A stretch of DNA of 64,000 bases from the NCBI GenBank assembly GCA_030710605.1, contig CP092876.1, positions 64,294,115-64,358,114 on the forward strand, written 5' to 3'. This DNA comes from Cordylochernes scorpioides. Its lineage: Eukaryota; Arthropoda; Arachnida; Pseudoscorpiones; Chernetidae. Under the pieces are notes generated by a model. It was not told the origin of the DNA, did no database searches, and worked only from the letters and a program-made list of their open reading frames with translations. Of the stretch, positions 1 to 64,000 are shown piece after piece. Made by a program: the position numbers and the translations under genes. Position 1 is the stretch's first letter. Each line of letters opens with the position of its first letter.

Positions 1-72
1 CAAAGGAATAAATCCTTTATTGTGAAAAAATAGTACAAATGTGATTTTGTACTGGGATAAGGTCATAAATAA

Positions 73-196
73 AAAAATACATCTCCTTATTGGGCAACTG
101 AAAGTTGCTGATGGCTTGTGCAATCTATCTGAATAAATATCAACAAATCCATCATCAAGCAACTTTCAGTTGCCCGATAAGGAAATGTCTTTTTTA
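73..196. repeat. Palindromic MITE, family A, copy 1
   Basis: The two ends are inverted copies built around CAACTGAAAGTTGCTGATGG and its complement, separated by a short AT-rich middle. The same structure recurs at 10300-10452 and 25931-26142. There is no coding capacity. This is a non-autonomous foldback or MITE family; its superfamily is not assignable from the sequence. Confidence 0.7.
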
Positions 197-825
197 AAAT
201 CCTTTATTATTAAATCATTTATTCTTTTGTATGTTGATGGTAACAACGCTGTTACAGAAATGTCACACACTATTAATTTATTTGGATTTTATTGGATTTA
301 TTTTCTGGTAGCTCTAATCTATAATCCAAATTGTGCTTTGTCATCTTGGGAGAAATGTATTGTGGCAAAGTATTTTATCAACAGATTGTTGTTGTTCATT
401 GGAAAATGGATGTTGTTGCCATGTTTAGTCATCTTGGTAACTGACCATAATTTGGTCAAATATTCCAAGGGTCCAGAGGGGACTGCAGGGAGGTGTGGTT
501 GGACTTCTCTAAATTATATAAAAATAGTGTTTTATTTTTAAAATTTGCCTCAATTTTTTAATTGAAATGGTGCAAAATACAAATTCACTAGACAGCAGGT
601 AGAGAGTAAAAGGTAAATATTATCAGATAAGCTATTTACACATTTCTATAATATTTATCTTAAGATAAAAAGATAAAAGTTACTTGCCAATAGCTTATCT
701 GATAAACTATGAAGCAGTCTTCACACAGAGAGGAACTTAGCATCAATTGTATACTCTATATCATCTAACAAACTTTCAGATTTTAAATAATATTGAGTGG
801 TAAATGTACAGGTTTCATTTTTCTT
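197..825. other. Intergenic or intronic, no gene seen
   Basis: AT-rich sequence without convincing coding potential. Positions about 233-350 are half of the palindromic MITE found complete at 7597-7800 (shared GTAACA, TCACACACTATT and the ATAATCCAAATTGTGCTTT block). The rest is unexplained. The missing 5' exon of TBPL1 was looked for here and not found. Confidence 0.5.
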
Positions 826-1151
826 CTTCTTCTTTCTTATCTCCACTCAATCATATTAGGGTACTGGGTGAAGTTCTATGCGTCTGCCTTTGTCATTAAG
901 ACTGGGAGCGCTACTCAGTGGCAGGCCGACTTAGCTCCGAAAGAAATGGCCGCCTCTGACATCAGGAACAGACGCCATGTGCAGCTGCTCCTAACATGGA
1001 GCACAAACGCTGCTCATCCTGTATCCCTGGATCAGGAGCCCTTACAGGGTACTATCAGCCGGGCCAGCTGAGCCCAGGTTTTTTAGTGAGCTTGTTACTG
1101 CTCCCCCTCCTCCTTTTTCATCCAGGCTTGGGAACGGCAAAGGCGGAGTTG
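826..1151. repeat. Dispersed repeat, family G, copy 1
   Basis: About 325 bp of moderately GC-rich sequence that recurs in the same orientation at 47363-47676. The shared stretch runs from the TCTTCTTCTTTCTTATCTC tract to GGCAAAGGCGGAGTT. The short open frames across it differ between copies, so it is not treated as a gene. It is probably a SINE or the end of a retroelement. Confidence 0.6.
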
Positions 1152-1647
1152 GTTTTATTTTTTAAAAAAGTTATAGGAAAGTGATAAAAAAAAGTGTGCG
1201 AACAAAGAAAAATGAACAAATAAGGAATAGAGATAGGCAGGCAATAGGGGCTGCTGGAATGGCCGTCACACATAACATTTTACAGGTACATTAGGTCAGC
1301 TGACATCCCCCCAACCCACTGATATTTAGACAAGAAGGTATGGGACAAGATCTCGGTAGATGCAAATTTGTGTCATCCACCGACAATTTTTTATTTATTT
1401 TTAGATATTTAGAACGTGATTTCACTTTCTTCAGGCTTGAGACTCGGTATGTAAGGAGGTAAATTCTTGTCCAGTTTAAGGTCTCATTTGCTTCAAATGT
1501 GATTATAACAACTTAAAACCTTGGTCCTAGACGATGTTGTTATAGCGAGATTTGACTTTCTTGTGTGAAAATGTGGGTTCAACTCACTATAATAACACCA
1601 GTTGGGACCAAGATTTCTAATTGCTACAACACTTATTTTTGCTATAA
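1152..1647. other. No gene seen
   Basis: AT-rich sequence with poly-purine stretches. I see no exon-like segment, RNA gene or clear repeat boundary here. Confidence 0.4.
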
Positions 1648-2069
1648 CCATGGTTAAAACAATAAAAAATAAAAATGGCATATCCTGACCATGAGCACAT
1701 GTGCTTTACAGAAGTCAGAGCACCATCTGGTGGAACAGAAATCAACTAAACATTGATTTAGCCTGTTCCCTGATATTTGGCCAACCCAATTTCTTGATAA
1801 ATCAAGAAAAGCCATCCACGAACGCGTTTTGTCCTTTTGGCGCTCGTTAGCGTGGAGTAGGCTGTACCACTGTGACCAAAAATATTTTTGGTCCCAGAGG
1901 CTTCTTGAAAAACCAAGAAATGGGTATTTAAGGTCAAACTTGTGTAAATACGCTTAACACATGAAAAAATGAAAGAAGAAAAAAAAAAAGATAAAAAGGT
2001 CAGGTGTTGAAATCAAAAATAAAAATGGCATATCCTGACCATGAGCACATGTGCTTACAGGTTAAAACA
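1648..2069 (-). mobile_element. SINE-like insertion with 13-bp target duplication
   Basis: The 13-mer GGTTAAAACAATA occurs at 1648-1660 and again at 2057-2069, bracketing about 396 bp that starts with an A-rich tract. Inside, a roughly 45-bp segment containing ATGGCATATCCTGACCATG is present near both ends as a direct repeat. Target duplication plus A-rich end points to target-primed retrotransposition, with the tail on the left, hence minus orientation. The interior shares the GGTCCCAGAGGCTTCTTGA block with 14740-14960. Confidence 0.6.
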
Positions 2070-2152
2070 ATAGAAACTTGGGATCTTTGATGTATAATGT
2101 TATAACCATTTTGTTGCTATAATCACACTTAAAATAATTGACACTTGATGAT

Positions 2153-2324
2153 ACAGTATAACCTCCCTTTATCGGACACCCTGCTCACCTCTCTACAAAG
2201 GACAGTTTCCATTTGCAAAATTACCATTTTTACTATTTAGCAACTCTCCAGTAAGAGAACACCTCTCTCTAAAGGACACTTTGACTCTGTAATTAGGTGT
2301 CCTTTACAGGGAGGTTGTACTGTA
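2153..2324. repeat. MITE family B, copy 1
   Basis: Ends are inverted repeats (TACAGTATAACCTCC at the left, GGAGGTTGTACTGTA at the right). The interior is itself partly self-complementary, with ACCTCTCTACAAAGGACA facing TAAAGGACACTTTG. Seven more copies or fragments lie in this window. Non-coding; TA-type ends suggest mobilisation by a Tc1/mariner-like or related transposase. Confidence 0.7.
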
Positions 2325-3005
2325 TCTTTGAATTATGATGTGCGTGTTATAAACAATGTTTTATATAAGATGGAAATTTCATCCCCATTGTGTGTATGTG
2401 GGAAGATAAATAAATTTATAAACAAAATATATGTTTTGTGAACAGAACCAAGTCACAATTCTATTTTTAGTTTCCCTGTTGCAAATCAGGTGGCAACTGG
2501 AGATACTGGACTTCCTTTGTTTTGAGAACTCTTTGGCCTTTAAGCATAAATTTCATTTTTTTTTTTCCCTTCGAATTAAATCCAAAGGTTTCTAAATATT
2601 CTTCTCCCATCTTATTAATAAGAATACACTTTATTTACATGCTATTTAAAGATCACATAAAGGTCAGATCAAAAATTGGTTGGCTAATGACCTTAATTCA
2701 ATTGATGCTTTCACAGGCATGTATGTGAATTGTTTATGGGAAATCATTGCTTGAAGCACATGTATTTATTTCAACTGTCCTCCCAAAAAGAGTTGCGGCG
2801 ATATATGATCCCCTCTTTCTAAATTGTCGAAATCCGCAATCCGTTTACCATGAATGTCCTCTGTGTCTTATCCTAAATGTTGGCAGCAATTTATTGTCGG
2901 AGAGTTCTTGTCACATAGTCCTTAATATCATCCAATGCAATTCTTGTGTCTATTACTGTCTCCGTCCTTACATATCTTTACACAGAATTCCTACTGGCTT
3001 TATAT
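2325..3005. other. No gene; contains a Penelope-terminal-like fragment
   Basis: No coding region is supported. Positions about 2793-2855 match in reverse complement the left flank of the Penelope-like element at 43.4 kb (GTTGCGGCGATATATGATC and the AATCCGTTTACCATGAA block), so this is a solo end or fragment of that family. Confidence 0.55.
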
Positions 3006-3130
3006 GAACAGAACAGCCAAATACAATAGTAGAGTGCGGTCTGGTGAATTAAACTGGGTTGCTTTACTACTGATGAGCCAGGCCCCTCCTAATATTTTTC
3101 CATATCAGTAGGAACAGTAGGAAGTAGTTG
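3006..3130 (-). repeat. Dispersed repeat, family E, fragment
   Basis: Shares the diagnostic blocks of family E: ACTGATGAGCCAGGCCC, a CTCCTAATATTTTTC-like tract and CAGTAGGAACAGTAG. Other copies are at 7835, 15360, 28150, 36690, 45025 and 47110. Non-coding. Confidence 0.6.
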
Positions 3131-3282
3131 TATATGGAAAAAAAAAAACTAAATTAATTTTTACATAGTCAGATGCCTTATATTTAATAGAGGTTAAGCT
3201 ACAGAACAAAGAGCACTGCTGATGGCTGGAATTGATTGCATTCCATCTGCTCTTACTCAACTTCCATTTACAGACTGAATTG

Positions 3283-3395
3283 CACCAAACAGGACCTTTG
3301 GGAGAGGCCGCTGCTTATCATAAAACAGCTTGAGGAGCATGAACTCATGGAATTCGTGTAATCTTTACACAAGGGGATAAGAAACAACAACAAAA
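3283..3395 (+). repeat. Retroelement 3' end, CAA-rich tail
   Basis: The sequence CATGGAATTCGTGTAATC then TTTACACAAGGGGATAAG and an AACAACAAC tail recurs at 4885-4953 and 9533-9640. A shared 3' end followed by a short tandem tail is typical of LINE or SINE 3' termini. Confidence 0.55.
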
Positions 3396-4023
3396 TGCTC
3401 TGGCAGCCCATCCTCAGCTAGTTTGATGTCGTCAAATTCAACACCCCAAGGTGCTTCCAGATGAAGTGAATTCGGTATTGGATTACAGTTGCTTAAAGTA
3501 GATAATTCCATTGGGATTTTAAAGTAGGTTTGATTCATAGTGTTGTGAATTATACAATTGGTTTATACTGTATATATTAAAGTGAGTTATTGTGAAAGTT
3601 TTTTTTTTTTCTTGGAAATAAAGTTGAGAGCTTTTCTCCATTCTGTGATGATTGAGTGTGTATGTGTGGATCAGTTTCCCCAACTCTTGTGTATAAAAAC
3701 TTGGGCCTCACTTGCCCACAAGTCATTCTCTTGTGTTGCTCCGACTGAATTTGAAGCACCATCTTTGTAGCCCTTATAGATCATTCTAAGGTAGCGAGGC
3801 CGAGGTTGGATAAAATATGGTCTGGAATTAGAAGATAATAGGGTGAAGAGAATTGTGCAGAACAGAGTGGAATGGTGTTCCACGATGGCTGACCATTGAG
3901 AAGGCACTACCTGTAATGATAAACAGGCAATATACAATAACAGACCCCTAGTTGCAGAGCCAAAGTGTCCTTTATAGAGAGTTTTCCCCTTGCCTGAAAG
4001 CTGTTATTTGTTAAAAGTGGTCA

Positions 4024-4323
4024 TTGGGGGGTCGGTGGAAGGCTGGTTAAACCGTTTGATTTTCGACCACTACGACCCGGGTTCTATTCCCACATGGGAC
4101 ACTTTTTTCTGTTTAAAAAAAAAAATGTCAAATAGCCCCCGATTCTTGCAAAAGTCCAACCCCACCAGCGGGTGCAAGTATCCAAACAAGGCTCTGGCAC
4201 ATTTGTAAGTGCAAAGTCAAACTGCTTTTCACATGTGTAAACATGTGGTGCGCTTATAATAAAAGCAGTCGCTAACTACCCACCATGATTATCATGGCCT
4301 GTACCACGTGTACTAGGGATAAG
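4024..4323 (+). mobile_element. tRNA-derived SINE, family C
   Basis: The head (GGGGTCGGTGGAAGGCTGG onwards) contains a pol III B-box-like GGGTTCTATTCCC followed by an acceptor-like CACATGGGACAC. The body carries CACATGTGTAAACATGTGG and ACCATGATTATCATGGCC, both self-complementary. The 3' end is ACTAGGGATAAGC plus an A run. Related copies: 6168-6290 (body only), 13644-13873 (minus), 42789-43076, 54842-55346. Confidence 0.7.
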
Positions 4324-4662
4324 CAAAAAAAAAAAAAAAGTGGTCATTTTGGCAATACTGCACATCTACACTCCTATATCCATGCCTGGTTATAACAACA
4401 TTACTTGGGACCAAGATTATATTTATCTCAAACATGGGTGTTGCTATAGCCATGGTTAAAACAATGGGCGACTCTAAAAACTTAGAAGTTGGAAAATTTC
4501 CTGTTATGACCAAATTGCTCCTATAAAAGAGGGGATCATAACAATATTTATATATCTTAAGAAAGTGACTATTGAAATAGACAAATGTAAAGGAATTGGG
4601 AATCCAGTGGGAGTAACTATCGAACTAGAGAAATGGGAAGCAAATATATGTTCAGATATACA

Positions 4663-4817
4663 GTAAAACCTCCATGAGAGGATACTCCGACTAGAGGACA
4701 CCTCTCTACAAAGGACAATTTTTTTTGTCAAAATAACAATTTTTACTATGTAACAACAACTCTCCAGTAAGAGGACGCCTCTTCATAAAGGACACTTTTG
4801 CTCTGCAACTAGAGGTT
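4663..4817. repeat. MITE family B, copy 2
   Basis: Begins TACAGTAAAACCTCCATGAG and carries the family-B interior (GAGGACACCTCTCTACAAAG, AACTCTCCAGTAAGAGGAC), ending in GAGGTTTTACT. One end is degraded relative to copy 3. Confidence 0.65.
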
Positions 4818-4884
4818 TTACTCTATAAATAAAGTGTGCCTGGATCATGGTGCCATGATCAACGAAAGCTGCACCCCTACACCC

Positions 4885-4953
4885 CATTCCATGAGATCAT
4901 GGAATTCGTGTAATCTTTACACAAGGGGATAAGAAACAACAACAACAACACCT
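4885..4953 (+). repeat. Retroelement 3' end fragment, CAA-rich tail
   Basis: Short copy of the 3' terminus described at 3283-3395, ending in a run of CAA units. Confidence 0.5.
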
Positions 4954-5209
4954 CTATAAATAGATAATTTTATTTTTCTTCTCTCTTTCTCTTGTTTCTA
5001 TTTTTCATTGAGTGCCACAATGTCTTTAGTGAGACACCGGGCTTTATTTTTATATAGTTTAATAAAGTTGGAAGCAATGGGTAATCCAGTTTGAGGCCTC
5101 CCATGTGAGATAGTTGGAGTAGGTCATTGAGTTAGGTAGTTGTTATTTTCTAAAGGCGGTAGATTCCCGGGATGCGATTGCTCAGGAGTTGACTTCGCGT
5201 GTGTTCCAG

Positions 5210-5292
5210 ATGCTCACCATGAAGCTCCGCAAGCCTTACACAACTGCCAGCATCTGGTCATCCGGCAAAATTACCTGTACAGGCGCCACCAG
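5210..5292 (+). CDS. TBPL1: TBP-like protein 1 (TRF2), internal exon
   Basis: An 83-nt exon with acceptor GTGTGTTCCAG just before it and donor AG|GTACAG after it. It starts in phase 0 and ends with two bases of a codon. It encodes the conserved TBPL1 strand containing MKLRKPYTTASIWSSGKI, in the first half of the TBP-like saddle. The family protein is a TBP paralogue that works with TFIIA/TFIIB at promoters lacking a TATA box. Upstream exon or exons (N-terminus plus the first strands, roughly 50 residues in relatives) are not found in the first 5.2 kb, so the gene probably starts outside the window. Confidence 0.9.
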
Positions 5293-5642
5293 GTACAGTC
5301 TTCCCTTGCTCTGGTTGTTGATGCCTGGGTCCAGCCTTCTTCAGTTTACACCAGCTGCACAGACTCTTCCATCTCTTGGTCAAGGTTTCTTTGGTGCTAA
5401 GAGGTTTCTTGGTGATGACATGAGGAACCAGCCAGGTGTTTAGCACAGTTCAAACACATTTCTCACTCCCAGATTTACTGTTTTGTCAGTCATATTCAAT
5501 ATCTCTGTTCTCTCACCAGCTTATTCCATCCTGCTGTGTGCCTGGCTCCAATTTCTCACTACCTACTCCGTTCTTGCTCCTGGGACGTCAAAATACATAC
5601 ATGGATGGTTCAATGGTCACTCTTTTCTATTAAAACACACTA

Positions 5643-5821
5643 CAGTAGAACCTCTCTTTAGCTAACACCCCGCTAGCAGACACCTCCACAAAGGACAGTT
5701 TTCATTTGCAAAATTGCCATTTTTACAATTTAGCAATTCTCCTGTAAGAGGACACCTCTCCCTAAAGGACACTTTGGCTCTGCAATTAGGTGTTGTCCTT
5801 TACAGGGAGGTTCTACTGTAT
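5643..5821. repeat. MITE family B, copy 3 (best preserved)
   Basis: TACAGTAGAACCTCTC at the left and GAGGTTCTACTGTA at the right are inverted repeats. The interior pair AAAGGACAGTTTTC / CTAAAGGACACTTTGG is characteristic of the family. A second fragment (TACAGTAGAACCTCCATGAG) follows at 5857-5885. Confidence 0.75.
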
Positions 5822-6106
5822 TAATAAAAAATTCATAAATTAAAAAAAAGCATACTACAGTAGAACCTCCATGAGAGGACACTCACACTAATGGCCATCA
5901 TGGAACATCATTTCATCCCGTTCTCTTCTAATTTCTACAACTTTCTATTAGATTATCAAACTAATCCTTTCACCTTTATTATTTTCAAGGTGTAGTTACT
6001 GATATGTATATGATACTTATTTTGCTCTGCCATTTTACCATTCACCCTCCTCTATGAGTGTCAGGTAACCACACAGCTTGCAGTCTTGTAGAGACAAAAA
6101 ATATAT

Positions 6107-6391
6107 ACAGTAGAACCTCTCTATAAAGGACAGTTTTCATCGCTAAAATTACCATTTTTACTATTTAGCAAACGGGGCTCTGGCACATCTGTAAGTGCAA
6201 AGTCGAACTGCTTTTCACATGTGTAGACATGTGGTGCGCTTACAGTAAAAGCAGTTGCTAACTACCCACCATGATTATCATGGCTTTAAGATAAGAAAGA
6301 AGAATACTATTTAGCAACTCTCCTAGCAACTCTCCCTAAAGGACACTTTGGTTCTACAGCTAGGTGTCCTTTACAGAGAGGTTCTACTGTA
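6107..6391. repeat. MITE family B copy interrupted by SINE-C sequence
   Basis: Left end TACAGTAGAACCTCTC at 6107 and right end GAGGTTCTACTGTA near 6390 belong to family B. Between them, 6168-6290 is the body of SINE family C (CACATGTGTAGACATGTGG, CACCATGATTATCATGG) without its tRNA-like head. This is a nested insertion with the SINE younger than the MITE. Confidence 0.65.
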
Positions 6392-7045
6392 TATCGAAAG
6401 TATTTATAAAATTCTTTTTGGCCACATATCTATTGTATTTGTACTGTCATGGTGACGGTGTTACTTATCCCAAGAAGTTTACACCACATAGCTTCATAAA
6501 GAGTTGGACTTGAAAGATGCCAGAACCCAATTTGGTTACTTTGCACTCACTGTTTAGCGAAGTGTCTATAAAAGAGAAAGTTATCATTTACAAAAAAATA
6601 TATATATTTCTTGGTGCTTTGAACCTGGATTCTTGTTGCTGTCTGGTCCAGTTAGATTCTCATAGAACTTTTGTTTCTATAGGGAGATTATTATGGACAC
6701 TCATGGACAAAACTTGAGGAAGTGGAAAGTCTTTGTATTGCCGGTTGTTTATTTTTTAAAGGAGACAGAGGTGATTTTGTTCAGACTTTGTTATCTTGTG
6801 TCTTGAATAAAGGCCACTATGTATCAAATATATTTCTAGAGTTATTGTCTGAATCCTAATATACATGTTAAAAGATAAAACTTCCTTAAGTTTGTCTATT
6901 AGTGTATATATGCTGGTGGCCACTTCAATTTTCAGGATTCTGTTGCTGACAGTACTCTTATCAATTATTTCTCAAGCTACACAAAGTGGAGGCTACGAAA
7001 GGATTAATTTTCTGCTCCCATTGTAGAGGTTTGTGTTGGTTGCAG
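6392..7045 (+). other. TBPL1 intron sequence, no feature
   Basis: AT-rich intron between two TBPL1 exons. Only short chance frames are seen. It ends with the acceptor TTGGTTGCAG of the next exon. Confidence 0.6.
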
Positions 7046-7213
7046 CGAGGATTGCGCCAAGCTGGCTGCTCGCAAGTTTTGCCGGATCCTCCAGAAGATG
7101 GGCCACAATGTGAAGTTTGCCAACTACCGCGTGGTCAATGTCCTGGGCACCTGCTCCATGCCCTTTGACATCCGGCTACCTGCCTTTGCAGAGAAACACA
7201 GCCAGATTTCCAG
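7046..7213 (+). CDS. TBPL1: TBP-like protein 1 (TRF2), internal exon
   Basis: A 168-nt exon with acceptor GTGTTGGTTGCAG and donor CCAG|GTAACT. It completes the split codon left by the previous exon and leaves two bases for the next. It encodes the end of the first TBP-like repeat and the linker into the second, including AARKFCRILQKMGHNVKF and VLGTCSMPFDIRLPAF, which match the TBPL1 family rather than TBP itself (TBP carries its own, distinct residues here). It acts in the nucleus as a core-promoter factor. Confidence 0.93.
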
Positions 7214-7596
7214 GTAACTCACCTCCTGCCAAATAACTGAAGCTCTTGTATAAAAATGAAGGCCATCTCTCCCATAAAGAAAATGTTTAAATGACCATCT
7301 CTTCCAACTTAATGGACTCAGGTCAGTGACAAAGGCAATCCGCCAGCTTTGGCAAATTCAGAGTGTCCACGTGGAGACCATGATTTCAGGGTAATGACCC
7401 TTATTAGCCTAGGGTAGGCTTTGATTTCACGGGATCCACATTCATGAAATTCTCACAATTTTTGCCAAAGAGATGTTTAGCTGGCAAAGTGGTTAGGCCA
7501 AATCTCTGGACAAAATTTATTTGTATCTAATTTTTAACTAATATTAGAAATTTGAGCTATTTTTTTATGACACACGTTTCTTTTAAACACAAGGTA

Positions 7597-7800
7597 ATAA
7601 GACCAAATAAATAAATGGTGTGTGACATTTCGGTAACAGCATTGTTACCATCTTCAGACAAAAGTACTGTATGGTACTTTTCTGAATGGTACTACAGATT
7701 TTGTCTGAAGATGGTAACAGCGCTCTCTGTTACCGAAACATCACACACTATTTATTTATTTGGATTTGGTCTTATTACCTTGTGTTTATAATCTATAATC
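7597..7800. repeat. Palindromic MITE, family M
   Basis: Arms at about 7597-7680 and 7693-7785 are near-perfect inverted copies (AATAAATAAATGGTGTGTGA facing TCACACACTATTTATTTATT; GTTACCATCTTCAGACAAA facing its complement). A half-copy lies at 233-350. It sits inside a TBPL1 intron and is non-coding. Confidence 0.7.
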
Positions 7801-7834
7801 CAAATTGTGCTTTATCATGTTTCTTTTAAAATAT

Positions 7835-7950
7835 TTACTACTCCCTTTACTGCAATAATAAAAATAATGGGAGGGCCTGGGTCATCAGTGGTGAACCTTC
7901 CCAGTTATTTCACCAGTTTAATCTACCATACCGCTTTAATATTGTATTGG
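7835..7950 (+). repeat. Dispersed repeat, family E, copy
   Basis: Contains CTCCCTTTACTGCAATAATA, GGGAGGGCCTGG, CATCAGTGGTGAACC and a TTTCACCAGTTTAATCTACC block, in the order seen in the fuller copies at 36690 and 45025. Intronic in TBPL1. Confidence 0.65.
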
Positions 7951-8527
7951 GCTGTTTGCTTTTTATCTGATATTGAAGCTAAACTCTTGGAAATGGAATT
8001 TTAAATGAACTATGGACATATGCTCTGAGGGTACTCAGAATACATATAAATATATACACTCGTGGACATAAGGAAGTTGTACATTTTAGCATGTATAACG
8101 GGATCAGACAATAACCTTTTTTTATATATTTGATACGCAGTGACCCCTTTATTGAAGACATGAGATAACCAAGTGTGAACCAAATTGCCTGTCTCCTTAA
8201 AAAAAAAAATAGCAAAAACTTTTCCACTTCCTCAAGTTTGGTCCATGAGTGTATATATTTAATTATATATATTTACTGCCCTTTTAAATTTGTTAAATCA
8301 GTAAAAAAACTGTTCATTATATTGAAAGTTTCACACATTTGAACTCTCAAGATATTTCAACAAAATCTTATTGAGTAGGGTATGAAGGAACAATATATTT
8401 TTAGCCATATGGAAAGTTTTGCAAGTTACTTAGTTGTGAGAGCTTACATGAACAAACAAAAATGTTCACTCACTAGTTTTAAAAAACAATAAAGTGCATT
8501 TATTTAATCCAAAATATGTGTGCACAG

Positions 8528-8861
8528 CTATGAGCCAGAGCTTCACCCCGGCATCACATTCAAGGTGAAGGAGTTCGGGGCAACACTGAAGATATTCTCC
8601 ACCGGCAGCATCACCATCACAGCCCCCAGTGTCAGCAAGGTACAGAGCGCCGTGGAACATATCTTCCCTTTAGTCTACGAGTTCCAGAAGCCCAAGGCTC
8701 CCAAGCCCCAGGAGGTCATCTACCCCTCCTCCCAGCGCAGCCACCACAACCACCGCGGAGGCGGCGGCGGCGGCGGAGGCTTCACCCACCACCAGGACTT
8801 TATGGAAGAAGAAGAGGAAGAGGAATACGAGGACTTTGGGAGCGAGAACAGCTGGCATTAG
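8528..8861 (+). CDS. TBPL1: TBP-like protein 1 (TRF2), terminal exon
   Basis: Acceptor TATGTGTGCACAG precedes 8528. The exon completes the split codon to read through SYEPELHPGITFKVKEFG and IFSTGSITITAPSVSKV, the second TBP-like repeat. After the core ends near PLVYEFQK it adds about 55 residues: KAPKPQ, a His/Ser patch, eight consecutive glycines, then seven glutamates within FMEEEEEEEYEDFGSENSWH, before TAG. Vertebrate TBPL1 is about 186 residues and stops close to the end of the core, so this acidic and glycine-rich tail is extra. It is likely a disordered interaction region (inference). The 3' UTR runs to about 9030. Confidence 0.92.
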
Positions 8862-9009
8862 TCCTGAGTGTGTCTGGGGACTCCTCCTTCTTCCTTCCCT
8901 CCTTCATGGTTATTTATTGAGTGATCATCATATTGTACATTAGTGTTAATATCTCGTGTTTTTTTTTTTTAATTGTACAACATTTTTACTATAAATTCTT
9001 TTTAGAGGA

Positions 9010-9015
9010 AATAAA
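9010..9015 (+). terminator. Poly(A) signal of TBPL1
   Basis: AATAAA lies 149 nt after the TBPL1 stop codon. Cleavage is expected 15-25 nt further on, which places the transcript end very close to, or inside, the last exon of the convergent minus-strand gene. Confidence 0.7.
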
Positions 9016-9041
9016 CATTTAACTTGAGTGTGATGAGACTT

Positions 9042-9047
9042 TTTATT
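9042..9047 (-). terminator. Poly(A) signal of the 39-kb membrane-protein gene
   Basis: On the minus strand AATAAA overlaps the TAA stop codon (CAATAAAAAG). No other AATAAA is seen in the next 100 bases downstream on that strand, so it is the likely signal. Confidence 0.5.
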
Positions 9048-9360
9048 GAGATGAGGTGGCCATGAGAGGCTTGTTTCTCTGAGGCCATTTGTTGGCGTGG
9101 AGCTTGCGCGGTGTGCAGCTGGCGTACACCACAATGACGATGGCACACTGGAGGATGCCAACTGCTAGTAGACCCCAGGCCATGCCGGCTCCTGCTGCCA
9201 CAATCTGTGTTTGTGTGTGTTGGACTAGTGACCACACTGTACCTATGGTGTTGTCCTTGGTAGCTTCCTTGGTGGTGGCTGGACTTCCACATTGTACCGT
9301 GGTGGAGTTGGTCTGGGGCTCCCCAGTGGTCAGCTCGGATACCTTCTCCACCACATAGGC
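9043..9360 (-). CDS. Membrane protein (possible LolA-like family), last exon
   Basis: The acceptor CATTGTGGCAG lies just upstream on the minus strand. The exon opens in phase 0, matching the phase-0 donor of the exon at 15221-15121. It encodes AYVVEKVSELTTGEP, a Thr/Ser-rich stretch, then one long hydrophobic segment (AAGAGMAWGLLAVGILQCAI then VIVVY) that should be a transmembrane helix. A basic cytoplasmic tail of about 24 residues (TPRKLHANKWPQRN...) ends at TAA. Topology is therefore a large extracellular or lumenal part with a short C-terminal tail. Exact family is tentative; see the exon at 27809-27217. Confidence 0.75.
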   Translation of the reverse strand, partial: AYVVEKVSELTTGEPQTNSTTVQCGSPATTKEATKDNTIGTVWSLVQHTQTQIVAAGAGMAWGLLAVGILQCAIVIVVYASCTPRKLHANKWPQRNKPLMATSSQ

Positions 9361-9532
9361 CTGCCACAATGTCTACTGATACTCTTTGTCACGTGCACCT
9401 CTCTGTGAACAGGTCATCTCTGCCATTGAAGATAGAAAATAATAATAAAATCTACCCCACTTGCCCAAAATGTAGCTTGGCACCTGCAGCTCCAGAATAC
9501 AATTTAGCTTGCATTAGATGTACTAAACAGGA

Positions 9533-9650
9533 CCTTTAGGAAAGGCCACTGCTCATCATAAAACAGCTCGAGGAGCATGAACTTATGGAATTTGTGTAAT
9601 CTTTACACAAGGGGATAAGAAACAGCAACACACCTCTCTGTAAAGGATAC
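9533..9650 (+). repeat. Retroelement 3' end fragment
   Basis: Shares CATAAAACAGCTCGAGGAGC, TTTGTGTAATCTTTACAC and AAGGGGATAAGAAACA with 3283-3395. It directly precedes an RNase H fragment. Confidence 0.5.
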
Positions 9651-9657
9651 CACCTAG

Positions 9658-9855
9658 TTGCAGAACAAAAGTATCCTTCAATGGATCCCCTCACATGTTG
9701 GCATTGAAAGCAATGAAGCTGCTGATGCGCTAGCAAAAAAAGGCACAAGAGAACCCTTGCCACAGAAAAATAAACTTACTTTTAAAGAAATAGAGACAGT
9801 AGCTAAGGGGATAAGAAACAACAATAGGTTCAATAGTTTCTCAGATCTCATTTAA
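9658..9855 (+). pseudogene. RNase H fragment of a LINE
   Basis: A 65-residue frame contains LQWIPSHVGIESNEAADALA followed by KKG, the C-terminal His/Asp catalytic region of retroelement RNase H (W.P.H.GI..NE.AD..A). Nothing of the reverse transcriptase or endonuclease remains beside it, so this is a relic of the 3' part of a LINE ORF2. Confidence 0.75.
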
Positions 9856-10140
9856 AACCCAGTTTTTCTGGTCTATAATGAGATCTATTACATTTAAGAC
9901 CAAATTGGTTTATTTATAAAACATTTACTGGTTGGGAGCTTTTTTATAAAAGGATAATTATCTTCTTTTGATTGATTTACTTCTCGAGTATATGGATATA
10001 TATATGTATATGTATATGGAAATAAGATAGAATTCAGTCCCCTGAGGAGGAGAGTCAGTGAGTTACTGCCAAATGTAGAAAAGTAAATAAATCAAGAACA
10101 TTTGATGATGCTATATTCTTCTTTAACCAAATTGATTCAA

Positions 10141-10237
10141 TACAGTAGAACCTCCAAGAGAGGACACTCGCGCTAGAGGACACCTCTCCACTTTGGCTCT
10201 GCAATTAGGTGTCCTTTACAGGAAGGTTCTACTGTAC
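10141..10237. repeat. MITE family B, internally deleted copy
   Basis: TACAGTAGAACCTCCAAGAG and the terminal GGAAGGTTCTACTGTA are retained, but the middle is shortened to under 100 bp. Confidence 0.65.
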
Positions 10238-10299
10238 CAAGATTTTATTTATAAAGTCCAAATTCAGTTGTATTTTTAAATAATCATTTTTAAAATGAA

Positions 10300-10452
10300 G
10301 AAAAAGACATATCCTTATCATGCAACTGAAAGTTGCTGATGGCTTGCACCATTTGTTGGAATAAATATCAAATTTTCTGTTGATTTTTATTCTGATAGAT
10401 GGTGCAAGCTATCAGCAACTTTCAGTCACACAATAAGGAGATGTCTTTTTCA
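10300..10452. repeat. Palindromic MITE, family A, copy 2
   Basis: GACATATCCTTATCATGCAA and AACTGAAAGTTGCTGATGG on the left face CATCAGCAACTTTCAGTC and ACAATAAGGAGATGTC on the right. Confidence 0.7.
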
Positions 10453-10687
10453 AAATTTATCCACCTTATCCAAGTACAATTTCACTTTTGTACTAGTTTT
10501 CACACATTTTTTGATACGTTGGTTTTCACCTTGAAAACAGATCTCCCATCAAACCACAGCTGTTGACCACCACCTTGGTTGTTAAGGCCTAATAATAATG
10601 GAAAAAAAAAAACATTTTGATTTAAGACCAGAAATCTCTGATCATACAGCTAAGTCTTATATTGAGAGTTAACTTTAAAATAACCCT

Positions 10688-10960
10688 GGTCAACAACATT
10701 TTTCCCCAAGAGAACCTGATGGTGTTTCTAGTGTTACTTTTCATGCTTAACACAATAATCTAATCGGAAATTTTTCATCACTCACGGTTTTTGTGAACCT
10801 TTTATTTAGTATTGGGATAAACACAGTAATGAATGCAAACAATGTTATGCAATCATTTTTGCATAAACCTTATTAAATCACATTGGTTGACCAAAAAAAT
10901 ATTTTTCTTTGTCCCAAAAGAAACATTTTATCTTAAGGTAACTTTTTGTGCTGATTTAAA
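10688..10960 (+). repeat. Dispersed repeat, family H, copy 1
   Basis: GTCAACAACATTTTTCCCC, AGAACCTGATGGTGTTTC and CCCAAAAGAAACA blocks recur in the same order at 56348-56610. A roughly 270-bp element with no coding sense. The flanking 10961-11340 is AT-rich with no feature seen. Confidence 0.6.
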
Positions 10961-11346
10961 AAATATCAATTTGCCATACTTTTGTGTCCTTATGCAGCAG
11001 ATTCCAACCTTTAGCCTAGAAGCTAAAAGTGTCCACTCTGTTTTTTTGATAAATGCAAATCACTGCTGTGATAAAGATGCACTGGGACATCTGAGGCTCT
11101 TCATTGGACATGACAACAACATAGATTAAATCTGTCATCTCCAATAAAAAAAAATCGTTGGTTCACATATAAACTTGTCCAAGCAAAAATAAACCTGTAG
11201 CAAATCTATCACCACTAGCTAATGTAATGAGGTTTAGGCAAAAACCTACGTAACATTAATTGCATTTATCACTGCCTGTATTACCGAATATGAAAAAAGG
11301 CTCTAACTCAAAAACCTTGCATAATAGAAAAAAAAAAACTAATGGT

Positions 11347-11760
11347 ATACAGTCACAACCTCTTTAATTTAACACCCCAAGGGATCAGAGCTTTCGGTTG
11401 AATTAAAGGAAGTGTTGAATTAAGGTTAGATGATTAGCTAAAAAAAACAATAACACTCGTGACATTGCGCAACGGCACTGCAAAGTGAAACTTAAACTAA
11501 CAGAAACCAAAAGTGCGCATGCGCGATTCTGTCGCCGCCGTAATACCTTTTTAGCGGTAAAGTTATATATATGTAAAAAAACAATCAACTATCAAAATTC
11601 GAATTTTAAAATGGTCGAACTATCGGAACTGTCGTATTATCGATACTGTCGAATTACGGTTTGTTATTTGATAGGCCGGAGGTCGGGACATCAGAATATG
11701 GTCGAATTAAGGTACAGTGTCGAATTTGCGTGTGTCGAATTAACGAGGTTATACTGTATT
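11347..11760. repeat. MITE with TACAGT..ACTGTA termini
   Basis: Left end TATACAGTCACAACCTC and right end GAGGTTATACTGTA are inverted repeats. The interior repeats the GTCGAATTA / TTGAATTAAAG theme on both arms. Related in style to MITE family B but with a different interior. Confidence 0.6.
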
Positions 11761-11902
11761 TGGAATCAGGACAAAAAGTTACATTAAGATCAGATATTGT
11801 TCCTTTGGGAAAAAGAAAAACTATTTTTGTAGGCCAGTGTAATTAGAGAAAAGAAAGAAACATGTTGGATACAAGCCAACCCCAGGAAACAATGGCAATA
11901 TA

Positions 11903-12103
11903 CAGAGGGTGTTTCCTTTCAAATGAAACGATTTCAAACGTCCGTTAGAACTTTATTTTTCGAACGTGAATTTTTTTCATGTGTTCTATGTGCTTCCCCT
12001 TCTTCTTGGCTATCTCCCTGCATCGGACTTTCCAAGCTGCGAACACTTCCTTGACTTTGGAGAGCGAAACATTCGACCACTCCTCTTGTGCGGCTTTCCA
12101 AAG
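11903..12103. repeat. 201-bp terminal inverted repeat, left
   Basis: Reads from CAGAGGGTGTTTCC to CGGCTTTCCAAAG. It holds the 3' UTR and the C-terminal codons of the transposase. It matches 13000-13200 in reverse complement; the only clear difference I see is the second base (A versus G). Confidence 0.85.
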
Positions 12104-13015
12104 TCCGGCCTCAGTTTTGGGACGTCGGTTGAAGAGCCGTTGTTTCAACATACCGAACCCGTAAAAATCCAGTGGGCTGGCGTCGGGAGACTTCACTGGA
12201 ATGTCCGAGTTCCTGATAAAATTTAGGCCTAGGGTGTCCTTCATTTCTTGTAGGAACTGTTGGGTTTTGTTGGAGGTATGGGAAGAGGCTTTGTCGTGAT
12301 GAAGGAACACTTTGTCCATTTCCCCTGGGTAAAGGTCCTTCAGTTGTTCGATGACAGGCTTCAGAACGCATTCTATATAGAATTCTGAGTTCACCTTCAC
12401 CTTCGATGGAACCTTTATGAGCGGAAGGACTCCACGGCCAGTCATTACCCCGACAACCATGAAACCTTTAGGGAAAGTTTCGGAGCATTGGTGAACCCAA
12501 TTATCCGGGACCTGATTGCCTCTTTTGATGTAACAGATCTTCCGGATTCCATTGCAATACGTCACATACATCCATGCTTCGTCCAATGTTGCAGTATATT
12601 CCGATCTGGAACCGGCCAGGTGTTCCTCGTAGAGCTTCCGGGCATTCGTTGCACGGTTTTTCATGTGGAAAGGGGTGAGCTTGTGAACCTTGCCTTTTCG
12701 TCGGGTATCCAGTTCCAAATCTTTGTGAATGATGTTATTTATCGTTTTTAGCGATGTTCCACACATTCTGGAAAGTTGGCGCTGAGATGGTGGATTTTCA
12801 GTAGTTGCTAGCCGCTTTACCTTGGAAACCGTGGCGGGGGTCCGCACCGGACGTGGTCGATCGACTTGAAATTTTTGCCCATTGGATTCAGCTTCCCTTT
12901 TCTTTCCGATGCCATTTACTACCCTACATATTGTAGCTTTGCCAACATCTAGTCCTTCTGCTTTTAGCTTTTTCACTATGACGCTATAACTGTTTCCTTC
13001 TTTGGAAAGCCGCAC
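11945..13015 (-). CDS. Mariner-type DDE/D transposase, 5' end replaced
   Basis: A 356-codon intact frame. Residues ~1-35 hold the end of the first helix-turn-helix (LSKEGNSYSVIVKKLKAEG), residues ~60-100 the second. The catalytic triad is D145 (TLDEAWMY), D241 (FLHHDKASSH) and D283 (SPDASPLDFYGFG), with 41 residues between the last two, so a DD41D spacing. Full-length relatives begin about 10-20 residues earlier. Here the sequence upstream switches at position ~13000 into an inverted copy of the 3' end, so the native start is gone and the first Met codon is not the original. No internal stops. Probably inactive or dependent on a new start, though the frame is otherwise clean. Confidence 0.88.
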   Translation of the reverse strand: MRLSKEGNSYSVIVKKLKAEGLDVGKATICRVVNGIGKKREAESNGQKFQVDRPRPVRTPATVSKVKRLATTENPPSQRQLSRMCGTSLKTINNIIHKDLELDTRRKGKVHKLTPFHMKNRATNARKLYEEHLAGSRSEYTATLDEAWMYVTYCNGIRKICYIKRGNQVPDNWVHQCSETFPKGFMVVGVMTGRGVLPLIKVPSKVKVNSEFYIECVLKPVIEQLKDLYPGEMDKVFLHHDKASSHTSNKTQQFLQEMKDTLGLNFIRNSDIPVKSPDASPLDFYGFGMLKQRLFNRRPKTEAGLWKAAQEEWSNVSLSKVKEVFAAWKVRCREIAKKKGKHIEHMKKIHVRKIKF

Positions 13016-13200
13016 AAGAGGAGTGGTCGAATGTTTCGCTCTCCAAAGTCAAGGAAGTGTTCGCAGCTTGGAAAGTCCGATGCAGGGAGATAGCCAAGAA
13101 GAAGGGGAAGCACATAGAACACATGAAAAAAATTCACGTTCGAAAAATAAAGTTCTAACGGACGTTTGAAATCGTTTCATTTGAAAGGAAACACCCTCCG
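13000..13200. repeat. 201-bp terminal inverted repeat, right
   Basis: Inverted duplicate of 11903-12103. The junction with the original element is at CTTTGGAAAG (about 13000-13010), a sequence shared by both parental positions, i.e. microhomology at the switch point. Confidence 0.85.
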
Positions 13201-13576
13201 TACAAGTGTATATACTGTTAGTTAAAGAGGAAACTTCAAATAAATAAAACAGTGGTGTTGTGGCTCATTGTTTATCATCACCTTTACATTTTACACTGGG
13301 ATGATAAACATAATTACATCATTTTATCACATGGTTCAATGCACCCATAATTGTGGGTATAGAACTGATATATAGCTAGCAATAAATATGTATATATATG
13401 TTTCTATGAAAATGTTATTCTGCAAGACGCAGGTTATCATCATCCCTTTTTTGATTTGTTTTTGTCACTTTGGCGTTTTTTGCAAATAAACAACAAAAGA
13501 TGTATCAGACATTATAAAGACAATAAAGATTTTCTGATAATAAGAAGGTACAAAGATATTGCAAGAACTACCCATA

Positions 13577-14167
13577 AATTCAACATCTAAAGATATAATT
13601 TTTTGATCTCCATTTAGCTTCATGTCACAATAATATCTTCTTTTTATTATTTTTTAAAATTTATCCCAAGTACATGTGGTACAGGCCGTGATAATCATGG
13701 TGGTAGTTAGTAGACATGTGCACCACATGTCTACACATGTGAAAAGCAGATCGACTTTTGCACTTACAAATGTGCCAGAGCCCCGTTTGGTTACTTGCAC
13801 TCATTGGTGGGGTTGGACCGAGTCGTAGCGGTCGAAAAACCACTGGTTTAGACTACCCTTCCACTGACCCCCTATATCTTCTTTGAATTCATAGGAGTTA
13901 ACATTTTCACTAAAATACTGGTAGATTTTCAATTGTTGTGCTAACCATTTTTTCACAAGATTGATGAAGAAGCTCTATTGTTTACTATTGGGCGTACAAT
14001 AGACCTTCACCAATATATGGCTTGTGTGGAAGAATGGCTAGCACAACAATTAAAAATATACCTGTATTTTAACGAAAAAAAAATTGTTAACTCCTATGAA
14101 TTCAAAGAAGATTATTGATCCTAAGCTAAATGGAAATCAAAGAATTATGTCTTTAGATGTTGAATCC
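13577..14167. repeat. Palindromic element split by a SINE
   Basis: Arms are inverted copies: ATTCAACATCTAAAGATATA, TTTAGCTT, then AATTCATAGGAGTTAAC and CAATTGTTGTGCTA on the left face the complements at about 14044-14167 on the right. The left arm is interrupted at 13644-13873 by a minus-strand SINE of family C. Confidence 0.65.
13644..13873 (-). mobile_element. SINE family C insertion with 11-bp target duplication
   Basis: ATATCTTCTTT occurs at 13633-13643 and 13874-13884. Between them is a minus-strand SINE: T-rich tail complement at left, ATCCCAAGTACATGTGGTAC, the GATAATCATGG and CACATGTCTACACATGTG blocks, and a head complementary to GGGGGTCAGTGG at right. The tRNA-like part is degraded. 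Confidence 0.7.
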
Positions 14168-14739
14168 ATGTGTGTTTACTCCTATTCATATAATGCATTA
14201 TTTTAATGCATGTTTAAAGGGAGAGGTGCCACTTTTGATACATGAATAGCATCCTTCCACAACTTCATGTTATGAATATATATATACGCTAAAACCCCAA
14301 TAGGACTGAACCTGTAGTTCACTATGGTTCACCATGGTTCATTATAGCCATAGTTCTCAAAATGTATTATAAAATAAAATGCTGATTATATTTCAGGTTG
14401 GTTATAAGGGAAGTTTCGCTATATCCCAGGTTCATTTTAGTGGGTTTTATATTTTTCTTTCTCTCCTCAATCAATCAAAGTACCAATCCTCAATCAAAGT
14501 GCCAAGTCGGTATTGTAACTTAGAGAGATTGAGATGGAAACTACTTTATGTGCTTTTTTTTAAAATGTAAAACCAAAAAGCGTTAGTTCCAGTCTTTTAC
14601 CGCTTGGCGCAGCACTGGTCGCGACGATAAATGAATTTGATTAGTTAATGATTTTACACGGTAGTTTGTTTACACAATGAATGTTTTTAAAAGGTAAGAT
14701 TATCCAAACGCCGTGAAACTTTGAAACAGCGACCAACAA
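14168..14739. other. Intron sequence, no feature
   Basis: AT-rich DNA within the minus-strand host gene; nothing supportable seen. Confidence 0.4.
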
Positions 14740-14960
14740 TAATTTTGGTCCCAGAGGCTTCTTGAGAAACCAAGAAACGGGTATATACAATGTCGTCATT
14801 GGAGGCGCCCACCGCGGGAAAGACTCCCCCACCGATGGACTGCAAGAGTTCTTTCCCACAGAGTGGACAGGTCGATGTTATGGCTGGCGTTTCCCACCTC
14901 AAGACCAAGATGGTACTTGTAGATGGTAGCCTTCGCCACACTTGTTAGGTTCACTGCCTC
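14740..14960. repeat. Dispersed repeat, family I, copy 1
   Basis: The 14765-14950 part recurs in reverse complement at 49165-49313 (GTGGCGAAGGCTACCATC, TACAAGTACCATCTTGGTC, TGGGAAAGAACTCTTGCAG). The first 40 bases (GGTCCCAGAGGCTTCTTGAG) also occur at 1888-1930. A GC-richer retroelement fragment of unknown class. Confidence 0.6.
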
Positions 14961-15120
14961 GGTAGAGAGAGAGAAGTTTTTTTCTCTCTCTCCTACCATT
15001 GACTTATGTGGTCAATAATTTTTTCAATCTCAAATCTCTCTCCTCTCTATTTACAATTAATCAACAATGAGTTATACCACACACATCCCCTATTCCTAGG
15101 TTTACAAAGGTTGTTGTTAC

Positions 15121-15221
15121 CTTGGATTCCCCCGGCACTGAGAAGGTCAGCACACCTCCAGACACCGCGGTTTCCAGTCTGCTGACCACTGACTGAAGGT
15201 TTTCTTCCGGTGGTCCCAACC
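15121..15221 (-). CDS. Membrane protein (possible LolA-like family), exon 8 of 9
   Basis: 101 nt; acceptor GTGAATGCAG, donor AAG|GTAACA. The first two bases complete the codon left by the exon at 15926-15857; the rest is 33 codons in frame ending at a codon boundary. It encodes LGPPEENLQSVVSRLETAVS then GGVLTFSVPGESK. Splice phases fit both neighbours, the main reason to accept so short an exon. Confidence 0.72.
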
Positions 15222-15359
15222 CTGCATTCACCATGGATCATTATCTATGTAGGCTTCTATCTTTAGACTTTTCTGGAAGATAGTTCGGGAGAAAACCTTT
15301 CTGTTATATGACTGAACATGTAAATCCACACTTTTGTGAGTCAACACTTAAAGTGTAAC

Positions 15360-15495
15360 ATATATAAGCAGAATGATCCAATACAGTATTAGAGCACTGA
15401 AGAAGCGGTCTGGTGGATTAAATTGGGGAAACTGCTGTGAGAGTTCACCACTGATAAGCCAATCCCTTCTAATATTTTTTCATCGCAGAAAAGAC
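15360..15495 (-). repeat. Dispersed repeat, family E, copy
   Basis: Contains ATATAAGCAGAATGATCCAA, the GGTGGATTAAATTGGG block, CACCACTGATAAGCCA and a CATCGCAGAAAAGACAGTAG end, as in the 28150-28285 copy. Confidence 0.6.
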
Positions 15496-15856
15496 AGTAG
15501 AAGTTTGATTTATTTGTGAAAAGAAACATTTGGGTCTTAATATTTTCATATGTTATTTATAGATGGCGCGTTATTGCTTTGTATTAATATAATGATACGC
15601 GCGTCATCAGCTATGAGAATTCGAAACTATTATAGCCCTCGCATTAATTTTTCATTGCACTAAGGACAGTAGAAAATTGTTTAATAATAATAATACAAAA
15701 AATATACCCGTTTATTATAGTTTCGAATTCTCATTAATTGTAAATCCTTTTTGAAATTACATGAGCAATTGTAAGATTTTATTTCAAGATGCCATGCTCT
15801 CTGTGCGACACCTGGATACCTGACAGGAATGTTGATGAAAACAAGATGTAGCTTAC

Positions 15857-15926
15857 CAAGTACTGCAGTACTCTCTAGCAGGAGGATGATGGCAAAGATG
15901 GTCTGTCCGTCTGTGGACAGGATGTT
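15857..15926 (-). CDS. Membrane protein (possible LolA-like family), exon 7 of 9
   Basis: 70 nt; acceptor GTGTTTTGTTCCAG and donor G|GTAAGC. Read in phase 0 it encodes NILSTDGQTIFAIILLLEST followed by AVL, ending one base into a codon, which fits the next exon. The hydrophobic run may be a buried strand pair rather than a membrane helix, since the true membrane segment is in the last exon. An alternative frame is also open but gives an atypical composition. Confidence 0.68.
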
Positions 15927-16254
15927 CTGGAACAAAACACTAGTTAGTTCATCCTATTGATGTAATGTCAACGTTTCTTTTCGTCACTATAAATGGCTGG
16001 TTCTTTCTTTTTAAATACCGCGATTTTCAGTTGAAGAATATAAGATAAAAGGTCTTGATAAAAACTTATGTATGTATCATAGGTAAATACCAATGTTTTT
16101 ATTATTTAAATCACTTTTTTTTCTCCCTTGGAGTGTTATCATACAAATCCGTGTATGATAGTAATTGCCTTGCTTTTTGTGTATATAATATCTGCGTTAT
16201 GGTGAATCCAATGATCAAATTATATGTTTTAATAAAGGGTTTTGTGCATATCTC

Positions 16255-16350
16255 TGTTGTTGTTGTCGTGTCTAATGAAGAGTCTCAGATGTATCCATGC
16301 ATCTCTATCACAGCAGTCGCAATGTCCTCTATCTTGGGTGTGTAAAGCTG
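16255..16350 (+). repeat. Dispersed repeat, family F, copy 1
   Basis: TTGTTGTTGTCGTGTC, GAAGAGTCTCAGATG, CCATGCATCTCTATCA and GTCCTCTATCTTGGGTGTG occur in this order here and at 36262-36352, 37203-37276 (inverted) and 41436-41533. Short, non-coding. Confidence 0.6.
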
Positions 16351-16565
16351 CTGCTTTGGTTCCATGTTAATTTTCTGCAAGGCTGCGGCCATTGCTGGGC
16401 ATGATAATTTGTTGCAGGTGTTAGCACATATATATATCTCTGTGAATATAAATAAATGAACATCGTTGTTTTAAGACGTTAGGACGTTGAGTAAGCATGC
16501 TGGGTAACAAAAAAGCTTCCTAAATCTGCGTCAACCCAGGCACATGAATGTCGAGGCAACATCAC

Positions 16566-16827
16566 CTGGAGGTGGATGAGCCGCAGGGGCGACAGGCCGG
16601 GCAGATGTTCGAGCAGCGCTTCGACCAGCTCACGGGAGGGGACAGCGCCGGCGGGACCTGGGCCATCTGTCAGCTGGGCGGGCGAGAGGCTCGGTGTACT
16701 TACCGCGGAGGGACAGTCGCAGCGTGCGGCGGCGTTCTGGCGCCCAGCAGGCCGATATGTCGACGTCACCGGCGGACAGCCGCCACTGTTGGAAGTGGAA
16801 CAAGCGGCGCAGGGAGCGCTCCACGGT
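16566..16827 (-). CDS. Membrane protein (possible LolA-like family), exon 6 of 9, frameshifted
   Basis: GC-rich exon; acceptor GAGATGTTGCAG and donor CTCCAG|GTGATG, both at codon boundaries that fit the neighbouring exons. The first ~50 codons read TVERSLRRLFHFQQWRLSAG, DVDISACWAPERRRTLRLSL and RGKYTEPL; the last ~35 read SRELVEALLEHLPGLSPLRL then IHLQ in another frame. The exon is 262 nt, one base off a multiple of three, so one base too many (or two too few) near 16675 explains it. A GTAAGT at 16703 looks like a donor, but the resulting intron would be 30 nt, so a frameshift is preferred. Assembly error or decay cannot be told apart here. Confidence 0.65.
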
Positions 16828-16958
16828 CTGCAACATCTCACTCACTGGAGGCACTCATAGACGACACGTCGTAGTATTGTCATGGTACATTCTACTTGAC
16901 TAACTGTGACTCCTTAGCGAATAACGACAGTGATAATCTTCTCGGTATTGTTTATGCG

Positions 16959-17030
16959 ATAAGAGAAGAAAAGTTTCTTTATTAGACAAAGAAACTGTCT
17001 TGTCTAATAAAGAAACTTTTCTTCTCTTAT
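16959..17030. repeat. Perfect inverted repeat, 31-bp arms, 10-bp loop
   Basis: Arms 16959-16989 and 17000-17030 (starting ATAAGAGAAGAAAAGTTTC) are exact reverse complements around AGAAACTGTC. The motif AAAGAAACT appears in the loop as well. Confidence 0.85.
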
Positions 17031-17540
17031 TCTGTTTTATCGCATTAACTGACTCCTCCTGAATAATGTTTTTGGACGTAGTTTTTCCCCGATGACCACG
17101 GGGATGCGATATCCCCTCTCACGGACTACATAGACAGTTATTTCCCCCGTCATTTGAACCTATACCTAGTAGCTATTGGGATTTATACTTCAATAAATCG
17201 AATCAGTTAAAGACAACCCACTCCGGTCTTTACGGCCTTGTACACAAAGGGCGCCAACCTCTCCAGAAGATGTAACAGTCTGAAACACACAGATATACAC
17301 TTTCTCTCTCTTTCTCGGCCGTGCGGCCACGCCGTGTGCGAGATTCGCGGTTTTTTTTTCGGATTGAGGAAGAGGATATGGAGATATCTAATCGATATTC
17401 CATATTAACAGAAATCGTAAGTCATGAGTTAGCGAATAATTAAATTCTTGTTACAAAAGAACAAGAAATGATCGATTTGTCTGAGAAAATTCAATGGTAA
17501 ATTAAAGTTTGCCAGGCAACAAGGAGAAAAATCAAAGACT
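17031..17540 (+). other. Presumed 5' region of the decayed LINE
   Basis: No coding sense found. GC content rises from about 17200, and a TCTCTCTCTTTCTCGGCCG stretch precedes the first LINE ORF1-like frames, so it may be the LINE 5' leader. The start of the element is not defined. Confidence 0.3.
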
Positions 17541-17547
17541 CAAATCC

Positions 17548-17851
17548 TTTCCTCGAAGCCTACTAAAGCCCTATCATAGGCGAACCACTCCAAGCATCCT
17601 TCGGAGTCTTCAGCCCCTGAGGCTGCTTCTTGGGAACCGAGCACAATACCGATGATATATCCAAAGTTCGAACAACGCCCTCCTCCAACAATGCCACGGT
17701 GACACTAGCGGCGTCCTACCCAGCCCCTATAGTTTGGGCTCAAAAACCGTCTCCAAAGCGGAAGATATCAACCAGAATCCTCCTGAGAGCCAGAAGGAAG
17801 AAGCGTTCTCTCGGGATCTCATCACTGGAAAAACAATGGATCACCTGCAAC
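17548..17851 (+). repeat. Direct repeat within the LINE, unit 1
   Basis: About 304 bp, from CCTCGAAGCCTACTAAAGCC to ATGGATCACCTGCAACTC, recur at 18447-18750 with a few substitutions. It contains part of an ORF1-like frame (CCGAGCACAATACCGATGAT). Confidence 0.8.
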
Positions 17852-18282
17852 TCTTCCTACTGAACAATTCAACAAGCCTCGGAAAAAACATCCATTTGGA
17901 AAGCCTTTCAGAATCCAAGGGTTTCAAAGAGGAAAGTTAATGGCCTCTCAAACAACAACCAACCTTCTAAGGTTTCAAAAGCAAGAAAAAGTCCACCAAG
18001 GTCGGCACCTCAAGTGTCTAGGTAGAGAGATGCGGCTACAGGAATCCGCACCAGTAGGCAGCAACAAGCCTAATGTAAAACTCGGACGGACGCTGCCACA
18101 TTCGATCAATACTGCTTCATCGAGCACTGCGCAGACTTCGGCCCCTAGAATATGTCAAGGCTTTGGGAGCGCTGCTGGGAAAAGGTCGGTTTTCGAGCTT
18201 ATGAAAATTTTCGGCCAAATAATGGCGGCACTCGCAAGTATAGAGAAGGCGGATCACCTGGAAGAAGAGGTCCAGACCATAG

Positions 18283-18395
18283 GCTGAAGACATATCCCTA
18301 TAGAAAGAAGACAGAGAAGTCTTCAGCAACGAGGATGTCGCAGAGGCCGTGAAACCCTACTTCAAAGTGGCATCCATCACTCAGCCACTAAAACT
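18283..18395. repeat. Inverted repeat within the LINE, left arm
   Basis: TGAAGACATATCCCTATAG, CAACGAGGATGTC, AGAGGCCGTGAAACCCTAC and CACTCAGCCACTA face their complements at about 18985-19100. The two arms bracket the second direct-repeat unit and a short unique segment. Confidence 0.7.
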
Positions 18396-18446
18396 GTCCC
18401 GCGAGGTCAATTAGGGTCTCCTCCACAAGTCCTTCCCAAGCTTTCC

Positions 18447-18750
18447 TTGAAGCCTACTACAGCCCTATCATAGGCGAACCACTCCAAGCATCCTTCGGAA
18501 TTTTCAGCCCCTGAGGCTGCTTCTTGGGAACCGAGCACAATACCGATGATATATCCAAAGTTCGAACAACGCCCTCCTTCAACAATGCCACGTTGAAACT
18601 AGCGGCGTCCTACCCAGCCCCTATAGTTTAGGCTCAAAAACCGTCTCCAAAGCGGAAGATATCAACCAGAATCTTCCTGAGAGCCAGGAGGAAGAAGCGT
18701 TCTCTCGGGATCTCATCACTGGAAAAACAATGGATCACCTGCAACTCGAC
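18447..18750 (+). repeat. Direct repeat within the LINE, unit 2
   Basis: Second copy of the 17548-17851 unit, offset by 899 bp. Confidence 0.8.
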
Positions 18751-19030
18751 GAGGTGCTGAAACATTCCTCAGACTCCCTATTTAAGAGTACTGACCTGGA
18801 GGGAATAACTCGCCGTTGTCCCTGGCTCTTGCACTTGGAGCATTTTACGCTAAACGCGGGATATGCGGGAGTGATAAGTACTTTGGATTTGATGTCGTAC
18901 CTTGGTGAAATTTGATAAATCTTTTTAGGCCTTCGTTAAGAATACAAAGACCATCCTGTTACAGGAGGTCCAGCGGTAGCTGTTCATCGTTCTTAGTGGC
19001 TGAGTGATGGTACCACTTTGCAGTAGGGTT

Positions 19031-19372
19031 TCACGGCCTCTGTGACATCCTCGTAGCTGAAGACTTCTCTTTCTTTTTCCTATAGGAATATGTCTTCAAC
19101 GGGGTATTGATCAAGGCCATTGTATCCAGTAAGCATTTGAGGCCCTTCACTGAAACCATCACTGGTGGGCAATCAAATACGCTGCACACCCTGTTCAGCA
19201 GAATAATTGCACTTGTAGGGGGCATGACCTGCACCCGCCATAAGAAACTTGCCACCTTTCGAGCAGCAATAGCAAGGATTATGCCATGAGCTTCAGCATG
19301 ACGTGTCTCAATGTCTGCATCATTACCTTGCGCGTTAGAAGTGTGAAGAAGTGCTACTTCTTGAAGCATCAC
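19031..19372 (-). pseudogene. Inverted ORF1-like fragment
   Basis: The minus-strand frame contains PPTSAIILLNRVCSVFDCPP and VKGLKCLLDTMALINTPLK, resembling the nucleic-acid-binding part of LINE ORF1 products, and ends in YRKKKEKSSATRMSQRP, which is also encoded on the plus strand near 18350. It is an inverted segment of this LINE's own first ORF. Assignment is by resemblance only. Confidence 0.45.
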
Positions 19373-19408
19373 ACATTTGATGTCACTTTCTTATAGAAGA
19401 CGAATGTT

Positions 19409-19864
19409 ATGGCCCTAAACAACATCCGGGACCCCTGCCTCTGCTACGGCGCCGTATACGCGCCATCATCAACACTCATGGGATCCGGCCTCGCCGTCAT
19501 CGTAGCGCCTAGAGTCGCCGTCATCTTGCATCGCATCCTGTGGCCAGGAAAGATCGACATCGCCAGCATCAACATCCGGGGACTCGAGACCCGCGTTATC
19601 AACTGCCACCTGACCCACACTCCTGAAGAACGGCATTTCCAACTGCAGGTCATCGCAGAGGAATCCATCAAAGAAGATGCGTGGGCCCTCGGTAACTTCA
19701 ACATCTCCGAGCGACATCAGGTCTGGAGCCGTAGAAACCTTAGCGGAACTCCTGGACCGAACCGCCCTCGTCGACACCGCGGCCTTCTTCGATGCCCCGC
19801 AGCTGCCTACGAAGATTTCCAGTTACGGAAACCAGGTAGACGCCACCCCTCTGAGTCTTATTAA
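19409..19864 (+). pseudogene. LINE endonuclease-like relic
   Basis: The frame contains SGLAVIVAPRVAVILHRILW, IASINIRGLETRVINCHLTH and AWALGNFNISERHQVW, following the pattern of APE-type endonucleases (a strand with N..I..., then H.TP, then GDFN, here GNFN). The Asp of the GDFN motif is replaced by Asn, and the N-terminal part is missing. Not functional as it stands. Confidence 0.6.
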
Positions 19865-20808
19865 TCAAGACTTATCAAGACTCTTCGGACATGTCATCCG
19901 TTACTGGACTCTCAACTACGCCCTTCGGACCACCGTGTTATTCTTCTCCAAGGGGGAATCCCCCTTTACCGTCTGCGCCATACATATCTGCATCTGTCAT
20001 AGAGATAGCTGAAGCGCTTTTAGGCGAAGCTTCGCTGAAGATCGGAAACGTTCCTCCTAGATATCTATGTATATATTAGGGAAAACTAAAGTGGGACCTG
20101 GTTGAAAACATCAAGTGTCTTACCATTCCCCGCGATGAATACGAAGCCTATATTGCCAGAGAAAGCAAGTTCCTGCGCTCTAGGCTAAAGGCAGAGACTG
20201 TAGACGCTGAACTATCCTTCGCTGCCTGAACTTGGGCGCGCTTTGCGCGTTCGACTACATCGCTCAGGACTGACGACTGTTTTCAACGGCCGAGGGAACC
20301 GCTTCAAGGGAGAGAGCCTGAGTCGCACCGTCTATATTCCTTCAGATAGAATTTGACAGCTCTACCTGCAACCAGAATGACATCGCTGGGTTCCTGGAGG
20401 GAATTACGGAGAGCATCCTCTGGAGGTCAGCGACCCGCTTCATCGCGCAGATATCTTCCTGAGTGAGGTGGAAGTTACCAACAGCCGTTTGCCTCAAGAG
20501 AAAGCGGCTGGTTGGGATAGCGCGCTCTGCCAGCTTGTCAAGGTCTTCGATGACTTCTTCGCGGGAGCCTTTCATCGAGTCCTCGTCTAATCCAAGCTTA
20601 GCGAGGTTCTTCCGGAATCCTCGAGGAGAAATTTTATCTGCCTCGTCCCCAAAGCAAACGGTGGTCCGGGCTTAAGCGGTTACTGACCTATATCTTGGAC
20701 TACAGAATCGTCAGCGGCGTTCTTCTAGGTCGTCAGCTACCAGCCATTGTGCCGTAATGACAGGCATACGCCGTTCCGGAAATATGTCCTTCCTGGAACA
20801 TCGCGGTC

Positions 20809-21179
20809 TTGTCTGACGAGGCGGCCCTGGCCTTTAAGAACAAGTCGCCGTTGGCAGTAAACTCCACCGACCTGCAGTCCGCCTTTGACAATGTGGGCCG
20901 AGAGTTCCTGGCCACCTGCTGCTCTCCATCGGCCTGCCTTCGCCCTTCCTGGAATGGTTCCACTTGCTATACGCAGAGGTCGACTCTACTATCAAAGGTC
21001 GATGGAAACTTCATTCGCCCATTCATAATGCGCAGAGGGCTTCGGCAGGGTTGTTCCTGCAGCGCAACCCTTTTCTCTATCTACACCGGTTCCCTACTGC
21101 GCTAAATGGAGTTCTCGGAAGAGGGAACGTCCTGGCGTACGCCGATGATATTCTCTTACTGATCCGCGAGGATTTGTAG
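20809..21179 (+). pseudogene. LINE reverse transcriptase relic
   Basis: Two overlapping frames hold QSAFDNVGREFL (palm motif A, D at the F.D position), RPFIMRRGLRQGCSCSATLF (motif B) and VLAYADDILLLIREDL (motif C, YADD). A one-base shift lies between the motif B and motif C segments. Clade not assigned. Confidence 0.8.
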
Positions 21180-21615
21180 TTCAAGAAAGTCAAGGCCATC
21201 TTTGACGAATTCCGGTGTGCGTCAGGAGTATGCGTGAACTTTTCTAATGGTAATGAGCACCTATAATGGCACCTGGAGGGACCGCCCCGACTCTCCACTG
21301 GGCATCTCGTGGTCCGAATCTTTCATCACGGTGCTGGGCTGTGAAATTTAATCAGGCCATGAAACAACTGTCCAGGAAAATCTCCTGCTGAGCATCCTGA
21401 AGAGGATGATCTCCAGGTGATCCCTATCCGACCGTGGCTTCTCTCTGATCGGGGAAGCGAGAGGGGCTATCTCGCTGGAACTGACCACTGTGCTTCAGCG
21501 AGGCTACCTGCCCGGCGACGCCACTATCGCAAAATTACAGGCCAGGCTAACGCGGTTCGCTTGGGGGTTCTGACATCGCGCCGCCTGGCTTCCTTGAGGT
21601 CTACTGGCACGTCCT

Positions 21616-22330
21616 GTGTCCGTCGGTGGCGTAGGGCTGCTGGATATCAGGACCCTACTTCAGTTCGCCTGCTTCAAGGGGGTTAAGGCTGCATGCATAG
21701 TTGGAGGAACGAATGCCTATTCATGCCTGGAGGGGTGTGGAAACTTTGTCCTCGTGTTCCTCGTCGCTATCGACTGCTGGAACTGTGGGAGCAGGCCTCC
21801 TCCATCCTGGGCCTGAACTACCGCGCATCAGTACACGGATTGCGCGTCGCATTCTGGAGCGTTCCCGCCTGGCCGCCGTTCCCATCTCGTCGTATCGCCT
21901 GTCGTCGACGTGCCTCCACCAGAATGCCTCTCTCATCCCACCGTCGCTGCTCCTTCGGGGGCTATGTGATGTAATCGCTCTTCGACTGGCCCTGCACGCC
22001 CTGCCACATATCCCCGGCGTCGAGCCAGCCCATCTGCATCGCCTGCGGCTCCAGCGACTTGTCATTGGCCCACCGCTACTGATCCTGCAGCGCAGTCTGC
22101 CCTCTATTTCTAGAGGTGTTCTCCATCATCGGGCGGCCTCCGGACCTGCAGCCCTGGATCTTTCCAGTTGGTCTCGAGGACAACGCCATCACCATCTCTT
22201 CAGCCGCGAAGCACGCGATAGGCGTTTTATTCGTAATCGCGAAATGCGAGGTGTCGCTGGAGACCCGCTGACGATTTTCCATCAAAGTCTGCAGCGGTGG
22301 AAGACGCGCCATGTAAATATTCACTGTAGA
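21616..22330 (+). pseudogene. C-terminal region of LINE ORF2, decayed
   Basis: Frames include VGGVGLLDIRTLLQFACFKG, typical of the region after the LINE thumb, and in another frame IACGSSDLSLAHRYWSC, a C..C...H...C-like arrangement common near the C-terminus of LINE proteins. Several frame changes. Confidence 0.55.
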
Positions 22331-22400
22331 TTGCATATACATACAATTATTTTAAACACAATCATCATCGTTGTAAATTACTTGTTATCATTATTTAATT

Positions 22401-22764
22401 AGTGCAGACTGTGTCACTCAAAATAACATAGTGACTTGTATATCAAAAAGTATATTATTATTATAATAATATTATTAAATATATCCCCAACAATGATTTT
22501 ATCGACAATCATAACTTATTTATTTCCAACAATGACTACCTTATCCACAACATGAATATATTTCCTGACAATGACCATACTTTATTCCCAACAATATGAA
22601 TACTTTATCCATACATAACGTATTTTTCCACAACAAGGGTACTTTGACTACTATCCTCATCTTTGACTATTTAAGTCTCTAATAATTCCAAAATAATCTA
22701 CTTATATATTTGCCTTATTCTGTCCGTTTGTCTGTTTGAAGCTCACGGATGGGATTTTTCATAA
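22401..22764. other. AT-rich spacer with short CAACAATG repeats
   Basis: Irregular repetition of CAACAATGA and TTATCCACAAC units about every 35-40 bp. A small degenerate minisatellite; no gene. Confidence 0.45.
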
Positions 22765-22835
22765 CCATCGGTGGTTCAGTGGTAGAATGCTCGCCTGCCA
22801 CGCGGGCGGCCCGGGTTCGATTCCCGGCCGATGCA
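22765..22835 (+). tRNA. tRNA-Gly (GCC), first base changed
   Basis: A 71-nt cloverleaf: acceptor 22765-22771 against CCGATGC at the 3' end, D arm TGGTTCAGTGGTAGAAT, anticodon stem-loop with GCC at 22797-22799, T arm CCGGGTTCGATTCCCGG. A and B box promoters are intact and eight T residues follow as a pol III terminator. Position 1 is C, facing C72, so the first acceptor pair is lost, whereas eukaryotic tRNA-Gly(GCC) has G1. It may be weakly functional or a recent pseudogene. It lies antisense in an intron of the host gene. Confidence 0.85.
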
Positions 22836-22874
22836 TTTTTTTTACAATTTTTAAAACTCATTTATATATTATAC

Positions 22875-23535
22875 AAGAATGACATCCACGGCGCCAATTT
22901 ATAATTGTAACGAATAGTATTTGAATAAAAGCATTTAATCGGGTAAAACCCGGGCGTTGCCCGGGTCATTCGTATATAATAATTGTATAAACGAATGCAA
23001 GACAAAATCACCGCGAATGTTTCATTTTTTTAAGGCAATTTCTTTTTAAGGCAATTATCGTTATTTATCGTTAATTTTTGTTTCGATTTTATTGAAAAAA
23101 AAACGATATGGTGCCTTTAAAAAATGATCTTTATTACTATGCAGTTTTCTATTTAGTCAATTTACCTAAGTTCATGTTGCAAATGTAATTATCTCTATCG
23201 ATTTAGTAGGTGAAATGCAAAAAAAAAAAAAAACCGACATGATGAAATCTTTATGAAAATTCACATTTTTATTTTTATATTTTCAAGACACACACAGTTT
23301 GGGGCGGGACGTTTCACAAGAGAGACATCCACGGCGCCAATTTATAATTGTAACGAATAGTATTTTAATTAAAACATTTTAAAAACACACAGTTTGGAAC
23401 GGGACTTTTTACAAGAGTGACATCCATGGCGCCAATTTATAATTGTAACGAATAGTATTTGAATTAAAACGTTTTTAAAATATATACGCACTCGGGTAAA
23501 ACCCGGGCGTTGCCCGGGCCATTCGTCTAGTATAT
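22875..23535 (+). mobile_element. Tandem Helitron-like 3' termini
   Basis: GTGACATCCACGGCGCCAA-type sequence followed by a GTAACGAATAGTATT block occurs three times (about 22882, 23325, 23420). Two of these run into CGGGTAAAACCCGGGCGTTG then CCCGGG, a strong hairpin, and the last ends in CATTCGTCTAGT. Hairpin plus CTAG terminus matches Helitron 3' ends. No Rep/helicase is present, so these are non-autonomous copies inserted end to end. Confidence 0.6.
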
Positions 23536-23549
23536 ATATATGTAATATT

Positions 23550-23968
23550 GTTGCAAATGTGCCGACGTATGGATAAGCTGGCAGTCGTGTACGTGAGGCG
23601 AGTGTTGGTGTTCTTCCCACACGCGGACAACAAGAAGCAGAGGCAGGGCTAGATGTTAACACCGAGAGTGATCGGGAACAGCCCACGGGACAGAGGTAGA
23701 GGCCATGACACAAACTTGGATGCTTATCCCCGAGACATGGAGAGAGAGACTGTGAGAGAGACAGCCTGAAGCGGACTGCCGAGAGACACACCTTAGAACC
23801 ATCTGCGGACCCCTTGCCAAAACTGTCTTGTTTTCAGGGGTCGTCTATAAAGAGTCCCTTGGGGCCCCACATGGGCTGGGCGTTGGCTTTTCCTCCCCTA
23901 TATCCCTGCCACCAGCTGACCGCTCACTCTTTGGATCTTTATTTTGACGTCAACATTTTTAGTGTTAC
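23550..23968. other. GC-richer block with LTR-like ends (possible solo LTR)
   Basis: About 420 bp beginning TGTTGCAAATGTG and ending AGTGTTACA, with TCTATAAAGAG inside. TG...CA ends and a TATA-like box fit a solo LTR, but I find no target duplication and no second copy, so this is only a suggestion. Confidence 0.3.
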
Positions 23969-24186
23969 ATACAAATAGGGGTTTTAAATACAAATAGTTT
24001 ATATACAAAATATGGGGGTGGTAGCAAACAGAAACGGTGTACATTCCAAAAGAAGGGCAGGATTTTTAAGGTATCGGCTTTAACTAATTGGAATATATGT
24101 GATATATACTAAAAGTGTCATTATTATACAGTTTAAAATATACTATATATATGGGTTTACAATTAATAGGTAATCCCATGATATTA

Positions 24187-24260
24187 TGTTCAAATCAATA
24201 TGCTTGAGGGATAAGTCTCTTTTAAAAGAGACTTATCCCTCAAGCATATTGATTTGAACA
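24187..24260. repeat. Perfect 74-bp palindrome without spacer
   Basis: Arms 24187-24223 and 24224-24260 (37 bp each, starting TGTTCAAATCAATATGC) are exact reverse complements with no bases between. TATATATGGGTTTA flanks both sides (about 24143 and 24261), possibly an insertion duplication. Confidence 0.9.
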
Positions 24261-24990
24261 TATATATGGGTTTATATATGATTTATCCTGTTTGACAATT
24301 CCAAGAAAGCGGGGATAGCTCTGAATGTTCGAGAAATAAAATTCAAATTACGAGAGTGTCCCTGCACTGCGGTGTATTTTGATCAGACATCTTATGTAGC
24401 ATCCTTGTTCCACACTCACATCGTGTGACATCCTGGAGTACTAACCACGGTAACATTGTGTCTTCATAATTAAAATACATCACTAGCATTCTCCTTTTGT
24501 CATCAGATAAACCCGGTTAATACCACTTAATGACAATTTTTTTAAAATAATTAGTAATTACATTTTAAATAAATATTAAATTATATATATCAATATTATA
24601 AAAGTATATTGACAAGATGTCGAAAAAGATGTTAATTGTCAATTGCCACTCTCAACATACATACTTGTTTTTATTTATTATTTCGCCAAGTACATATAGA
24701 GTACAGGCAATGATATAATCATGATGGAGAGGGATTTAAAACTCATAAGTGCACGCCACTTTGTCTACTTATGTAGAAAGAGAGATCCTTTATAATACTA
24801 GTGTCTAAAAATATGTTTGGTTTTTTGCACTAACTGATGGTTTGAAGTGGCGCAATAAAAACCAGTAAAGTAATTTATTATTTAAAGTCTACTGGTGTGT
24901 CCAACCTGGATACCGATTTCCATAATCAATAGCTCGGACCACTATTCTCAGCCTATTTGATAAGTTTTAACCCCCGCTGCCTTGAGTCTA
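24261..24990. other. Intron sequence with a degenerate SINE-C-like relic
   Basis: Mostly featureless AT-rich DNA. At 24690-24850 there is a faint minus-strand resemblance to SINE family C (AAGTACATATAGAGTACAGG, GATATAATCATGATGG), too diverged to define ends. Confidence 0.35.
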
Positions 24991-24996
24991 TTGTAC

Positions 24997-25146
24997 CTTG
25001 TTGTCCTTGTCTTTGACGAAGAAATCCACCATGGCCGGGACGAGATGGGACTCCACCTCTTGGAAGTAAAAGTCCGTGGTTTCCTGGAAGTCCGCCAGCT
25101 GTCTACGTGTCGTCCACACTTCGTAGCGCACGGGACCCAGAGTCCT
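24997..25146 (-). CDS. Membrane protein (possible LolA-like family), exon 5 of 9
   Basis: Exactly 150 nt (50 codons), acceptor GTGTGAATCCAG and donor AACAAG|GTACAA, starting and ending at codon boundaries like its neighbours. It encodes RTLGPVRYEVWTTRRQLADF then QETTDFYFQEVESHLVPAMV and DFFVKDKDNK with high GC at third positions. The V.YEVW...... TDFYF pattern is compatible with a LolA-like beta-sheet repeat, and a similar TW.DLEHYF pattern is in exon 3. Confidence 0.75.
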
Positions 25147-25226
25147 CTGGATTCACACAGCACAAGGTCTGGTCAGATTCAACGGACTCGGAACATTGGC
25201 TATAATATCTAACTTGGAGAAATTCG

Positions 25227-25569
25227 AAAGCATAAGACATATAATTACATAAAAGAGGTCTATTAGAAACACCAAATTTTTCCTGCGGAGAAACTGAACA
25301 AACTGCTCTTCACCTTATCTATGACTGTCCGAACTTTACAGAAGTGAGACATCGTTTGTTCTCTGATCTAAATCACTTTACCTTTCTTACATCTGCCACT
25401 TTGTCTATATAAATTTTATGAACTCTGTCGAATAATACATGTAAATTTGGAAATATTTAATTCTAAGTTCTAATTGTTTGTTGTTTTGTTTGTTTACTCT
25501 GTAATAGGCACAAATATTTCAATATCGCGCCTGGTTGATTAATAAAATGAAAAATTAAAGCATAAGACA
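25227..25569 (+). mobile_element. 5'-truncated LINE insertion with 13-bp target duplication
   Basis: AAAGCATAAGACA occurs at 25227-25239 and 25557-25569. The insert's first third encodes CGETEQTALHLIYDCPNFTE, a C...H....C zinc-finger-like C-terminus of LINE ORF2, followed by a 3' UTR ending ATTAATAAAATGAAAAATTA. A clear target-primed, 5'-truncated insertion. Confidence 0.75.
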
Positions 25570-25930
25570 GTTTGGAGCCGTGATCAGCGCAGAACCACTG
25601 CAATCTTTCAGAGAAATTCTTTAATTAAATCTAGGATACTATAGAGAAAATTATTGCTATCTGCAGCATATTTTACTTTTTTAACGATCCCGATTTAATA
25701 AAGATTTTCATTAATTTATACTCTGAAACACATTTAAAAATTAAAGTTAACGAGCGAATTCATTTATTTTTTTTACAGATTGATTCTAAATTATCATTAA
25801 TTTCTCAGTAAATTTCTATGGCATAAAAATTCAATGTAGGTATTCAATTTTGTTTTTGAGATTTGGAGGCAAAAGCTGTCAGAGGATGTGGTTAGTGGGG
25901 CTGCCTCTTCTTGGAACTCTTAAGACTTTA

Positions 25931-26142
25931 AGAAAAAAGGCATTTATTGATCATACAACTAAAAGTTGCTGGTGGCTTGTACCATTTATCGCAATAGACT
26001 TAAACTAATCGTTTATTTTTAATTATTCCAGAATCGGTCAAATACCGTTTCTTGATTGCTCAAGTTTATATTTATTCCAATAAATGGCGCAAGTCATCAG
26101 CAACTTTTAGTTTCACAATCAGGAAATGCCTATTTTCTTAAT
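25931..26142. repeat. Palindromic MITE, family A, copy 3
   Basis: CATACAACTAAAAGTTGCTG and the complementary CATCAGCAACTTTTAGTTTC ends mark it. The middle carries an additional inverted pair around AATAGACTTAAACTAATCG. Confidence 0.65.
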
Positions 26143-27216
26143 TTATCCACAGTACATTTTAATTCTTAGGTCTTTGTTATTTTCCTCAATGGCGCGTCTT
26201 GTGCCTTGCCTATCCAAACATACAGTGGAACTTGAACATCGACACGTCTTCTCAATTCCAATCCTCAAAACTATTTGTTTACATAGATAATAAGAAAATA
26301 TTTTTGTATATAAGTCATTCATTTCATTAAGAAAATTTCTAATAATGTAAATAAATATTTAGATGTAAATATACATTATCCTCTAGTTTCTTGGATAGTT
26401 ACCTGTTGAAGGACGTCATAGTCCTAAAGCTTGCCGATTATACAGCACAAATAAAAGAAACACGTCGCTGTAAACTTTGATTCCTTCTTCAAGATGATGT
26501 CTGGAGATTCTTTCTCTTGTAATTTAAGTCCTTGAAGTACATTGTTGAATGTACGTCTCTCTTTCCATTATTATTCGCATATTTATATGAAAACAACTAG
26601 ATAAATGAAAACGAACCTTGATGCTCATGATTTTTCTTTACTAATTTGATTAAATAGGTCCGTAGAGAGAATATTTCTGTATATTTTCAAAAGCTTACCG
26701 CCTTGATTTTTATAAAGTAATAGCGAAAACACATTGCAGAGTAGTGAAATATTTCATATAAAATGTTTGCAATTTACCAAGATAGGTTTTTCAACTTAAA
26801 TTATCTTGATGCGTTTGTTTACATCGCATGCGTTTCTGTTTTGCATAGAGATTATTCAAACGTGTAGGTAATATAATATTGATACTGTGTACAGAAGTCC
26901 TCCTCTACGTGGCGGGCGGGAGAAGCAGCACAAGTAAGGGACTGCCGCCCTGTAGGGTGAAGTACAGTTTCGTGAGCCCCGAGTCGCTACGGTAACCGTG
27001 AAACGAGGCTGAAATGTGGCTGACTGATAGGGCAATGGCACCCCTCCTTTCCATGGAGCAACACCACACGGACAAGGCACTTCAGTTGGCCGGTATTGTT
27101 ATCAGGGTGCATGGACCGATCTGATCTGCTCCATGGACAAGACACCACCATACTATGTACAACTATGTATATATATGTGAGTATGTATATGCATATATAG
27201 AAGGTTTGTCCGCTAC
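26143..27216. other. Intron sequence, no gene
   Basis: AT-rich to about 26880, then a GC-richer stretch (26880-27130) with no consistent frame or splice pair. That part could hold an unrecognised exon; I see none with matching phases. Confidence 0.4.
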
Positions 27217-27809
27217 CTGACCGGAGTAGGCCGCGCCCCGTGTCTGCCAGGGCCAGACGTCGCCCAGGTCGGGGCCGCCGGGCCGGATGCTCTGGGCCGT
27301 ACAGCGAGCCCGCCTGCCTGCCCCCACCACGTAGTTCACCCCTGGACACATCCACCGTCCGACCTCGGGCTGTACGTGCCAGCAGACACCCACCTCGCTT
27401 GAAGTCCGTGACCACAGTGAAGGACGAGAGGGACAGGTCCTCCCTCTTCACCACCCCAGCCTCCCTGTCGAGCCACACCTGCCCCGCCGTCAGGACTGTT
27501 GACCACGTCTCTGATTGCTTCAACCTACCCGCTGGTACTTGGTCTGGCTCGGCTTCACGATCTCCGCCGTTACCACGAAACTTCCTGGGAGTCGAGGAGG
27601 CGATCCCGGGCCATTCCTCTGACAAAAGGTCCCGGGAGGCAGCTGTGAGTTGTCTGAGTTAGATGTCAAGTGGGCGGCAAGTAATCGGTATACCTGGAAG
27701 TCGGCGTCTAGGTCCTCGGACCTCAGGGGTAGGAAGTCGTAGTAGCGGCTGGGGTGGCCGTTGCAGTGCACGGACAGCTGGTGGAGGGGGAACACAGAAT
27801 CCGGGGGAT
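27217..27809 (-). CDS. Membrane protein (possible LolA-like family), large exon 4 of 9, with frame breaks
   Basis: 593 nt; acceptor GGTGTGCCTAG and donor GGTCAG|GTAGCG. Its first two bases complete the codon left by exon 3. The first ~95 codons read DPPDSVFPLHQLSVHCNGHP, SRYYDFLPL, LPPGTFCQRNG and RLPGSFVVTAEIVKPSQTKY; the last ~58 read GVCWHVQPEVGRWMCPGVNY, VVGAGRRARC and GDVWPWQTRG in the same frame. Between them (about 27395-27525) coding sense (QVWLDREAGVVKREDLSLSS) continues in another frame, so two compensating one-base shifts are needed. A repeating beta-rich plan with F..P.G..C and LP..F...AEI segments resembles invertebrate LolA-like-domain membrane proteins; this is from memory of the family and unproven. 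Confidence 0.62.
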
Positions 27810-28149
27810 CTAGGCACACCGTGGATGTTGGGGTAAGTCGTGCAACAATTGTAAGATATATTGCTGAAGACCACTACGAACCAAGTACTCTCAAGTTATC
27901 TCTTATACATGCACAATTCACAACAACTTAGGAACTTCTGATTTAATAAATAGCACGATATCTAGATATATGAATATTTTAAAGATATTTTTATTTATAT
28001 AAACGAATTCCTACTTTCTACTCTCCCTACTGTGGTGGGAAATATTGGGAGGATCTAGCTCAACGTTAGTTAAACTTCGCAGCAGTTTAAACTTACCATA
28101 ACGCTCTAAATGCTGTATTAGACTATTCTGATTGTTCATTCCTCTCAAA

Positions 28150-28285
28150 GTGCTGGATATATAAGCAGAACAGCCCAATACAATATTTGAACGGTATGGT
28201 ATATTAAACTGAAGAAAACGCTGGAAGGGTTCACTGCTGATTAACCAGGCCCTTCCAATATTTTCCATCGTAGTAGGGTCGATAG
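28150..28285 (-). repeat. Dispersed repeat, family E, copy
   Basis: ATATAAGCAGAACAGCCCAA, GGTATATTAAACTG, GTTCACTGCTGATTAACC and CATCGTAGTAGGGTCGATAG blocks in family order. Confidence 0.65.
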
Positions 28286-28608
28286 ACATTTGGGTCTTAC
28301 GAAAAAGAGCTTCAAAATTTTGAATATTTTATTGCTGTAAAATAGGAAAAATGTTTTAAAAATATATAGAGTAAATATCCATTAAAAATTAAAATTTCAC
28401 CAGATGAGTTAAATGCATAAAGAATATGGGGAGGAAATCTTTTTCAAAGTACAAGTAGTAGTGCACATAAAATATATAGAGCAATATGACATGGAAAGTT
28501 AATCCAGGAAGTTTTATGTTGAGAAGATATAGAGCCGTTATGCGTATTACGAAGAAATCGGGATGTTCTGTGCTAACAAGATATAGAGAATAGCTAAAGA
28601 GAGCTCAC

Positions 28609-28720
28609 CCAGGAAGTAATGCTCCAGGTCACACCAGGTGCCGAGGTGGCGGTCAAGCTCTCGGGAGGTCCACAGGGAGGTGGGCTGGGAGTTAAGGGCT
28701 CGGCCAACCCCGCGGTAGGT
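28609..28720 (-). CDS. Membrane protein (possible LolA-like family), exon 3 of 9
   Basis: 112 nt; acceptor CTGGTTTCCTACAG and donor G|GTGAGC. It starts at a codon boundary, as exon 2 requires, and leaves one base for exon 4. It encodes TYRGVGRALNSQPTSLWTSR then ELDRHLGTWCDLEHYFL. Strong GC third-position bias against an AT-rich intron background. Confidence 0.78.
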
Positions 28721-28789
28721 CTGTAGGAAACCAGTATTGTACTTCTCAAAGTCTCAGAGCAAAAAAAACACCATTTTTATCTGCTATTA

Positions 28790-31051
28790 AAAAAAATAGA
28801 ATATCGCAATTGTTGTTCTCCATTTATATAAAACATGGCGTTGTTTTTCTCCATTCCTATAGAACATCGCAAAATTGTGCTCGAACCTTTTAGAACAGCA
28901 CCATTTGTTGTCCTCCATTCCTCTATAAAATATTGCCATTGTTGTCCTCTATCCTTATATAACTTTACCATTTGTTGTCCTCCATTCCTCTATAAAATAT
29001 TGCCATTGTTGTCCTCTATCCTTATATAACTTTACCATTTGTTTTTCTCCATTCCTATATAATACATTGCCATTGTTTCCCTCCATTCCTATATTACAAC
29101 ATCATTTTTGTTCCCCATTAATATAAAACATGGCCATTGTTGTCCTCCATTCCTATATAATACATTGCCATTGTTTCCCTCCATTCCTATATTACAACAT
29201 CATTTTTGTTCCCCATTAATATAAAACATGGCCATTGTTGTCCTCCATTCCTATATAATACATTGCCATTGTTTCCCTCCATTCCTATATTACAACATAA
29301 TTGTTGTCCCCCATTAATATAAAACATGGCCATTGTTGTCCTCCATTCCTATATAATACATTGCCATTGTTTCCCTCCATTCCTATATTACAACATCATT
29401 TTTGTTCCCCATTAATATAAAACATGGCCATTGTTGTCCTCCATTCCTATATAATACATTGCCATTGTTTCCCTCCATTCCTATATTACAACATCATTTT
29501 TGTTCCCCATTAATATAAAACATGGCCATTGTTGTCCTCCATTCCTATATAATACATTGCCATTGTTTCCCTCCATTCCTATATTACAACATAATTGTTG
29601 TCCCCCATTAATATAAAACATGGCCATTGTTGTCCTCCATTCCTATATAATACATTGCCATTGTTTCCCTCCATTCCTATATTACAACATCATTTTTGTT
29701 CCCCATTAATATAAAACATGGCCATTGTTGTCCTCCATTCCTATATAATACATTGCCATTGTTTCCCTCCATTCCTATATTACAACATAATTGTTGTCCC
29801 CCATTAATATAAAACATGGCCATTGTTGTCCTCCATTCCTATATAATACATTGCCATTGTTTCCCTCCATTCCTAGATTACAACATCATTGTTGTCCCCC
29901 ATTAATATAAAACATGGCCATTGTTGTCCTCCATTCCTATATAATACATTGCCATTGTTTCCCTCCATTCCTATATTACAACATCATTTTTGTCCCCCAT
30001 TAATATAAAACATGGCCATTGTTGTCCTCCATTCCTATATAATACATTGCCATTGTTTACCTCCATTCCTAGATTACAACATCATTGTTGTCCCCCATTA
30101 ATATAAAACATGGCCATTGTTGTCCTCCATTCCTATATAATACATTGCCATTGTTTACCTCCATTCCTATATTACAACATAATTGTTGTCCCCCATTAAT
30201 ATAAAACATGGCCATTGTTGTCCTCCATTCCTATATAATACATTGCCATTGTTTACCTCCATTCCTATATTACAACATCATTGTTGTCCCCCATTAATAT
30301 AAAACATGGCCATTGTTGTCCTCCATTCCTATATAATACATTGCCATTGTTTCCCTCCATTCCTATATTACAACATCATTGTTGTCCCCCATTAATATAA
30401 AACATGGCCATTGTTGTCCTCCATTCCTATATAATACATTGCCATTGTTTCCCTCCATTCCTAGATTACAACATCATTGTTGTCCCCCATTAATATAAAA
30501 CATGGCCATTGTTGTCCTCCATTCCTATATAATACATTGCCATTGTTTCCCTCCATTCCTATATTACAACATAATTGTTGTCCCCCATTAATATAAAACA
30601 TGGCCATTGTTGTCCTCCATTCCTATATAATACATTGCCATTGTTTCCCTCCATTCCTAGATTACAACATCATTGTTGTCCCCCATTAATATAAAACATG
30701 GCCATTGTTGTCCTCCATTCCTATATAATACATTGCCATTGTTTCCCTCCATTCCTAGATTACAACATCATTTTTGTTCCCCATTAATATAAAACATGGC
30801 CATTGTTGTCCTCCATACCTATATAATACATTGCCATTGTTTCTCTCCATTCCTAGATTACAACATCATTGTTGTCCCCCATTAATATAAAACATGGCCA
30901 TTGTTGTCCTCCATTCCTATATAATACATTGCCATTGTTTACCTCCATTCCTAGATTACAACATCATTGTTGTCCCCCATTAATATAAAACATGATCATT
31001 GTTGTCCTCCATTCCTATATAATACATTGCCATTGTTTCCCTCCATCCTAT
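28790..31051. repeat. Minisatellite array, 98-bp higher-order unit (left part)
   Basis: From about 29100 to 31050 roughly twenty 98-bp units follow each other (for example CATGGCCATTGTTGTCC at 29129 and 29227). Each unit is a trimer of 32-34-bp monomers that all contain CCATTGTTGTCCTCCATT-like text ending in a TATAA or ATTA motif. Units differ by few substitutions, so the array is young. The left margin (28790-29100) has degenerate monomers. Confidence 0.9.
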
Positions 31052-31237
31052 TGTACAGTTCCAATCAAAAAGAACGAGTTTGAAGAAACAATGAGACGAT
31101 TCTAATCAGTAGAAACTCTGACTTTATTAATCCTTTGACCTATATATAGATATCGCGCTTCACGCGGACATGCAAATATACAAGTAAAAATATACAAAAC
31201 AAATCAATATCATGCAAATGTCGCGAGGTATGCGACA
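31052..31237 (-). repeat. 3' LTR (minus-strand sense)
   Basis: 186 bp with TG...CA ends. It differs from the other LTR at one position (ACAAAACAAATC versus ACAAAATAAATC). The end of the long reading frame runs about 100 bp into it before a stop. Confidence 0.9.
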
Positions 31238-32452
31238 GACTCCCCCTCCATGACCTCTCATCACTCCTGTGATGGGACTCCGGGTGGTCTATGATGAAAT
31301 TGTCCTCCGGCCACTTGGTGATGGCTATATCTTGCTTCCAGTTGATGGGGGTCGAGGTTACATCAGTGATTTCTGGCCCTTGTTCCTCAGTATTAGACTC
31401 CTTAGTGGGTTCTATTGTAGTTTCCATTCGAATTTCTTGTACATTATCTTCCATATCTTCCAATGATATTCTGAAGCAGTTCTCGTAAAGGAAATTTTGT
31501 TGGCTAATAAGAAACCTCCATTTCGAAGGCTCATCTTGTGAATAGCGTAGAATCTCCATTGTTAGTAGGTATAGGACTATCTTTAGAGCCATCTCCATCT
31601 CGTGATTCAGCTGCAATAATTGGTCACAATCACTTTGCAAAAAGGAAATTACATATTTATTCTCGATTTTCGGCAAACTATAGGAATGGCCATCGACAGA
31701 CTTCTTCACATAAATTAATTTGATTTTTGAATCCAATTTCATAAGTTCGGACTTCAATATATTCAAAATCACAATACAAAGCCAATTTCGTAAGTGGCGT
31801 AGTAAGCACTGGATCCAAACTAGCAACACACACTTTGGAATACAAAGAAAACCCATAGATATCTGAGGCCGTTTTGTAATTTTTCGAAGGAGTTTACCGG
31901 GAGAATGGTAAGCATCTTGTTCAACATCAGAATAGAGTTTCCTGCAGATATTTTTACGAGCTAATACCCTGTAATTCCACTCTGAAACACCCTTATAGTC
32001 CAGCATATTCTCTTCCACCCCAACAGATCGACTATCTGGAGAGCTCATCTTTAACTCCTTAATGAATTCAGTATGTATTTCACAAGCAGAGTTAAATTCT
32101 CGCATTTCATTATGGGTCCAAATTAGCTGAGAAACATTCTCGTAAAAAACATTCGGATTAGGATTATCATTCTTTACAAGTCCAGATATCTCAAAATCTT
32201 TCAACTTGGCAATGCAGTTGTTGGTTGGGATTTCATAATTCTCTCCTCCAATGTCGTAGTTCAAAACCTTTTGAGCAGTCAGTCGTATCAGAATATTTCT
32301 GGGACTTATATCATTGTGAACCAACCCGATGTTTTGCCCAGCATGACTCATCAAAATACAAATCTGACAAAGAATGCTCATTAATTGTTCTGGCGAAAGT
32401 TTTCCATTTTCCAATACTTTCTTTAGAGATTTCCCTCCATATTCAGGATGAA
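31140..32452 (-). CDS. Haspin-like kinase domain (third block of the LTR-borne gene)
   Basis: About 424 codons from the first Met at 32414; coding sense continues upstream in the same frame as HPEYGGKSLKKVLENGKL, the hinge and start of the C-lobe. The catalytic loop is GLVHNDISPRNILI (D35, N40; HND in place of HRD). KVLNYDIGGENYEIPTNN follows, very like the strand pair after the catalytic loop of haspin. The metal-binding motif is KLKDFEISGLVKND (D73), haspin-like in lacking DFG. Haspin phosphorylates histone H3 Thr3 in mitosis; whether this copy is active is unknown. The N-lobe is hard to recognise and no glycine-rich loop is obvious. The C-terminal third is unassigned and the frame ends inside the LTR. 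Confidence 0.75.
31240..31249 (-). other. Polypurine tract
   Basis: Minus-strand GGAGGGGGAG followed by TC and then the LTR start TGTCGC. Position and composition are those of the plus-strand primer of LTR retroelements. Confidence 0.7.
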
Positions 32453-32454
32453 AA

Positions 32455-33530
32455 CGACAAAATGAGATAAATTCATATCATTCAAATCTAAATTATTATT
32501 CTTTTCACTATCTTCAATAATATTTGAAAAACATCTAGATCCCAAATCACGAACAATCCAAAAATCTTTAGGATAACGAAGATTGGCTTGAGCACTACCT
32601 TGTAAGGTTCCGAAAGCATCAAAAATATTTATTTCCTTTTTATTCGTTCTAGGAGAAATATAAGACCAATTTTTTCTATGATCAATATTTGGATTCCTAT
32701 ATTCAGAAATCTGTTCAATTCTATAAACATAAGATCCGCCATTATCAGTAACATCCCTCATAACACATTTTGGCCATGTGCCTTTTCCAACTGGGACTAA
32801 CTTTCTACCCCAGAAGAGCTCGTCATAGGTTTGGATGTAATACAATTCCAGGCAATCTACGAGTAATTCCATCTTCGGTCTAGTTGGTCTGCCCATTTTG
32901 ACATACCACTTCTGAGTTCGAAGTAGCTGCAGGTAACGATAGAACCTCGTGGCCTCTAAAGTAAAGGATAAGACATCCTCTCCAATCATGGCAATGTCAC
33001 GTAGTCCTTTCTTTGTCCGATTCGCTTTCACAACTTCCTCGTATATATCTACAGGAGATCCTGGTAGAAAGAATATTGTTTTACCTCTATGCAAATATCC
33101 ACTTTCTATCTCTGAAATTTCCATCATTTCAATGTCGTATTTATCAAGCATGTTTTTTTGCATCTGGCTGAATTCTTTAGCATAAATACAAACTTTTTGG
33201 CAGCGTGTTAATTTCTTTAATACCTTTAAAATTAACAAACGACATCTTGCGTGATTGCATTTATCGAAATCACCTATTCCATGGCAGATAATAGCATCAC
33301 ATATTCCTAATTTCATATTTCTTTTTTCACCGCTTGTTTGAAACGGATAGATTCCTTTTTTGAGAGTTTCCAATAGAGTATCGTAACAAAGTAGCTCTCT
33401 CAAAGCTTCTTCGCCGGTACCAGGCTTTGGTTCTTTTTTGCAAGTACCAGACTCCTTAGTAGGTTCCTTTTCGCCAGTACCAGACTCCTTAGTAGGTTTC
33501 TTTTCGCCAGTACCAGGCTTTGGTTCTTTT
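32455..33530 (-). CDS. SRR1-like domain (second block of the LTR-borne gene)
   Basis: In-frame sense starts after a Lys/Pro/Gly/Thr repeat (KKEPKPGTGEKKPTKESGTG) near 33530. The stretch at about 33298-32960 reads IICHGIGDFDKCNHARCRLL, VCIYAKEFSQMQKNML and TIFFLPGSPVDIYEEVVKAN, matching the SRR1 plan (CYGIG.F....AR.QL, YDP.F...E, T.FFMPHC...LY..L..AN), though the usual PHC is PGS. SRR1-like proteins are small and of poorly known biochemistry (linked to circadian and heme regulation). Downstream, WPKCVMRDVTDNGGSYVYRI and KDFWIVRDLGSRCFSNIIED may form a reduced kinase N-lobe (inference). A one-base shift at 32451-32454 separates it from the kinase block. Confidence 0.7.
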
Positions 33531-34319
33531 TTTGCCAGTACCAGACTCCTTAATAGGTTCTTTTTCTCCAGCTTGGGTGTCAGGGACATCAATAATGCAA
33601 TCAGAAAGTTTTTCTGTATTCTCTGTATTATTGTCAATATCCCCAGCTTGAGTGGTAGGAACATCAATAATGTAATCAGAAATTTCTTCTGTATTCTCTG
33701 AATCTTTGTCAATTTCCCCAGCTTGAGTGTAAGTGGCATCATCAAGATCACAAAGTCCTGCATTATCTGCATCAATACCAGCAATCACATCTACCTCTTT
33801 CGTAATAGGCTCTGCACTTTCAGTTCCTAAAACTGACCTTTTATCAACTTGAGCATTTTCGCTTTCTTCAACTTCACCAGAATTTTTTTCAACTTCAGCC
33901 TTTTCACTTTCATCTGCTTCAACGGATTTTTTCTCAATTTCGGCTTTTTCACTTTCTTCCGTTTCTACAACTGAATTTTTCACAACTTGAGATTTTTTAC
34001 TTTCTTCAACTTCGAAAAGTAAGTCCATTATCAAACGTTGCTGCCTCACCATCGTCCTGATTTCAGATTTTTCAAGACTTTTTAGAGACTCAATATTTGC
34101 CTCTTCTTTCTCTTCTTCTTCGTCTACATCTTCAACAACTGAATATTTGAGATATTCTTTTTGTTCATAGTAATCCTCTTCGCTGAGATATTCTTCTTTC
34201 TTATTTCCACAAAGAATGCTCATCATCAAGCTTTGTTGCTCCACCATTTCCCTGAGGAGACTTTCCATGGTCGATCCTGAGGATCCTTCACTTCTTCGTC
34301 CTGTCGTCGGCTGCGCCAT
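33527..34319 (-). CDS. Acidic repeat-rich N-terminus (first block of the LTR-borne gene)
   Basis: Starts at ATG 34319-34317, 3 nt inside the interior and overlapping the primer-binding-like site. After MAQPTTGRRSEGSSGSTMES it repeats SLLREMVEQQSLMMSILCGN and, 80 residues on, RTMVRQQRLIMDLL (a duplicated amphipathic helix). Then come four VEESEKAEVEKNS-type units and three TQAGEIDKDSENTEEISDYI-type units. Mostly charged and likely disordered. The frame is lost at an A7 run (33527-33533); read with six A, it would continue straight into the second block. Confidence 0.72.
34302..34319 (-). promoter_or_regulatory. Primer-binding-site-like sequence overlapping the start codon
   Basis: Minus-strand TGGCGCAGCCG begins 3 nt after the LTR. 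Ten of its eleven bases match TGGCGCAGTCG, the complement of the 3' end of tRNA-Ser used as primer by several insect Ty3-type elements. The ATG of the long frame is the A plus the first bases of this site. Confidence 0.55.
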
Positions 34320-34321
34320 GT

Positions 34322-34507
34322 TGTACAGTTCCAATCAAAAAGAACGAGTTTGAAGAAACAATGAGACGATTCTAATCAGTAGAAACTCTGACTTTATTAA
34401 TCCTTTGACCTATATATAGATATCGCGCTTCACGCGGACATGCAAATATACAAGTAAAAATATACAAAATAAATCAATATCATGCAAATGTCGCGAGGTA
34501 TGCGACA
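34322..34507 (-). repeat. 5' LTR (minus-strand sense), promoter
   Basis: 186 bp. In sense orientation it carries CTATATATAGG (34419-34409), a TATA-like box, then AATAAA (34398-34393). A short R region is implied. Transcription from here would run directly into the ATG at 34319. Confidence 0.85.
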
Positions 34508-35200
34508 CCTATATTACAACATCATTGTTGTCCCCCATTAATATAAAACATGGCCATTGTTGTCCTCCATACCTATATAATACATTGCCATTGTTTCCCT
34601 CCATTCCTAGATTACAACATCATTGTTGTCCCCCATTAATATAAAACATGGCCATTGTTGTCCTCCATTCCTATATAATACATTGCCATTGTTTCCCTCC
34701 ATTCCTATATTACAACATCATTGTTGTCCCCCATTAATATAAAACATGGCCATTGTTGTCCTCCATACCTATATAATACATTGCCATTGTTTCCCTCCAT
34801 TCCTAGATTACAACATAATTGTTGTCCCCCATTAATATAAAACATGGTCATTGTTGTCCTCCATACCTATATGATACATTGCCATTGTTTCCCTCCATTC
34901 CTAGATTACAACATCATTGTTGTCCCCCATTAATATAAAACATGGCCATTGTTGTCCTCCATACCTATATGATACATTGCCATTGTTTCCCTCCATTCCT
35001 AGATTACAACATAATTGTTGTCCCCCATCAATATAAAACATGGCCATTGTTGTCCTCCATACCTATATAATACATTGCCATTGTTTCCCTCCATTCCTAG
35101 ATTACAACCTAATTGTTGTCCCCCATTAATATAAAACATGGCCATTGTTGTCCTCCATACCTATATAATACATTGCCATTGTTTCCCTCCATTAAAACAA
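34508..35200. repeat. Minisatellite array, 98-bp higher-order unit (right part)
   Basis: About seven more 98-bp units continuing the array interrupted by the LTR element, with variants such as CCTCCATACCTATATAATAC that are rare on the left side. Confidence 0.88.
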
Positions 35201-36063
35201 AACATCGTCATTGTTGTCCTCAATTCCTACAGAACATCGCCATTATTGTGCACAATTCATTTAGAATATCGCTATTGTTGGCCTCCATTCCTACAGAACA
35301 TCGCTATTTTTGTTTATCATTCTTTTAGAATAGACCATTGTCGTCTCTTCCATTCTTCAGAACATCGCAATAGATGTCCACCATTCTTCTAGAATATTCC
35401 CATTTCTATCCTTCATTCAGATCTAACATTGCTATTGTTGTTCTCTATTCCTTAAGAACACATCATTAATGTTGTCCTACATTATATTAGAACATCGCTA
35501 TTATTTTCCTCCACCTTTTCGGTATTGCTTTTTTTACTTTATAAAACTTGGCCATTGTTTACCTTAATTACTAAAAAACATCCTTATCGTGGTTCCCCAT
35601 TCATACAGAACATATTCATTGTTTACCATTAATCATTTTTATATCGCTATAGTTGCCTTCTATTCACATAGAAACATCGCCATTGTTGTGTTTTATTACT
35701 GTGAAACACATCACCACTACCGCCCTCTATTCTTTTAGAATAACGACATTGTTTTTTTACACTCCGTTTTTACACGATTTTGTTTCCCTCTATTTCTATA
35801 CAACATCGCCAATAATATCCTCCATTCTTATAGAAAATCGCCATTGTAGTCTCCCATATAGAATATATTGTTATTGTTGTTTTCCATTCCTATAGAACAT
35901 ATCCATTGCTGTTCTTCTTTATTTTATAACCACCTCTCTCCTGTGTTGTTTTCTATTATAATAGAACACATTGTCATTGTTGCCTCCACTCTCTTAAAAC
36001 TTCGCCATTGTTGTCCTTCATTTATATAGAACACATTCATTGATGTATTTATCTTATAAAATT

Positions 36064-36071
36064 ATATACAC

Positions 36072-36105
<34 letters not shown>

Positions 36106-36112
36106 TTGTATA
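36064..36112. repeat. (AT)n microsatellite
   Basis: A run of alternating A and T of about 30 bases flanked by TACACGTATAT and ACACTTGTATAT. Confidence 0.85.
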
Positions 36113-36261
36113 TATATTCCCATTTTTTCGCTTATTAATATAAAACATACACAACGTCATTGTTTTCCTCCGTTCCTTTAGAGCATCGCCAATGCTCGTC
36201 CTTCATTGTTATAGAACATTGCCATAGTTGTTGCAAATTCTTTTAGAACTTAGCCATTGTT

Positions 36262-37285
36262 GTTGTCGTGTCAAATGAAGAGCCTCAGATGTCTCCATGC
36301 ATCTCTATCAAAGCAGCAGCAATGTCCTCTATCTTGGGTGTGTAAAGCAGTCATTGTTGTCTTATAACCTTATAACACATTTCGAGTTTTGGCCTACATA
36401 TTTATTGAACATTGCCATTGTGTTCCTCCATTCTAATAGAAGATCGCCATTGTCGTTTTCTTTTCTTTTAGATCATCACTATTGTTGTACACCAATTAAA
36501 TAAAACATCGATATTGTGGTTGTACATTCTTATCGAACATAGATATTGTTGTCCTCATTCTTTTTATAAAACACCGACATTGTTGTACAACAATTCTATT
36601 GAATAATGAAATTATTGTCCTCCATCATAAATATATCATAGTAGTCAAAATTCGAAACTATTTTAAAGGCGTAAGATTCTTTTTGAAATTAAACAATTTC
36701 TACTGCCCTTACTGCAATGGAAAAATTAATGGGAGGCTCATCAGTGGTGAACCCTCCCAGCGGTTTCGCCAGTTTAATCAACCTGGGAGGATTCACCACT
36801 GATGAGCCAGGCCCTCCCATTAATTTTTCCATTGCAGTAAGGGCAGTAGAAATTGTTTAATTTCAAAAAGAATCTTACGCCTTTAAAATAGTTTCGAATT
36901 TTGATAACAGATGGCGCGCTAGTGCATCATATCATAGTAGTATATCTAGTATAAGATCTTCATTGTCGCTCTCCATTCCTATAACATTGGACAACAATGA
37001 GGACAACATTATTATGTTCGATAAGAATGTACAACTTCAATATCGATGTTTTATTTAATTGGTGTTCAACAATAGTGATGATCTAAAAGAAAGGAAAACG
37101 ACAATGGTGATCTTCTATTAGAATGGAGGAACACAATGGCAATGTTCAATAAATATGTAGGCCAAAACTCGAAATGTGTTATAAGGTTATAAGACAACAA
37201 TGGCTGCTTTACACACCTAAGATAGTAGGCATTGCTGCTGCTTTGATAGAGATGCATGGAGACATCTGAGGCTCTTCTTTATTTT
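36262..37285. repeat. ~1-kb imperfect palindrome
   Basis: Family-F text (GAGCCTCAGATGTCTCC) at 36280 reappears inverted at 37265; CATTTCGAGTTTTGGCC at 36380 reappears inverted near 37170; the centre near 36775 holds two facing copies of family E (36690-36770 and 36783-36865). Small indels and substitutions separate the arms. Confidence 0.8.
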
Positions 37286-38010
37286 AGAAAGAGAACATCC
37301 TAATTTATATAGAGCATCGCCGTTCATATAAAATATCGCTCTTTTTGGTCTTTAATTATTTTAGAACATCATCATTTTTGTTTTCCATTCGTTTTTAAAA
37401 TCGCTATTGTTGTCCTCAATTAGTTATGAATATCGACATTGTTTTCTATATTATTTTATAGAAAATCACCAATGTTATACTCATTTTTATTGAGAGAACA
37501 ATCGCCAATGTTTTCCTTTATTCTTTTAGATCATCGCCATTGTTGTAGTTAATATTTTAGAAAGTTGTCATTGTTGACCTTAATTTCTATTGAACACATC
37601 GTCAATATTGTTATATTTTTAAAGAAGAAATTGCAATTTTTAGCTTTATTTTGTATTCAACTTCACCAGTTTTGTATTCCACATTTTTAAGAATATCTTC
37701 ATTGTTGTCTTTCAATTTAAAAACCCATCGACATTGCTGCCTATTCTTAGCTTTTGTTGACCATCCATTTTAGTTCGAAAATATTTTTTTAGGAGCCGCT
37801 CAAAAAAGAGCAACCTAGTTTGTGTTATTTACAATGGATAATACGTACACGTTCTTCACATCCATCCTTTCTAAAAGAGCATCGCCATTGTTGCTTTAAT
37901 TTTTAGAAGATCTCATTGTTGTCTTCCATTCTAAATAAAAATCGAATTTATTTTGTTTAATCAGGTAGAATAACGTCATTGTTGTTCTCTATCGAGCATC
38001 TTAATCTCTA

Positions 38011-39372
38011 CTTTCTCTAGATAACTGCTATGTTTACTTCTAAAATTTGTAACAATTAATTTTTTTGACTATGGTTTTCTTTTTAATTGTTGAATGTGAC
38101 AATTCCGGATATTTCTACGATAAAATACTCTTGTGATTTTCATAGTGTTTTAGTATTGTCTATGCTAATTGACATCTCTGTCTATATAGCCCGGCTTTGT
38201 TGGATTGTTAGTTGGCTAGCTGTTATTGGATAGGACAGGACGACGTGAGCTGCTGATATACATATAATTTGATCTCTTTGTCCTTCTTTTATCGTTTTAT
38301 ACCTTTAGGTAATAAAGTATATTTCTCTTCCTCGACGAATCTATATTTTTTCCCATCATTAATAATATCATCAAATATTATCTTTACAGACCTTTTTTAC
38401 TACAATGATCTGTAGAGATAATATTTGATGATATTTTTAAAGAGCATTGTTAAAAATATTAATTGTTAAAAATTTTAATGATAGATGGCAATCATATTTA
38501 TGAATGTTTACTTCTGTTTTTACCCATCTGGGAGAATCCTGTATGGGACGAGTTTTTTCAATAAAGGCTTGTTGTTGTTGTTGTTCAATAAAATGAAATA
38601 TTGCAGCCTTGGTTGCTTATATGATTTTTTTTTATAATTTTGACTTGTTTGGTAATTATGTGTTTTTAACTCGATTAGTAACTTGATGAGATATTTCATA
38701 ATATTTCCTGCACTCTTCAAATCAAAATATATTTCTAAGGAGTCAAGCAAAGCTTTTGTTGGCCATTAAAATTTGTTGAACAGAGTTTATGAGTAGCAAA
38801 TAGTATCCTTAACTATGGTTGGAATAAATATCTGGATGAAATGTTTTGATGTGTGTGTGAAGAAATTTCTGGAGAATCAAATGAATGAATATAGAAGAAT
38901 AATAATTTCATCGATGGAGTGGGTGGAAGATTTGAATACAGAGAAGCATGGCGACATTTTGGACCAGGATCTGCACAAGAGCTGGGAAAGTGACGAAGAT
39001 CTAACAATGAAATCCTTAAACGTTGATGCTGAGAAAGTTTCTAAATTCATGGAATTCTGTAAATAGTTTAGTTCATTTTTATTTGAGTCGTAAAGATGAG
39101 AAACCATTTCAAGTTTGTAGGTCGTAGACACTTCCTATTTACATAACTTCTAGAATGTTGCACATGGGCAATAAAAGAGAGGGCAGATATTTGGCCACCA
39201 CCGCAGACACTTAAAATGGAGGCAGAGAATTCCACCGGTGTGAACGGACTGTAATGAGAAGTTTACCTAATATGCAATAAACATGCACAAGCAGGGTAGG
39301 GGCGCCCGCCTTCTTTAAACCCGGTCGTTTGCTGGCGTCGTTAGCACTTCCTGCGGCCTTGGACCTACTCAC
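38011..39372. other. Intron sequence with one possible small frame
   Basis: AT-rich. A frame at 38815-39066 (+) encodes 83 residues, MVGINIWMKCFDVCVKKFLE to KVSKFMEFCK, acidic and helical in character. It could be the C-terminal piece of a transposase or chance; no neighbour supports it. An AATATTATC-type inverted repeat occurs at about 38355-38430. Confidence 0.3.
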
Positions 39373-39422
39373 GCTGTTGGCAGGGAAGTGGAAGAGTCGC
39401 TCGGGGCTTGCGATCCTCCGAC
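39373..39422 (-). CDS. Membrane protein (possible LolA-like family), exon 2 of 9
   Basis: 50 nt; acceptor CCCTTTCTCTGCAG, donor C|GTGAGTAGG. Two bases complete the codon left by exon 1 and 16 codons follow (RRIASPERLFHFPANS), ending at a boundary as exon 3 needs. It is accepted mainly because both splice phases match; on its own it would be weak. The open frame continues both ways past the splice sites. Confidence 0.55.
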
Positions 39423-40040
39423 CTGCAGAGAAAGGGACGATCGGCCCATCCTCTCTCAGAGGTTCCACTTTGCAGCCGGTCGCTGGATGCACCAGACAGA
39501 AACACCACTGTAGCACTGATTATTCAATCAAAAGTACAGAAATATGTTCTAATAATGAATGCTAATGATAGCAAAGCAACAGGAGAAATTATCTTTTTGT
39601 TATCAATTCTCTCTTCAATATAGTTCACCAGAAATCAAATTCAAATATTGGTAAGCCTTGTATTTAATTGGCGTTATTGCTGGGAAGGTTCAGTCCTGAG
39701 ATGAGCAAAGTCTCCTCAAATCTTTTCCAGCACCAAACAGATGGCCTAATGTGTGTTTTGTTCTCTTTCCTAAATTCAAATAAATAGAAAAGCATAGCGA
39801 TAACATGGGACTTGCTCAATGGCAGAGAAACTAACAATGGAGAAGAAGAATGAGAACAAAAATAATTACCTATATTGCGAAGTCGTCTTTATTGAGACAC
39901 ACACCTAGTGTAGATTTATAAACGCTACTTGATGGAAATCCTTGCTAAACAATATCAGAATAGGTTGTTTCATTAAATTCTCTCCAAATTTGCGAAGTTT
40001 ATGTGCCAAAAATGTATCAAAAGTAAAAGCTATGATACAA
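39423..40040. other. Intron sequence, no feature
   Basis: Nothing supportable apart from the GC-richer run adjoining exon 2. Confidence 0.4.
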
Positions 40041-40305
40041 CATTCAGCATGAAGACAAATAAAGAAATGTTCAATTAAAAAGACATATATTGGATCAAAA
40101 TATAATTTATTTACCAATATTTCAGTTGTGTGTGTGGCTGAACGCCAACCTTTTTCAAGGTATTATAACATATTTATGTGTCACAGGTTTATTGCACAAA
40201 GGTTGGCGTTCAGCCACAACTGAAATATTGGTAAATAAATTATATTTTGATCCAATATATGCCTTTTTAATTAAATATCTATTTATGGATTGCTCTATTT
40301 TCAAA
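40041..40305. repeat. Palindromic MITE
   Basis: CATATATTGGATCAAAATAT, TTTACCAATATTTCAGTTGT and GGCTGAACGCCAACCTTT on the left face their complements at 40198-40262. Short middle of about 45 bp. Confidence 0.75.
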
Positions 40306-41090
40306 AATAAATAAATGTGTTAAGTTGCAATGTTATTAGAGTGGTGAAAAGTGAATTCACTTCTCGAGAATCGCCAACAACAAAGGTATGGGTGAGCTAG
40401 GTCCATACAGGAGACAGAACATGTCTAGAAGTGAGATTATATTGCGAGATCAAAAGAACATATTCTTTAAAGTTCTGTTGCAGTCCATCTTAAAAAAGTC
40501 GAAGCTAGATGCTAAAACCACAGTCAACAAATGTTAATAAAAGTATTAAACATTCAGAATATGCCGAAACATGTGACAAGGTGCTATTTGCTAACATAAA
40601 GGCCCAAATGTTGCAAGACAAGTCAAGAAAACTCTAGAAACACGTCGCTGGGATCATACCCAGCGTATTCTATATATGTTACTTCTTCATCCAAGCATCA
40701 AACCTTCCTGCAGAATGATTCATTCGAGGATATCGCAAGGACTCGTTGGAAACTGGACTGCTTCAAAGCGTTCTTCTTTCTTCACAGAATATACTTATTG
40801 TGCGTTGAAAAATGTAGTGGTTGGGGGTGAGATTCCCCTGGGAGCCTCCTCACCTTGACAGAGAACATTTATATATTTATATACATACTACGTTTTAAAG
40901 TATAAAACATGGGCTATTCTCTTGTTATGAATCATTTGGATTTCTTTTCTTTGTTGTATTCCTTTTATATGCTTAAAGTCTAATTGATGAGCATATTATT
41001 CCATTTGGCACAAATTCAAAAGTACGGGATGATGGTGTTTATATGCAAAAAAGATAGCGCCCCATCTTCTGTTCCTAAATAACTTTATTA
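40306..41090. other. Intron sequence, no feature
   Basis: No coding segment, RNA gene or repeat with defined ends recognised. Confidence 0.4.
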
Positions 41091-41091
41091 G

Positions 41092-41262
41092 GTACCGCTT
41101 AAAAATGGCAACCTAGTTTATGTTATTTACAATGAATAATATGAACAGGTTCTATACATATGAAAAAAAAAAGTGTACAATGCGGGATTCGATCCCAGTT
41201 CATGGCTGTCGGGAATCGAGGGTTTTAATCACTCGTCCACCGACTTTTTATAGCGCTCATTC
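41092..41262 (-). mobile_element. tRNA-like SINE of a second family
   Basis: On the minus strand, GTCGGTGGACGAGTGATTAA and CTGGGATCGAATCCCGC resemble A-box and B-box regions of a tRNA-derived head. The body (CCTAGTTTATGTTATTTACAATG on the plus strand) has a partial relative at 37790-37860. Different from SINE family C. Confidence 0.55.
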
Positions 41263-41435
41263 TCTCGATAAATGCATCAAACTTCATTTATTAAATGTAT
41301 CAAAGCCGTATTATAGAGATAGATATTCATCCGAAATTGTCAAAACTGGCATTGTGGCTTATCCATTGATATGAATCTGAACGTTCTGCACAGAAATATC
41401 AAAATATCCCTTGTTGTAATGCATCGAGTTGTGAT

Positions 41436-41533
41436 TATTGTTGTCATTCCAATGAAGAGCTTCAGATGTCTCCATGAATATCTATCAGAGCAGTCGCAAT
41501 ATCCTCTATCTTAGGCGTGTGAAGCTGCTGTTC
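41436..41533 (+). repeat. Dispersed repeat, family F, copy
   Basis: ATGAAGAGCTTCAGATGTC, TATCAGAGCAGTCGCAATA and TCCTCTATCTTAGGCGTGTG as in 16255-16350. Confidence 0.6.
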
Positions 41534-41811
41534 AATGCATTGAGTAAATTTATGTTATAAATCGAAGTATGATTATAGCCCTTACCCCCGCACATACAAA
41601 TATACCTTAATAAAGAGAATCAATATTTTAAAATATTCCACCAATATTCAACATATTGGTACCAGCATAGGACTTTATCGTTCTTCTGCGTGTACTCCCT
41701 AGGACCGTTGTGGATTCAGTAAAACAATACATAGCTCCATCTATAGGTTAAAGATGGAACAATTCTACAATATTTATTATAATAATAAAGAACGAATAGC
41801 AACAATCAGTG

Positions 41812-42175
41812 AACTGAAGGTTTGGGAAGAAGACTTGGCTTATCAGTGGTGATCCTTCCCAATAATTTCGCCAATCTAGTGAGCGATTCCTCTAATAAAC
41901 GGCCACCTCTCTGAACGACCACTCTTATAAACTAACTTGATCTGATATAACCCAACCTCTAATGAGAGACCACCTCTAGAAAAGACCATCCCTGGACATT
42001 CCCATCCCTGGATATTTTTATTTTTCCGTTTATCATTACTCTTCACAATTCATCCTTTCATACCTCATCCCTAAGGTTGGAAATAATCGTTATTTCTCCT
42101 CTAGAAAAGACCAAAGAAGTAGCCGTGTTTTAGACTTTTGTGTCCACTGAGAGGATCTACTATGAATGAAGTCGA
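41812..42175. repeat. Composite of family E fragment, a MITE and foldback-family sequence
   Basis: 41812-41882 is family E. 41885-42175 has MITE-like ends (GATTCCTCTAATAAACGGCC, GAGAGGATCTACTATG) into which a foldback-family arm is inserted at about 41995-42112 (CATCCCTGGATATTTTTA, CATACCTCATCCC), inverted relative to the copy at 43230-43340. Confidence 0.5.
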
Positions 42176-42231
42176 TTCACACAGGAAAGCTGGTAGAGAA
42201 GCAGGATGGCCTCAGCGGACTATTAGAAGAG

Positions 42232-42445
42232 AAAATTTCTATAAAGTATAAAATAAGAATATAAACAGTAGCGTTTCTTTATTCGTGCAAAGTACAAGCT
42301 TTCGGATCTTTATAATCCTTTCACAGGCATGGCTATAAGTTGACAGAATGAAAGCTATGCCTTTGGAAGGATTATAAAGATCCGAGAGCTTGCACTTTAC
42401 ACAAATAAAGAAACGCATTGCTACCGTTTATATTTTTATTCTAAC
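42232..42445. repeat. Palindromic MITE
   Basis: Left AACAGTAGCGTTTCTTTATT, AAGTACAAGCTTTCGGATC, TTATAATCCTTTCACAGGC faces right CCTTTGGAAGGATTATAAAG, GATCCGAGAGCTTGCAC, AATAAAGAAACGC. Loop about 25 bp. Confidence 0.75.
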
Positions 42446-42788
42446 GGACTCTGTTGGCCCATGTTCCAGCTATGTCGAGGCAGGAGTCTGGAGGATAGAT
42501 ATACCTTGGGGTTGTCAACTATGCAAGATAATAACTAATACTTTTTATAAATTCAATTGCCATTTATCGATGACATTTGTCATAGTTATATATAAGTTTT
42601 GGGAAATTATATTATTGCAGTAAGGTCTATATAGATAAAATTGGATGTTATGTGTAAAAGGAAACACATTTCCAGAAAATAATTATTACAAATTTAATTG
42701 CTATTACTAGACGCTTTGGCCGTCTCCCCTATATCCACATGGGAAATATAAAAGTGTATTAATACATTGATTAAAACAATTATTTTCG

Positions 42789-43076
42789 AAAAGGGGGTCG
42801 GTAGAAGGGTTGTCTAAACCAAGATCGAATATTACAAATATGATACTTCTTGTACAACCCGGGATAGAATCCCGCTCCGAGGGCCCCCGATTCTTGCAAA
42901 AGTCCAACCCCACCAGCGAGTGCATGTAACCAAACGGGGTTCTAGCACATTTGTAAATGCAAAAGTCGAACTGTTTTTCACATGTGTAGACATGTGGTGA
43001 ACTTACAGTAAAAGCAGTCGCTAACTATACCCGCTATGATTATAGTGGCCTGTACCATGTGTACTTGGGATAAATG
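42789..43076 (+). mobile_element. SINE family C, copy
   Basis: Head GGGGGTCGGTAGAAGGGTTG, a degraded B-box region, body AAAAGTCCAACCCCACCAG and CACATGTGTAGACATGTGG, end TGTACTTGGGATAAATG plus A run. Confidence 0.65.
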
Positions 43077-43209
43077 AAAAAAAAATCGAAAAAAAAAAGA
43101 CTTTTTAAATTTAAGAATACATTTTGAGAGACTTTTTTATTCAAGATTATTACAGACTCTATAATATAATGCGGCTTGTAATTGTAAAACGACATTTGAA
43201 ATACTATCC

Positions 43210-43414
43210 CGCATGTGTTTCTTTTCAACGAAAAATCAAAATTTAGTTCAAGAAGAAATAACGATTATTTCTAACCTTTGGGATGAGGTATGAAAGGGTG
43301 AATTGTGAAGAGTAATGATAAACGGAAAAATAAAAGTGTCCAGGGATGGGAATCGAACCCACAGTGTTCCGCTTACCGGGCAGATGCCATGTCCACTAGG
43401 CTACCCTGGACTAT
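43210..43414 (-). mobile_element. Foldback-family element with complete tRNA-like region, interrupted
   Basis: 43210-43335 is one arm of the family seen intact at 57744-58089. It is followed by a tRNA-like stretch (43339-43410; minus strand TCCAGGGTAGCCTAGTGGAC, then GGGTTCGATTCCC and CCCTGGA, a seven-pair acceptor stem). The other arm is missing because a Penelope-like element inserted at 43403-43414. Confidence 0.55.
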
Positions 43415-44441
43415 TCATGGTAAACGGATTGCGGATTTCGACAATTTAGAAATAGGAGATCATATATCGCCGCAACTCTTTTTTTTTTTATTAACGCGAT
43501 TAAAGGAAGCTTTCGGGCAAGCCCTTCTTCAGCTAACTATAGTGTACAAACACCCACTGCTCATCAAAAATAGAATACAATAAAGAACTTAATTTTATCG
43601 AAAACCAGCTTCTTAAATCTGGATATCCGCTTCCTTTCATTAAAAGAAATAGATATAAACCAGGGACCCCCAGAAATAACTCCAATCATTACATCTCCAC
43701 CTGTTACTTACCATATACAGAATCTACAATAACAATAGTCCGCAAACTTAAAAGTTTTGGCATAAAAACCATCTTTAAAAGTTCCCCTTCCATAGCCTCG
43801 ATTCTAAGAAACCCAATCACCAAAAGCACCGACCAGAAACAGAAAAAAATATTTAGTTTACCCAATTCCCTGCCTCAACTGCAATAGTGTCTACATCGGC
43901 GAAACATCAAGAGATCTTTCAATCAGAATCAAAGAACACCAAAGAAACGTTTCCAAACTTAACCCAAACTCTTTAATAGTCGACCACGTCAGAGAAACCG
44001 GACATACTCCAGACTTCAATAATACCAGAATCCTCCATAAAAAGGCCAAAACTAAAACCCAAAGACTCATTCTTGAAGCAATAGAAACCATGAAGCACCC
44101 TAAACCATTAAACAAAAGTATACAGTTGCCATCACAATACGTTCCCCTTCTATCCTAAAAAAAAAATATTCAAAAGCCATATAAAACAATAGCCATTTCA
44201 TTTTTCTCTCCACTAAACTGTCTATAGTTGATTCTTTATATTTATTCAATTATGTAAATTTCTTTAAGATATTTTGTACTATATTTACATAGATTCCTCT
44301 TTAAAAACGATATATAATCTCTCTCTCGCTTGTCTTGTTTGTACACTATAGTTAGCTGAAGAAGGGCTTGCCCGAAAGCTTCCTTTAATCGCGTTAATAA
44401 AAAAAAAAGAGTTGCGGCGATATATTATCTCCTATTTCTAA
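43415..44441 (+). mobile_element. Penelope-like element, 5'-truncated, with inverted terminal copies
   Basis: ACCCTGGACTAT at 43403-43414 and 44442-44453 is a 12-bp target duplication. Inside, about 105 bp at 43447-43552 and 44336-44440 are inverted copies (GAAGAAGGGCTTGCCCGAAA, TTAATCGCGTTAATAAA, GTTGCGGCGATATAT). Only the C-terminal part of the protein remains between them. Confidence 0.75.
43567..44158 (+). pseudogene. Penelope-like RT end plus GIY-YIG endonuclease
   Basis: The first part reads LPYTESTITIVRKLKSFGIK and IFKSSPSIASILRNP, the region just after the reverse transcriptase in Penelope elements. Near 43865 one base disrupts the frame. It then continues PCLNCNSVYIGETSRDLSIR, KEHQRNVS and VDHVRETGH, a GIY-YIG nuclease core with its tyrosine, arginine and the CCHH-like Cys pair. 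ILEAIETMKHPKPLNKS closes it. The reverse transcriptase itself is absent. Confidence 0.75.
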
Positions 44442-44523
44442 ACCCTGGACTATATTGTACTATAAAAATTAATATAAAAAAAAAAAACTTTGATATTTTT
44501 TCTAATTAATAAAAAAAAAAAGA

Positions 44524-44596
44524 TGGAGATGCTGGGTATCGATCCCAGTACCTCTCACATGCTAAGCGAGCGCTCTACCATCTGAGCTACATCCCC
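44524..44596 (-). tRNA. tRNA-Ala (AGC)
   Basis: 73 nt. Minus strand begins GGGGATGTAGCTCAGATGG, anticodon loop CTTAGCATG, T arm CTGGGATCGATACCCAG, acceptor CATCTCC plus A. All four arms pair (G3-T70 is a wobble). The ATCGAT T-loop is normal for eukaryotic tRNA-Ala. A run of T on the minus strand follows as pol III terminator. It lies in an intron, same strand as the host gene. Confidence 0.93.
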
Positions 44597-45024
44597 TTGA
44601 GTACCAGATTCCAAAGGTCGTTTAATAATTAAAATGTCCAGTTGATATCTAGGTCAGAGAGCTCCACTCTGTTATACAAACGGTGTCTACCTGGACATGT
44701 CCACGTCATCCTATTCACACCCAGACATGGAACATTGATCGACTCAATGATTGGCAAATGTCATGTTTCCTTTACTTTTATTAATCAGTTTCAAAGAACA
44801 TCTTTTCCCGTATTTTGGATATTGTATAATAAACTGATATCAAGCATTTTAAATTGTCCATCCTATAGTAATTCTTTACTTGCAATTTGCGGAAGAGCAA
44901 TGCTCGATATATATCATTATATGTATTTCTACTGTACTCAAAGCTTATGATCCATAAGTTCATTTAAAATACCCTTTCCAAGAGTCTAGCTTCAGTATCG
45001 GTGTAAAAGGAAAACTGAAAAATG

Positions 45025-45215
45025 CAATATTACAGCAGTATGGTAGATTAAACTGGCGAAATCGCTGGGAGAGTTCACCACTGATGAGCCAGTCCCTCCC
45101 ATTATTTCACCATTGCAGTAAGGGCATTTTAGAAAATTGATTTATTTTAAAAAGAATCATACGTGTCAAAAATAGTTGAAATTTATTACAACAGATGGCG
45201 GGCCAGTACATCATA
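45025..45215 (-). repeat. Dispersed repeat, family E, copy
   Basis: TATGGTAGATTAAACTGGCG, AAATCGCTGGGAGAGTTCAC, CACTGATGAGCCAGTCCC, CATTGCAGTAAGGGCA and the ACAGATGGCGGGCCAGTAC end, which also terminates the 36.9-kb copy. Confidence 0.7.
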
Positions 45216-45238
45216 TTGATAGCAATTCTTTCTCTTTT

Positions 45239-45325
45239 TCTTGAAAATAAAGATACTTCGGTCAGGATATCTTTTTATTACCTCGACGTTTTGACAAAAA
45301 TTTTTTGTCCTCGTCAGTTGCCGGC
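45239..45325 (-). ncRNA. Hammerhead-ribozyme-like motif, mutated copy
   Basis: Minus strand CTGACGAG (45317-45310), a 7-8-bp stem GACAAAAA/TTTTTGTC, then AAAACGTC where the core needs GAAAC. Same flanks (AAAATAAAGATACTTCGG) as the element at 51.5 kb. One core base is changed, so probably inactive. Confidence 0.4.
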
Positions 45326-45447
45326 CAGGCAGCCTCTATCTTTCTCTTTTATCCTATAGGATTTTTAAGCTTCACAAGAATCATTTTTTCTTATGCGATG
45401 TGTAGAGTGTGTAGAGTCTTAAGAGTGTGTAGGTATTATGATATCCT

Positions 45448-46510
45448 CTATAATTCATTTTTAAAATTTATTGTTTCAATAGCTCTCAATGTTGTAATAA
45501 ACTCTTCGTCATTTATTAGTTTACGAATTTGAGGTCCAATGAAAATATCTTCCGTTATCTTAGAACAACTAATCTTCGGAAATTTAGTCATTAAATATTT
45601 AACAGCATCACTATCTTTCTTTAAAGCCTTTACAAAATTTTTCATTAACCCTAATTTGATATGTAAAGGGGGAAGAAGCATTTTTAGTTTATGGAAAAGC
45701 GGTGGATTTTCAACGTTTTGTTCACCTAATCGAAACATACTTATTTCAGGCCACATTTTTTGTATATAATGATTCTTTCTGTCTCTGCTGTCCCACTTGC
45801 ATAAAAAGCAAGGATACTTTGTGTTTCCTTTCTGCAAGCCCTGTAAAATTCCTATTGTTCCCTATTACGATAGACAGAGATTTTGGTTTGTGGTAACAAA
45901 AGGTTCCTTTGCTTTAATCTTGATCTAAAGATTTCTGCTGCTTCTTTTGATAGCCCTAGATCCCTAACTAGATCATTTAATGATGCCTGATCAAATAAAT
46001 GTGAAATTCCACTTTCATTTGAAATAAATTCAGGGTCTTCTAATTGATGATCATCTGCAAATGCTGTGTGCTGATCATCCTTTTTAATATAGGATTCTTG
46101 AACCGTTTTAGGAATCGGTATGGGGTTCTCGAGGTCGTGAGGAATAGGTTGCCTAGCTAATGGTATATCAGGCTAAATGTTAGTTTGCTTCTTTTTGCTA
46201 TTAAGGCCTGTGATTTTGCAGACACAGAAATAACAATCGTCATGGTGATTTTTTGGTTCTCGCCAAACCATTGGTACACCAAAGGGCATACCTTTTGATT
46301 CCCCCGATTTCCATTGCAAAAGCCCTTGATAGCACGTTCCGCACACACTATGGGGGCATCACCATTCGTCTTGATCACCTAAGGCCACACCAAAATATTC
46401 TTTATAGCATTCTTTTATCTTTGGGGTGATACGTTTCCTCTGTTTGGGAATTGTAAATTTTTCACAAATGTAGCAGAAATTTTCTGGATTAGCTTTGCAT
46501 TTACGCGGTA
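45448..46510 (-). pseudogene. Fragment of a multicopy arthropod protein family, internally deleted
   Basis: The minus strand encodes, in order, ANPENFCYICEKFTIPKQRK, CPHSVCGTCYQGLLQWKSGE, GVPMVWREPKNHHDDCYFC, IPLARQPIPHDLENP, LVRDLGLSKEAAEIFRSRLK, and after a break CFLCKWDSRDRKNHYIQKMW and LLPPLHIKLGLMKNFVKALK. These are landmarks of an uncharacterised multicopy family I recall from arthropod genomes (probably transposon-related). The stretch between VYRNRE and the CFLC.WDSR motif, about 80 residues in relatives, is deleted. There is a stop after LGDQDEW and other frame changes. Confidence 0.65.
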
Positions 46511-47059
46511 TTATTTATATATTTAAAAATATTCATGAAAATAAATGTATTGTTAAACATTTTCTTGATATAAAATAGCAATAGTATGCATTTCATCTAA
46601 ATGATGATTAAATTTTATGCTTACAAAGTCAATATCTTCAAAATATTTTGATGACAGCGATGACATCAGCTTCTTTATAAAATTAAATATTTTCAAATAA
46701 TTTTCAAAAAATTGAGCTAATTTTAAAAATGAAAGGTTATATTCATGATCTACGGATTGAAATTTACTAGAAACAACTTTCAAATATTGAGAAGGAAAAA
46801 GTGTGTGTACTAGTGTAATCATTAAAACTACGATAAGTGCTTTAATGGGGTGATAATAATAAGACTTAATGCCAAACGTGTAGGGAAGTAGTTTATTGAT
46901 GTATAATACAACAAACAACAACAAAAAGCTTTATCAAGGCCTTTTAGTCTTATACAGATTCTCCAAGCAGAAATGTAGGATACATGCAGGAAAACAGTAA
47001 TAGTACCTAATGGTATATACATTATTAATACAATCAAGCTAATAAATAACGCGCCATCT
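46511..47059. other. Intron sequence, no feature
   Basis: AT-rich; frames on the minus strand show no recognisable motif. Confidence 0.4.
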
Positions 47060-47245
47060 ATACATATAAAATAAAAGGACTTAAAAGCGCGAATGTTTCT
47101 TTTAAACATAATACAAATTTCTAATTTCTGATGAGCCAAGCCCTCCCAATATATTTTTCATCGCAGTAAGGACAGTAGAAATTTGTATTATGTTTAAAAG
47201 AAACATTCGTGCTTTTAAGTCCTTTTATTTTATAATAAATAGATT
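47060..47245. repeat. Family E copy in a palindromic setting
   Basis: CTGATGAGCCAAGCCCTCCC and CATCGCAGTAAGGACAGTAG (family E) sit between inverted arms AAAAGGACTTAAAAGCGCG / CGTGCTTTTAAGTCCTTTT and GAATGTTTCTTTTAAACAT / its complement. Confidence 0.65.
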
Positions 47246-47362
47246 AGTTTGATAAATTGTAGGTAAAGAAATTTATTATACCAGGATTTACCACGGAGTA
47301 TCTGCAAATGAAGATTAATTAATAATATAAGAAGCGAATATCAGTTGTATAAATATGCGTCG

Positions 47363-47676
47363 TCTTCTTCTTTCTTATCTCTTGATGGTGTGGGTGAAGT
47401 AGAATGCGTCTGCCTTAGTTATTAAGACTGGGAGCATTACTCAGTGGCAGGCCGACTTAGCTCCAAAAGAAATGGCCACCTCTGACATGAGGAACAGACG
47501 CCATGTGAAGCCGCTCCTAACATGGAGTACAAACGCTGCTCATCCTGTATCCCTGGATCAGGAACCTTTGCAGGGTACTATCAGCCGGGCCAGCTAAGCC
47601 CAGGATTTTTAGTGAGCTTGTTTCTGCTCCCCCTCCTCCTTTTTCATCCGGGCTTGGGACTGGCAAAGGCGGAGTT
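47363..47676. repeat. Dispersed repeat, family G, copy 2
   Basis: Second copy of 826-1151; differs by scattered substitutions and a short deletion after TCTTATCTC. Confidence 0.6.
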
Positions 47677-47817
47677 TAATATGCGTAGTGTGCTTTAATG
47701 ATTTATTTTAAGAAGAAATATAAGTGCCTCCCAATAGTATGTAAAATTATTAGATAGATAGTGTGTGTACTATAGAAACAAATCTATCACAGCTGTTTAC
47801 ACGACACAATGACCTAC

Positions 47818-47988
47818 CTGGGGAGAAGCGCCACCGCTCCCCGCGCCCCCCGTCCATCAGCTCGCCGTCCCCGGGTCCCCGCCATAGCGCCGCGCGGTTC
47901 CCCGGCCCATCGTACGTCAGCCGGAGTGGGGTCCCCGCTGCCCTGAGGGCCACGGAGAACTGGGCGGGCCACACGGGGCGGTGGACAG
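47818..47988 (-). CDS. Membrane protein (possible LolA-like family), first exon in window
   Basis: 171 nt; acceptor GAATGGGGTCTGCAG, donor CCCCAG|GTAGGT. Two bases start it, 56 codons follow, one base is left, matching exon 2. It encodes VHRPVWPAQFSVALRAAGTP then LRLTYDGPGNRAALWRGPGD and RGERWRFSP. The P.QFSV.L.......L.YD..GNR pattern is the main hint to a LolA-like domain. Because it starts with an acceptor and mid-codon, exon(s) with the signal peptide must lie further upstream; I find none up to 64 kb. Confidence 0.68.
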
Positions 47989-48011
47989 CTGCAGACCCCA
48001 TTCAATGAGGG

Positions 48012-48202
48012 ATAACTATTACGGTAGAACCTCCCTGTAAAGGACAACACCTAATTGCAGAGCTAAAGTGTACTTTAAGGAGATGTGTCCTCTTACCGGA
48101 GAGTTACTAAATCGTAAAAATGGTAATTTTGCAAATGAAAACTGTCCTTTGTAGAGAGGTGTCTTATAGCGCGAGTGCCCTCTCATAGAGGTTTTACTGT
48201 AT
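48012..48202. repeat. MITE family B, copy
   Basis: TACGGTAGAACCTCCCTGTA at left and GAGGTTTTACTGTA at right, with the reversed interior (AAAACTGTCCTTTGTAGAG). Confidence 0.7.
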
Positions 48203-48634
48203 ATACAGAAAGGAAATTCCAAATTTCAATAGAGTATTTCCATATAAAATTTCTTCGCCAATATCCTTATCAGGGGCGTTTTTATCACTAGAGCTGTAAA
48301 AAAGCATCGTGCTCGAAGTTCCCAACAGTAAAAAGACAAATTTACACCGTCTTTATTTTAACAAAATCTTATAACTACTACAAAGGTTGAAGTAAACACA
48401 TTGTGTTTGAATGCTATTTAATTATATTATTTCTCGTCAGATATCAAAATAATGCTCTAAAAGAAAAATATTCTTCTAAAAATAAGTTTTCTTTATACAC
48501 AGGTGCGCCTTGTAATTTATAATTTCGTGTAAATATTATGATTAATAAATATGATTAATAAATAATATGATTTTTTATTTGTAAAAACGCTCTCTCTCTC
48601 ATTTCTGTCCTCGCATATCTCTCTCTCCATCCAG

Positions 48635-48949
48635 TTTTCTACACCCGTGGCCCAAGTCATCATTCCCTCTCGGACCCCTCAGGAGAAGCTCGAGGAGCAG
48701 TTGGTGGAACTCTATTTTAACCTAGATTGTTATTCTCTCCTATACCCCATCTATGGAGAGGTTCCTGAAGATAAAGTACTGGGTGCGATCCTATATCTCT
48801 CTGAGAGAGAGCAACTTCTCAGGCAGCTCTCGCCAGAAAACAAGACCATTCTGTGCCCATTCCTCAACATTGTAATTAAGCATGTTGGGGACAACACCTC
48901 CATTATTGGCAAGCGCCTATCCGGACTCAGGGCGGCTTGTAGCCCTTGA
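48635..48949 (+). CDS. Terminal exon of an unidentified gene
   Basis: A pyrimidine tract and ATCCAG precede 48635; 104 codons run to TGA. The product FSTPVAQVIIPSRTPQEKLE, YFNLDCYSLLYPIYGE, LGAILYLSEREQLLRQLSPE then KTILCPFLNIVIKH has no family I recognise. It looks alpha-helical and has no Met near the start, so it is an internal or last exon. A poly(A) signal follows 120 nt later. It could equally be the 3' end of a retroelement, since it abuts family I and MITE B sequence. Confidence 0.45.
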   Translation, partial: FSTPVAQVIIPSRTPQEKLEEQLVELYFNLDCYSLLYPIYGEVPEDKVLGAILYLSEREQLLRQLSPENKTILCPFLNIVIKHVGDNTSIIGKRLSGLRAACSP

Positions 48950-49066
48950 TATAGTCTGGACGTCCCTCAGGGAAGCCCTCGGGTCTGATTTCAATGTATA
49001 TATTTAATTTATAATGCTGATAGCTGTAATTTTGTTGTAACTTTGTTTAGATGTTGACTGGAAGTC

Positions 49067-49072
49067 AATAAA
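49067..49072 (+). terminator. Poly(A) signal for the exon at 48635-48949
   Basis: AATAAA in GAAGTCAATAAAGTATG, followed by a TCTCTCTC run. Confidence 0.5.
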
Positions 49073-49164
49073 GTATGTTTTCAATCTCTCTCTCTCTCTC
49101 TTGCGAAGTGCCCCTGGATCTGCAGGCCTGGCTGTTTGGCGACGGCCTCCATTCCGGGCCACTA

Positions 49165-49313
49165 CAACTAACAAGCGTGGCGAAGGCTACCATCTACAAG
49201 TACCATCTTGGTCTTGAGTTGGGTAATGCAGGCAACACCTCGAAATCCCCACTCTGTGGGAAAGAACTCTTGCAGTCTTTCCCGCGGCAGGCACCACCAA
49301 TGACGACATTGTA
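49165..49313. repeat. Dispersed repeat, family I, copy 2
   Basis: Reverse complement of 14765-14950 with a few indels. Confidence 0.6.
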
Positions 49314-49317
49314 TATA

Positions 49318-49487
49318 TTCAGTAGAACTCCAAGGGAGGACACTCGCGCTAGAGGACACCTCTCTACAAAGGACAGTTCTCATTTGCAAAATTAACATTT
49401 TTATTATTTAGCATCTCTCTGGTAAGTGGACACCTATCCCTAAAGGACACTTTGGCTCTGCAATTAGGTGTCCTTTATAGGAAGGTT
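49318..49487. repeat. MITE family B, copy
   Basis: TTCAGTAGAACTCCAAGGGA at left and GGTGTCCTTTATAGGAAGG at right; right end truncated. It directly abuts family I. Confidence 0.6.
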
Positions 49488-50226
49488 GCTTTAAAAGAAA
49501 CTTCTGACTTCAAATAACTTGGAGATTCCTATATCCAAATCCCTGTTCTTATCACCCGAACGGCCATTCTGGCTGAACCTACGAATCTCAATGTCTCGAG
49601 TCATGACATTCACCATCCTTCTCAACCTGGTTCTATTCTGTGAGTTGCTTGTTCGCACCAAACCAATTCATCATTCATCACAGCCCAATATTTTGAGTGA
49701 ATGATCATAATCTGCTCAGGTATAAATGAAAATTTTATATTTTTAGACTATGACAAACACATGAAAAACTATAAAAATAGATTAATACAGTGAACAAGGT
49801 GTAACTTGAAAATGTATGATAAATGTCATCAAGTAAGTGTTTTTGTAAATATTCAAATACTTTTATCTATAATTTTATATTTTTAACTCTCGAACAATAT
49901 ATTAGAAAAAATAATCACTAATTTCTCATAGAATGCTTGATAGATGCTATATGAAACTTCAGTTCAAATGGGTACAAAGTGTCCCTAGCGGGACATAGAG
50001 TTTTTTTATTTATTTAAATTAATGAAACATTGTATGCACATTCAAGCGTAGTAAATATAATCATTATTATTATTATCGTCAATCGAAACACAACCCTTAT
50101 TAATACCTTTGGTCCTATATTCATATTCTCCTGAGAGATGCAGAAAGGGAGTGAAAAAGAAGGAAAGAGATTTAAACTTACAAAGCTTTATGGAAAATAG
50201 GTATATATAGAACTAAGATTAATTTG

Positions 50227-50260
<34 letters not shown>

Positions 50261-51490
50261 GTACATATCTTATGAGTTGATTTTTTTTTATATGAAGATT
50301 CTCGTAAGTTTTGGGAAAGGGTAAAAAGCAATTGACGTTTAAAATGTATATACAACTATAGAGCGTGTTTACACAATTTTAAAATATTGTATCAATCAAA
50401 ATCAAAATATTGTAGCATCAATTTTGATATTTATATTTGTTACTCTCTCTCTCATTGCTTATCTTGTATTTTATCAAATAGCATTTGTTCTTGCCTTAAA
50501 TAAATTGCTGTGTCATCCAGGAGTTTGTCTTTCCTAATTTTCCACGTGGCCACGGTGTTCCTTGGCAGAAACACGTCAGATCAATGTCAGTAGCTACAAT
50601 ATTTGCAAGCTGTGTGTTACAGCTTCCATAGGGAAGGAGCTATGTACCAGAATATATATTATTCTTTGAAAAGATTTTTAATTACGATATTCTCAAATTG
50701 ATACTCTGTTAATAAATTAAAAAATACTTTTTTACAATATTTTCTTTGGATGTTTGTGTGTAATTCATTAATATCTAGATATAATAATTAGCAAGAACAC
50801 AGAGATCCAAGGAATGACACTGAGATAAACATATCGATAGAAATATCGAGTTATTAATCTCTTTCGGCAAATAATTTGACATTTTCCAGGACGACGACAC
50901 CTCTCACCTAGTTCAATCTAGTCCGAGTCTATGATGGCTGACAAATTTACTGCCGCCCAAAATAGGATTCCGGCCAAGATAACATTGATGGTGGGTGAAA
51001 TAATTTCACCGGGAGCTCTCGACTTCATAACCGCGCAGATTTTTTTCCTCTTCCACGAAAATCTCTTCATATTCAAATGGCGGCAATTAACCTCGATGGT
51101 GGGCGCCCGGGCATTCCTGCTCCTCCTCCTTCGTTAGTCGCTCTGTCCACGGCTTGCCGAGATTTTGCCGTGGTTTACTTGGTTGTATGAGCTTTTTATT
51201 TTATTCTTTATCGATTTTTTACTTGGTTCTCTGAACTTTTTATCTAGTCTTTGGTGACTCTTTGCTTGGTTATCTGAGCTATGGTTCTCTAGCACCTTTA
51301 TTTCTATTTTATGTAAGCTAATATATTATTCTCTAGTAGTTTCAAGCGATTCTCAGGTGTCTCTTCAAGAAATTTTCCGGTATCCTCTTCTGTGGTTCTC
51401 TAGTATCTCTTCAGTAGTTTTCTGACATCTCTTTCCGGGATTTCTAGTGCTATTGCATCTATTAACTGTAGTCTCCGTTTTTTCTGACAT
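49488..51490. other. No gene seen
   Basis: AT-rich with a (TA)n run at about 50228-50259. A short GC-richer part at 50890-51140 has no splice-supported frame. From about 51180 a diffuse repetition of TCTCTAGTA and TTTTCTGACATCTCTTTCC units begins. Confidence 0.4.
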
Positions 51491-51498
51491 CTCTTTCC

Positions 51499-51660
51499 CA
51501 TTTATTGAAAATAAAGATACTTCGGCCAGTAAATCTTTTTTTTTTTACCTCGACGTTTCGACAAAAATCTTTTGTCCTCGTCAGGAGCAAACAAAAATTT
51601 GTGTCGAAACGTCGAGGTAAAAAAAAAATGTACTGGCCGAAGCATCTTTATTTTCAAGAA
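51499..51660. repeat. Inverted-repeat element with hammerhead-like core
   Basis: Left TTGAAAATAAAGATACTTCG, GGCCAGTA, TACCTCGACGTTTCGACAAA faces right TTTGTGTCGAAACGTCGAGG, TACTGGCCGAAGCATC, TTTATTTTCAAG. Arms about 65 bp. The same ends without the second arm occur at 45239. Confidence 0.75.
51546..51587 (-). ncRNA. Hammerhead-ribozyme-like motif
   Basis: Minus strand: CTGACGAG (51584-51577), stem II GACAAAA-GAT-TTTTGTC (seven pairs, three-base loop), GAAAC, then GTC as cleavage triplet, and GAG that can pair with CTC before CTGACGAG as a short stem I. Stem III is almost absent, as in the minimal hammerheads reported in Penelope-like retroelements. Activity untested. Confidence 0.5.
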
Positions 51661-52140
51661 ATATCAATGCCGGCCAGGTGACAAAAGTTACTATTCACGG
51701 GTTAACACACAAATACAATATACTAGGGCCTACAGTAAGAGTAACTTAAACACAGAAAAATCGTGGACTCAAAAGTACAACACCAAAAAAAAAGTAAATA
51801 ATAAATCACAATTTGTTAAATAAAAATAAAAACCAGTACTTAGCTTTATTGCTGCTTAGGTATGGATCGGACCGGGGTTACACAGGTATGCGACGAGATT
51901 GCCAGACACGGATAAATCACGCAGAGAACACTTTAAGCGTCCCCACACGATAATCCACCACACTGACCTCGACTCATACCATAGCCCCCTTTATATACAA
52001 ACATGACCACATTCGTCCAATGAGAAGGCGGGAGAGATTTGTTCACAAACAAACGAAAACAGAAATTCTTTCCACTAAAACCTGAGATACGATATGATAA
52101 GATTGCAAATATTTGTCAATATAATTTGACACAGGCAGCC
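51661..52140. other. No gene seen
   Basis: Unassigned sequence, moderately GC-rich at 51850-52020 with a TTTATATAC motif. No second copy in the window. Confidence 0.35.
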
Positions 52141-52560
52141 TCTATCTATTTTCCAGTTATCTGAAACCTTTCCCTCTGGATCCTTGCATCTTTCCCTCTG
52201 GTTCCTGGCCCCTCTCCCCCTGGTTTCTGACATTTCCCTCCCCGGTTTCTGATATTTCACCCCTGGGAGTTTTTGACATTTTTGCCCCTGGTTTCTGAAA
52301 TATTTTCCTCCGGTGTTCCTGGTATCTTTCCAATTGGTTCTTAGCATCTTTCCACCTGTGAGAGTTTCTGACATCTTTCTCCCAGTGAGGGTATCTGAAA
52401 TATTCTACCATGGTTCCTGACAACTTTTCCTCTGGTGTCCCTGGCATCTTTCCTCCTGGTTTCTGACATCTCTTCTCCAGTTTCTTTGGCATATCTTTCC
52501 CGGTTTTCTAACATCTGTTCCTGTGGACTTCAAGCATATCTTACCGTGGTTTTCTGTCAT
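52141..52560. repeat. Degenerate short tandem repeat
   Basis: Irregular units of about 28-30 bp such as GGTTTCTGACATCTTTCC + CCCTG. Frames on either strand are just translations of the repeat. Confidence 0.65.
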
Positions 52561-52578
52561 CTCTCTCTTCCCCATCTC

Positions 52579-52584
52579 TTTTTT

Positions 52585-52615
<31 letters not shown>

Positions 52616-52616
52616 G
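52579..52616. repeat. T16-G22 homopolymer junction
   Basis: Sixteen T directly followed by twenty-two G, then ATTTC. The G run is a single uninterrupted homopolymer. Confidence 0.9.
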
Positions 52617-53572
52617 ATTTCTACAGGTTTCTGGAATATTTTATTTAGTTTTATGGTATCTTTTTCTCACGTTTTTATCACATCTCTTATAATGGTATTT
52701 TAGAATATCCTCCCGTATTTTATATTTGTTCCATGATTTTCTTTAGTTATTCTTTTCATTTATGCATTCTTCTACCATTCTCCTACTTTTTATGGCATCT
52801 TTCTTACGTTTTTCTGACATATATATCATTTTTTGGCACTTCTCCATTAGTCTTCTATCATTTCTACTCATGTTTTGGACAACTTTACTCAATTTTATCT
52901 AGCATATCTTCAAATGGCTCGCTGAGGTGTTTGAGTAATTCTGCTATTATTTGCCGAGTTCTTTATATGGATCATTTATTATTCCCTTATTTTTTGATAA
53001 AATTACGCGAGATGGTTTTCATACCATATTTCTGGAAAAGGTTTTCATATCTTCTATGCAGTTCAACTATTTTAGTTGCTGTGTGATATATATGATGCTA
53101 GTATAAGACCTTTTTATCGGTTTATTTAACCGATTTTCCTTAGTCTTGTGGAAGCCGAGAGACTTCCTTCCTGCCTGCTGGGATGACAGACCACGCCGTC
53201 GGTAAACATGCAAGCGGGGCCTGGAAATAGGAGATTATCACCGCTGTGTGGCGCGGCAAATCGGCGGAAGTCAATCAGAACCCAATGAACATTCTAGGGT
53301 GTTGTCCTTTTGTCTTCCTTTATCGACTTCCTATAAAAATGTAGCTAATGCGTAATACTAATAAAAACTTTGTAATACTTTTCTGGGTCAGGCTGGACTT
53401 AATAAATGGACTCACCACAGTCTTTCTTTTGTGTAAGTGTAGATTTGCAGCAGTGCGATTTCAATGCATTGATTATTCTATATGATATTTATAACATCTT
53501 TCAAATGATGTACTGTAAACTCTTTACCTTTCTGTGTGATATTTTAACTGCCTGTGTGTGTAAGAATTTATC
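52617..53572. other. No gene seen
   Basis: AT-rich, partly continuing the TTTCTGGCATC-type degenerate repeat. 53100-53300 is GC-richer without an exon-like frame. Confidence 0.4.
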
Positions 53573-54546
53573 TGTCTTATATCTCTGCCTGTTTGTCCGA
53601 TATTTCTGACTGTCTGTCTGAATTCTCTGCCTGTTTGTATGATATCTCTGTCTGTTTGTCTGATATATCTGCCTGTCTGTCTGATATCTCTGTCTGTTTG
53701 TCTGATATCTCTGCCTGTCTGTCTGATATCCCTGTCTGTTTGTCTGATATCTCTGCCTGTCTGTCTGATATCTCTGCCTGTTTGTCTGATATCTCTGCCT
53801 GTCTGTCTGATATCTCTGCCTGTTTGTCTGATATATCTGCCTGTCTTTCTTATATCTCTGCCTGCCTGTCTGATATCTCTGCCTGTCTGTCTGATATCTC
53901 TGCCTGTCTGTTTGTTATCTCTGCCTGTCTGTCTGATATCTTTGCCTGTTTGTCTGATATCTCTGCCTGTCTGTCTGATATCTCTGCCTGTCTGTCTGAT
54001 ATCTCTGCCTGTCTGTCTGATATCTCTGCCTGTCTGTCTGATATCTCTGCCTGTCTGTCTGATATCTCTGCCTGTCTGTCTGATATATCTGCCTGTCTGT
54101 CTGATATCTCTGCCTGTTTGTCTGATATCTCTGCCTGTCTGTTTGATATCTTTGCCTGTTTGTCTGATATCGCTGCCTGTCTGTCTGATATCTCTGCCTG
54201 TCTGTCTGATATCTCTGCCTGTCTGTCTGATATCTCTGCCTGTCTGTCTGATATATCTGCCTGTCTGTCTGATATCTCTGCCTGTTTGTCTGATATCTCT
54301 GCCTGTCTGTCTGATATCTCTGCCTGTCTGTCTGATATCTCTGTCTGTCTGATCTGATATCTCTGCCTGTCTGTCTGATATATCTGCCTGTCTGTCTGAT
54401 ATCTCTGCCTGTTTGTCTGATATCTCTGCCTGTCTGTTTGATATCTCTGCCTGTCTGTCTGATATCTTTGCCTGTTTGTCTGATATCTCTGCCTGTCTGT
54501 CTGATATCTCTGCCTGTCTGTCTGATATCTCTGCCTGTCTATCTTG
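53573..54546. repeat. 21-bp satellite, about 46 units
   Basis: Units of TGTCTGTCTGATATCTCTGC plus C, with recurring TTTG and ATATATC variants. As 21 is a multiple of three and the unit has few stops, long frames appear in several phases: CLSDISA repeats on the plus strand and DRQAEIS repeats on the minus strand. One unit near 54345 is shortened, breaking the phase. Confidence 0.92.
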
Positions 54547-54841
54547 TGTGATTGTTCCACTGTATGATAACTTTACCTGGCTGTATGAAATCTTTGTCTA
54601 GCTATAATGATAACTACCTCTATCTGTTCGATAACTTTATAATAAATGATTTTTTCGTCGATATGAACTTTTTTCTAATCTTACCACCATCTCTGTGGTT
54701 CAGCAGAAAAACTCGGAATATTTTGTTCAAAATAAGAAGAAGTTGTCTAGAAAACATGCTATGTTTGTGGTTATTTCTCCATCAAGACGATATATATGAT
54801 CATCTATTTACTAATTGATACTTTCTATCTTCAGCAGTTAA

Positions 54842-55346
54842 GGGGGTCGGTGGAAGGATGGTATAAACCGTCGGTTTTCCACCGCTAAGACCCGGGTTCA
54901 ATTCCCGAATTGGACACTTTTTTTCTGATTAAAAAAAATTCTCCAATGTCTCCCGATTCTTTCAAAATTCCAACCCCAACAGCGAGTGCGAGTATAACCA
55001 AAGGGGGTCTGGCACATTTGTAAGTGCAAAGTCGAACTGCTTTTCACATGTGTAGACATGTGGTACACTTACAGTAAAAGCTGTACAAATTCAATGGAGG
55101 AATCTCCAATCTCCATTCTGTCACCCCGGAAGCCCTGAACTGGCTGAAGGCCTTGCCTCTCAGACTTTAATGACCGATATGTCCTCACTTCTTTTTTCTA
55201 GATTTAATTCATTTTGTCTCCTCTCTAATTGTAAATACGCTGCTGTATCACCTCATAAGCATAAATAAATAAAACAGTAAAAGCAGTCACCTACTTCTAC
55301 CCACCATGATTATCATGGCCTGTACCACGTGTAAAAGAGATAGGCA
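54842..55346 (+). mobile_element. SINE family C copy split by another retroelement
   Basis: Head GGGGGTCGGTGGAAGGATGG with B-box GGGTTCAATTCCC, body as in other copies to 55071, resuming at about 55274 through ACCATGATTATCATGGCC to the end. Confidence 0.7.
55082..55273 (+). mobile_element. 5'-truncated LINE fragment with 11-bp target duplication
   Basis: ACAGTAAAAGC at 55071-55081 and 55274-55284. The insert encodes FNGGISNLHSVTPEALNWLK then ALPLRL and a stop, like the extreme C-terminus of a LINE ORF2, followed by a 3' UTR ending ATAAATAAATAAA. Confidence 0.7.
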
Positions 55347-55689
55347 AAAAATAATTGTTTGTAATTTTTTTTATTCTTGTACTTTCTTTCTCTAGGACAC
55401 GAATGTCTAGGTAGGAAGAAATATTTCAATGAAGGTATTGTGGTGTTTGATATATATATCTAAATATTTGTTTAAAAAACGATGCTTCGCACCTTCCCTT
55501 TGACAATTGTCTATTTCTCGATTTACAACCTATTGCTGGATGGTTGTAAGTAGCTTGAGGAGTTTTCTTGTCACAGTTTCGCGACATATTTTGGTGACTG
55601 TAGTGATTTCACCTGCTCATTTCTCTCCCTCTTTCTCTCTTTTAGGATAAAAAATTCCGTGAATATGTATATTATATATTAGAGAAAAG

Positions 55690-56095
55690 AAGGTTATATC
55701 TATATATATATTAATCAATGTGTGTATGTTTGTTTGTTTGTATGTCCGGTATACAAATTCGCAGTAGTTCACTAATTCAAACCAAAATTTCCATACATAG
55801 GTAAAAAAATACGGGGAAGACGATAGGCTATTTTAAATATATATATAAATTTTTATATATAAATATTTTAAATATATAAATCAATTATTAAAACTATATA
55901 TTCAAATTATTCTACTTAGCTCACGAACAGCGCCCTCTATCAAAGATTAGATTAAATTATGCTGATGAAAACAAATAGATAATGCTAATAACAAACAATT
56001 ATAAAAAAAATCTTATCTAAATATATATCACTCGGGTAGATATGCACACGGGTCAATCCCGGGGCGAAGCCCGGGTCACCCGTCTAGTGTGAATA
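55690..56095 (+). mobile_element. Non-autonomous Helitron
   Basis: The 5' end is TATCTATATATATATTAATC followed by ATGTGTGTATGTTTGTTTG, typical of Helitron starts (TC first). The 3' end has the hairpin CCCGGGGCGAAGCCCGGG then TCACCCGTCTAG before T. About 400 bp, no Rep/helicase. Confidence 0.75.
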
Positions 56096-56271
56096 TAAAA
56101 ATGATATTAAGGTGTGTATGCTGAAGTTTTGTTGTATTTGTTCAAATAAAGGCTTATCTTTTATGTTATCTGAAATTTGAGGCAACAAATAGGTAGAAAA
56201 CAGTACAATGAAATGATCGTGATATGGTATTTTATGGCCTGTTAATAATCTCAAAAGTCTTTATTAAGAGA

Positions 56272-56347
56272 AGTAAAATTATTATAGCCAAATTTAGAGG
56301 TTCTAATTATAATTAGAACCTCTAAATTTGGCTATAATAATTTTACT
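56272..56347. repeat. Perfect palindrome, 37-bp arms, 2-bp spacer
   Basis: Arms 56272-56308 and 56311-56347 (from AGTAAAATTATTATAGCC) are exact reverse complements around AT. Confidence 0.9.
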
Positions 56348-56690
56348 GGTCAACAACATTTTTGCCCAAGAGAACCTGATGGTGTTTCTAGTGTACCTTT
56401 TCATGCTGAACTCAAAATCTAATCAGAAATTTTCCATCACCCATGGTTTTTGCGTGACAGCCTTTTTTTTTTTTTGGTATTGAAATAAATACAGCAAAAA
56501 ATATTACGTAAGCATTTTTACATAAACCTTATTACATTACACTGGTTTATCAAAAATCATTTTTCTTTGTCCCAAAAGAAACAGCATCTTATCTAAATTT
56601 AACTCTTTGCGCTGATTTCAAATATACCATTAGTTTTTTTTCTATCACGCAAGATTTTTGAGATACACCTACTTGAAATTTGGAAATGTT
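56348..56690 (+). repeat. Dispersed repeat, family H, copy 2
   Basis: Begins GGTCAACAACATTTTTGCCC, immediately after the palindrome. Same block order as 10688-10960. Confidence 0.6.
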
Positions 56691-56720
56691 TTTAATATAT
56701 AGGCCTATATGAACGAAATA

Positions 56721-57100
56721 CAGGGTGATCCAAAAGTCCCGCACAACTTTAAAAATTAATAACTCCGCGAATATTTGCGCTAGAGCAATGCGGTAAACAC
56801 CATTGTGTTCAGAATGCAATGGGATTTTTTATGGCAAATATTGAAAATTTCGAAATTGATTTTAGTTACAATTTCATTCCCTAGATGGCGCTGTACCAGA
56901 ATCAGAAATTCAGCGGCCAAATTGTTTGATTAATTGAAAAATATAACTGATCGACACGTATTTTTCCTTTTTGTATACCAGGAAAGAATCCTAATAATAT
57001 CAAATCGTTAATTAATAAAGCACCATTTCGCCAAAAGTTAGAAGAAATGGTTAACGATTTTTAAATACAATCTGAGATATGTAAAATAGGTATATGCAAA
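56721..57100. other. Possible transposon end
   Basis: CAGGGTGATCCAAAAGTCCC followed by GCACAACTTT looks like a terminal inverted repeat of a Tc1/mariner-like element. It may be the left end of the element whose transposase is at 58260-59397, but no facing copy is found beyond 59.4 kb. Confidence 0.35.
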
Positions 57101-57743
57101 TTAAAACATGTAGCAAAAAAATATTTATATTTTTGATAGAGTTTTGTCAAATATATTGAATGTTTGAAAAACATAGCTGAATTCAATACACGATTTTTTG
57201 AAATGTTAATATAGTACCAAAAATTATGATGGTACTACTAATAGGATTTCTTGCTATAAGGAATGTGTAATTTCTTGAATAATTGGCGACACTCGACTAT
57301 TTAACTGGAAATTTGTCATGATCCAACAAATGAAATATAGATGGGAGTGACAAAATACATTTGTCGTACTTTATTCCAAATGTCCTATGGGCTTGTCAAA
57401 TGTTATCATTGTTTATTATACTGTACACGATTTTTAAAAATGTATCCCCTCAAATAAATATAATTTTTAAATCAACCTTTTGCGTTGAAAAACGTGGTAG
57501 TAAAATCATTTTGTATTATTTTTTTTTTGCCCAAAATTTCTAAAGGTGGGGGGTTACAGAGAATATTCCTTATGCTATTTCTTTTAATGAGCGAAAAGCG
57601 ATAAATTAAACATAAGGGGTAAAATTGTGTGTACAGTGTTATTCGAGAAGTTATGACACTTTGGTCTGCACGACATAATATAAGATGTGAGCAAATGACA
57701 AACAAACAAAAATTTAAAATACAATATAACGCGGCTGATGATT
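57101..57743. other. No gene seen
   Basis: AT-rich, no supportable feature. Confidence 0.35.
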
Positions 57744-58089
57744 GTAAAACGAAAATTAAAATTATACCGCGAATGTTTCTTTTAAAAATCGAAATTTATT
57801 TTCAAAGAGAAATAGCGACATTTCTAACTTTGAAGATGAGGTATGGAAAGGTGAAACATGAAGAGTAATGGAGAACGGAAAAATAAAAAGTGTCCAGGTA
57901 AGCAGAAGGGTGTGGGTTCGATTCCCGCCCCTGGACACTTTTTATTTTTCCGTTCTCCATTACTCTTCATGTTTCACCTTTCCATACCTCATCTTCAAAG
58001 TTAGAAATGTCGCTATTTCTCTTTGAAAATAAATTTCGATTTTTAAAAGAAACATTCGCGGTATAATTTTAATTTTAATTTTCGTTTTA
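57744..58089. mobile_element. Foldback element with tRNA-like apex
   Basis: Arms at about 57744-57898 and 57931-58089 are near-identical inverted copies (AATTTTAATTTTCGTTTT, CGCGAATGTTTCTTTTAAAA, GAGGTATGGAAAGGTG, AACGGAAAAATAAAAAGTG). The loop is a tRNA remnant: GTCCAGG ... GTGTGGGTTCGATTCCCGCC ... CCTGGAC, i.e. acceptor stem plus intact T-arm/B box, without D and anticodon arms. Confidence 0.85.
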
Positions 58090-58259
58090 AACAAAAATTA
58101 CTGTTCACAAATAAAAAGAGACAAGATATGAGGACATAATTTATTTACCCATAACCCAACACAAAGAGCTGCAAAACATTGGTAGATAATATAATACATG
58201 GCAGCTTATATAACACATGAGGTAACTTGTCTCTTGGAGGCCTTGTCTCTTGTATTAGA

Positions 58260-59397
58260 TCACAATCCTTGCTCAATGTGGCACCCTTCATTCTCAAACA
58301 CCGCCTGCAGACGATAGATTACAGAATGGACAGCATTAAATAAAATATCTGATGAAATTGATGAAACGTGCCGTCTGATAGAAGCCTTCAACATGACCAA
58401 TGTGGTAGGCCGGCATCGATAAACACGCGACTTAATGTACCCCCATAGCCAAAAATCGCAAGGCGTCAAGTCTGGTGATCTTGAAGGCCACTGGTGTATA
58501 AAGTGGCGACTTATCACACGATCTTCACCGAACGTATCCTTCAGCAATTGTTTGGCACCGCGGGAGATATGAGGAGGTTCTCCATCTTGCATGAATGTTA
58601 TTTCGTTCAGTGCTTGTCTGTCCTGCAATATGGAGATAACCTTTTCTCTCAAAAGTTGAACATAACGTTCACCAGTTACTGAAGCGGTTTTAAATGTTCT
58701 TCCATTTATTTCTTCAAAGAAAAATGGCCCAATAATAAAAGAAGAAGTGAACCCACACCAAACTATAACTCTGCGCTGATGAAGTGGCATTTCTGTAAAA
58801 ATCCTAGGGTTTTCTGTTGCCCAAATGCGGCTGTTTTTAGTGTTAACTTCTCCGTTCAGAGAAAATTGAGCTTCATCTGTCCACAGAACATTCAACAGCC
58901 AGTTTTCATCAATATCAATTTGCCGGAAAACCCATGAAGCGAATTCTTGACGCTTCTCAAAATCGCCGACTTTTAGCTCGTGAAGTCTTTGAATTTTTTA
59001 ACGGGTATTTTTTAAGACAAATTCTTAGTGCTCTCCAAACTTTTCTATACCAAATCCCCGTTTGTCGAGCACTTACTTCTCCATACGTGGATAACGTTTC
59101 AATAGCTTCAACATTCTGCGAAACCGTAGCAACCCCTGACTTGCATGTCGATGGTCTTCCACTCCGAGATTTTGCTTCCAGAGATCCAGTCTTCTCCAAA
59201 GTTTTTATCATTCGCTTTAGAGAGTAGCAACTCATGGGTCCTTTACCGCTTCGAATACCTTTAAAGGTACGAAACGCTTGTAAAGCTTCAGTTGCAGAAT
59301 CTGAATTGCAATAAAAAAATTTCACCAAGGGTGATTTATGCTGTAGTGATGGTAAAATAAATTGTTGTGCATGTAAATAGATGAAGATTATTTGCAT
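58260..59397 (-). pseudogene. Tc1/mariner-like transposase with one frameshift
   Basis: The N-terminal block (59397-58957) has ATEALQAFRTFKGIRSGKGP and LKRMIKTLEKTGSLEAKSRS, a helix-turn-helix. The C-terminal block (to 58260) has D7 in NVLWTDEAQFSLNGE, D104 in ITFMQDGEPPH and D147 in RSPDLTPCDFWLWG, with 42 residues between the last two. The blocks are in different frames; a single extra base in a six-T run (58994-58999) accounts for it, as coding sense continues through both sides. Otherwise no stops. This type (QDGxPPH) is common in insects and other arthropods. Ends are not defined. Confidence 0.85.
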
Positions 59398-59584
59398 TTT
59401 TCAAAACCTCATTATGTAAAAATATATGTGTATATAAATTCGATATTTGTTGTTGGCCGAACCAATAACCATTCACACCTCATCTCGTTAACGGAATAAT
59501 GTTCTTTGTCTGGTCTGCCTTTTTTTTACTCTCTTTGGAGTAGATTTGCTTTTTGATAGTTTTTATTTATGGAGCTGAACCAGT

Positions 59585-60717
59585 ATGATGGCGGTGGTGG
59601 AGGAAGTCAGCAGGCCAACAAGCGGCCGCGTTCTGAGGACGAAGACCTCCTCCCGTCTTCCCATCACCAATTTAAATTCAACAGCACGGCGAACTTGTTC
59701 AACTTTGAGTGCCAAACCTTCGAAGCGATCATTGCCGACACCAGCCTGGACTCCCGAAAAAATACAGATGGCCACCAAAGGACTGGTGCTGACTCTCGTC
59801 CAAGAGGCAGAACTTCTTCTTAAGGACGCCTTCAAGGGAGCCAGTCTAGGAAGACCCAATCCCACAGCCAAAGTCCCGATTCCCTCCACCTCTTTCGCCT
59901 CGGTAGTGGCAGAGAAAGACAAGCCGGTAAAGCCTGCACCTCCGAAACCCAAAGCGAAATCCACATTTGTGAATCTGGCTTCTTCCTTCGAATCGCATGT
60001 AGACGTCAGGTCGGCTAACCCCAAAGCAACCCAAGGGAATTTTTGAGGGAAATTCAAAAGATTCATCCTTCCCTAGCGTCATCAAAACACGTGGTGGCGT
60101 CCATCAACACCAGCGGCGAGGTGGTTTTTCACCCCAAAACAACCCAAATGGCAAAGTAGCTGGCCACTGGGCTGACCTCCCTGCAAACGGGCCTAAGCTG
60201 CCCCGAGTGCCCGGTTATCCTACCAAGATTCTGCCTCTTCAGAGTGGACGGGGAGGTGCGGGACGATGAGATATGCGAGAGCTTCCGCTCCAACCACTCC
60301 GTGCAGTCACTCCTGGAAAAGCGTGAAATCAGGGTAGTCCATCGATCGAATAATGCGGCACACAGCACTAGTACAGTGTTCATCGAAGTGGACAACCAAG
60401 TCGACGAAATCCTCGGTCAACATGGACGTATTCCTGTGGTGGATCTAGTGCACAGGTATGAGCGCAGTCATACTTTAAAGCAATGCTTCCGTTGCTGTGG
60501 CTTCGGCCACCGCGCTTCTGCCTGTCCAGCTGCCCATCCAATCTGCTATCGCTGCGGCTCTGCAGAGCATGAGGGCATCCGATGCTCGGTCGAGCCAAGC
60601 CAAAGCCGCTGCTGCCGCTGCAGAAAAAAAATCTGGAGCTCCCACAACCACTTTGCCACATTATCTACCTGTCCCTTTGTAAAAGAGAGAATACCCCGAA
60701 CAAGTAACAATGTCTAG
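59585..60717 (+). pseudogene. LINE ORF1 with three zinc knuckles
   Basis: A proline/serine-rich first part (KVPIPSTSFASVVAEKDKPV) ends at a stop at 60046 after a frame change at a T5 run. The second part (about 60060-60717) holds EVRDDEICESFRSNHSVQSL and three CCHC-type knuckles: CFRCCGFGHRASAC, CYRCGSAEHEGIRC and CCRCRKKIWSSHNHF...C. An additional in-frame TAG occurs near 60157. The gag-like protein binds RNA in the retrotransposition particle. Knuckles plus RNase H in the next ORF fit the I/R1/Jockey-type LINEs. Confidence 0.78.
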
Positions 60718-60963
60718 GCCATTGCGTGTCCTGCAGGTGAACGCTAAAAAATCACCAACTGTCATTCTTGAAATTGCAAATTTGGCAAATTCGACACAGG
60801 CCGACATCGTGCTCCTGCAAGAACTCTCAACTAACTTCTTCTGGCCCACACGTGGGTTTCAGGCTTTTTTTTTTGTCCCAGGCGCCTACATCCCCTCGGG
60901 AATTGTGGCACGTAGCACACAGAATGTACGTCCTCCCAACTCGGCACTCCCCAGGGTTCAGCG
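60710..60963 (+). pseudogene. LINE ORF2 start: endonuclease N-terminus only
   Basis: ATG at 60710 overlaps the ORF1 stop by eight bases (ATGTCTAG), a usual arrangement in this group. MSRPLRVLQVNAKKSPTVIL and ADIVLLQELSTNFFW are the first strands of an APE-type endonuclease, with N of VNA and E of LLQE as metal-site residues. Sequence is then lost: at about 60949 the text jumps into the reverse transcriptase. Confidence 0.78.
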
Positions 60964-62532
60964 CTAAGTCCTTTCCTGTGGAACATAGTTGCTCGGACCA
61001 TCTTCACCCTTCCCTCCATCATAGATAGCCGATTAATAGCTTACGCGGACGACTTCACCTTTATGACTCAGGTTCGTAGTCGCCTGCCGGTCTCTGCCAC
61101 TAACACCTTCTTGGAGAGGTCGACATCTTGGTGCACGATAAATGGTCTTAATATAAACCCCATTAAGACTCAAGCTTGCCTGTTCCAATGGCGTAATGTC
61201 CACCCCAACTCCGAGACAGGGCTCAGAGTCCTTGGTCAACCTTTAAACATCAAGAAGACCGTCACAATCTTAGGAGTGGAGTTTTACCAGACCCGCGGAT
61301 TTGTCGCCCACCTACGCAAGATCACACGTAGATGCAGATCAATAATCCCACGACTCACCCACACCATACAGGGTAAATTTGGAATCTTCTTTTCAGCTGG
61401 ACGGAGCGTCAAATGGGGAGGTCGTGCTCTCTCCAGCGAAGGCATTAGGCAACTTAGGAGCCTTCACTGCAATTTTGCGAAACGTGTACTGAGAGGAGGT
61501 CCTTACACACCTACAGTCTAAGCCAACTCCATCACCGGCAGCCCTCCTTTCGATATTATTGTTAGGTCTCGTACGGCGTTCCTGAAGGAAATCAATGAAG
61601 GAAATTTTGAATCTAGACCAGGCCCTGCTTCTTTGCCATACCCTCCAGATAGACGTCAATTGTCTTTCAGTCTAAACATCGAGGAGATAACAACACCTAT
61701 AATATTCACAGACGGATCAAAAAATGAGGCTGGGGTGGGCGCTGTAATTGTTCCCTCATCAGAAGATCAGCAGCCCGTTCTCTTACGGCTCCATCCCGAC
61801 TGCACAGCCTTCCAGGCTGAACTTCTGGCAATCCGCTGGGCGGTCCGTCTGGTGAAGGAAGGTTATTCAAGAAATGCGATCACTATCGCGTCGGAGTGCA
61901 GATCAGCTCTGTCAGCCATATGTACGTCAGGTCCAGTTCGATCGACATTAGTAGCTAAGATTATTCTCGCACTGAACACCAACCAAAACGTAAATCTGTG
62001 TTGGGTGCCGGGACACTGCGGCATCGACGGAAAGGAAAGAGCAGACAGAGCTGCTAAGAACGCGGCCGTTTTGATCTTAGAGCCATCATTTTCCATTCTG
62101 CCTAGAAGCCTGGCCCGTAACCACTCACGCGCGGCAGCCCTAGACGCATGGACGGAGGTTTATTGCCAGGACCACTACAACAGACACCTGAGGAGAATAG
62201 CCCATACTCCAGACCGGCTGCTCCAATTCCTCCCTAAGGTCTGTCCTGGAGAAGTCACCACCACCTTACTTACAGGACATGGCCATGTTCGGGCAGACTT
62301 GGTTCTCTGGCGTCTTGGGGAAGACCCATCTTGCCCACATTGTATGGAGGAACAACAGACTGCGGACCACTTTCTATTCAGATGCCATGCTTTCAAGCAA
62401 CACAGAATGAAGACAGCTCTGCTGCTTGGGAAGACCTCCTTCGACCCAGTCTCGTTGGCTGGACTCCCGGGTTCTCTGCAGGCATGGAACTTCCTGACCA
62501 GCTGGTTCGGCTCTGCAATTGGCTCTATATAA
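60949..62532 (+). pseudogene. LINE ORF2: reverse transcriptase end and RNase H
   Basis: Begins inside the palm at PQGSALSPFLWNIVARTIF, then LIAYADDFTFMTQV (catalytic YADD) and the thumb. A TAA at 61519 interrupts the frame, which then continues. RNase H follows: TPIIFTDGSKNEAGVGAVIV (D), CTAFQAELLAIRWAVRL (E), TIASECRSALSAI (third acid, Glu instead of the usual Asp) and VPGHCGIDGKERADRAA (H and D). The C-terminal C.HC....TADH.LF.C motif is present (PHCMEEQQTADHFLFRC). The copy ends near 62545. Confidence 0.85.
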
Positions 62533-62558
62533 ATATAATCTAGAGTAACTGGTTTCTA

Positions 62559-62940
62559 CTAGTTAGCTGGACAGCCCGGGCAGTTGGCGTTTCTTGCGCT
62601 CCAGGGGCCTGGGTTATCCTTATTTCTCTCTCTATACTCTTGGAAGACGGGGCAATTTAGCAGCAGATGAATAGAAATTTGTTCCTCACATCCACAGAAG
62701 CATCTTGAATCCTGCACTGCTTTGATGAATTTTAAAAAGCTTCTAAAATTTCCGTGATTTGTAATAAATTGAGAGTTGTGGAAATTTGCCCGAAAATAAT
62801 TCGGAATATTAGCGGGAAAGAATCTTTGAAATGTTTGGTTAGTATTTTTCTTCAATAGTGTAATTTTATATTTAATCAAATTTTCAATTATATCTGGAAT
62901 ATCCAAGTCGTATCGCTGTTGATCCTCGATCGATAAATAT
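62559..62940 (-). pseudogene. C-terminal part of a second LINE ORF2
   Basis: Minus strand FQRFFPANIPNYFRANFHNS, then SRCFCGCEEQISIHLLLNCP, a C.C....H....C motif followed by a few more residues. Different family from the plus-strand LINE it abuts tail to tail. Confidence 0.65.
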
Positions 62941-62949
62941 TTTATTCAA

Positions 62950-64000
62950 GCACGTTGTCGTTGATTTTTATTTGACAAATCCATGTTGTCTGGAGCTCAA
63001 AAGATTATTACTTTCATAAAATTCATAAATTCGATTTTTCAAAATTTTTTCGAAAATTTTTGAAAGATTTGAAATCAATGAGATAGGTCTATAACTTTTT
63101 GTTGATTCTAAATTAGATTTATGTGGTTTAGGAATTATCTTTAGAGCTGCTATTTTCCATTTCTCCGGATAATACCCCTTTTTGAATACATTTATTAAAT
63201 AGTTTGCATAACATATGCTTAATTTTTGGGTAAGCACATTTGATCATATTGTGGCGAAGAAATATTTTATTATTTAATTTAATATAATTCAATTAAAATA
63301 CTCAACAGATTATAAAAAAATATATTACTCTGTATTTGTGAAATCATCTTCAAAATATTTCTTTGCTTGCTTGCTTAAGATTCCCTAGCTGTAGATAGTT
63401 TTGCTGACTTGTTAATAATTGTCGACTCGTCGTTGTGACGTCATCAATAAATTATTTTATATCTTAGGATATTTCAAGGCTTGATTTCTACGCTACAATA
63501 TTGTTACTTATGTTGTCTAAACCTAGAGCTTTTTAAACATCACAATTAGAAATGATATTAATTATTTCTTCTACTTCGATAATAATTATGCTTGGATTAT
63601 TCATTCGTGGCTTAAAATTTCTAATTATTTGTTGTTGAAAATTGTCCAAATTAGGATCGTCTTCAGGAATTAAATCGTCCATTAATATGGTCATTGTTTG
63701 CTCTTTTAGATATTCTGGTGAATTGTCAATTATGGGAATTTCATTCTTTACATTTGAGGATCTTAATTTATTGAAGAACTTATAAGCATTACCAAATGGA
63801 TTATCTGTGTATTTTCTTCAATAACGTTTCGCCAGTTAGTTCTTTTAGCTTTTCTTATTGCATTAGTGTATTTGTTTCTTGCCAACTTAAATGTATATTA
63901 GCTGATTGTTTTATGACGATAATACTAGTTTCTAATATAATGAAAATGATTTTTTATTATTTCCTGTTCATTAGTCCACCAGTCAATTCTGGAAACATGT
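62950..64000 (-). pseudogene. Second LINE ORF2: reverse transcriptase start and linker
   Basis: Nearest the 3' side: GYYPEKWKIAALKIIPKPHK then SYRPISLISNLSKIFEKILK and NNLLSSRQHGFVK, the first RT motifs. Upstream, in several frames, IDWWTNEQEIIKN, LARNKYTNAIRKAKRTNW and MDDLIPEDDP are the linker between endonuclease and RT in I/Jockey-type LINEs. The palm core, thumb and RNase H are missing between this and 62940, so it is internally deleted. It continues past the window edge. Confidence 0.68.

Follow-up and report, generated by a model that had tools for sequence, protein, structure and literature searches.

LTR elements with a chimeric SRR1, haspin-like kinase and NAP reading frame in the pseudoscorpion Cordylochernes scorpioides

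Analysis of a 64,000-nucleotide stretch of the Cordylochernes scorpioides genome (the window) identified an LTR element that very probably belongs to a family of non-autonomous Ty3/gypsy retrotransposons, deleted for gag-pol, mobilised in trans and carrying a transduced chimeric gene. The element occupies positions 31052-34507 of the window (3456 bp), with its coding sequence on the minus strand. In coding orientation, the 5' LTR (34322..34507, minus strand) and the 3' LTR (31052..31237, minus strand) are each 186 bp long, differ by a single mismatch at LTR position 149 and have the termini TGTACAGT...ATGCGACA; the 5' LTR contains TATATATAG and AATAAA motifs, recognised by eye. The target-site duplication CCTAT adjoins the LTRs on the left (31047..31051) and on the right (34508..34512), and both the LTR pair and the duplication given in a preliminary description of this DNA are thus confirmed. 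The site after the 5' LTR and the tract before the 3' LTR that the same description reported were located in minus-strand orientation: the former is the primer-binding-site candidate TGGCGCAG (34318-34311), with three bases (ACA) between it and the 5' LTR, and the latter the polypurine tract GGAGGGGGAG (31249-31240), which is separated from the 3' LTR by two bases (TC). The candidate overlaps the ATG of the window copy's frame (34319-34317) and is presumably tRNA-Ser-like (the tRNA 3' end would complement TGGCGCAGCCGAC). The 62 bp preceding the 3' LTR (31238..31299, minus strand) match positions 4041-4102 of the putative helper element described below, this helper-derived stretch being shorter in some subfamilies.

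When the 26-bp LTR end was searched for in the window with up to three mismatches, the two LTRs were the only matches (shuffled sequences, 0 of 100). The sequences flanking the two LTRs are unlike each other, and the direct repeats are therefore not part of a longer segmental duplication, although some other copies of the family are segmental duplicates. The insertion site lies within a 98-bp satellite array. A domain search of the interior frames of the window copy gave no match to gag, reverse transcriptase (RT) or integrase, in agreement with the earlier view that no retroviral domain lies inside.

The family is widely dispersed in the genome. The LTR search produced 40 scored matches among 1478 candidates, many of them paired about 2.7-3.6 kb apart, and exact 27-bp LTR starts occur 155 times in the assembly (reversed control: 0), so that the element is not a solitary copy lacking related LTRs. 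The SRR1 part yielded 134 scored matches over all 24 contigs, some of which represent two pieces of one copy (SRR1-part search: 117 scored of 1281 candidates). A 5-bp duplication is present at the LTR edges in 15 of 15 copies (L009-L023), and its sequence varies among insertions; since L009, L010, L011, L013 and L017 are flanked by TA repeats, their target duplications say little. LTR pairs were 97.3-100% identical in 29 of the 30 measured (100% in nine), while L044, which was mis-paired in that measurement, gives 99.4% over 161 bp. The claim of recent mobility is borne out by these identities and the differing 5-bp duplications, and several insertions proved to share the cargo while having different target duplications. 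The LTRs of the family end in TG...CA next to short target duplications, with L015 and L016 ending in AGA instead. The polypurine tract GGAGGGGGAG was found in 22 of the 25 listed copies and is missing in L034-L036, and 13 of 30 fetched copies possess a frame of 749-1119 codons with an ATG that overlaps the primer site.

In the window copy, the cargo is distributed over three long open frames and a shorter one, all on the minus strand. The frame at 33489..34334 starts with MAQP and consists of a gag-start remnant and, after it, an acidic region built from 45-, 75- and 33-bp tandem repeat units. The frame at 32423..33784 contains the SRR1 domain (about 32945-33301) and then kinase N-lobe-like sequence, the latter recognised by eye, while the frame at 31140..32477 comprises sequence resembling a kinase C-lobe (HNDISPRN ... 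LKDFEIS, matched at about 32160-32453) and a C-terminal part that crosses the polypurine tract and enters the LTR. The shorter frame (31678..31893; SDIYGFSLYSKV) includes the kinase-like SDIYGFSLY and represents an out-of-frame continuation of the kinase, which in the sister copy L012 lies in one frame. The window copy is therefore frame-broken, and the 'one long coding region' previously described exists as a single frame in some sister copies but not in the window copy itself. A NAP (nucleosome-assembly-protein) remnant at 31300..31379 (minus strand; GPEITDVTSTPINWK...) was assigned by its identity to NAP-bearing copies and has no significant profile match by itself in the window copy.

The SRR1 assignment is firm, with a match to PF07985 in the window copy (7.3e-13; 49.2 bits against a curated cut-off of 24). 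The kinase of the window copy gave no match to the haspin profile (PF12330) and scored 0.0016, below the cut-off, with a generic kinase profile; in a PDB search haspin ranked top at 0.0019, with PknB close behind at 0.0025. Pfam scans of cargo elements covered the window copy, L012, L016, L022 and pieces of L077. Two of these fall just under the PF12330 cut-off of 25 bits, namely L022 (23.4 bits, E 3.5e-5) and L077 (23.2 bits), and the best PDB kinase for L022 is haspin (1.5e-6). The haspin assignment is weak in the window copy and firmer in sister copies; haspin is the best PDB kinase for both the window copy and L022, but no haspin profile match exceeds the cut-off. The NAP profile (PF00956, cut-off 28.6 bits) is matched by L022 (5.8e-28, 98.3 bits) and by L016 (51.5 bits), which also matches SRR1, as does L012 (3.3e-13). 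Two cellular-type segments are thus fused in one frame in both L022 (NAP and haspin-like) and L016 (SRR1 and NAP). The chimeric frame is made up of a gag scrap, acidic repeats, the SRR1 domain and haspin-like kinase stretches, to which some subfamilies add the NAP (histone-chaperone) piece. The description of the cargo as a transduced kinase gene holds in that haspin-like stretches are present, but the cargo is a mosaic that includes SRR1 and, in other subfamilies, NAP. In the kinase, the HxD and DF aspartates are present, and the lysine position reads Arg (VYRI, IYRI) when judged by eye from the spacing of a loose alignment; the cargo kinase probably lacks the usual catalytic lysine. No RT or integrase of their own was found by Pfam in the window copy, L012, L016 or L022, and a short gag remnant is retained in most cargo copies.

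The autonomous gag-pol relative with similar LTRs that the preliminary description anticipated was found in L076, a compact Ty3/gypsy element with one gag-pol frame of 1294 aa. This frame contains RT (1.2e-29), RNase H (6.2e-34), an integrase zinc domain (5.1e-18) and protease (5.8e-6), its best PDB match is Ty3 gag-pol (1.4e-90), and no env match was obtained in it. L076 and the cargo elements have the LTR start and the primer site in common, and its polypurine tract GGGGGGGGAG is one base off the cargo tract. The helper LTR start and the stretch preceding the 3' LTR are kept in 12 of 12 cargo copies compared, and a weakly similar helper gag stretch (63-79%) is present in nine of them, not being found in L018, L022 and L044. 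The LTRs of L077 and L079 are 98.4% and 97.4% identical to that of L076, respectively; the LTR of the window copy is 76.6% identical to it, so the helper of the window copy itself could be another branch. A helper RT piece gave 113 scored matches of 61743 candidates in the genome (92-100% identical), eight of which have a 1316-codon frame. Helper-type spacing is seen in 11 of 37 LTR pairs, and at least two pairs of odd spacing (C9:65164835 and C3:34613558) contain helper RT; LTR pairs with yet other spacings may carry different cargo. Judged from the sequence ends that they share, L076 is likely to be the helper of the cargo elements, and mobilisation in trans would be performed by a relative of its type.

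We propose that an L076-type gag-pol element was stripped of pol and of almost the whole of gag, and that SRR1, haspin-like kinase and NAP gene pieces took their place, which would have generated one chimeric frame reaching from the primer-binding site through the polypurine tract. The cargo RNA would retain the LTRs together with the primer site and the polypurine tract and, in most cases, a short piece of gag; with these cis-acting ends retained, intact L076-type proteins could package, reverse-transcribe and integrate it. The family is mosaic, and pieces appear to have been swapped between elements with different LTRs, presumably by template switching. The transduction itself may have occurred at the RNA level, and the chimeric protein is presumably made. 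Donor genes were not found among the sampled host relatives, identities to which range from 19 to 35%. Of 22 stand-alone SRR1 loci sampled, 20 show 19-35% identity to the cargo SRR1 where the two align and the remaining two give no match, the cargo NAP is 32% identical to one host NAP, and the cargo kinase is 28-31% identical to one stand-alone haspin. The cargo is free of introns, as are the sampled host relatives, which are single open frames, and for this reason the absence of introns is no evidence for an RNA route. In a 5.8-billion-protein set (word-filtered and length-windowed), no relatives of the window SRR1 piece were among the matches listed, while those listed for L022 and L012 comprised five and six proteins, respectively, from C. 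scorpioides only. A virus or phage relative was also considered and rejected, with no relatives in viral_contigs.

Spread of the copies by DNA-level segmental duplication, with the LTRs being incidental, would be favoured by the satellite setting of the window, which is conducive to rearrangement, and segmental duplicates do exist: L015 and L016, on C4, have both flanks in common, and L034, L035 and L036, which are probably segmental duplicates as well, carry the same TAAAT, are located on a single chromosome and have no polypurine tract. Against this stand thirteen distinct 5-bp duplications outside TA repeats with exact LTR edges, and seven 3.2-kb B copies on six chromosomes with differing flanks and LTR pairs of 99.4-100% identity. 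Segmental duplication is already contradicted for most sampled copies, and as a general account of the spread it is highly improbable. Even less credible, and likewise already contradicted, is that the copies constitute an SRR1-haspin-NAP fusion family of host genes that was overrun by LTR insertions rather than being mobile cargo. The genome does contain a huge expansion of stand-alone SRR1 and haspin frames, which would suit such a family; however, the start codon overlaps the primer site and the frame enters the 3' LTR, the helper shares the start and the segment that precedes the 3' LTR, and in copy after copy the frame lies between LTRs with target duplications.

For six subfamily representatives, the dN/dS over the whole chimeric frame is 0.57-0.89, far from strong constraint, and for the SRR1 part many pairs lie near or above 1, with too few substitutions to decide. 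No frame of at least 749 codons is present in 17 of 30 copies (L045 is counted here only owing to a start that failed to match the pattern), and the catalytic lysine was not seen in the kinase. These observations favour a neutral passenger, open through youth alone and with an idle protein, a reading we consider quite possible, if short of probable. Set against it, neutrality is rejected at p<0.05 for 13 of the 15 pairs, a soft result since pairs share branches and the repeats align badly, and simulation places the chance of remaining stop-free at 3% neutral change per lineage at no more than 0.0125, yet an open frame is present in several diverged subfamilies. More tentatively still, the frame may encode a selected protein in which haspin-like (pseudo)kinase, histone-chaperone and SRR1 modules replace the element's own enzymes and are reshuffled between elements with different LTRs. 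Such a product might act on host chromatin to favour copying of its own element or its helper, and an arms race with the genome's very large families of stand-alone SRR1 and haspin frames is conceivable.

To our knowledge, the known cases of LTR elements that captured genes while losing pol come mainly from oncogenic infectious retroviruses and from plants. The maize element Bs1 has no working pol. TRIM and LARD elements also lack pol and are mobilised by relatives, but are mostly non-coding, whereas the cargo interior is mostly a long frame (749-1119 codons in 13 of 30 copies). Acute transforming retroviruses (v-onc) keep the gag start, carry a cellular gene, often a kinase, in place of pol and are copied by a helper. 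The cargo family resembles them in the gag scrap retained by most copies and in the proposed helper copying, but consists of germline retrotransposons with no env match in the helper frame, and has several genes, long diverged from the sampled host relatives. Capture of onc genes by retroviruses is mentioned in a passage of PMC6431247, which also states that DNA trapped between LTRs can displace much coding sequence and move in trans. In a passage of a 2026 review (PMC13317346), Bs1 is an LTR element with segments from three cellular genes in a chimeric gene, and the fusion into one frame is a likeness to the cargo family. The latter, in contrast, occurs in an animal, carries SRR1, haspin-like and NAP pieces, is divided into several mosaic subfamilies (155 exact LTR starts, 134 scored SRR1 matches), and has an intact likely helper with LTRs near-identical to those of some copies. 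LTR elements with captured extra genes are also reported from rice, sorghum, rotifers and planarians in parts of PMC6431247 and PMC13317346; the rotifer and planarian elements named there have extra frames beside or within gag-pol, whereas here pol is gone. A search of the open-licence literature listed nothing that resembles an LTR element carrying haspin, SRR1 or NAP, and the 'SRR1' matches in the passages of PMC9582164 that were returned are read accessions.

C. scorpioides thus offers an animal germline case in which a likely helper, several mosaic generations, many open frames and very young insertions occur in one assembly. Sequence analysis and simple assays could thereby test how cargo enters and is exchanged, whether its protein is selected or a passenger and, given the great expansion of SRR1 and haspin frames in the genome, whether mobile elements of this kind and families of host genes feed into one another. 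Furthermore, it advises caution, as annotated C. scorpioides genes can be mobile elements. In the annotated proteins P0002-P0006, parts of the cargo are fused to pieces of Pao, copia, gypsy, other transposase or other genes, probably through gene-model mergers of neighbouring elements. Structure predictions had a mean pLDDT of 30.2 (P0002 with five companions) and 32.1 (P0001 alone) and were not used. One element-like C. scorpioides protein is annotated as GSG2, the haspin gene.

The element at window 31052-34507 (coding strand minus) is a complete LTR retrotransposon with paired LTRs and a target duplication. As the preliminary description had claimed, its LTRs measure 186 bp apiece with one difference and CCTAT is present at both edges; they end in TG...CA, the 5' LTR lying at 34507-34322 (minus). 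The claimed primer site and polypurine tract were also recovered: a candidate primer-binding site, TGGCGCAGCC, lies 3 bases inward of the 5' LTR, its first T being the T of an ATG, and GGAGGGGGAGTC stands ahead of the 3' LTR. The host sequence is a 98-bp satellite array (~95% matches; 28924-31051 and 34508-35249), near which related 32-bp units occur. A domain search of the interior frames gave no match to gag, RT or integrase, in line with the reported absence of retroviral domains. The single long coding region described earlier is broken in this copy: three long frames are accompanied by a shorter one in which the kinase carries on out of frame, so no full-length protein can come from this copy in its present state. 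The region does exist, as one frame of 749-1119 codons from the primer-site ATG, in 13 of 30 copies. The other 17 fall short of 749 codons, L045 among them since its start missed the search pattern. Regarding the SRR1-haspin cargo, SRR1 is clear in one window frame (7.3e-13, profile search) and haspin is weak: the kinase-like stretch in another frame matches a generic kinase profile below cut-off (E 0.0016), and its top PDB match is haspin (0.0019) with PknB close behind. The observation is real, and the earlier reading of a recently mobile, trans-mobilised element that had transduced a kinase gene is largely supported.

An LTR query of the whole assembly returned at least 40 matches (40 scored of 1478 candidates), and a search for the exact 27-bp LTR start gave 155 occurrences, with 0 for its reversed control; of the first 100 places in that listing, 74 fall into 37 pairs on the same strand, with under 10 kb between partners, and 26 are single. 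The SRR1 part yielded at least 134 matches (66-100% identity; 117 of 1281 candidates scored) over all 24 contigs, a count to which one copy sometimes contributes two pieces. In all 15 paired copies L009-L023 the LTRs are bordered by a 5-bp duplication, which varies among insertions (e.g. ATTAA, AATTT, ATTGT, ATTTT, ATATT, ATATG, TTGAA, ATTAT), those of L009, L010, L011, L013 and L017 being little informative owing to TA-repeat flanks. L015 and L016 have flanks in common and are a single insertion, later duplicated; L034-L036, on one chromosome and with TAAAT common to all three, may likewise be duplicates of one insertion. LTR matches flank both sides in 14 of 15 further SRR1 loci (L034-L048, where L046 repeats L013 and L048 repeats L011), and one side only in L041. 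Several copies with differing target duplications and the cargo, which the preliminary description had called for, are found. LTR pair identity is 97.3-100% in 29 of 30 measured pairs, including the window element, the likely helper L076 and cargo element L077; nine pairs reach 100%, and the remaining one, L044, was mis-paired. Because the duplications differ, the LTRs are paired and the pairs are nearly identical, the cargo family has moved recently, by LTR retrotransposition. An apparent solo LTR of the family lies near 5160-5343 of L024, with TTTAT on either side. TA-rich or TA-repeat flanks occur at L009-L011, L013, L017, L038, L040, L042, L043 and L047, and may reflect target preference or the survival of copies there.

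The interior pieces distinguish subfamilies A to F. In subfamily A (window element, L009-L014) the interior consists of a gag-start (truncated in L014), acidic repeats, an SRR1 part and a kinase bearing the motifs HNDISPRN and DFE. Subfamily B (L017-L023), with a 974-codon open frame in four of seven copies, has part of SRR1, a distinct haspin-like stretch (HDDLHINN and DFG), an A-kinase fragment and a NAP piece; C (L015, L016) combines SRR1 with NAP but lacks the kinase core, and there is additional variation in D (L034-L041, L043, L045), E (L042) and F (L044). While the SRR1 profile match proposed earlier as a check was obtained, the haspin profile stays just under cut-off in B-type cargo (3.5e-5), where the PDB match to haspin is 1.5e-6; the same cargo matches the NAP profile (5.8e-28) and, in the PDB, NAP1L1 (8.9e-15). 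Genome-wide, the NAP profile has 91 matches, ~55 of which (hand count) stop at profile position 181-187, like the element pieces. The kinase stretch PTNNCIAKLKDFEISGLV forms an in-frame tandem array, with five repeats in L012 and three in L013. In cargo kinases with an N-lobe, the usual place of the catalytic lysine seems, in a loose alignment, to hold Arg (YRI), as against AFK in the stand-alone haspin L081, which leads us to predict a pseudokinase or a kinase of weak activity. Protein P0001 of the harlequin pseudoscorpion, Cordylochernes scorpioides, is annotated GSG2, a name of haspin, and begins MAQP, as the element frame does; among the candidates that they compared, the protein searches returned proteins of this species only.

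An autonomous relative with similar LTRs and gag-pol, anticipated in the preliminary description, was found in L076, a compact Ty3/gypsy element and one of 11 among the 37 listed LTR pairs with a spacing of 4102-4106 bp. Its single frame runs for 1294 residues after an ATG at the same primer site as in the cargo copies, with protease, RT (1.2e-29), RNase H (6.2e-34) and integrase zinc-binding (5.1e-18) domains, an integrase core match below its cut-off, and Ty3 gag-pol as top PDB match (1.4e-90). All 12 cargo copies compared keep the helper LTR and 43 to 62 bp of the helper stretch ahead of the 3' LTR, whose end falls within or close to the polypurine tract; the match to the helper 5' end mostly reaches ~208-214 (primer site and first codons), stopping at 175 in L042. 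A gag stretch within helper 461-570, which reads STMESILRTMANQQRLM in the helper and STMESLLREMVEQQSLM in the window element, is matched weakly (63-79%) by nine of the 12, with no DNA match in L018, L022 and L044; the remaining gag and the entire pol are replaced. Identity to the helper LTR is 98.4% in cargo copy L077, 97.4% in cargo copy L079, 85% in B and 77% in the window element. The helper RT piece has at least 113 matches at 92-100% identity (113 scored of 61743 candidates), eight of them with a 1316-codon frame; seven of these are 4102-4106 bp pairs, and the eighth lies outside the places listed. The LTR and RT comparisons therefore place intact gag-pol copies and some cargo copies with nearly the same ends in one genome, and copying of the cargo in trans by helper proteins would be the obvious mechanism. 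The cargo element L077 (C3:171846850-171854050), whose LTRs resemble those of the helper, has a haspin-like kinase stretch of the B type and contains a nested copia-like element (identical 248-bp repeats at 969-1216 and 4087-4334).

Subfamilies A and D share only ~79% LTR identity, and their SRR1 regions differ by dN ~0.02 and dS ~0.03. Between A and B, identity is 98% at the 3' end (300 bp), 93-94% in the kinase blocks and 68% in the first 1.46 kb. Since a single element holds blocks of very different age, exchange between elements is indicated, for which template switching between co-packaged RNAs would be a natural route.

As to the origin of the cargo, SRR1 has 150 matches genome-wide, ~41 (hand count) being the elements themselves, and haspin-like sequences have 113. 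The non-element matches are mostly open frames big enough for the domain, clustered on C5, C18, C3, C10, C17 and other contigs. SRR1 and haspin frames are neighbours, 1-4 kb apart, in at least five places on C5 and in one on C18 (e.g. C5 43976886 / 43978539; C18 46606158 / 46608420), and this host linkage suggests that one locus may have been the source of both. Some of the frames sit in tandem units of ~7.94 kb on C18 and C5, and a stretch of C5 matches one of C18 at 99.3% identity across 3.47 kb. Twenty-two stand-alone SRR1 loci were sampled, of which 20 align with the cargo at 19-35% identity and two gave no match to cargo SRR1; the cargo kinase is 28-31% identical to one stand-alone haspin, and the cargo NAP 32% to one host NAP. 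The 19-35% identities rule out a recent copy of the sampled host genes, which leaves an old capture, a donor outside the sample or a donor from another genome. The host NAP1-like gene L080 (C10:90675200-90676500) has one open frame of 367 codons and may be a retrogene.

Whole-frame dN/dS is 0.57-0.89 over 15 pairs of six subfamily representatives, and 13 of the 15 fall below neutrality (p<0.05), with pairs that share branches and repeats that align poorly. For the SRR1 part alone, the ratio is near or above 1 in many pairs. Given these ratios, the shared branches and the poor repeat alignment, constraint on the chimeric frame would be weak at most. The simulated chance of a stop-free frame at 3% neutral change per lineage is ≤0.0125, against which several diverged subfamilies are open, in a comparison of copies picked for being open.

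Capture of genes by LTR elements is a known phenomenon, as is the movement in trans of DNA trapped between LTRs (PMC6431247, PMC13317346). The closest in its working to the window family is maize Bs1, which has segments of three cellular genes (PMC13317346). As far as the open-licence literature tells, what is new here is the cargo, an animal host at such scale, exchange among mosaics and a likely helper present in the genome; for an element of a known kind, the evidence is unusually complete.

Elsewhere in the window, transposase-like frames, which we presume to be Tc1/mariner, lie at 11945-13048 (367 codons, open) and 58260-58997, both minus, with DDE_3 matches below cut-off. Non-LTR retrotransposon pieces (a weak zinc-knuckle frame, RT and RNase H) occupy 60160-62532 (plus), and a 21-bp repeat, present 46 times at 53571-54544, is open in several frames on both strands.
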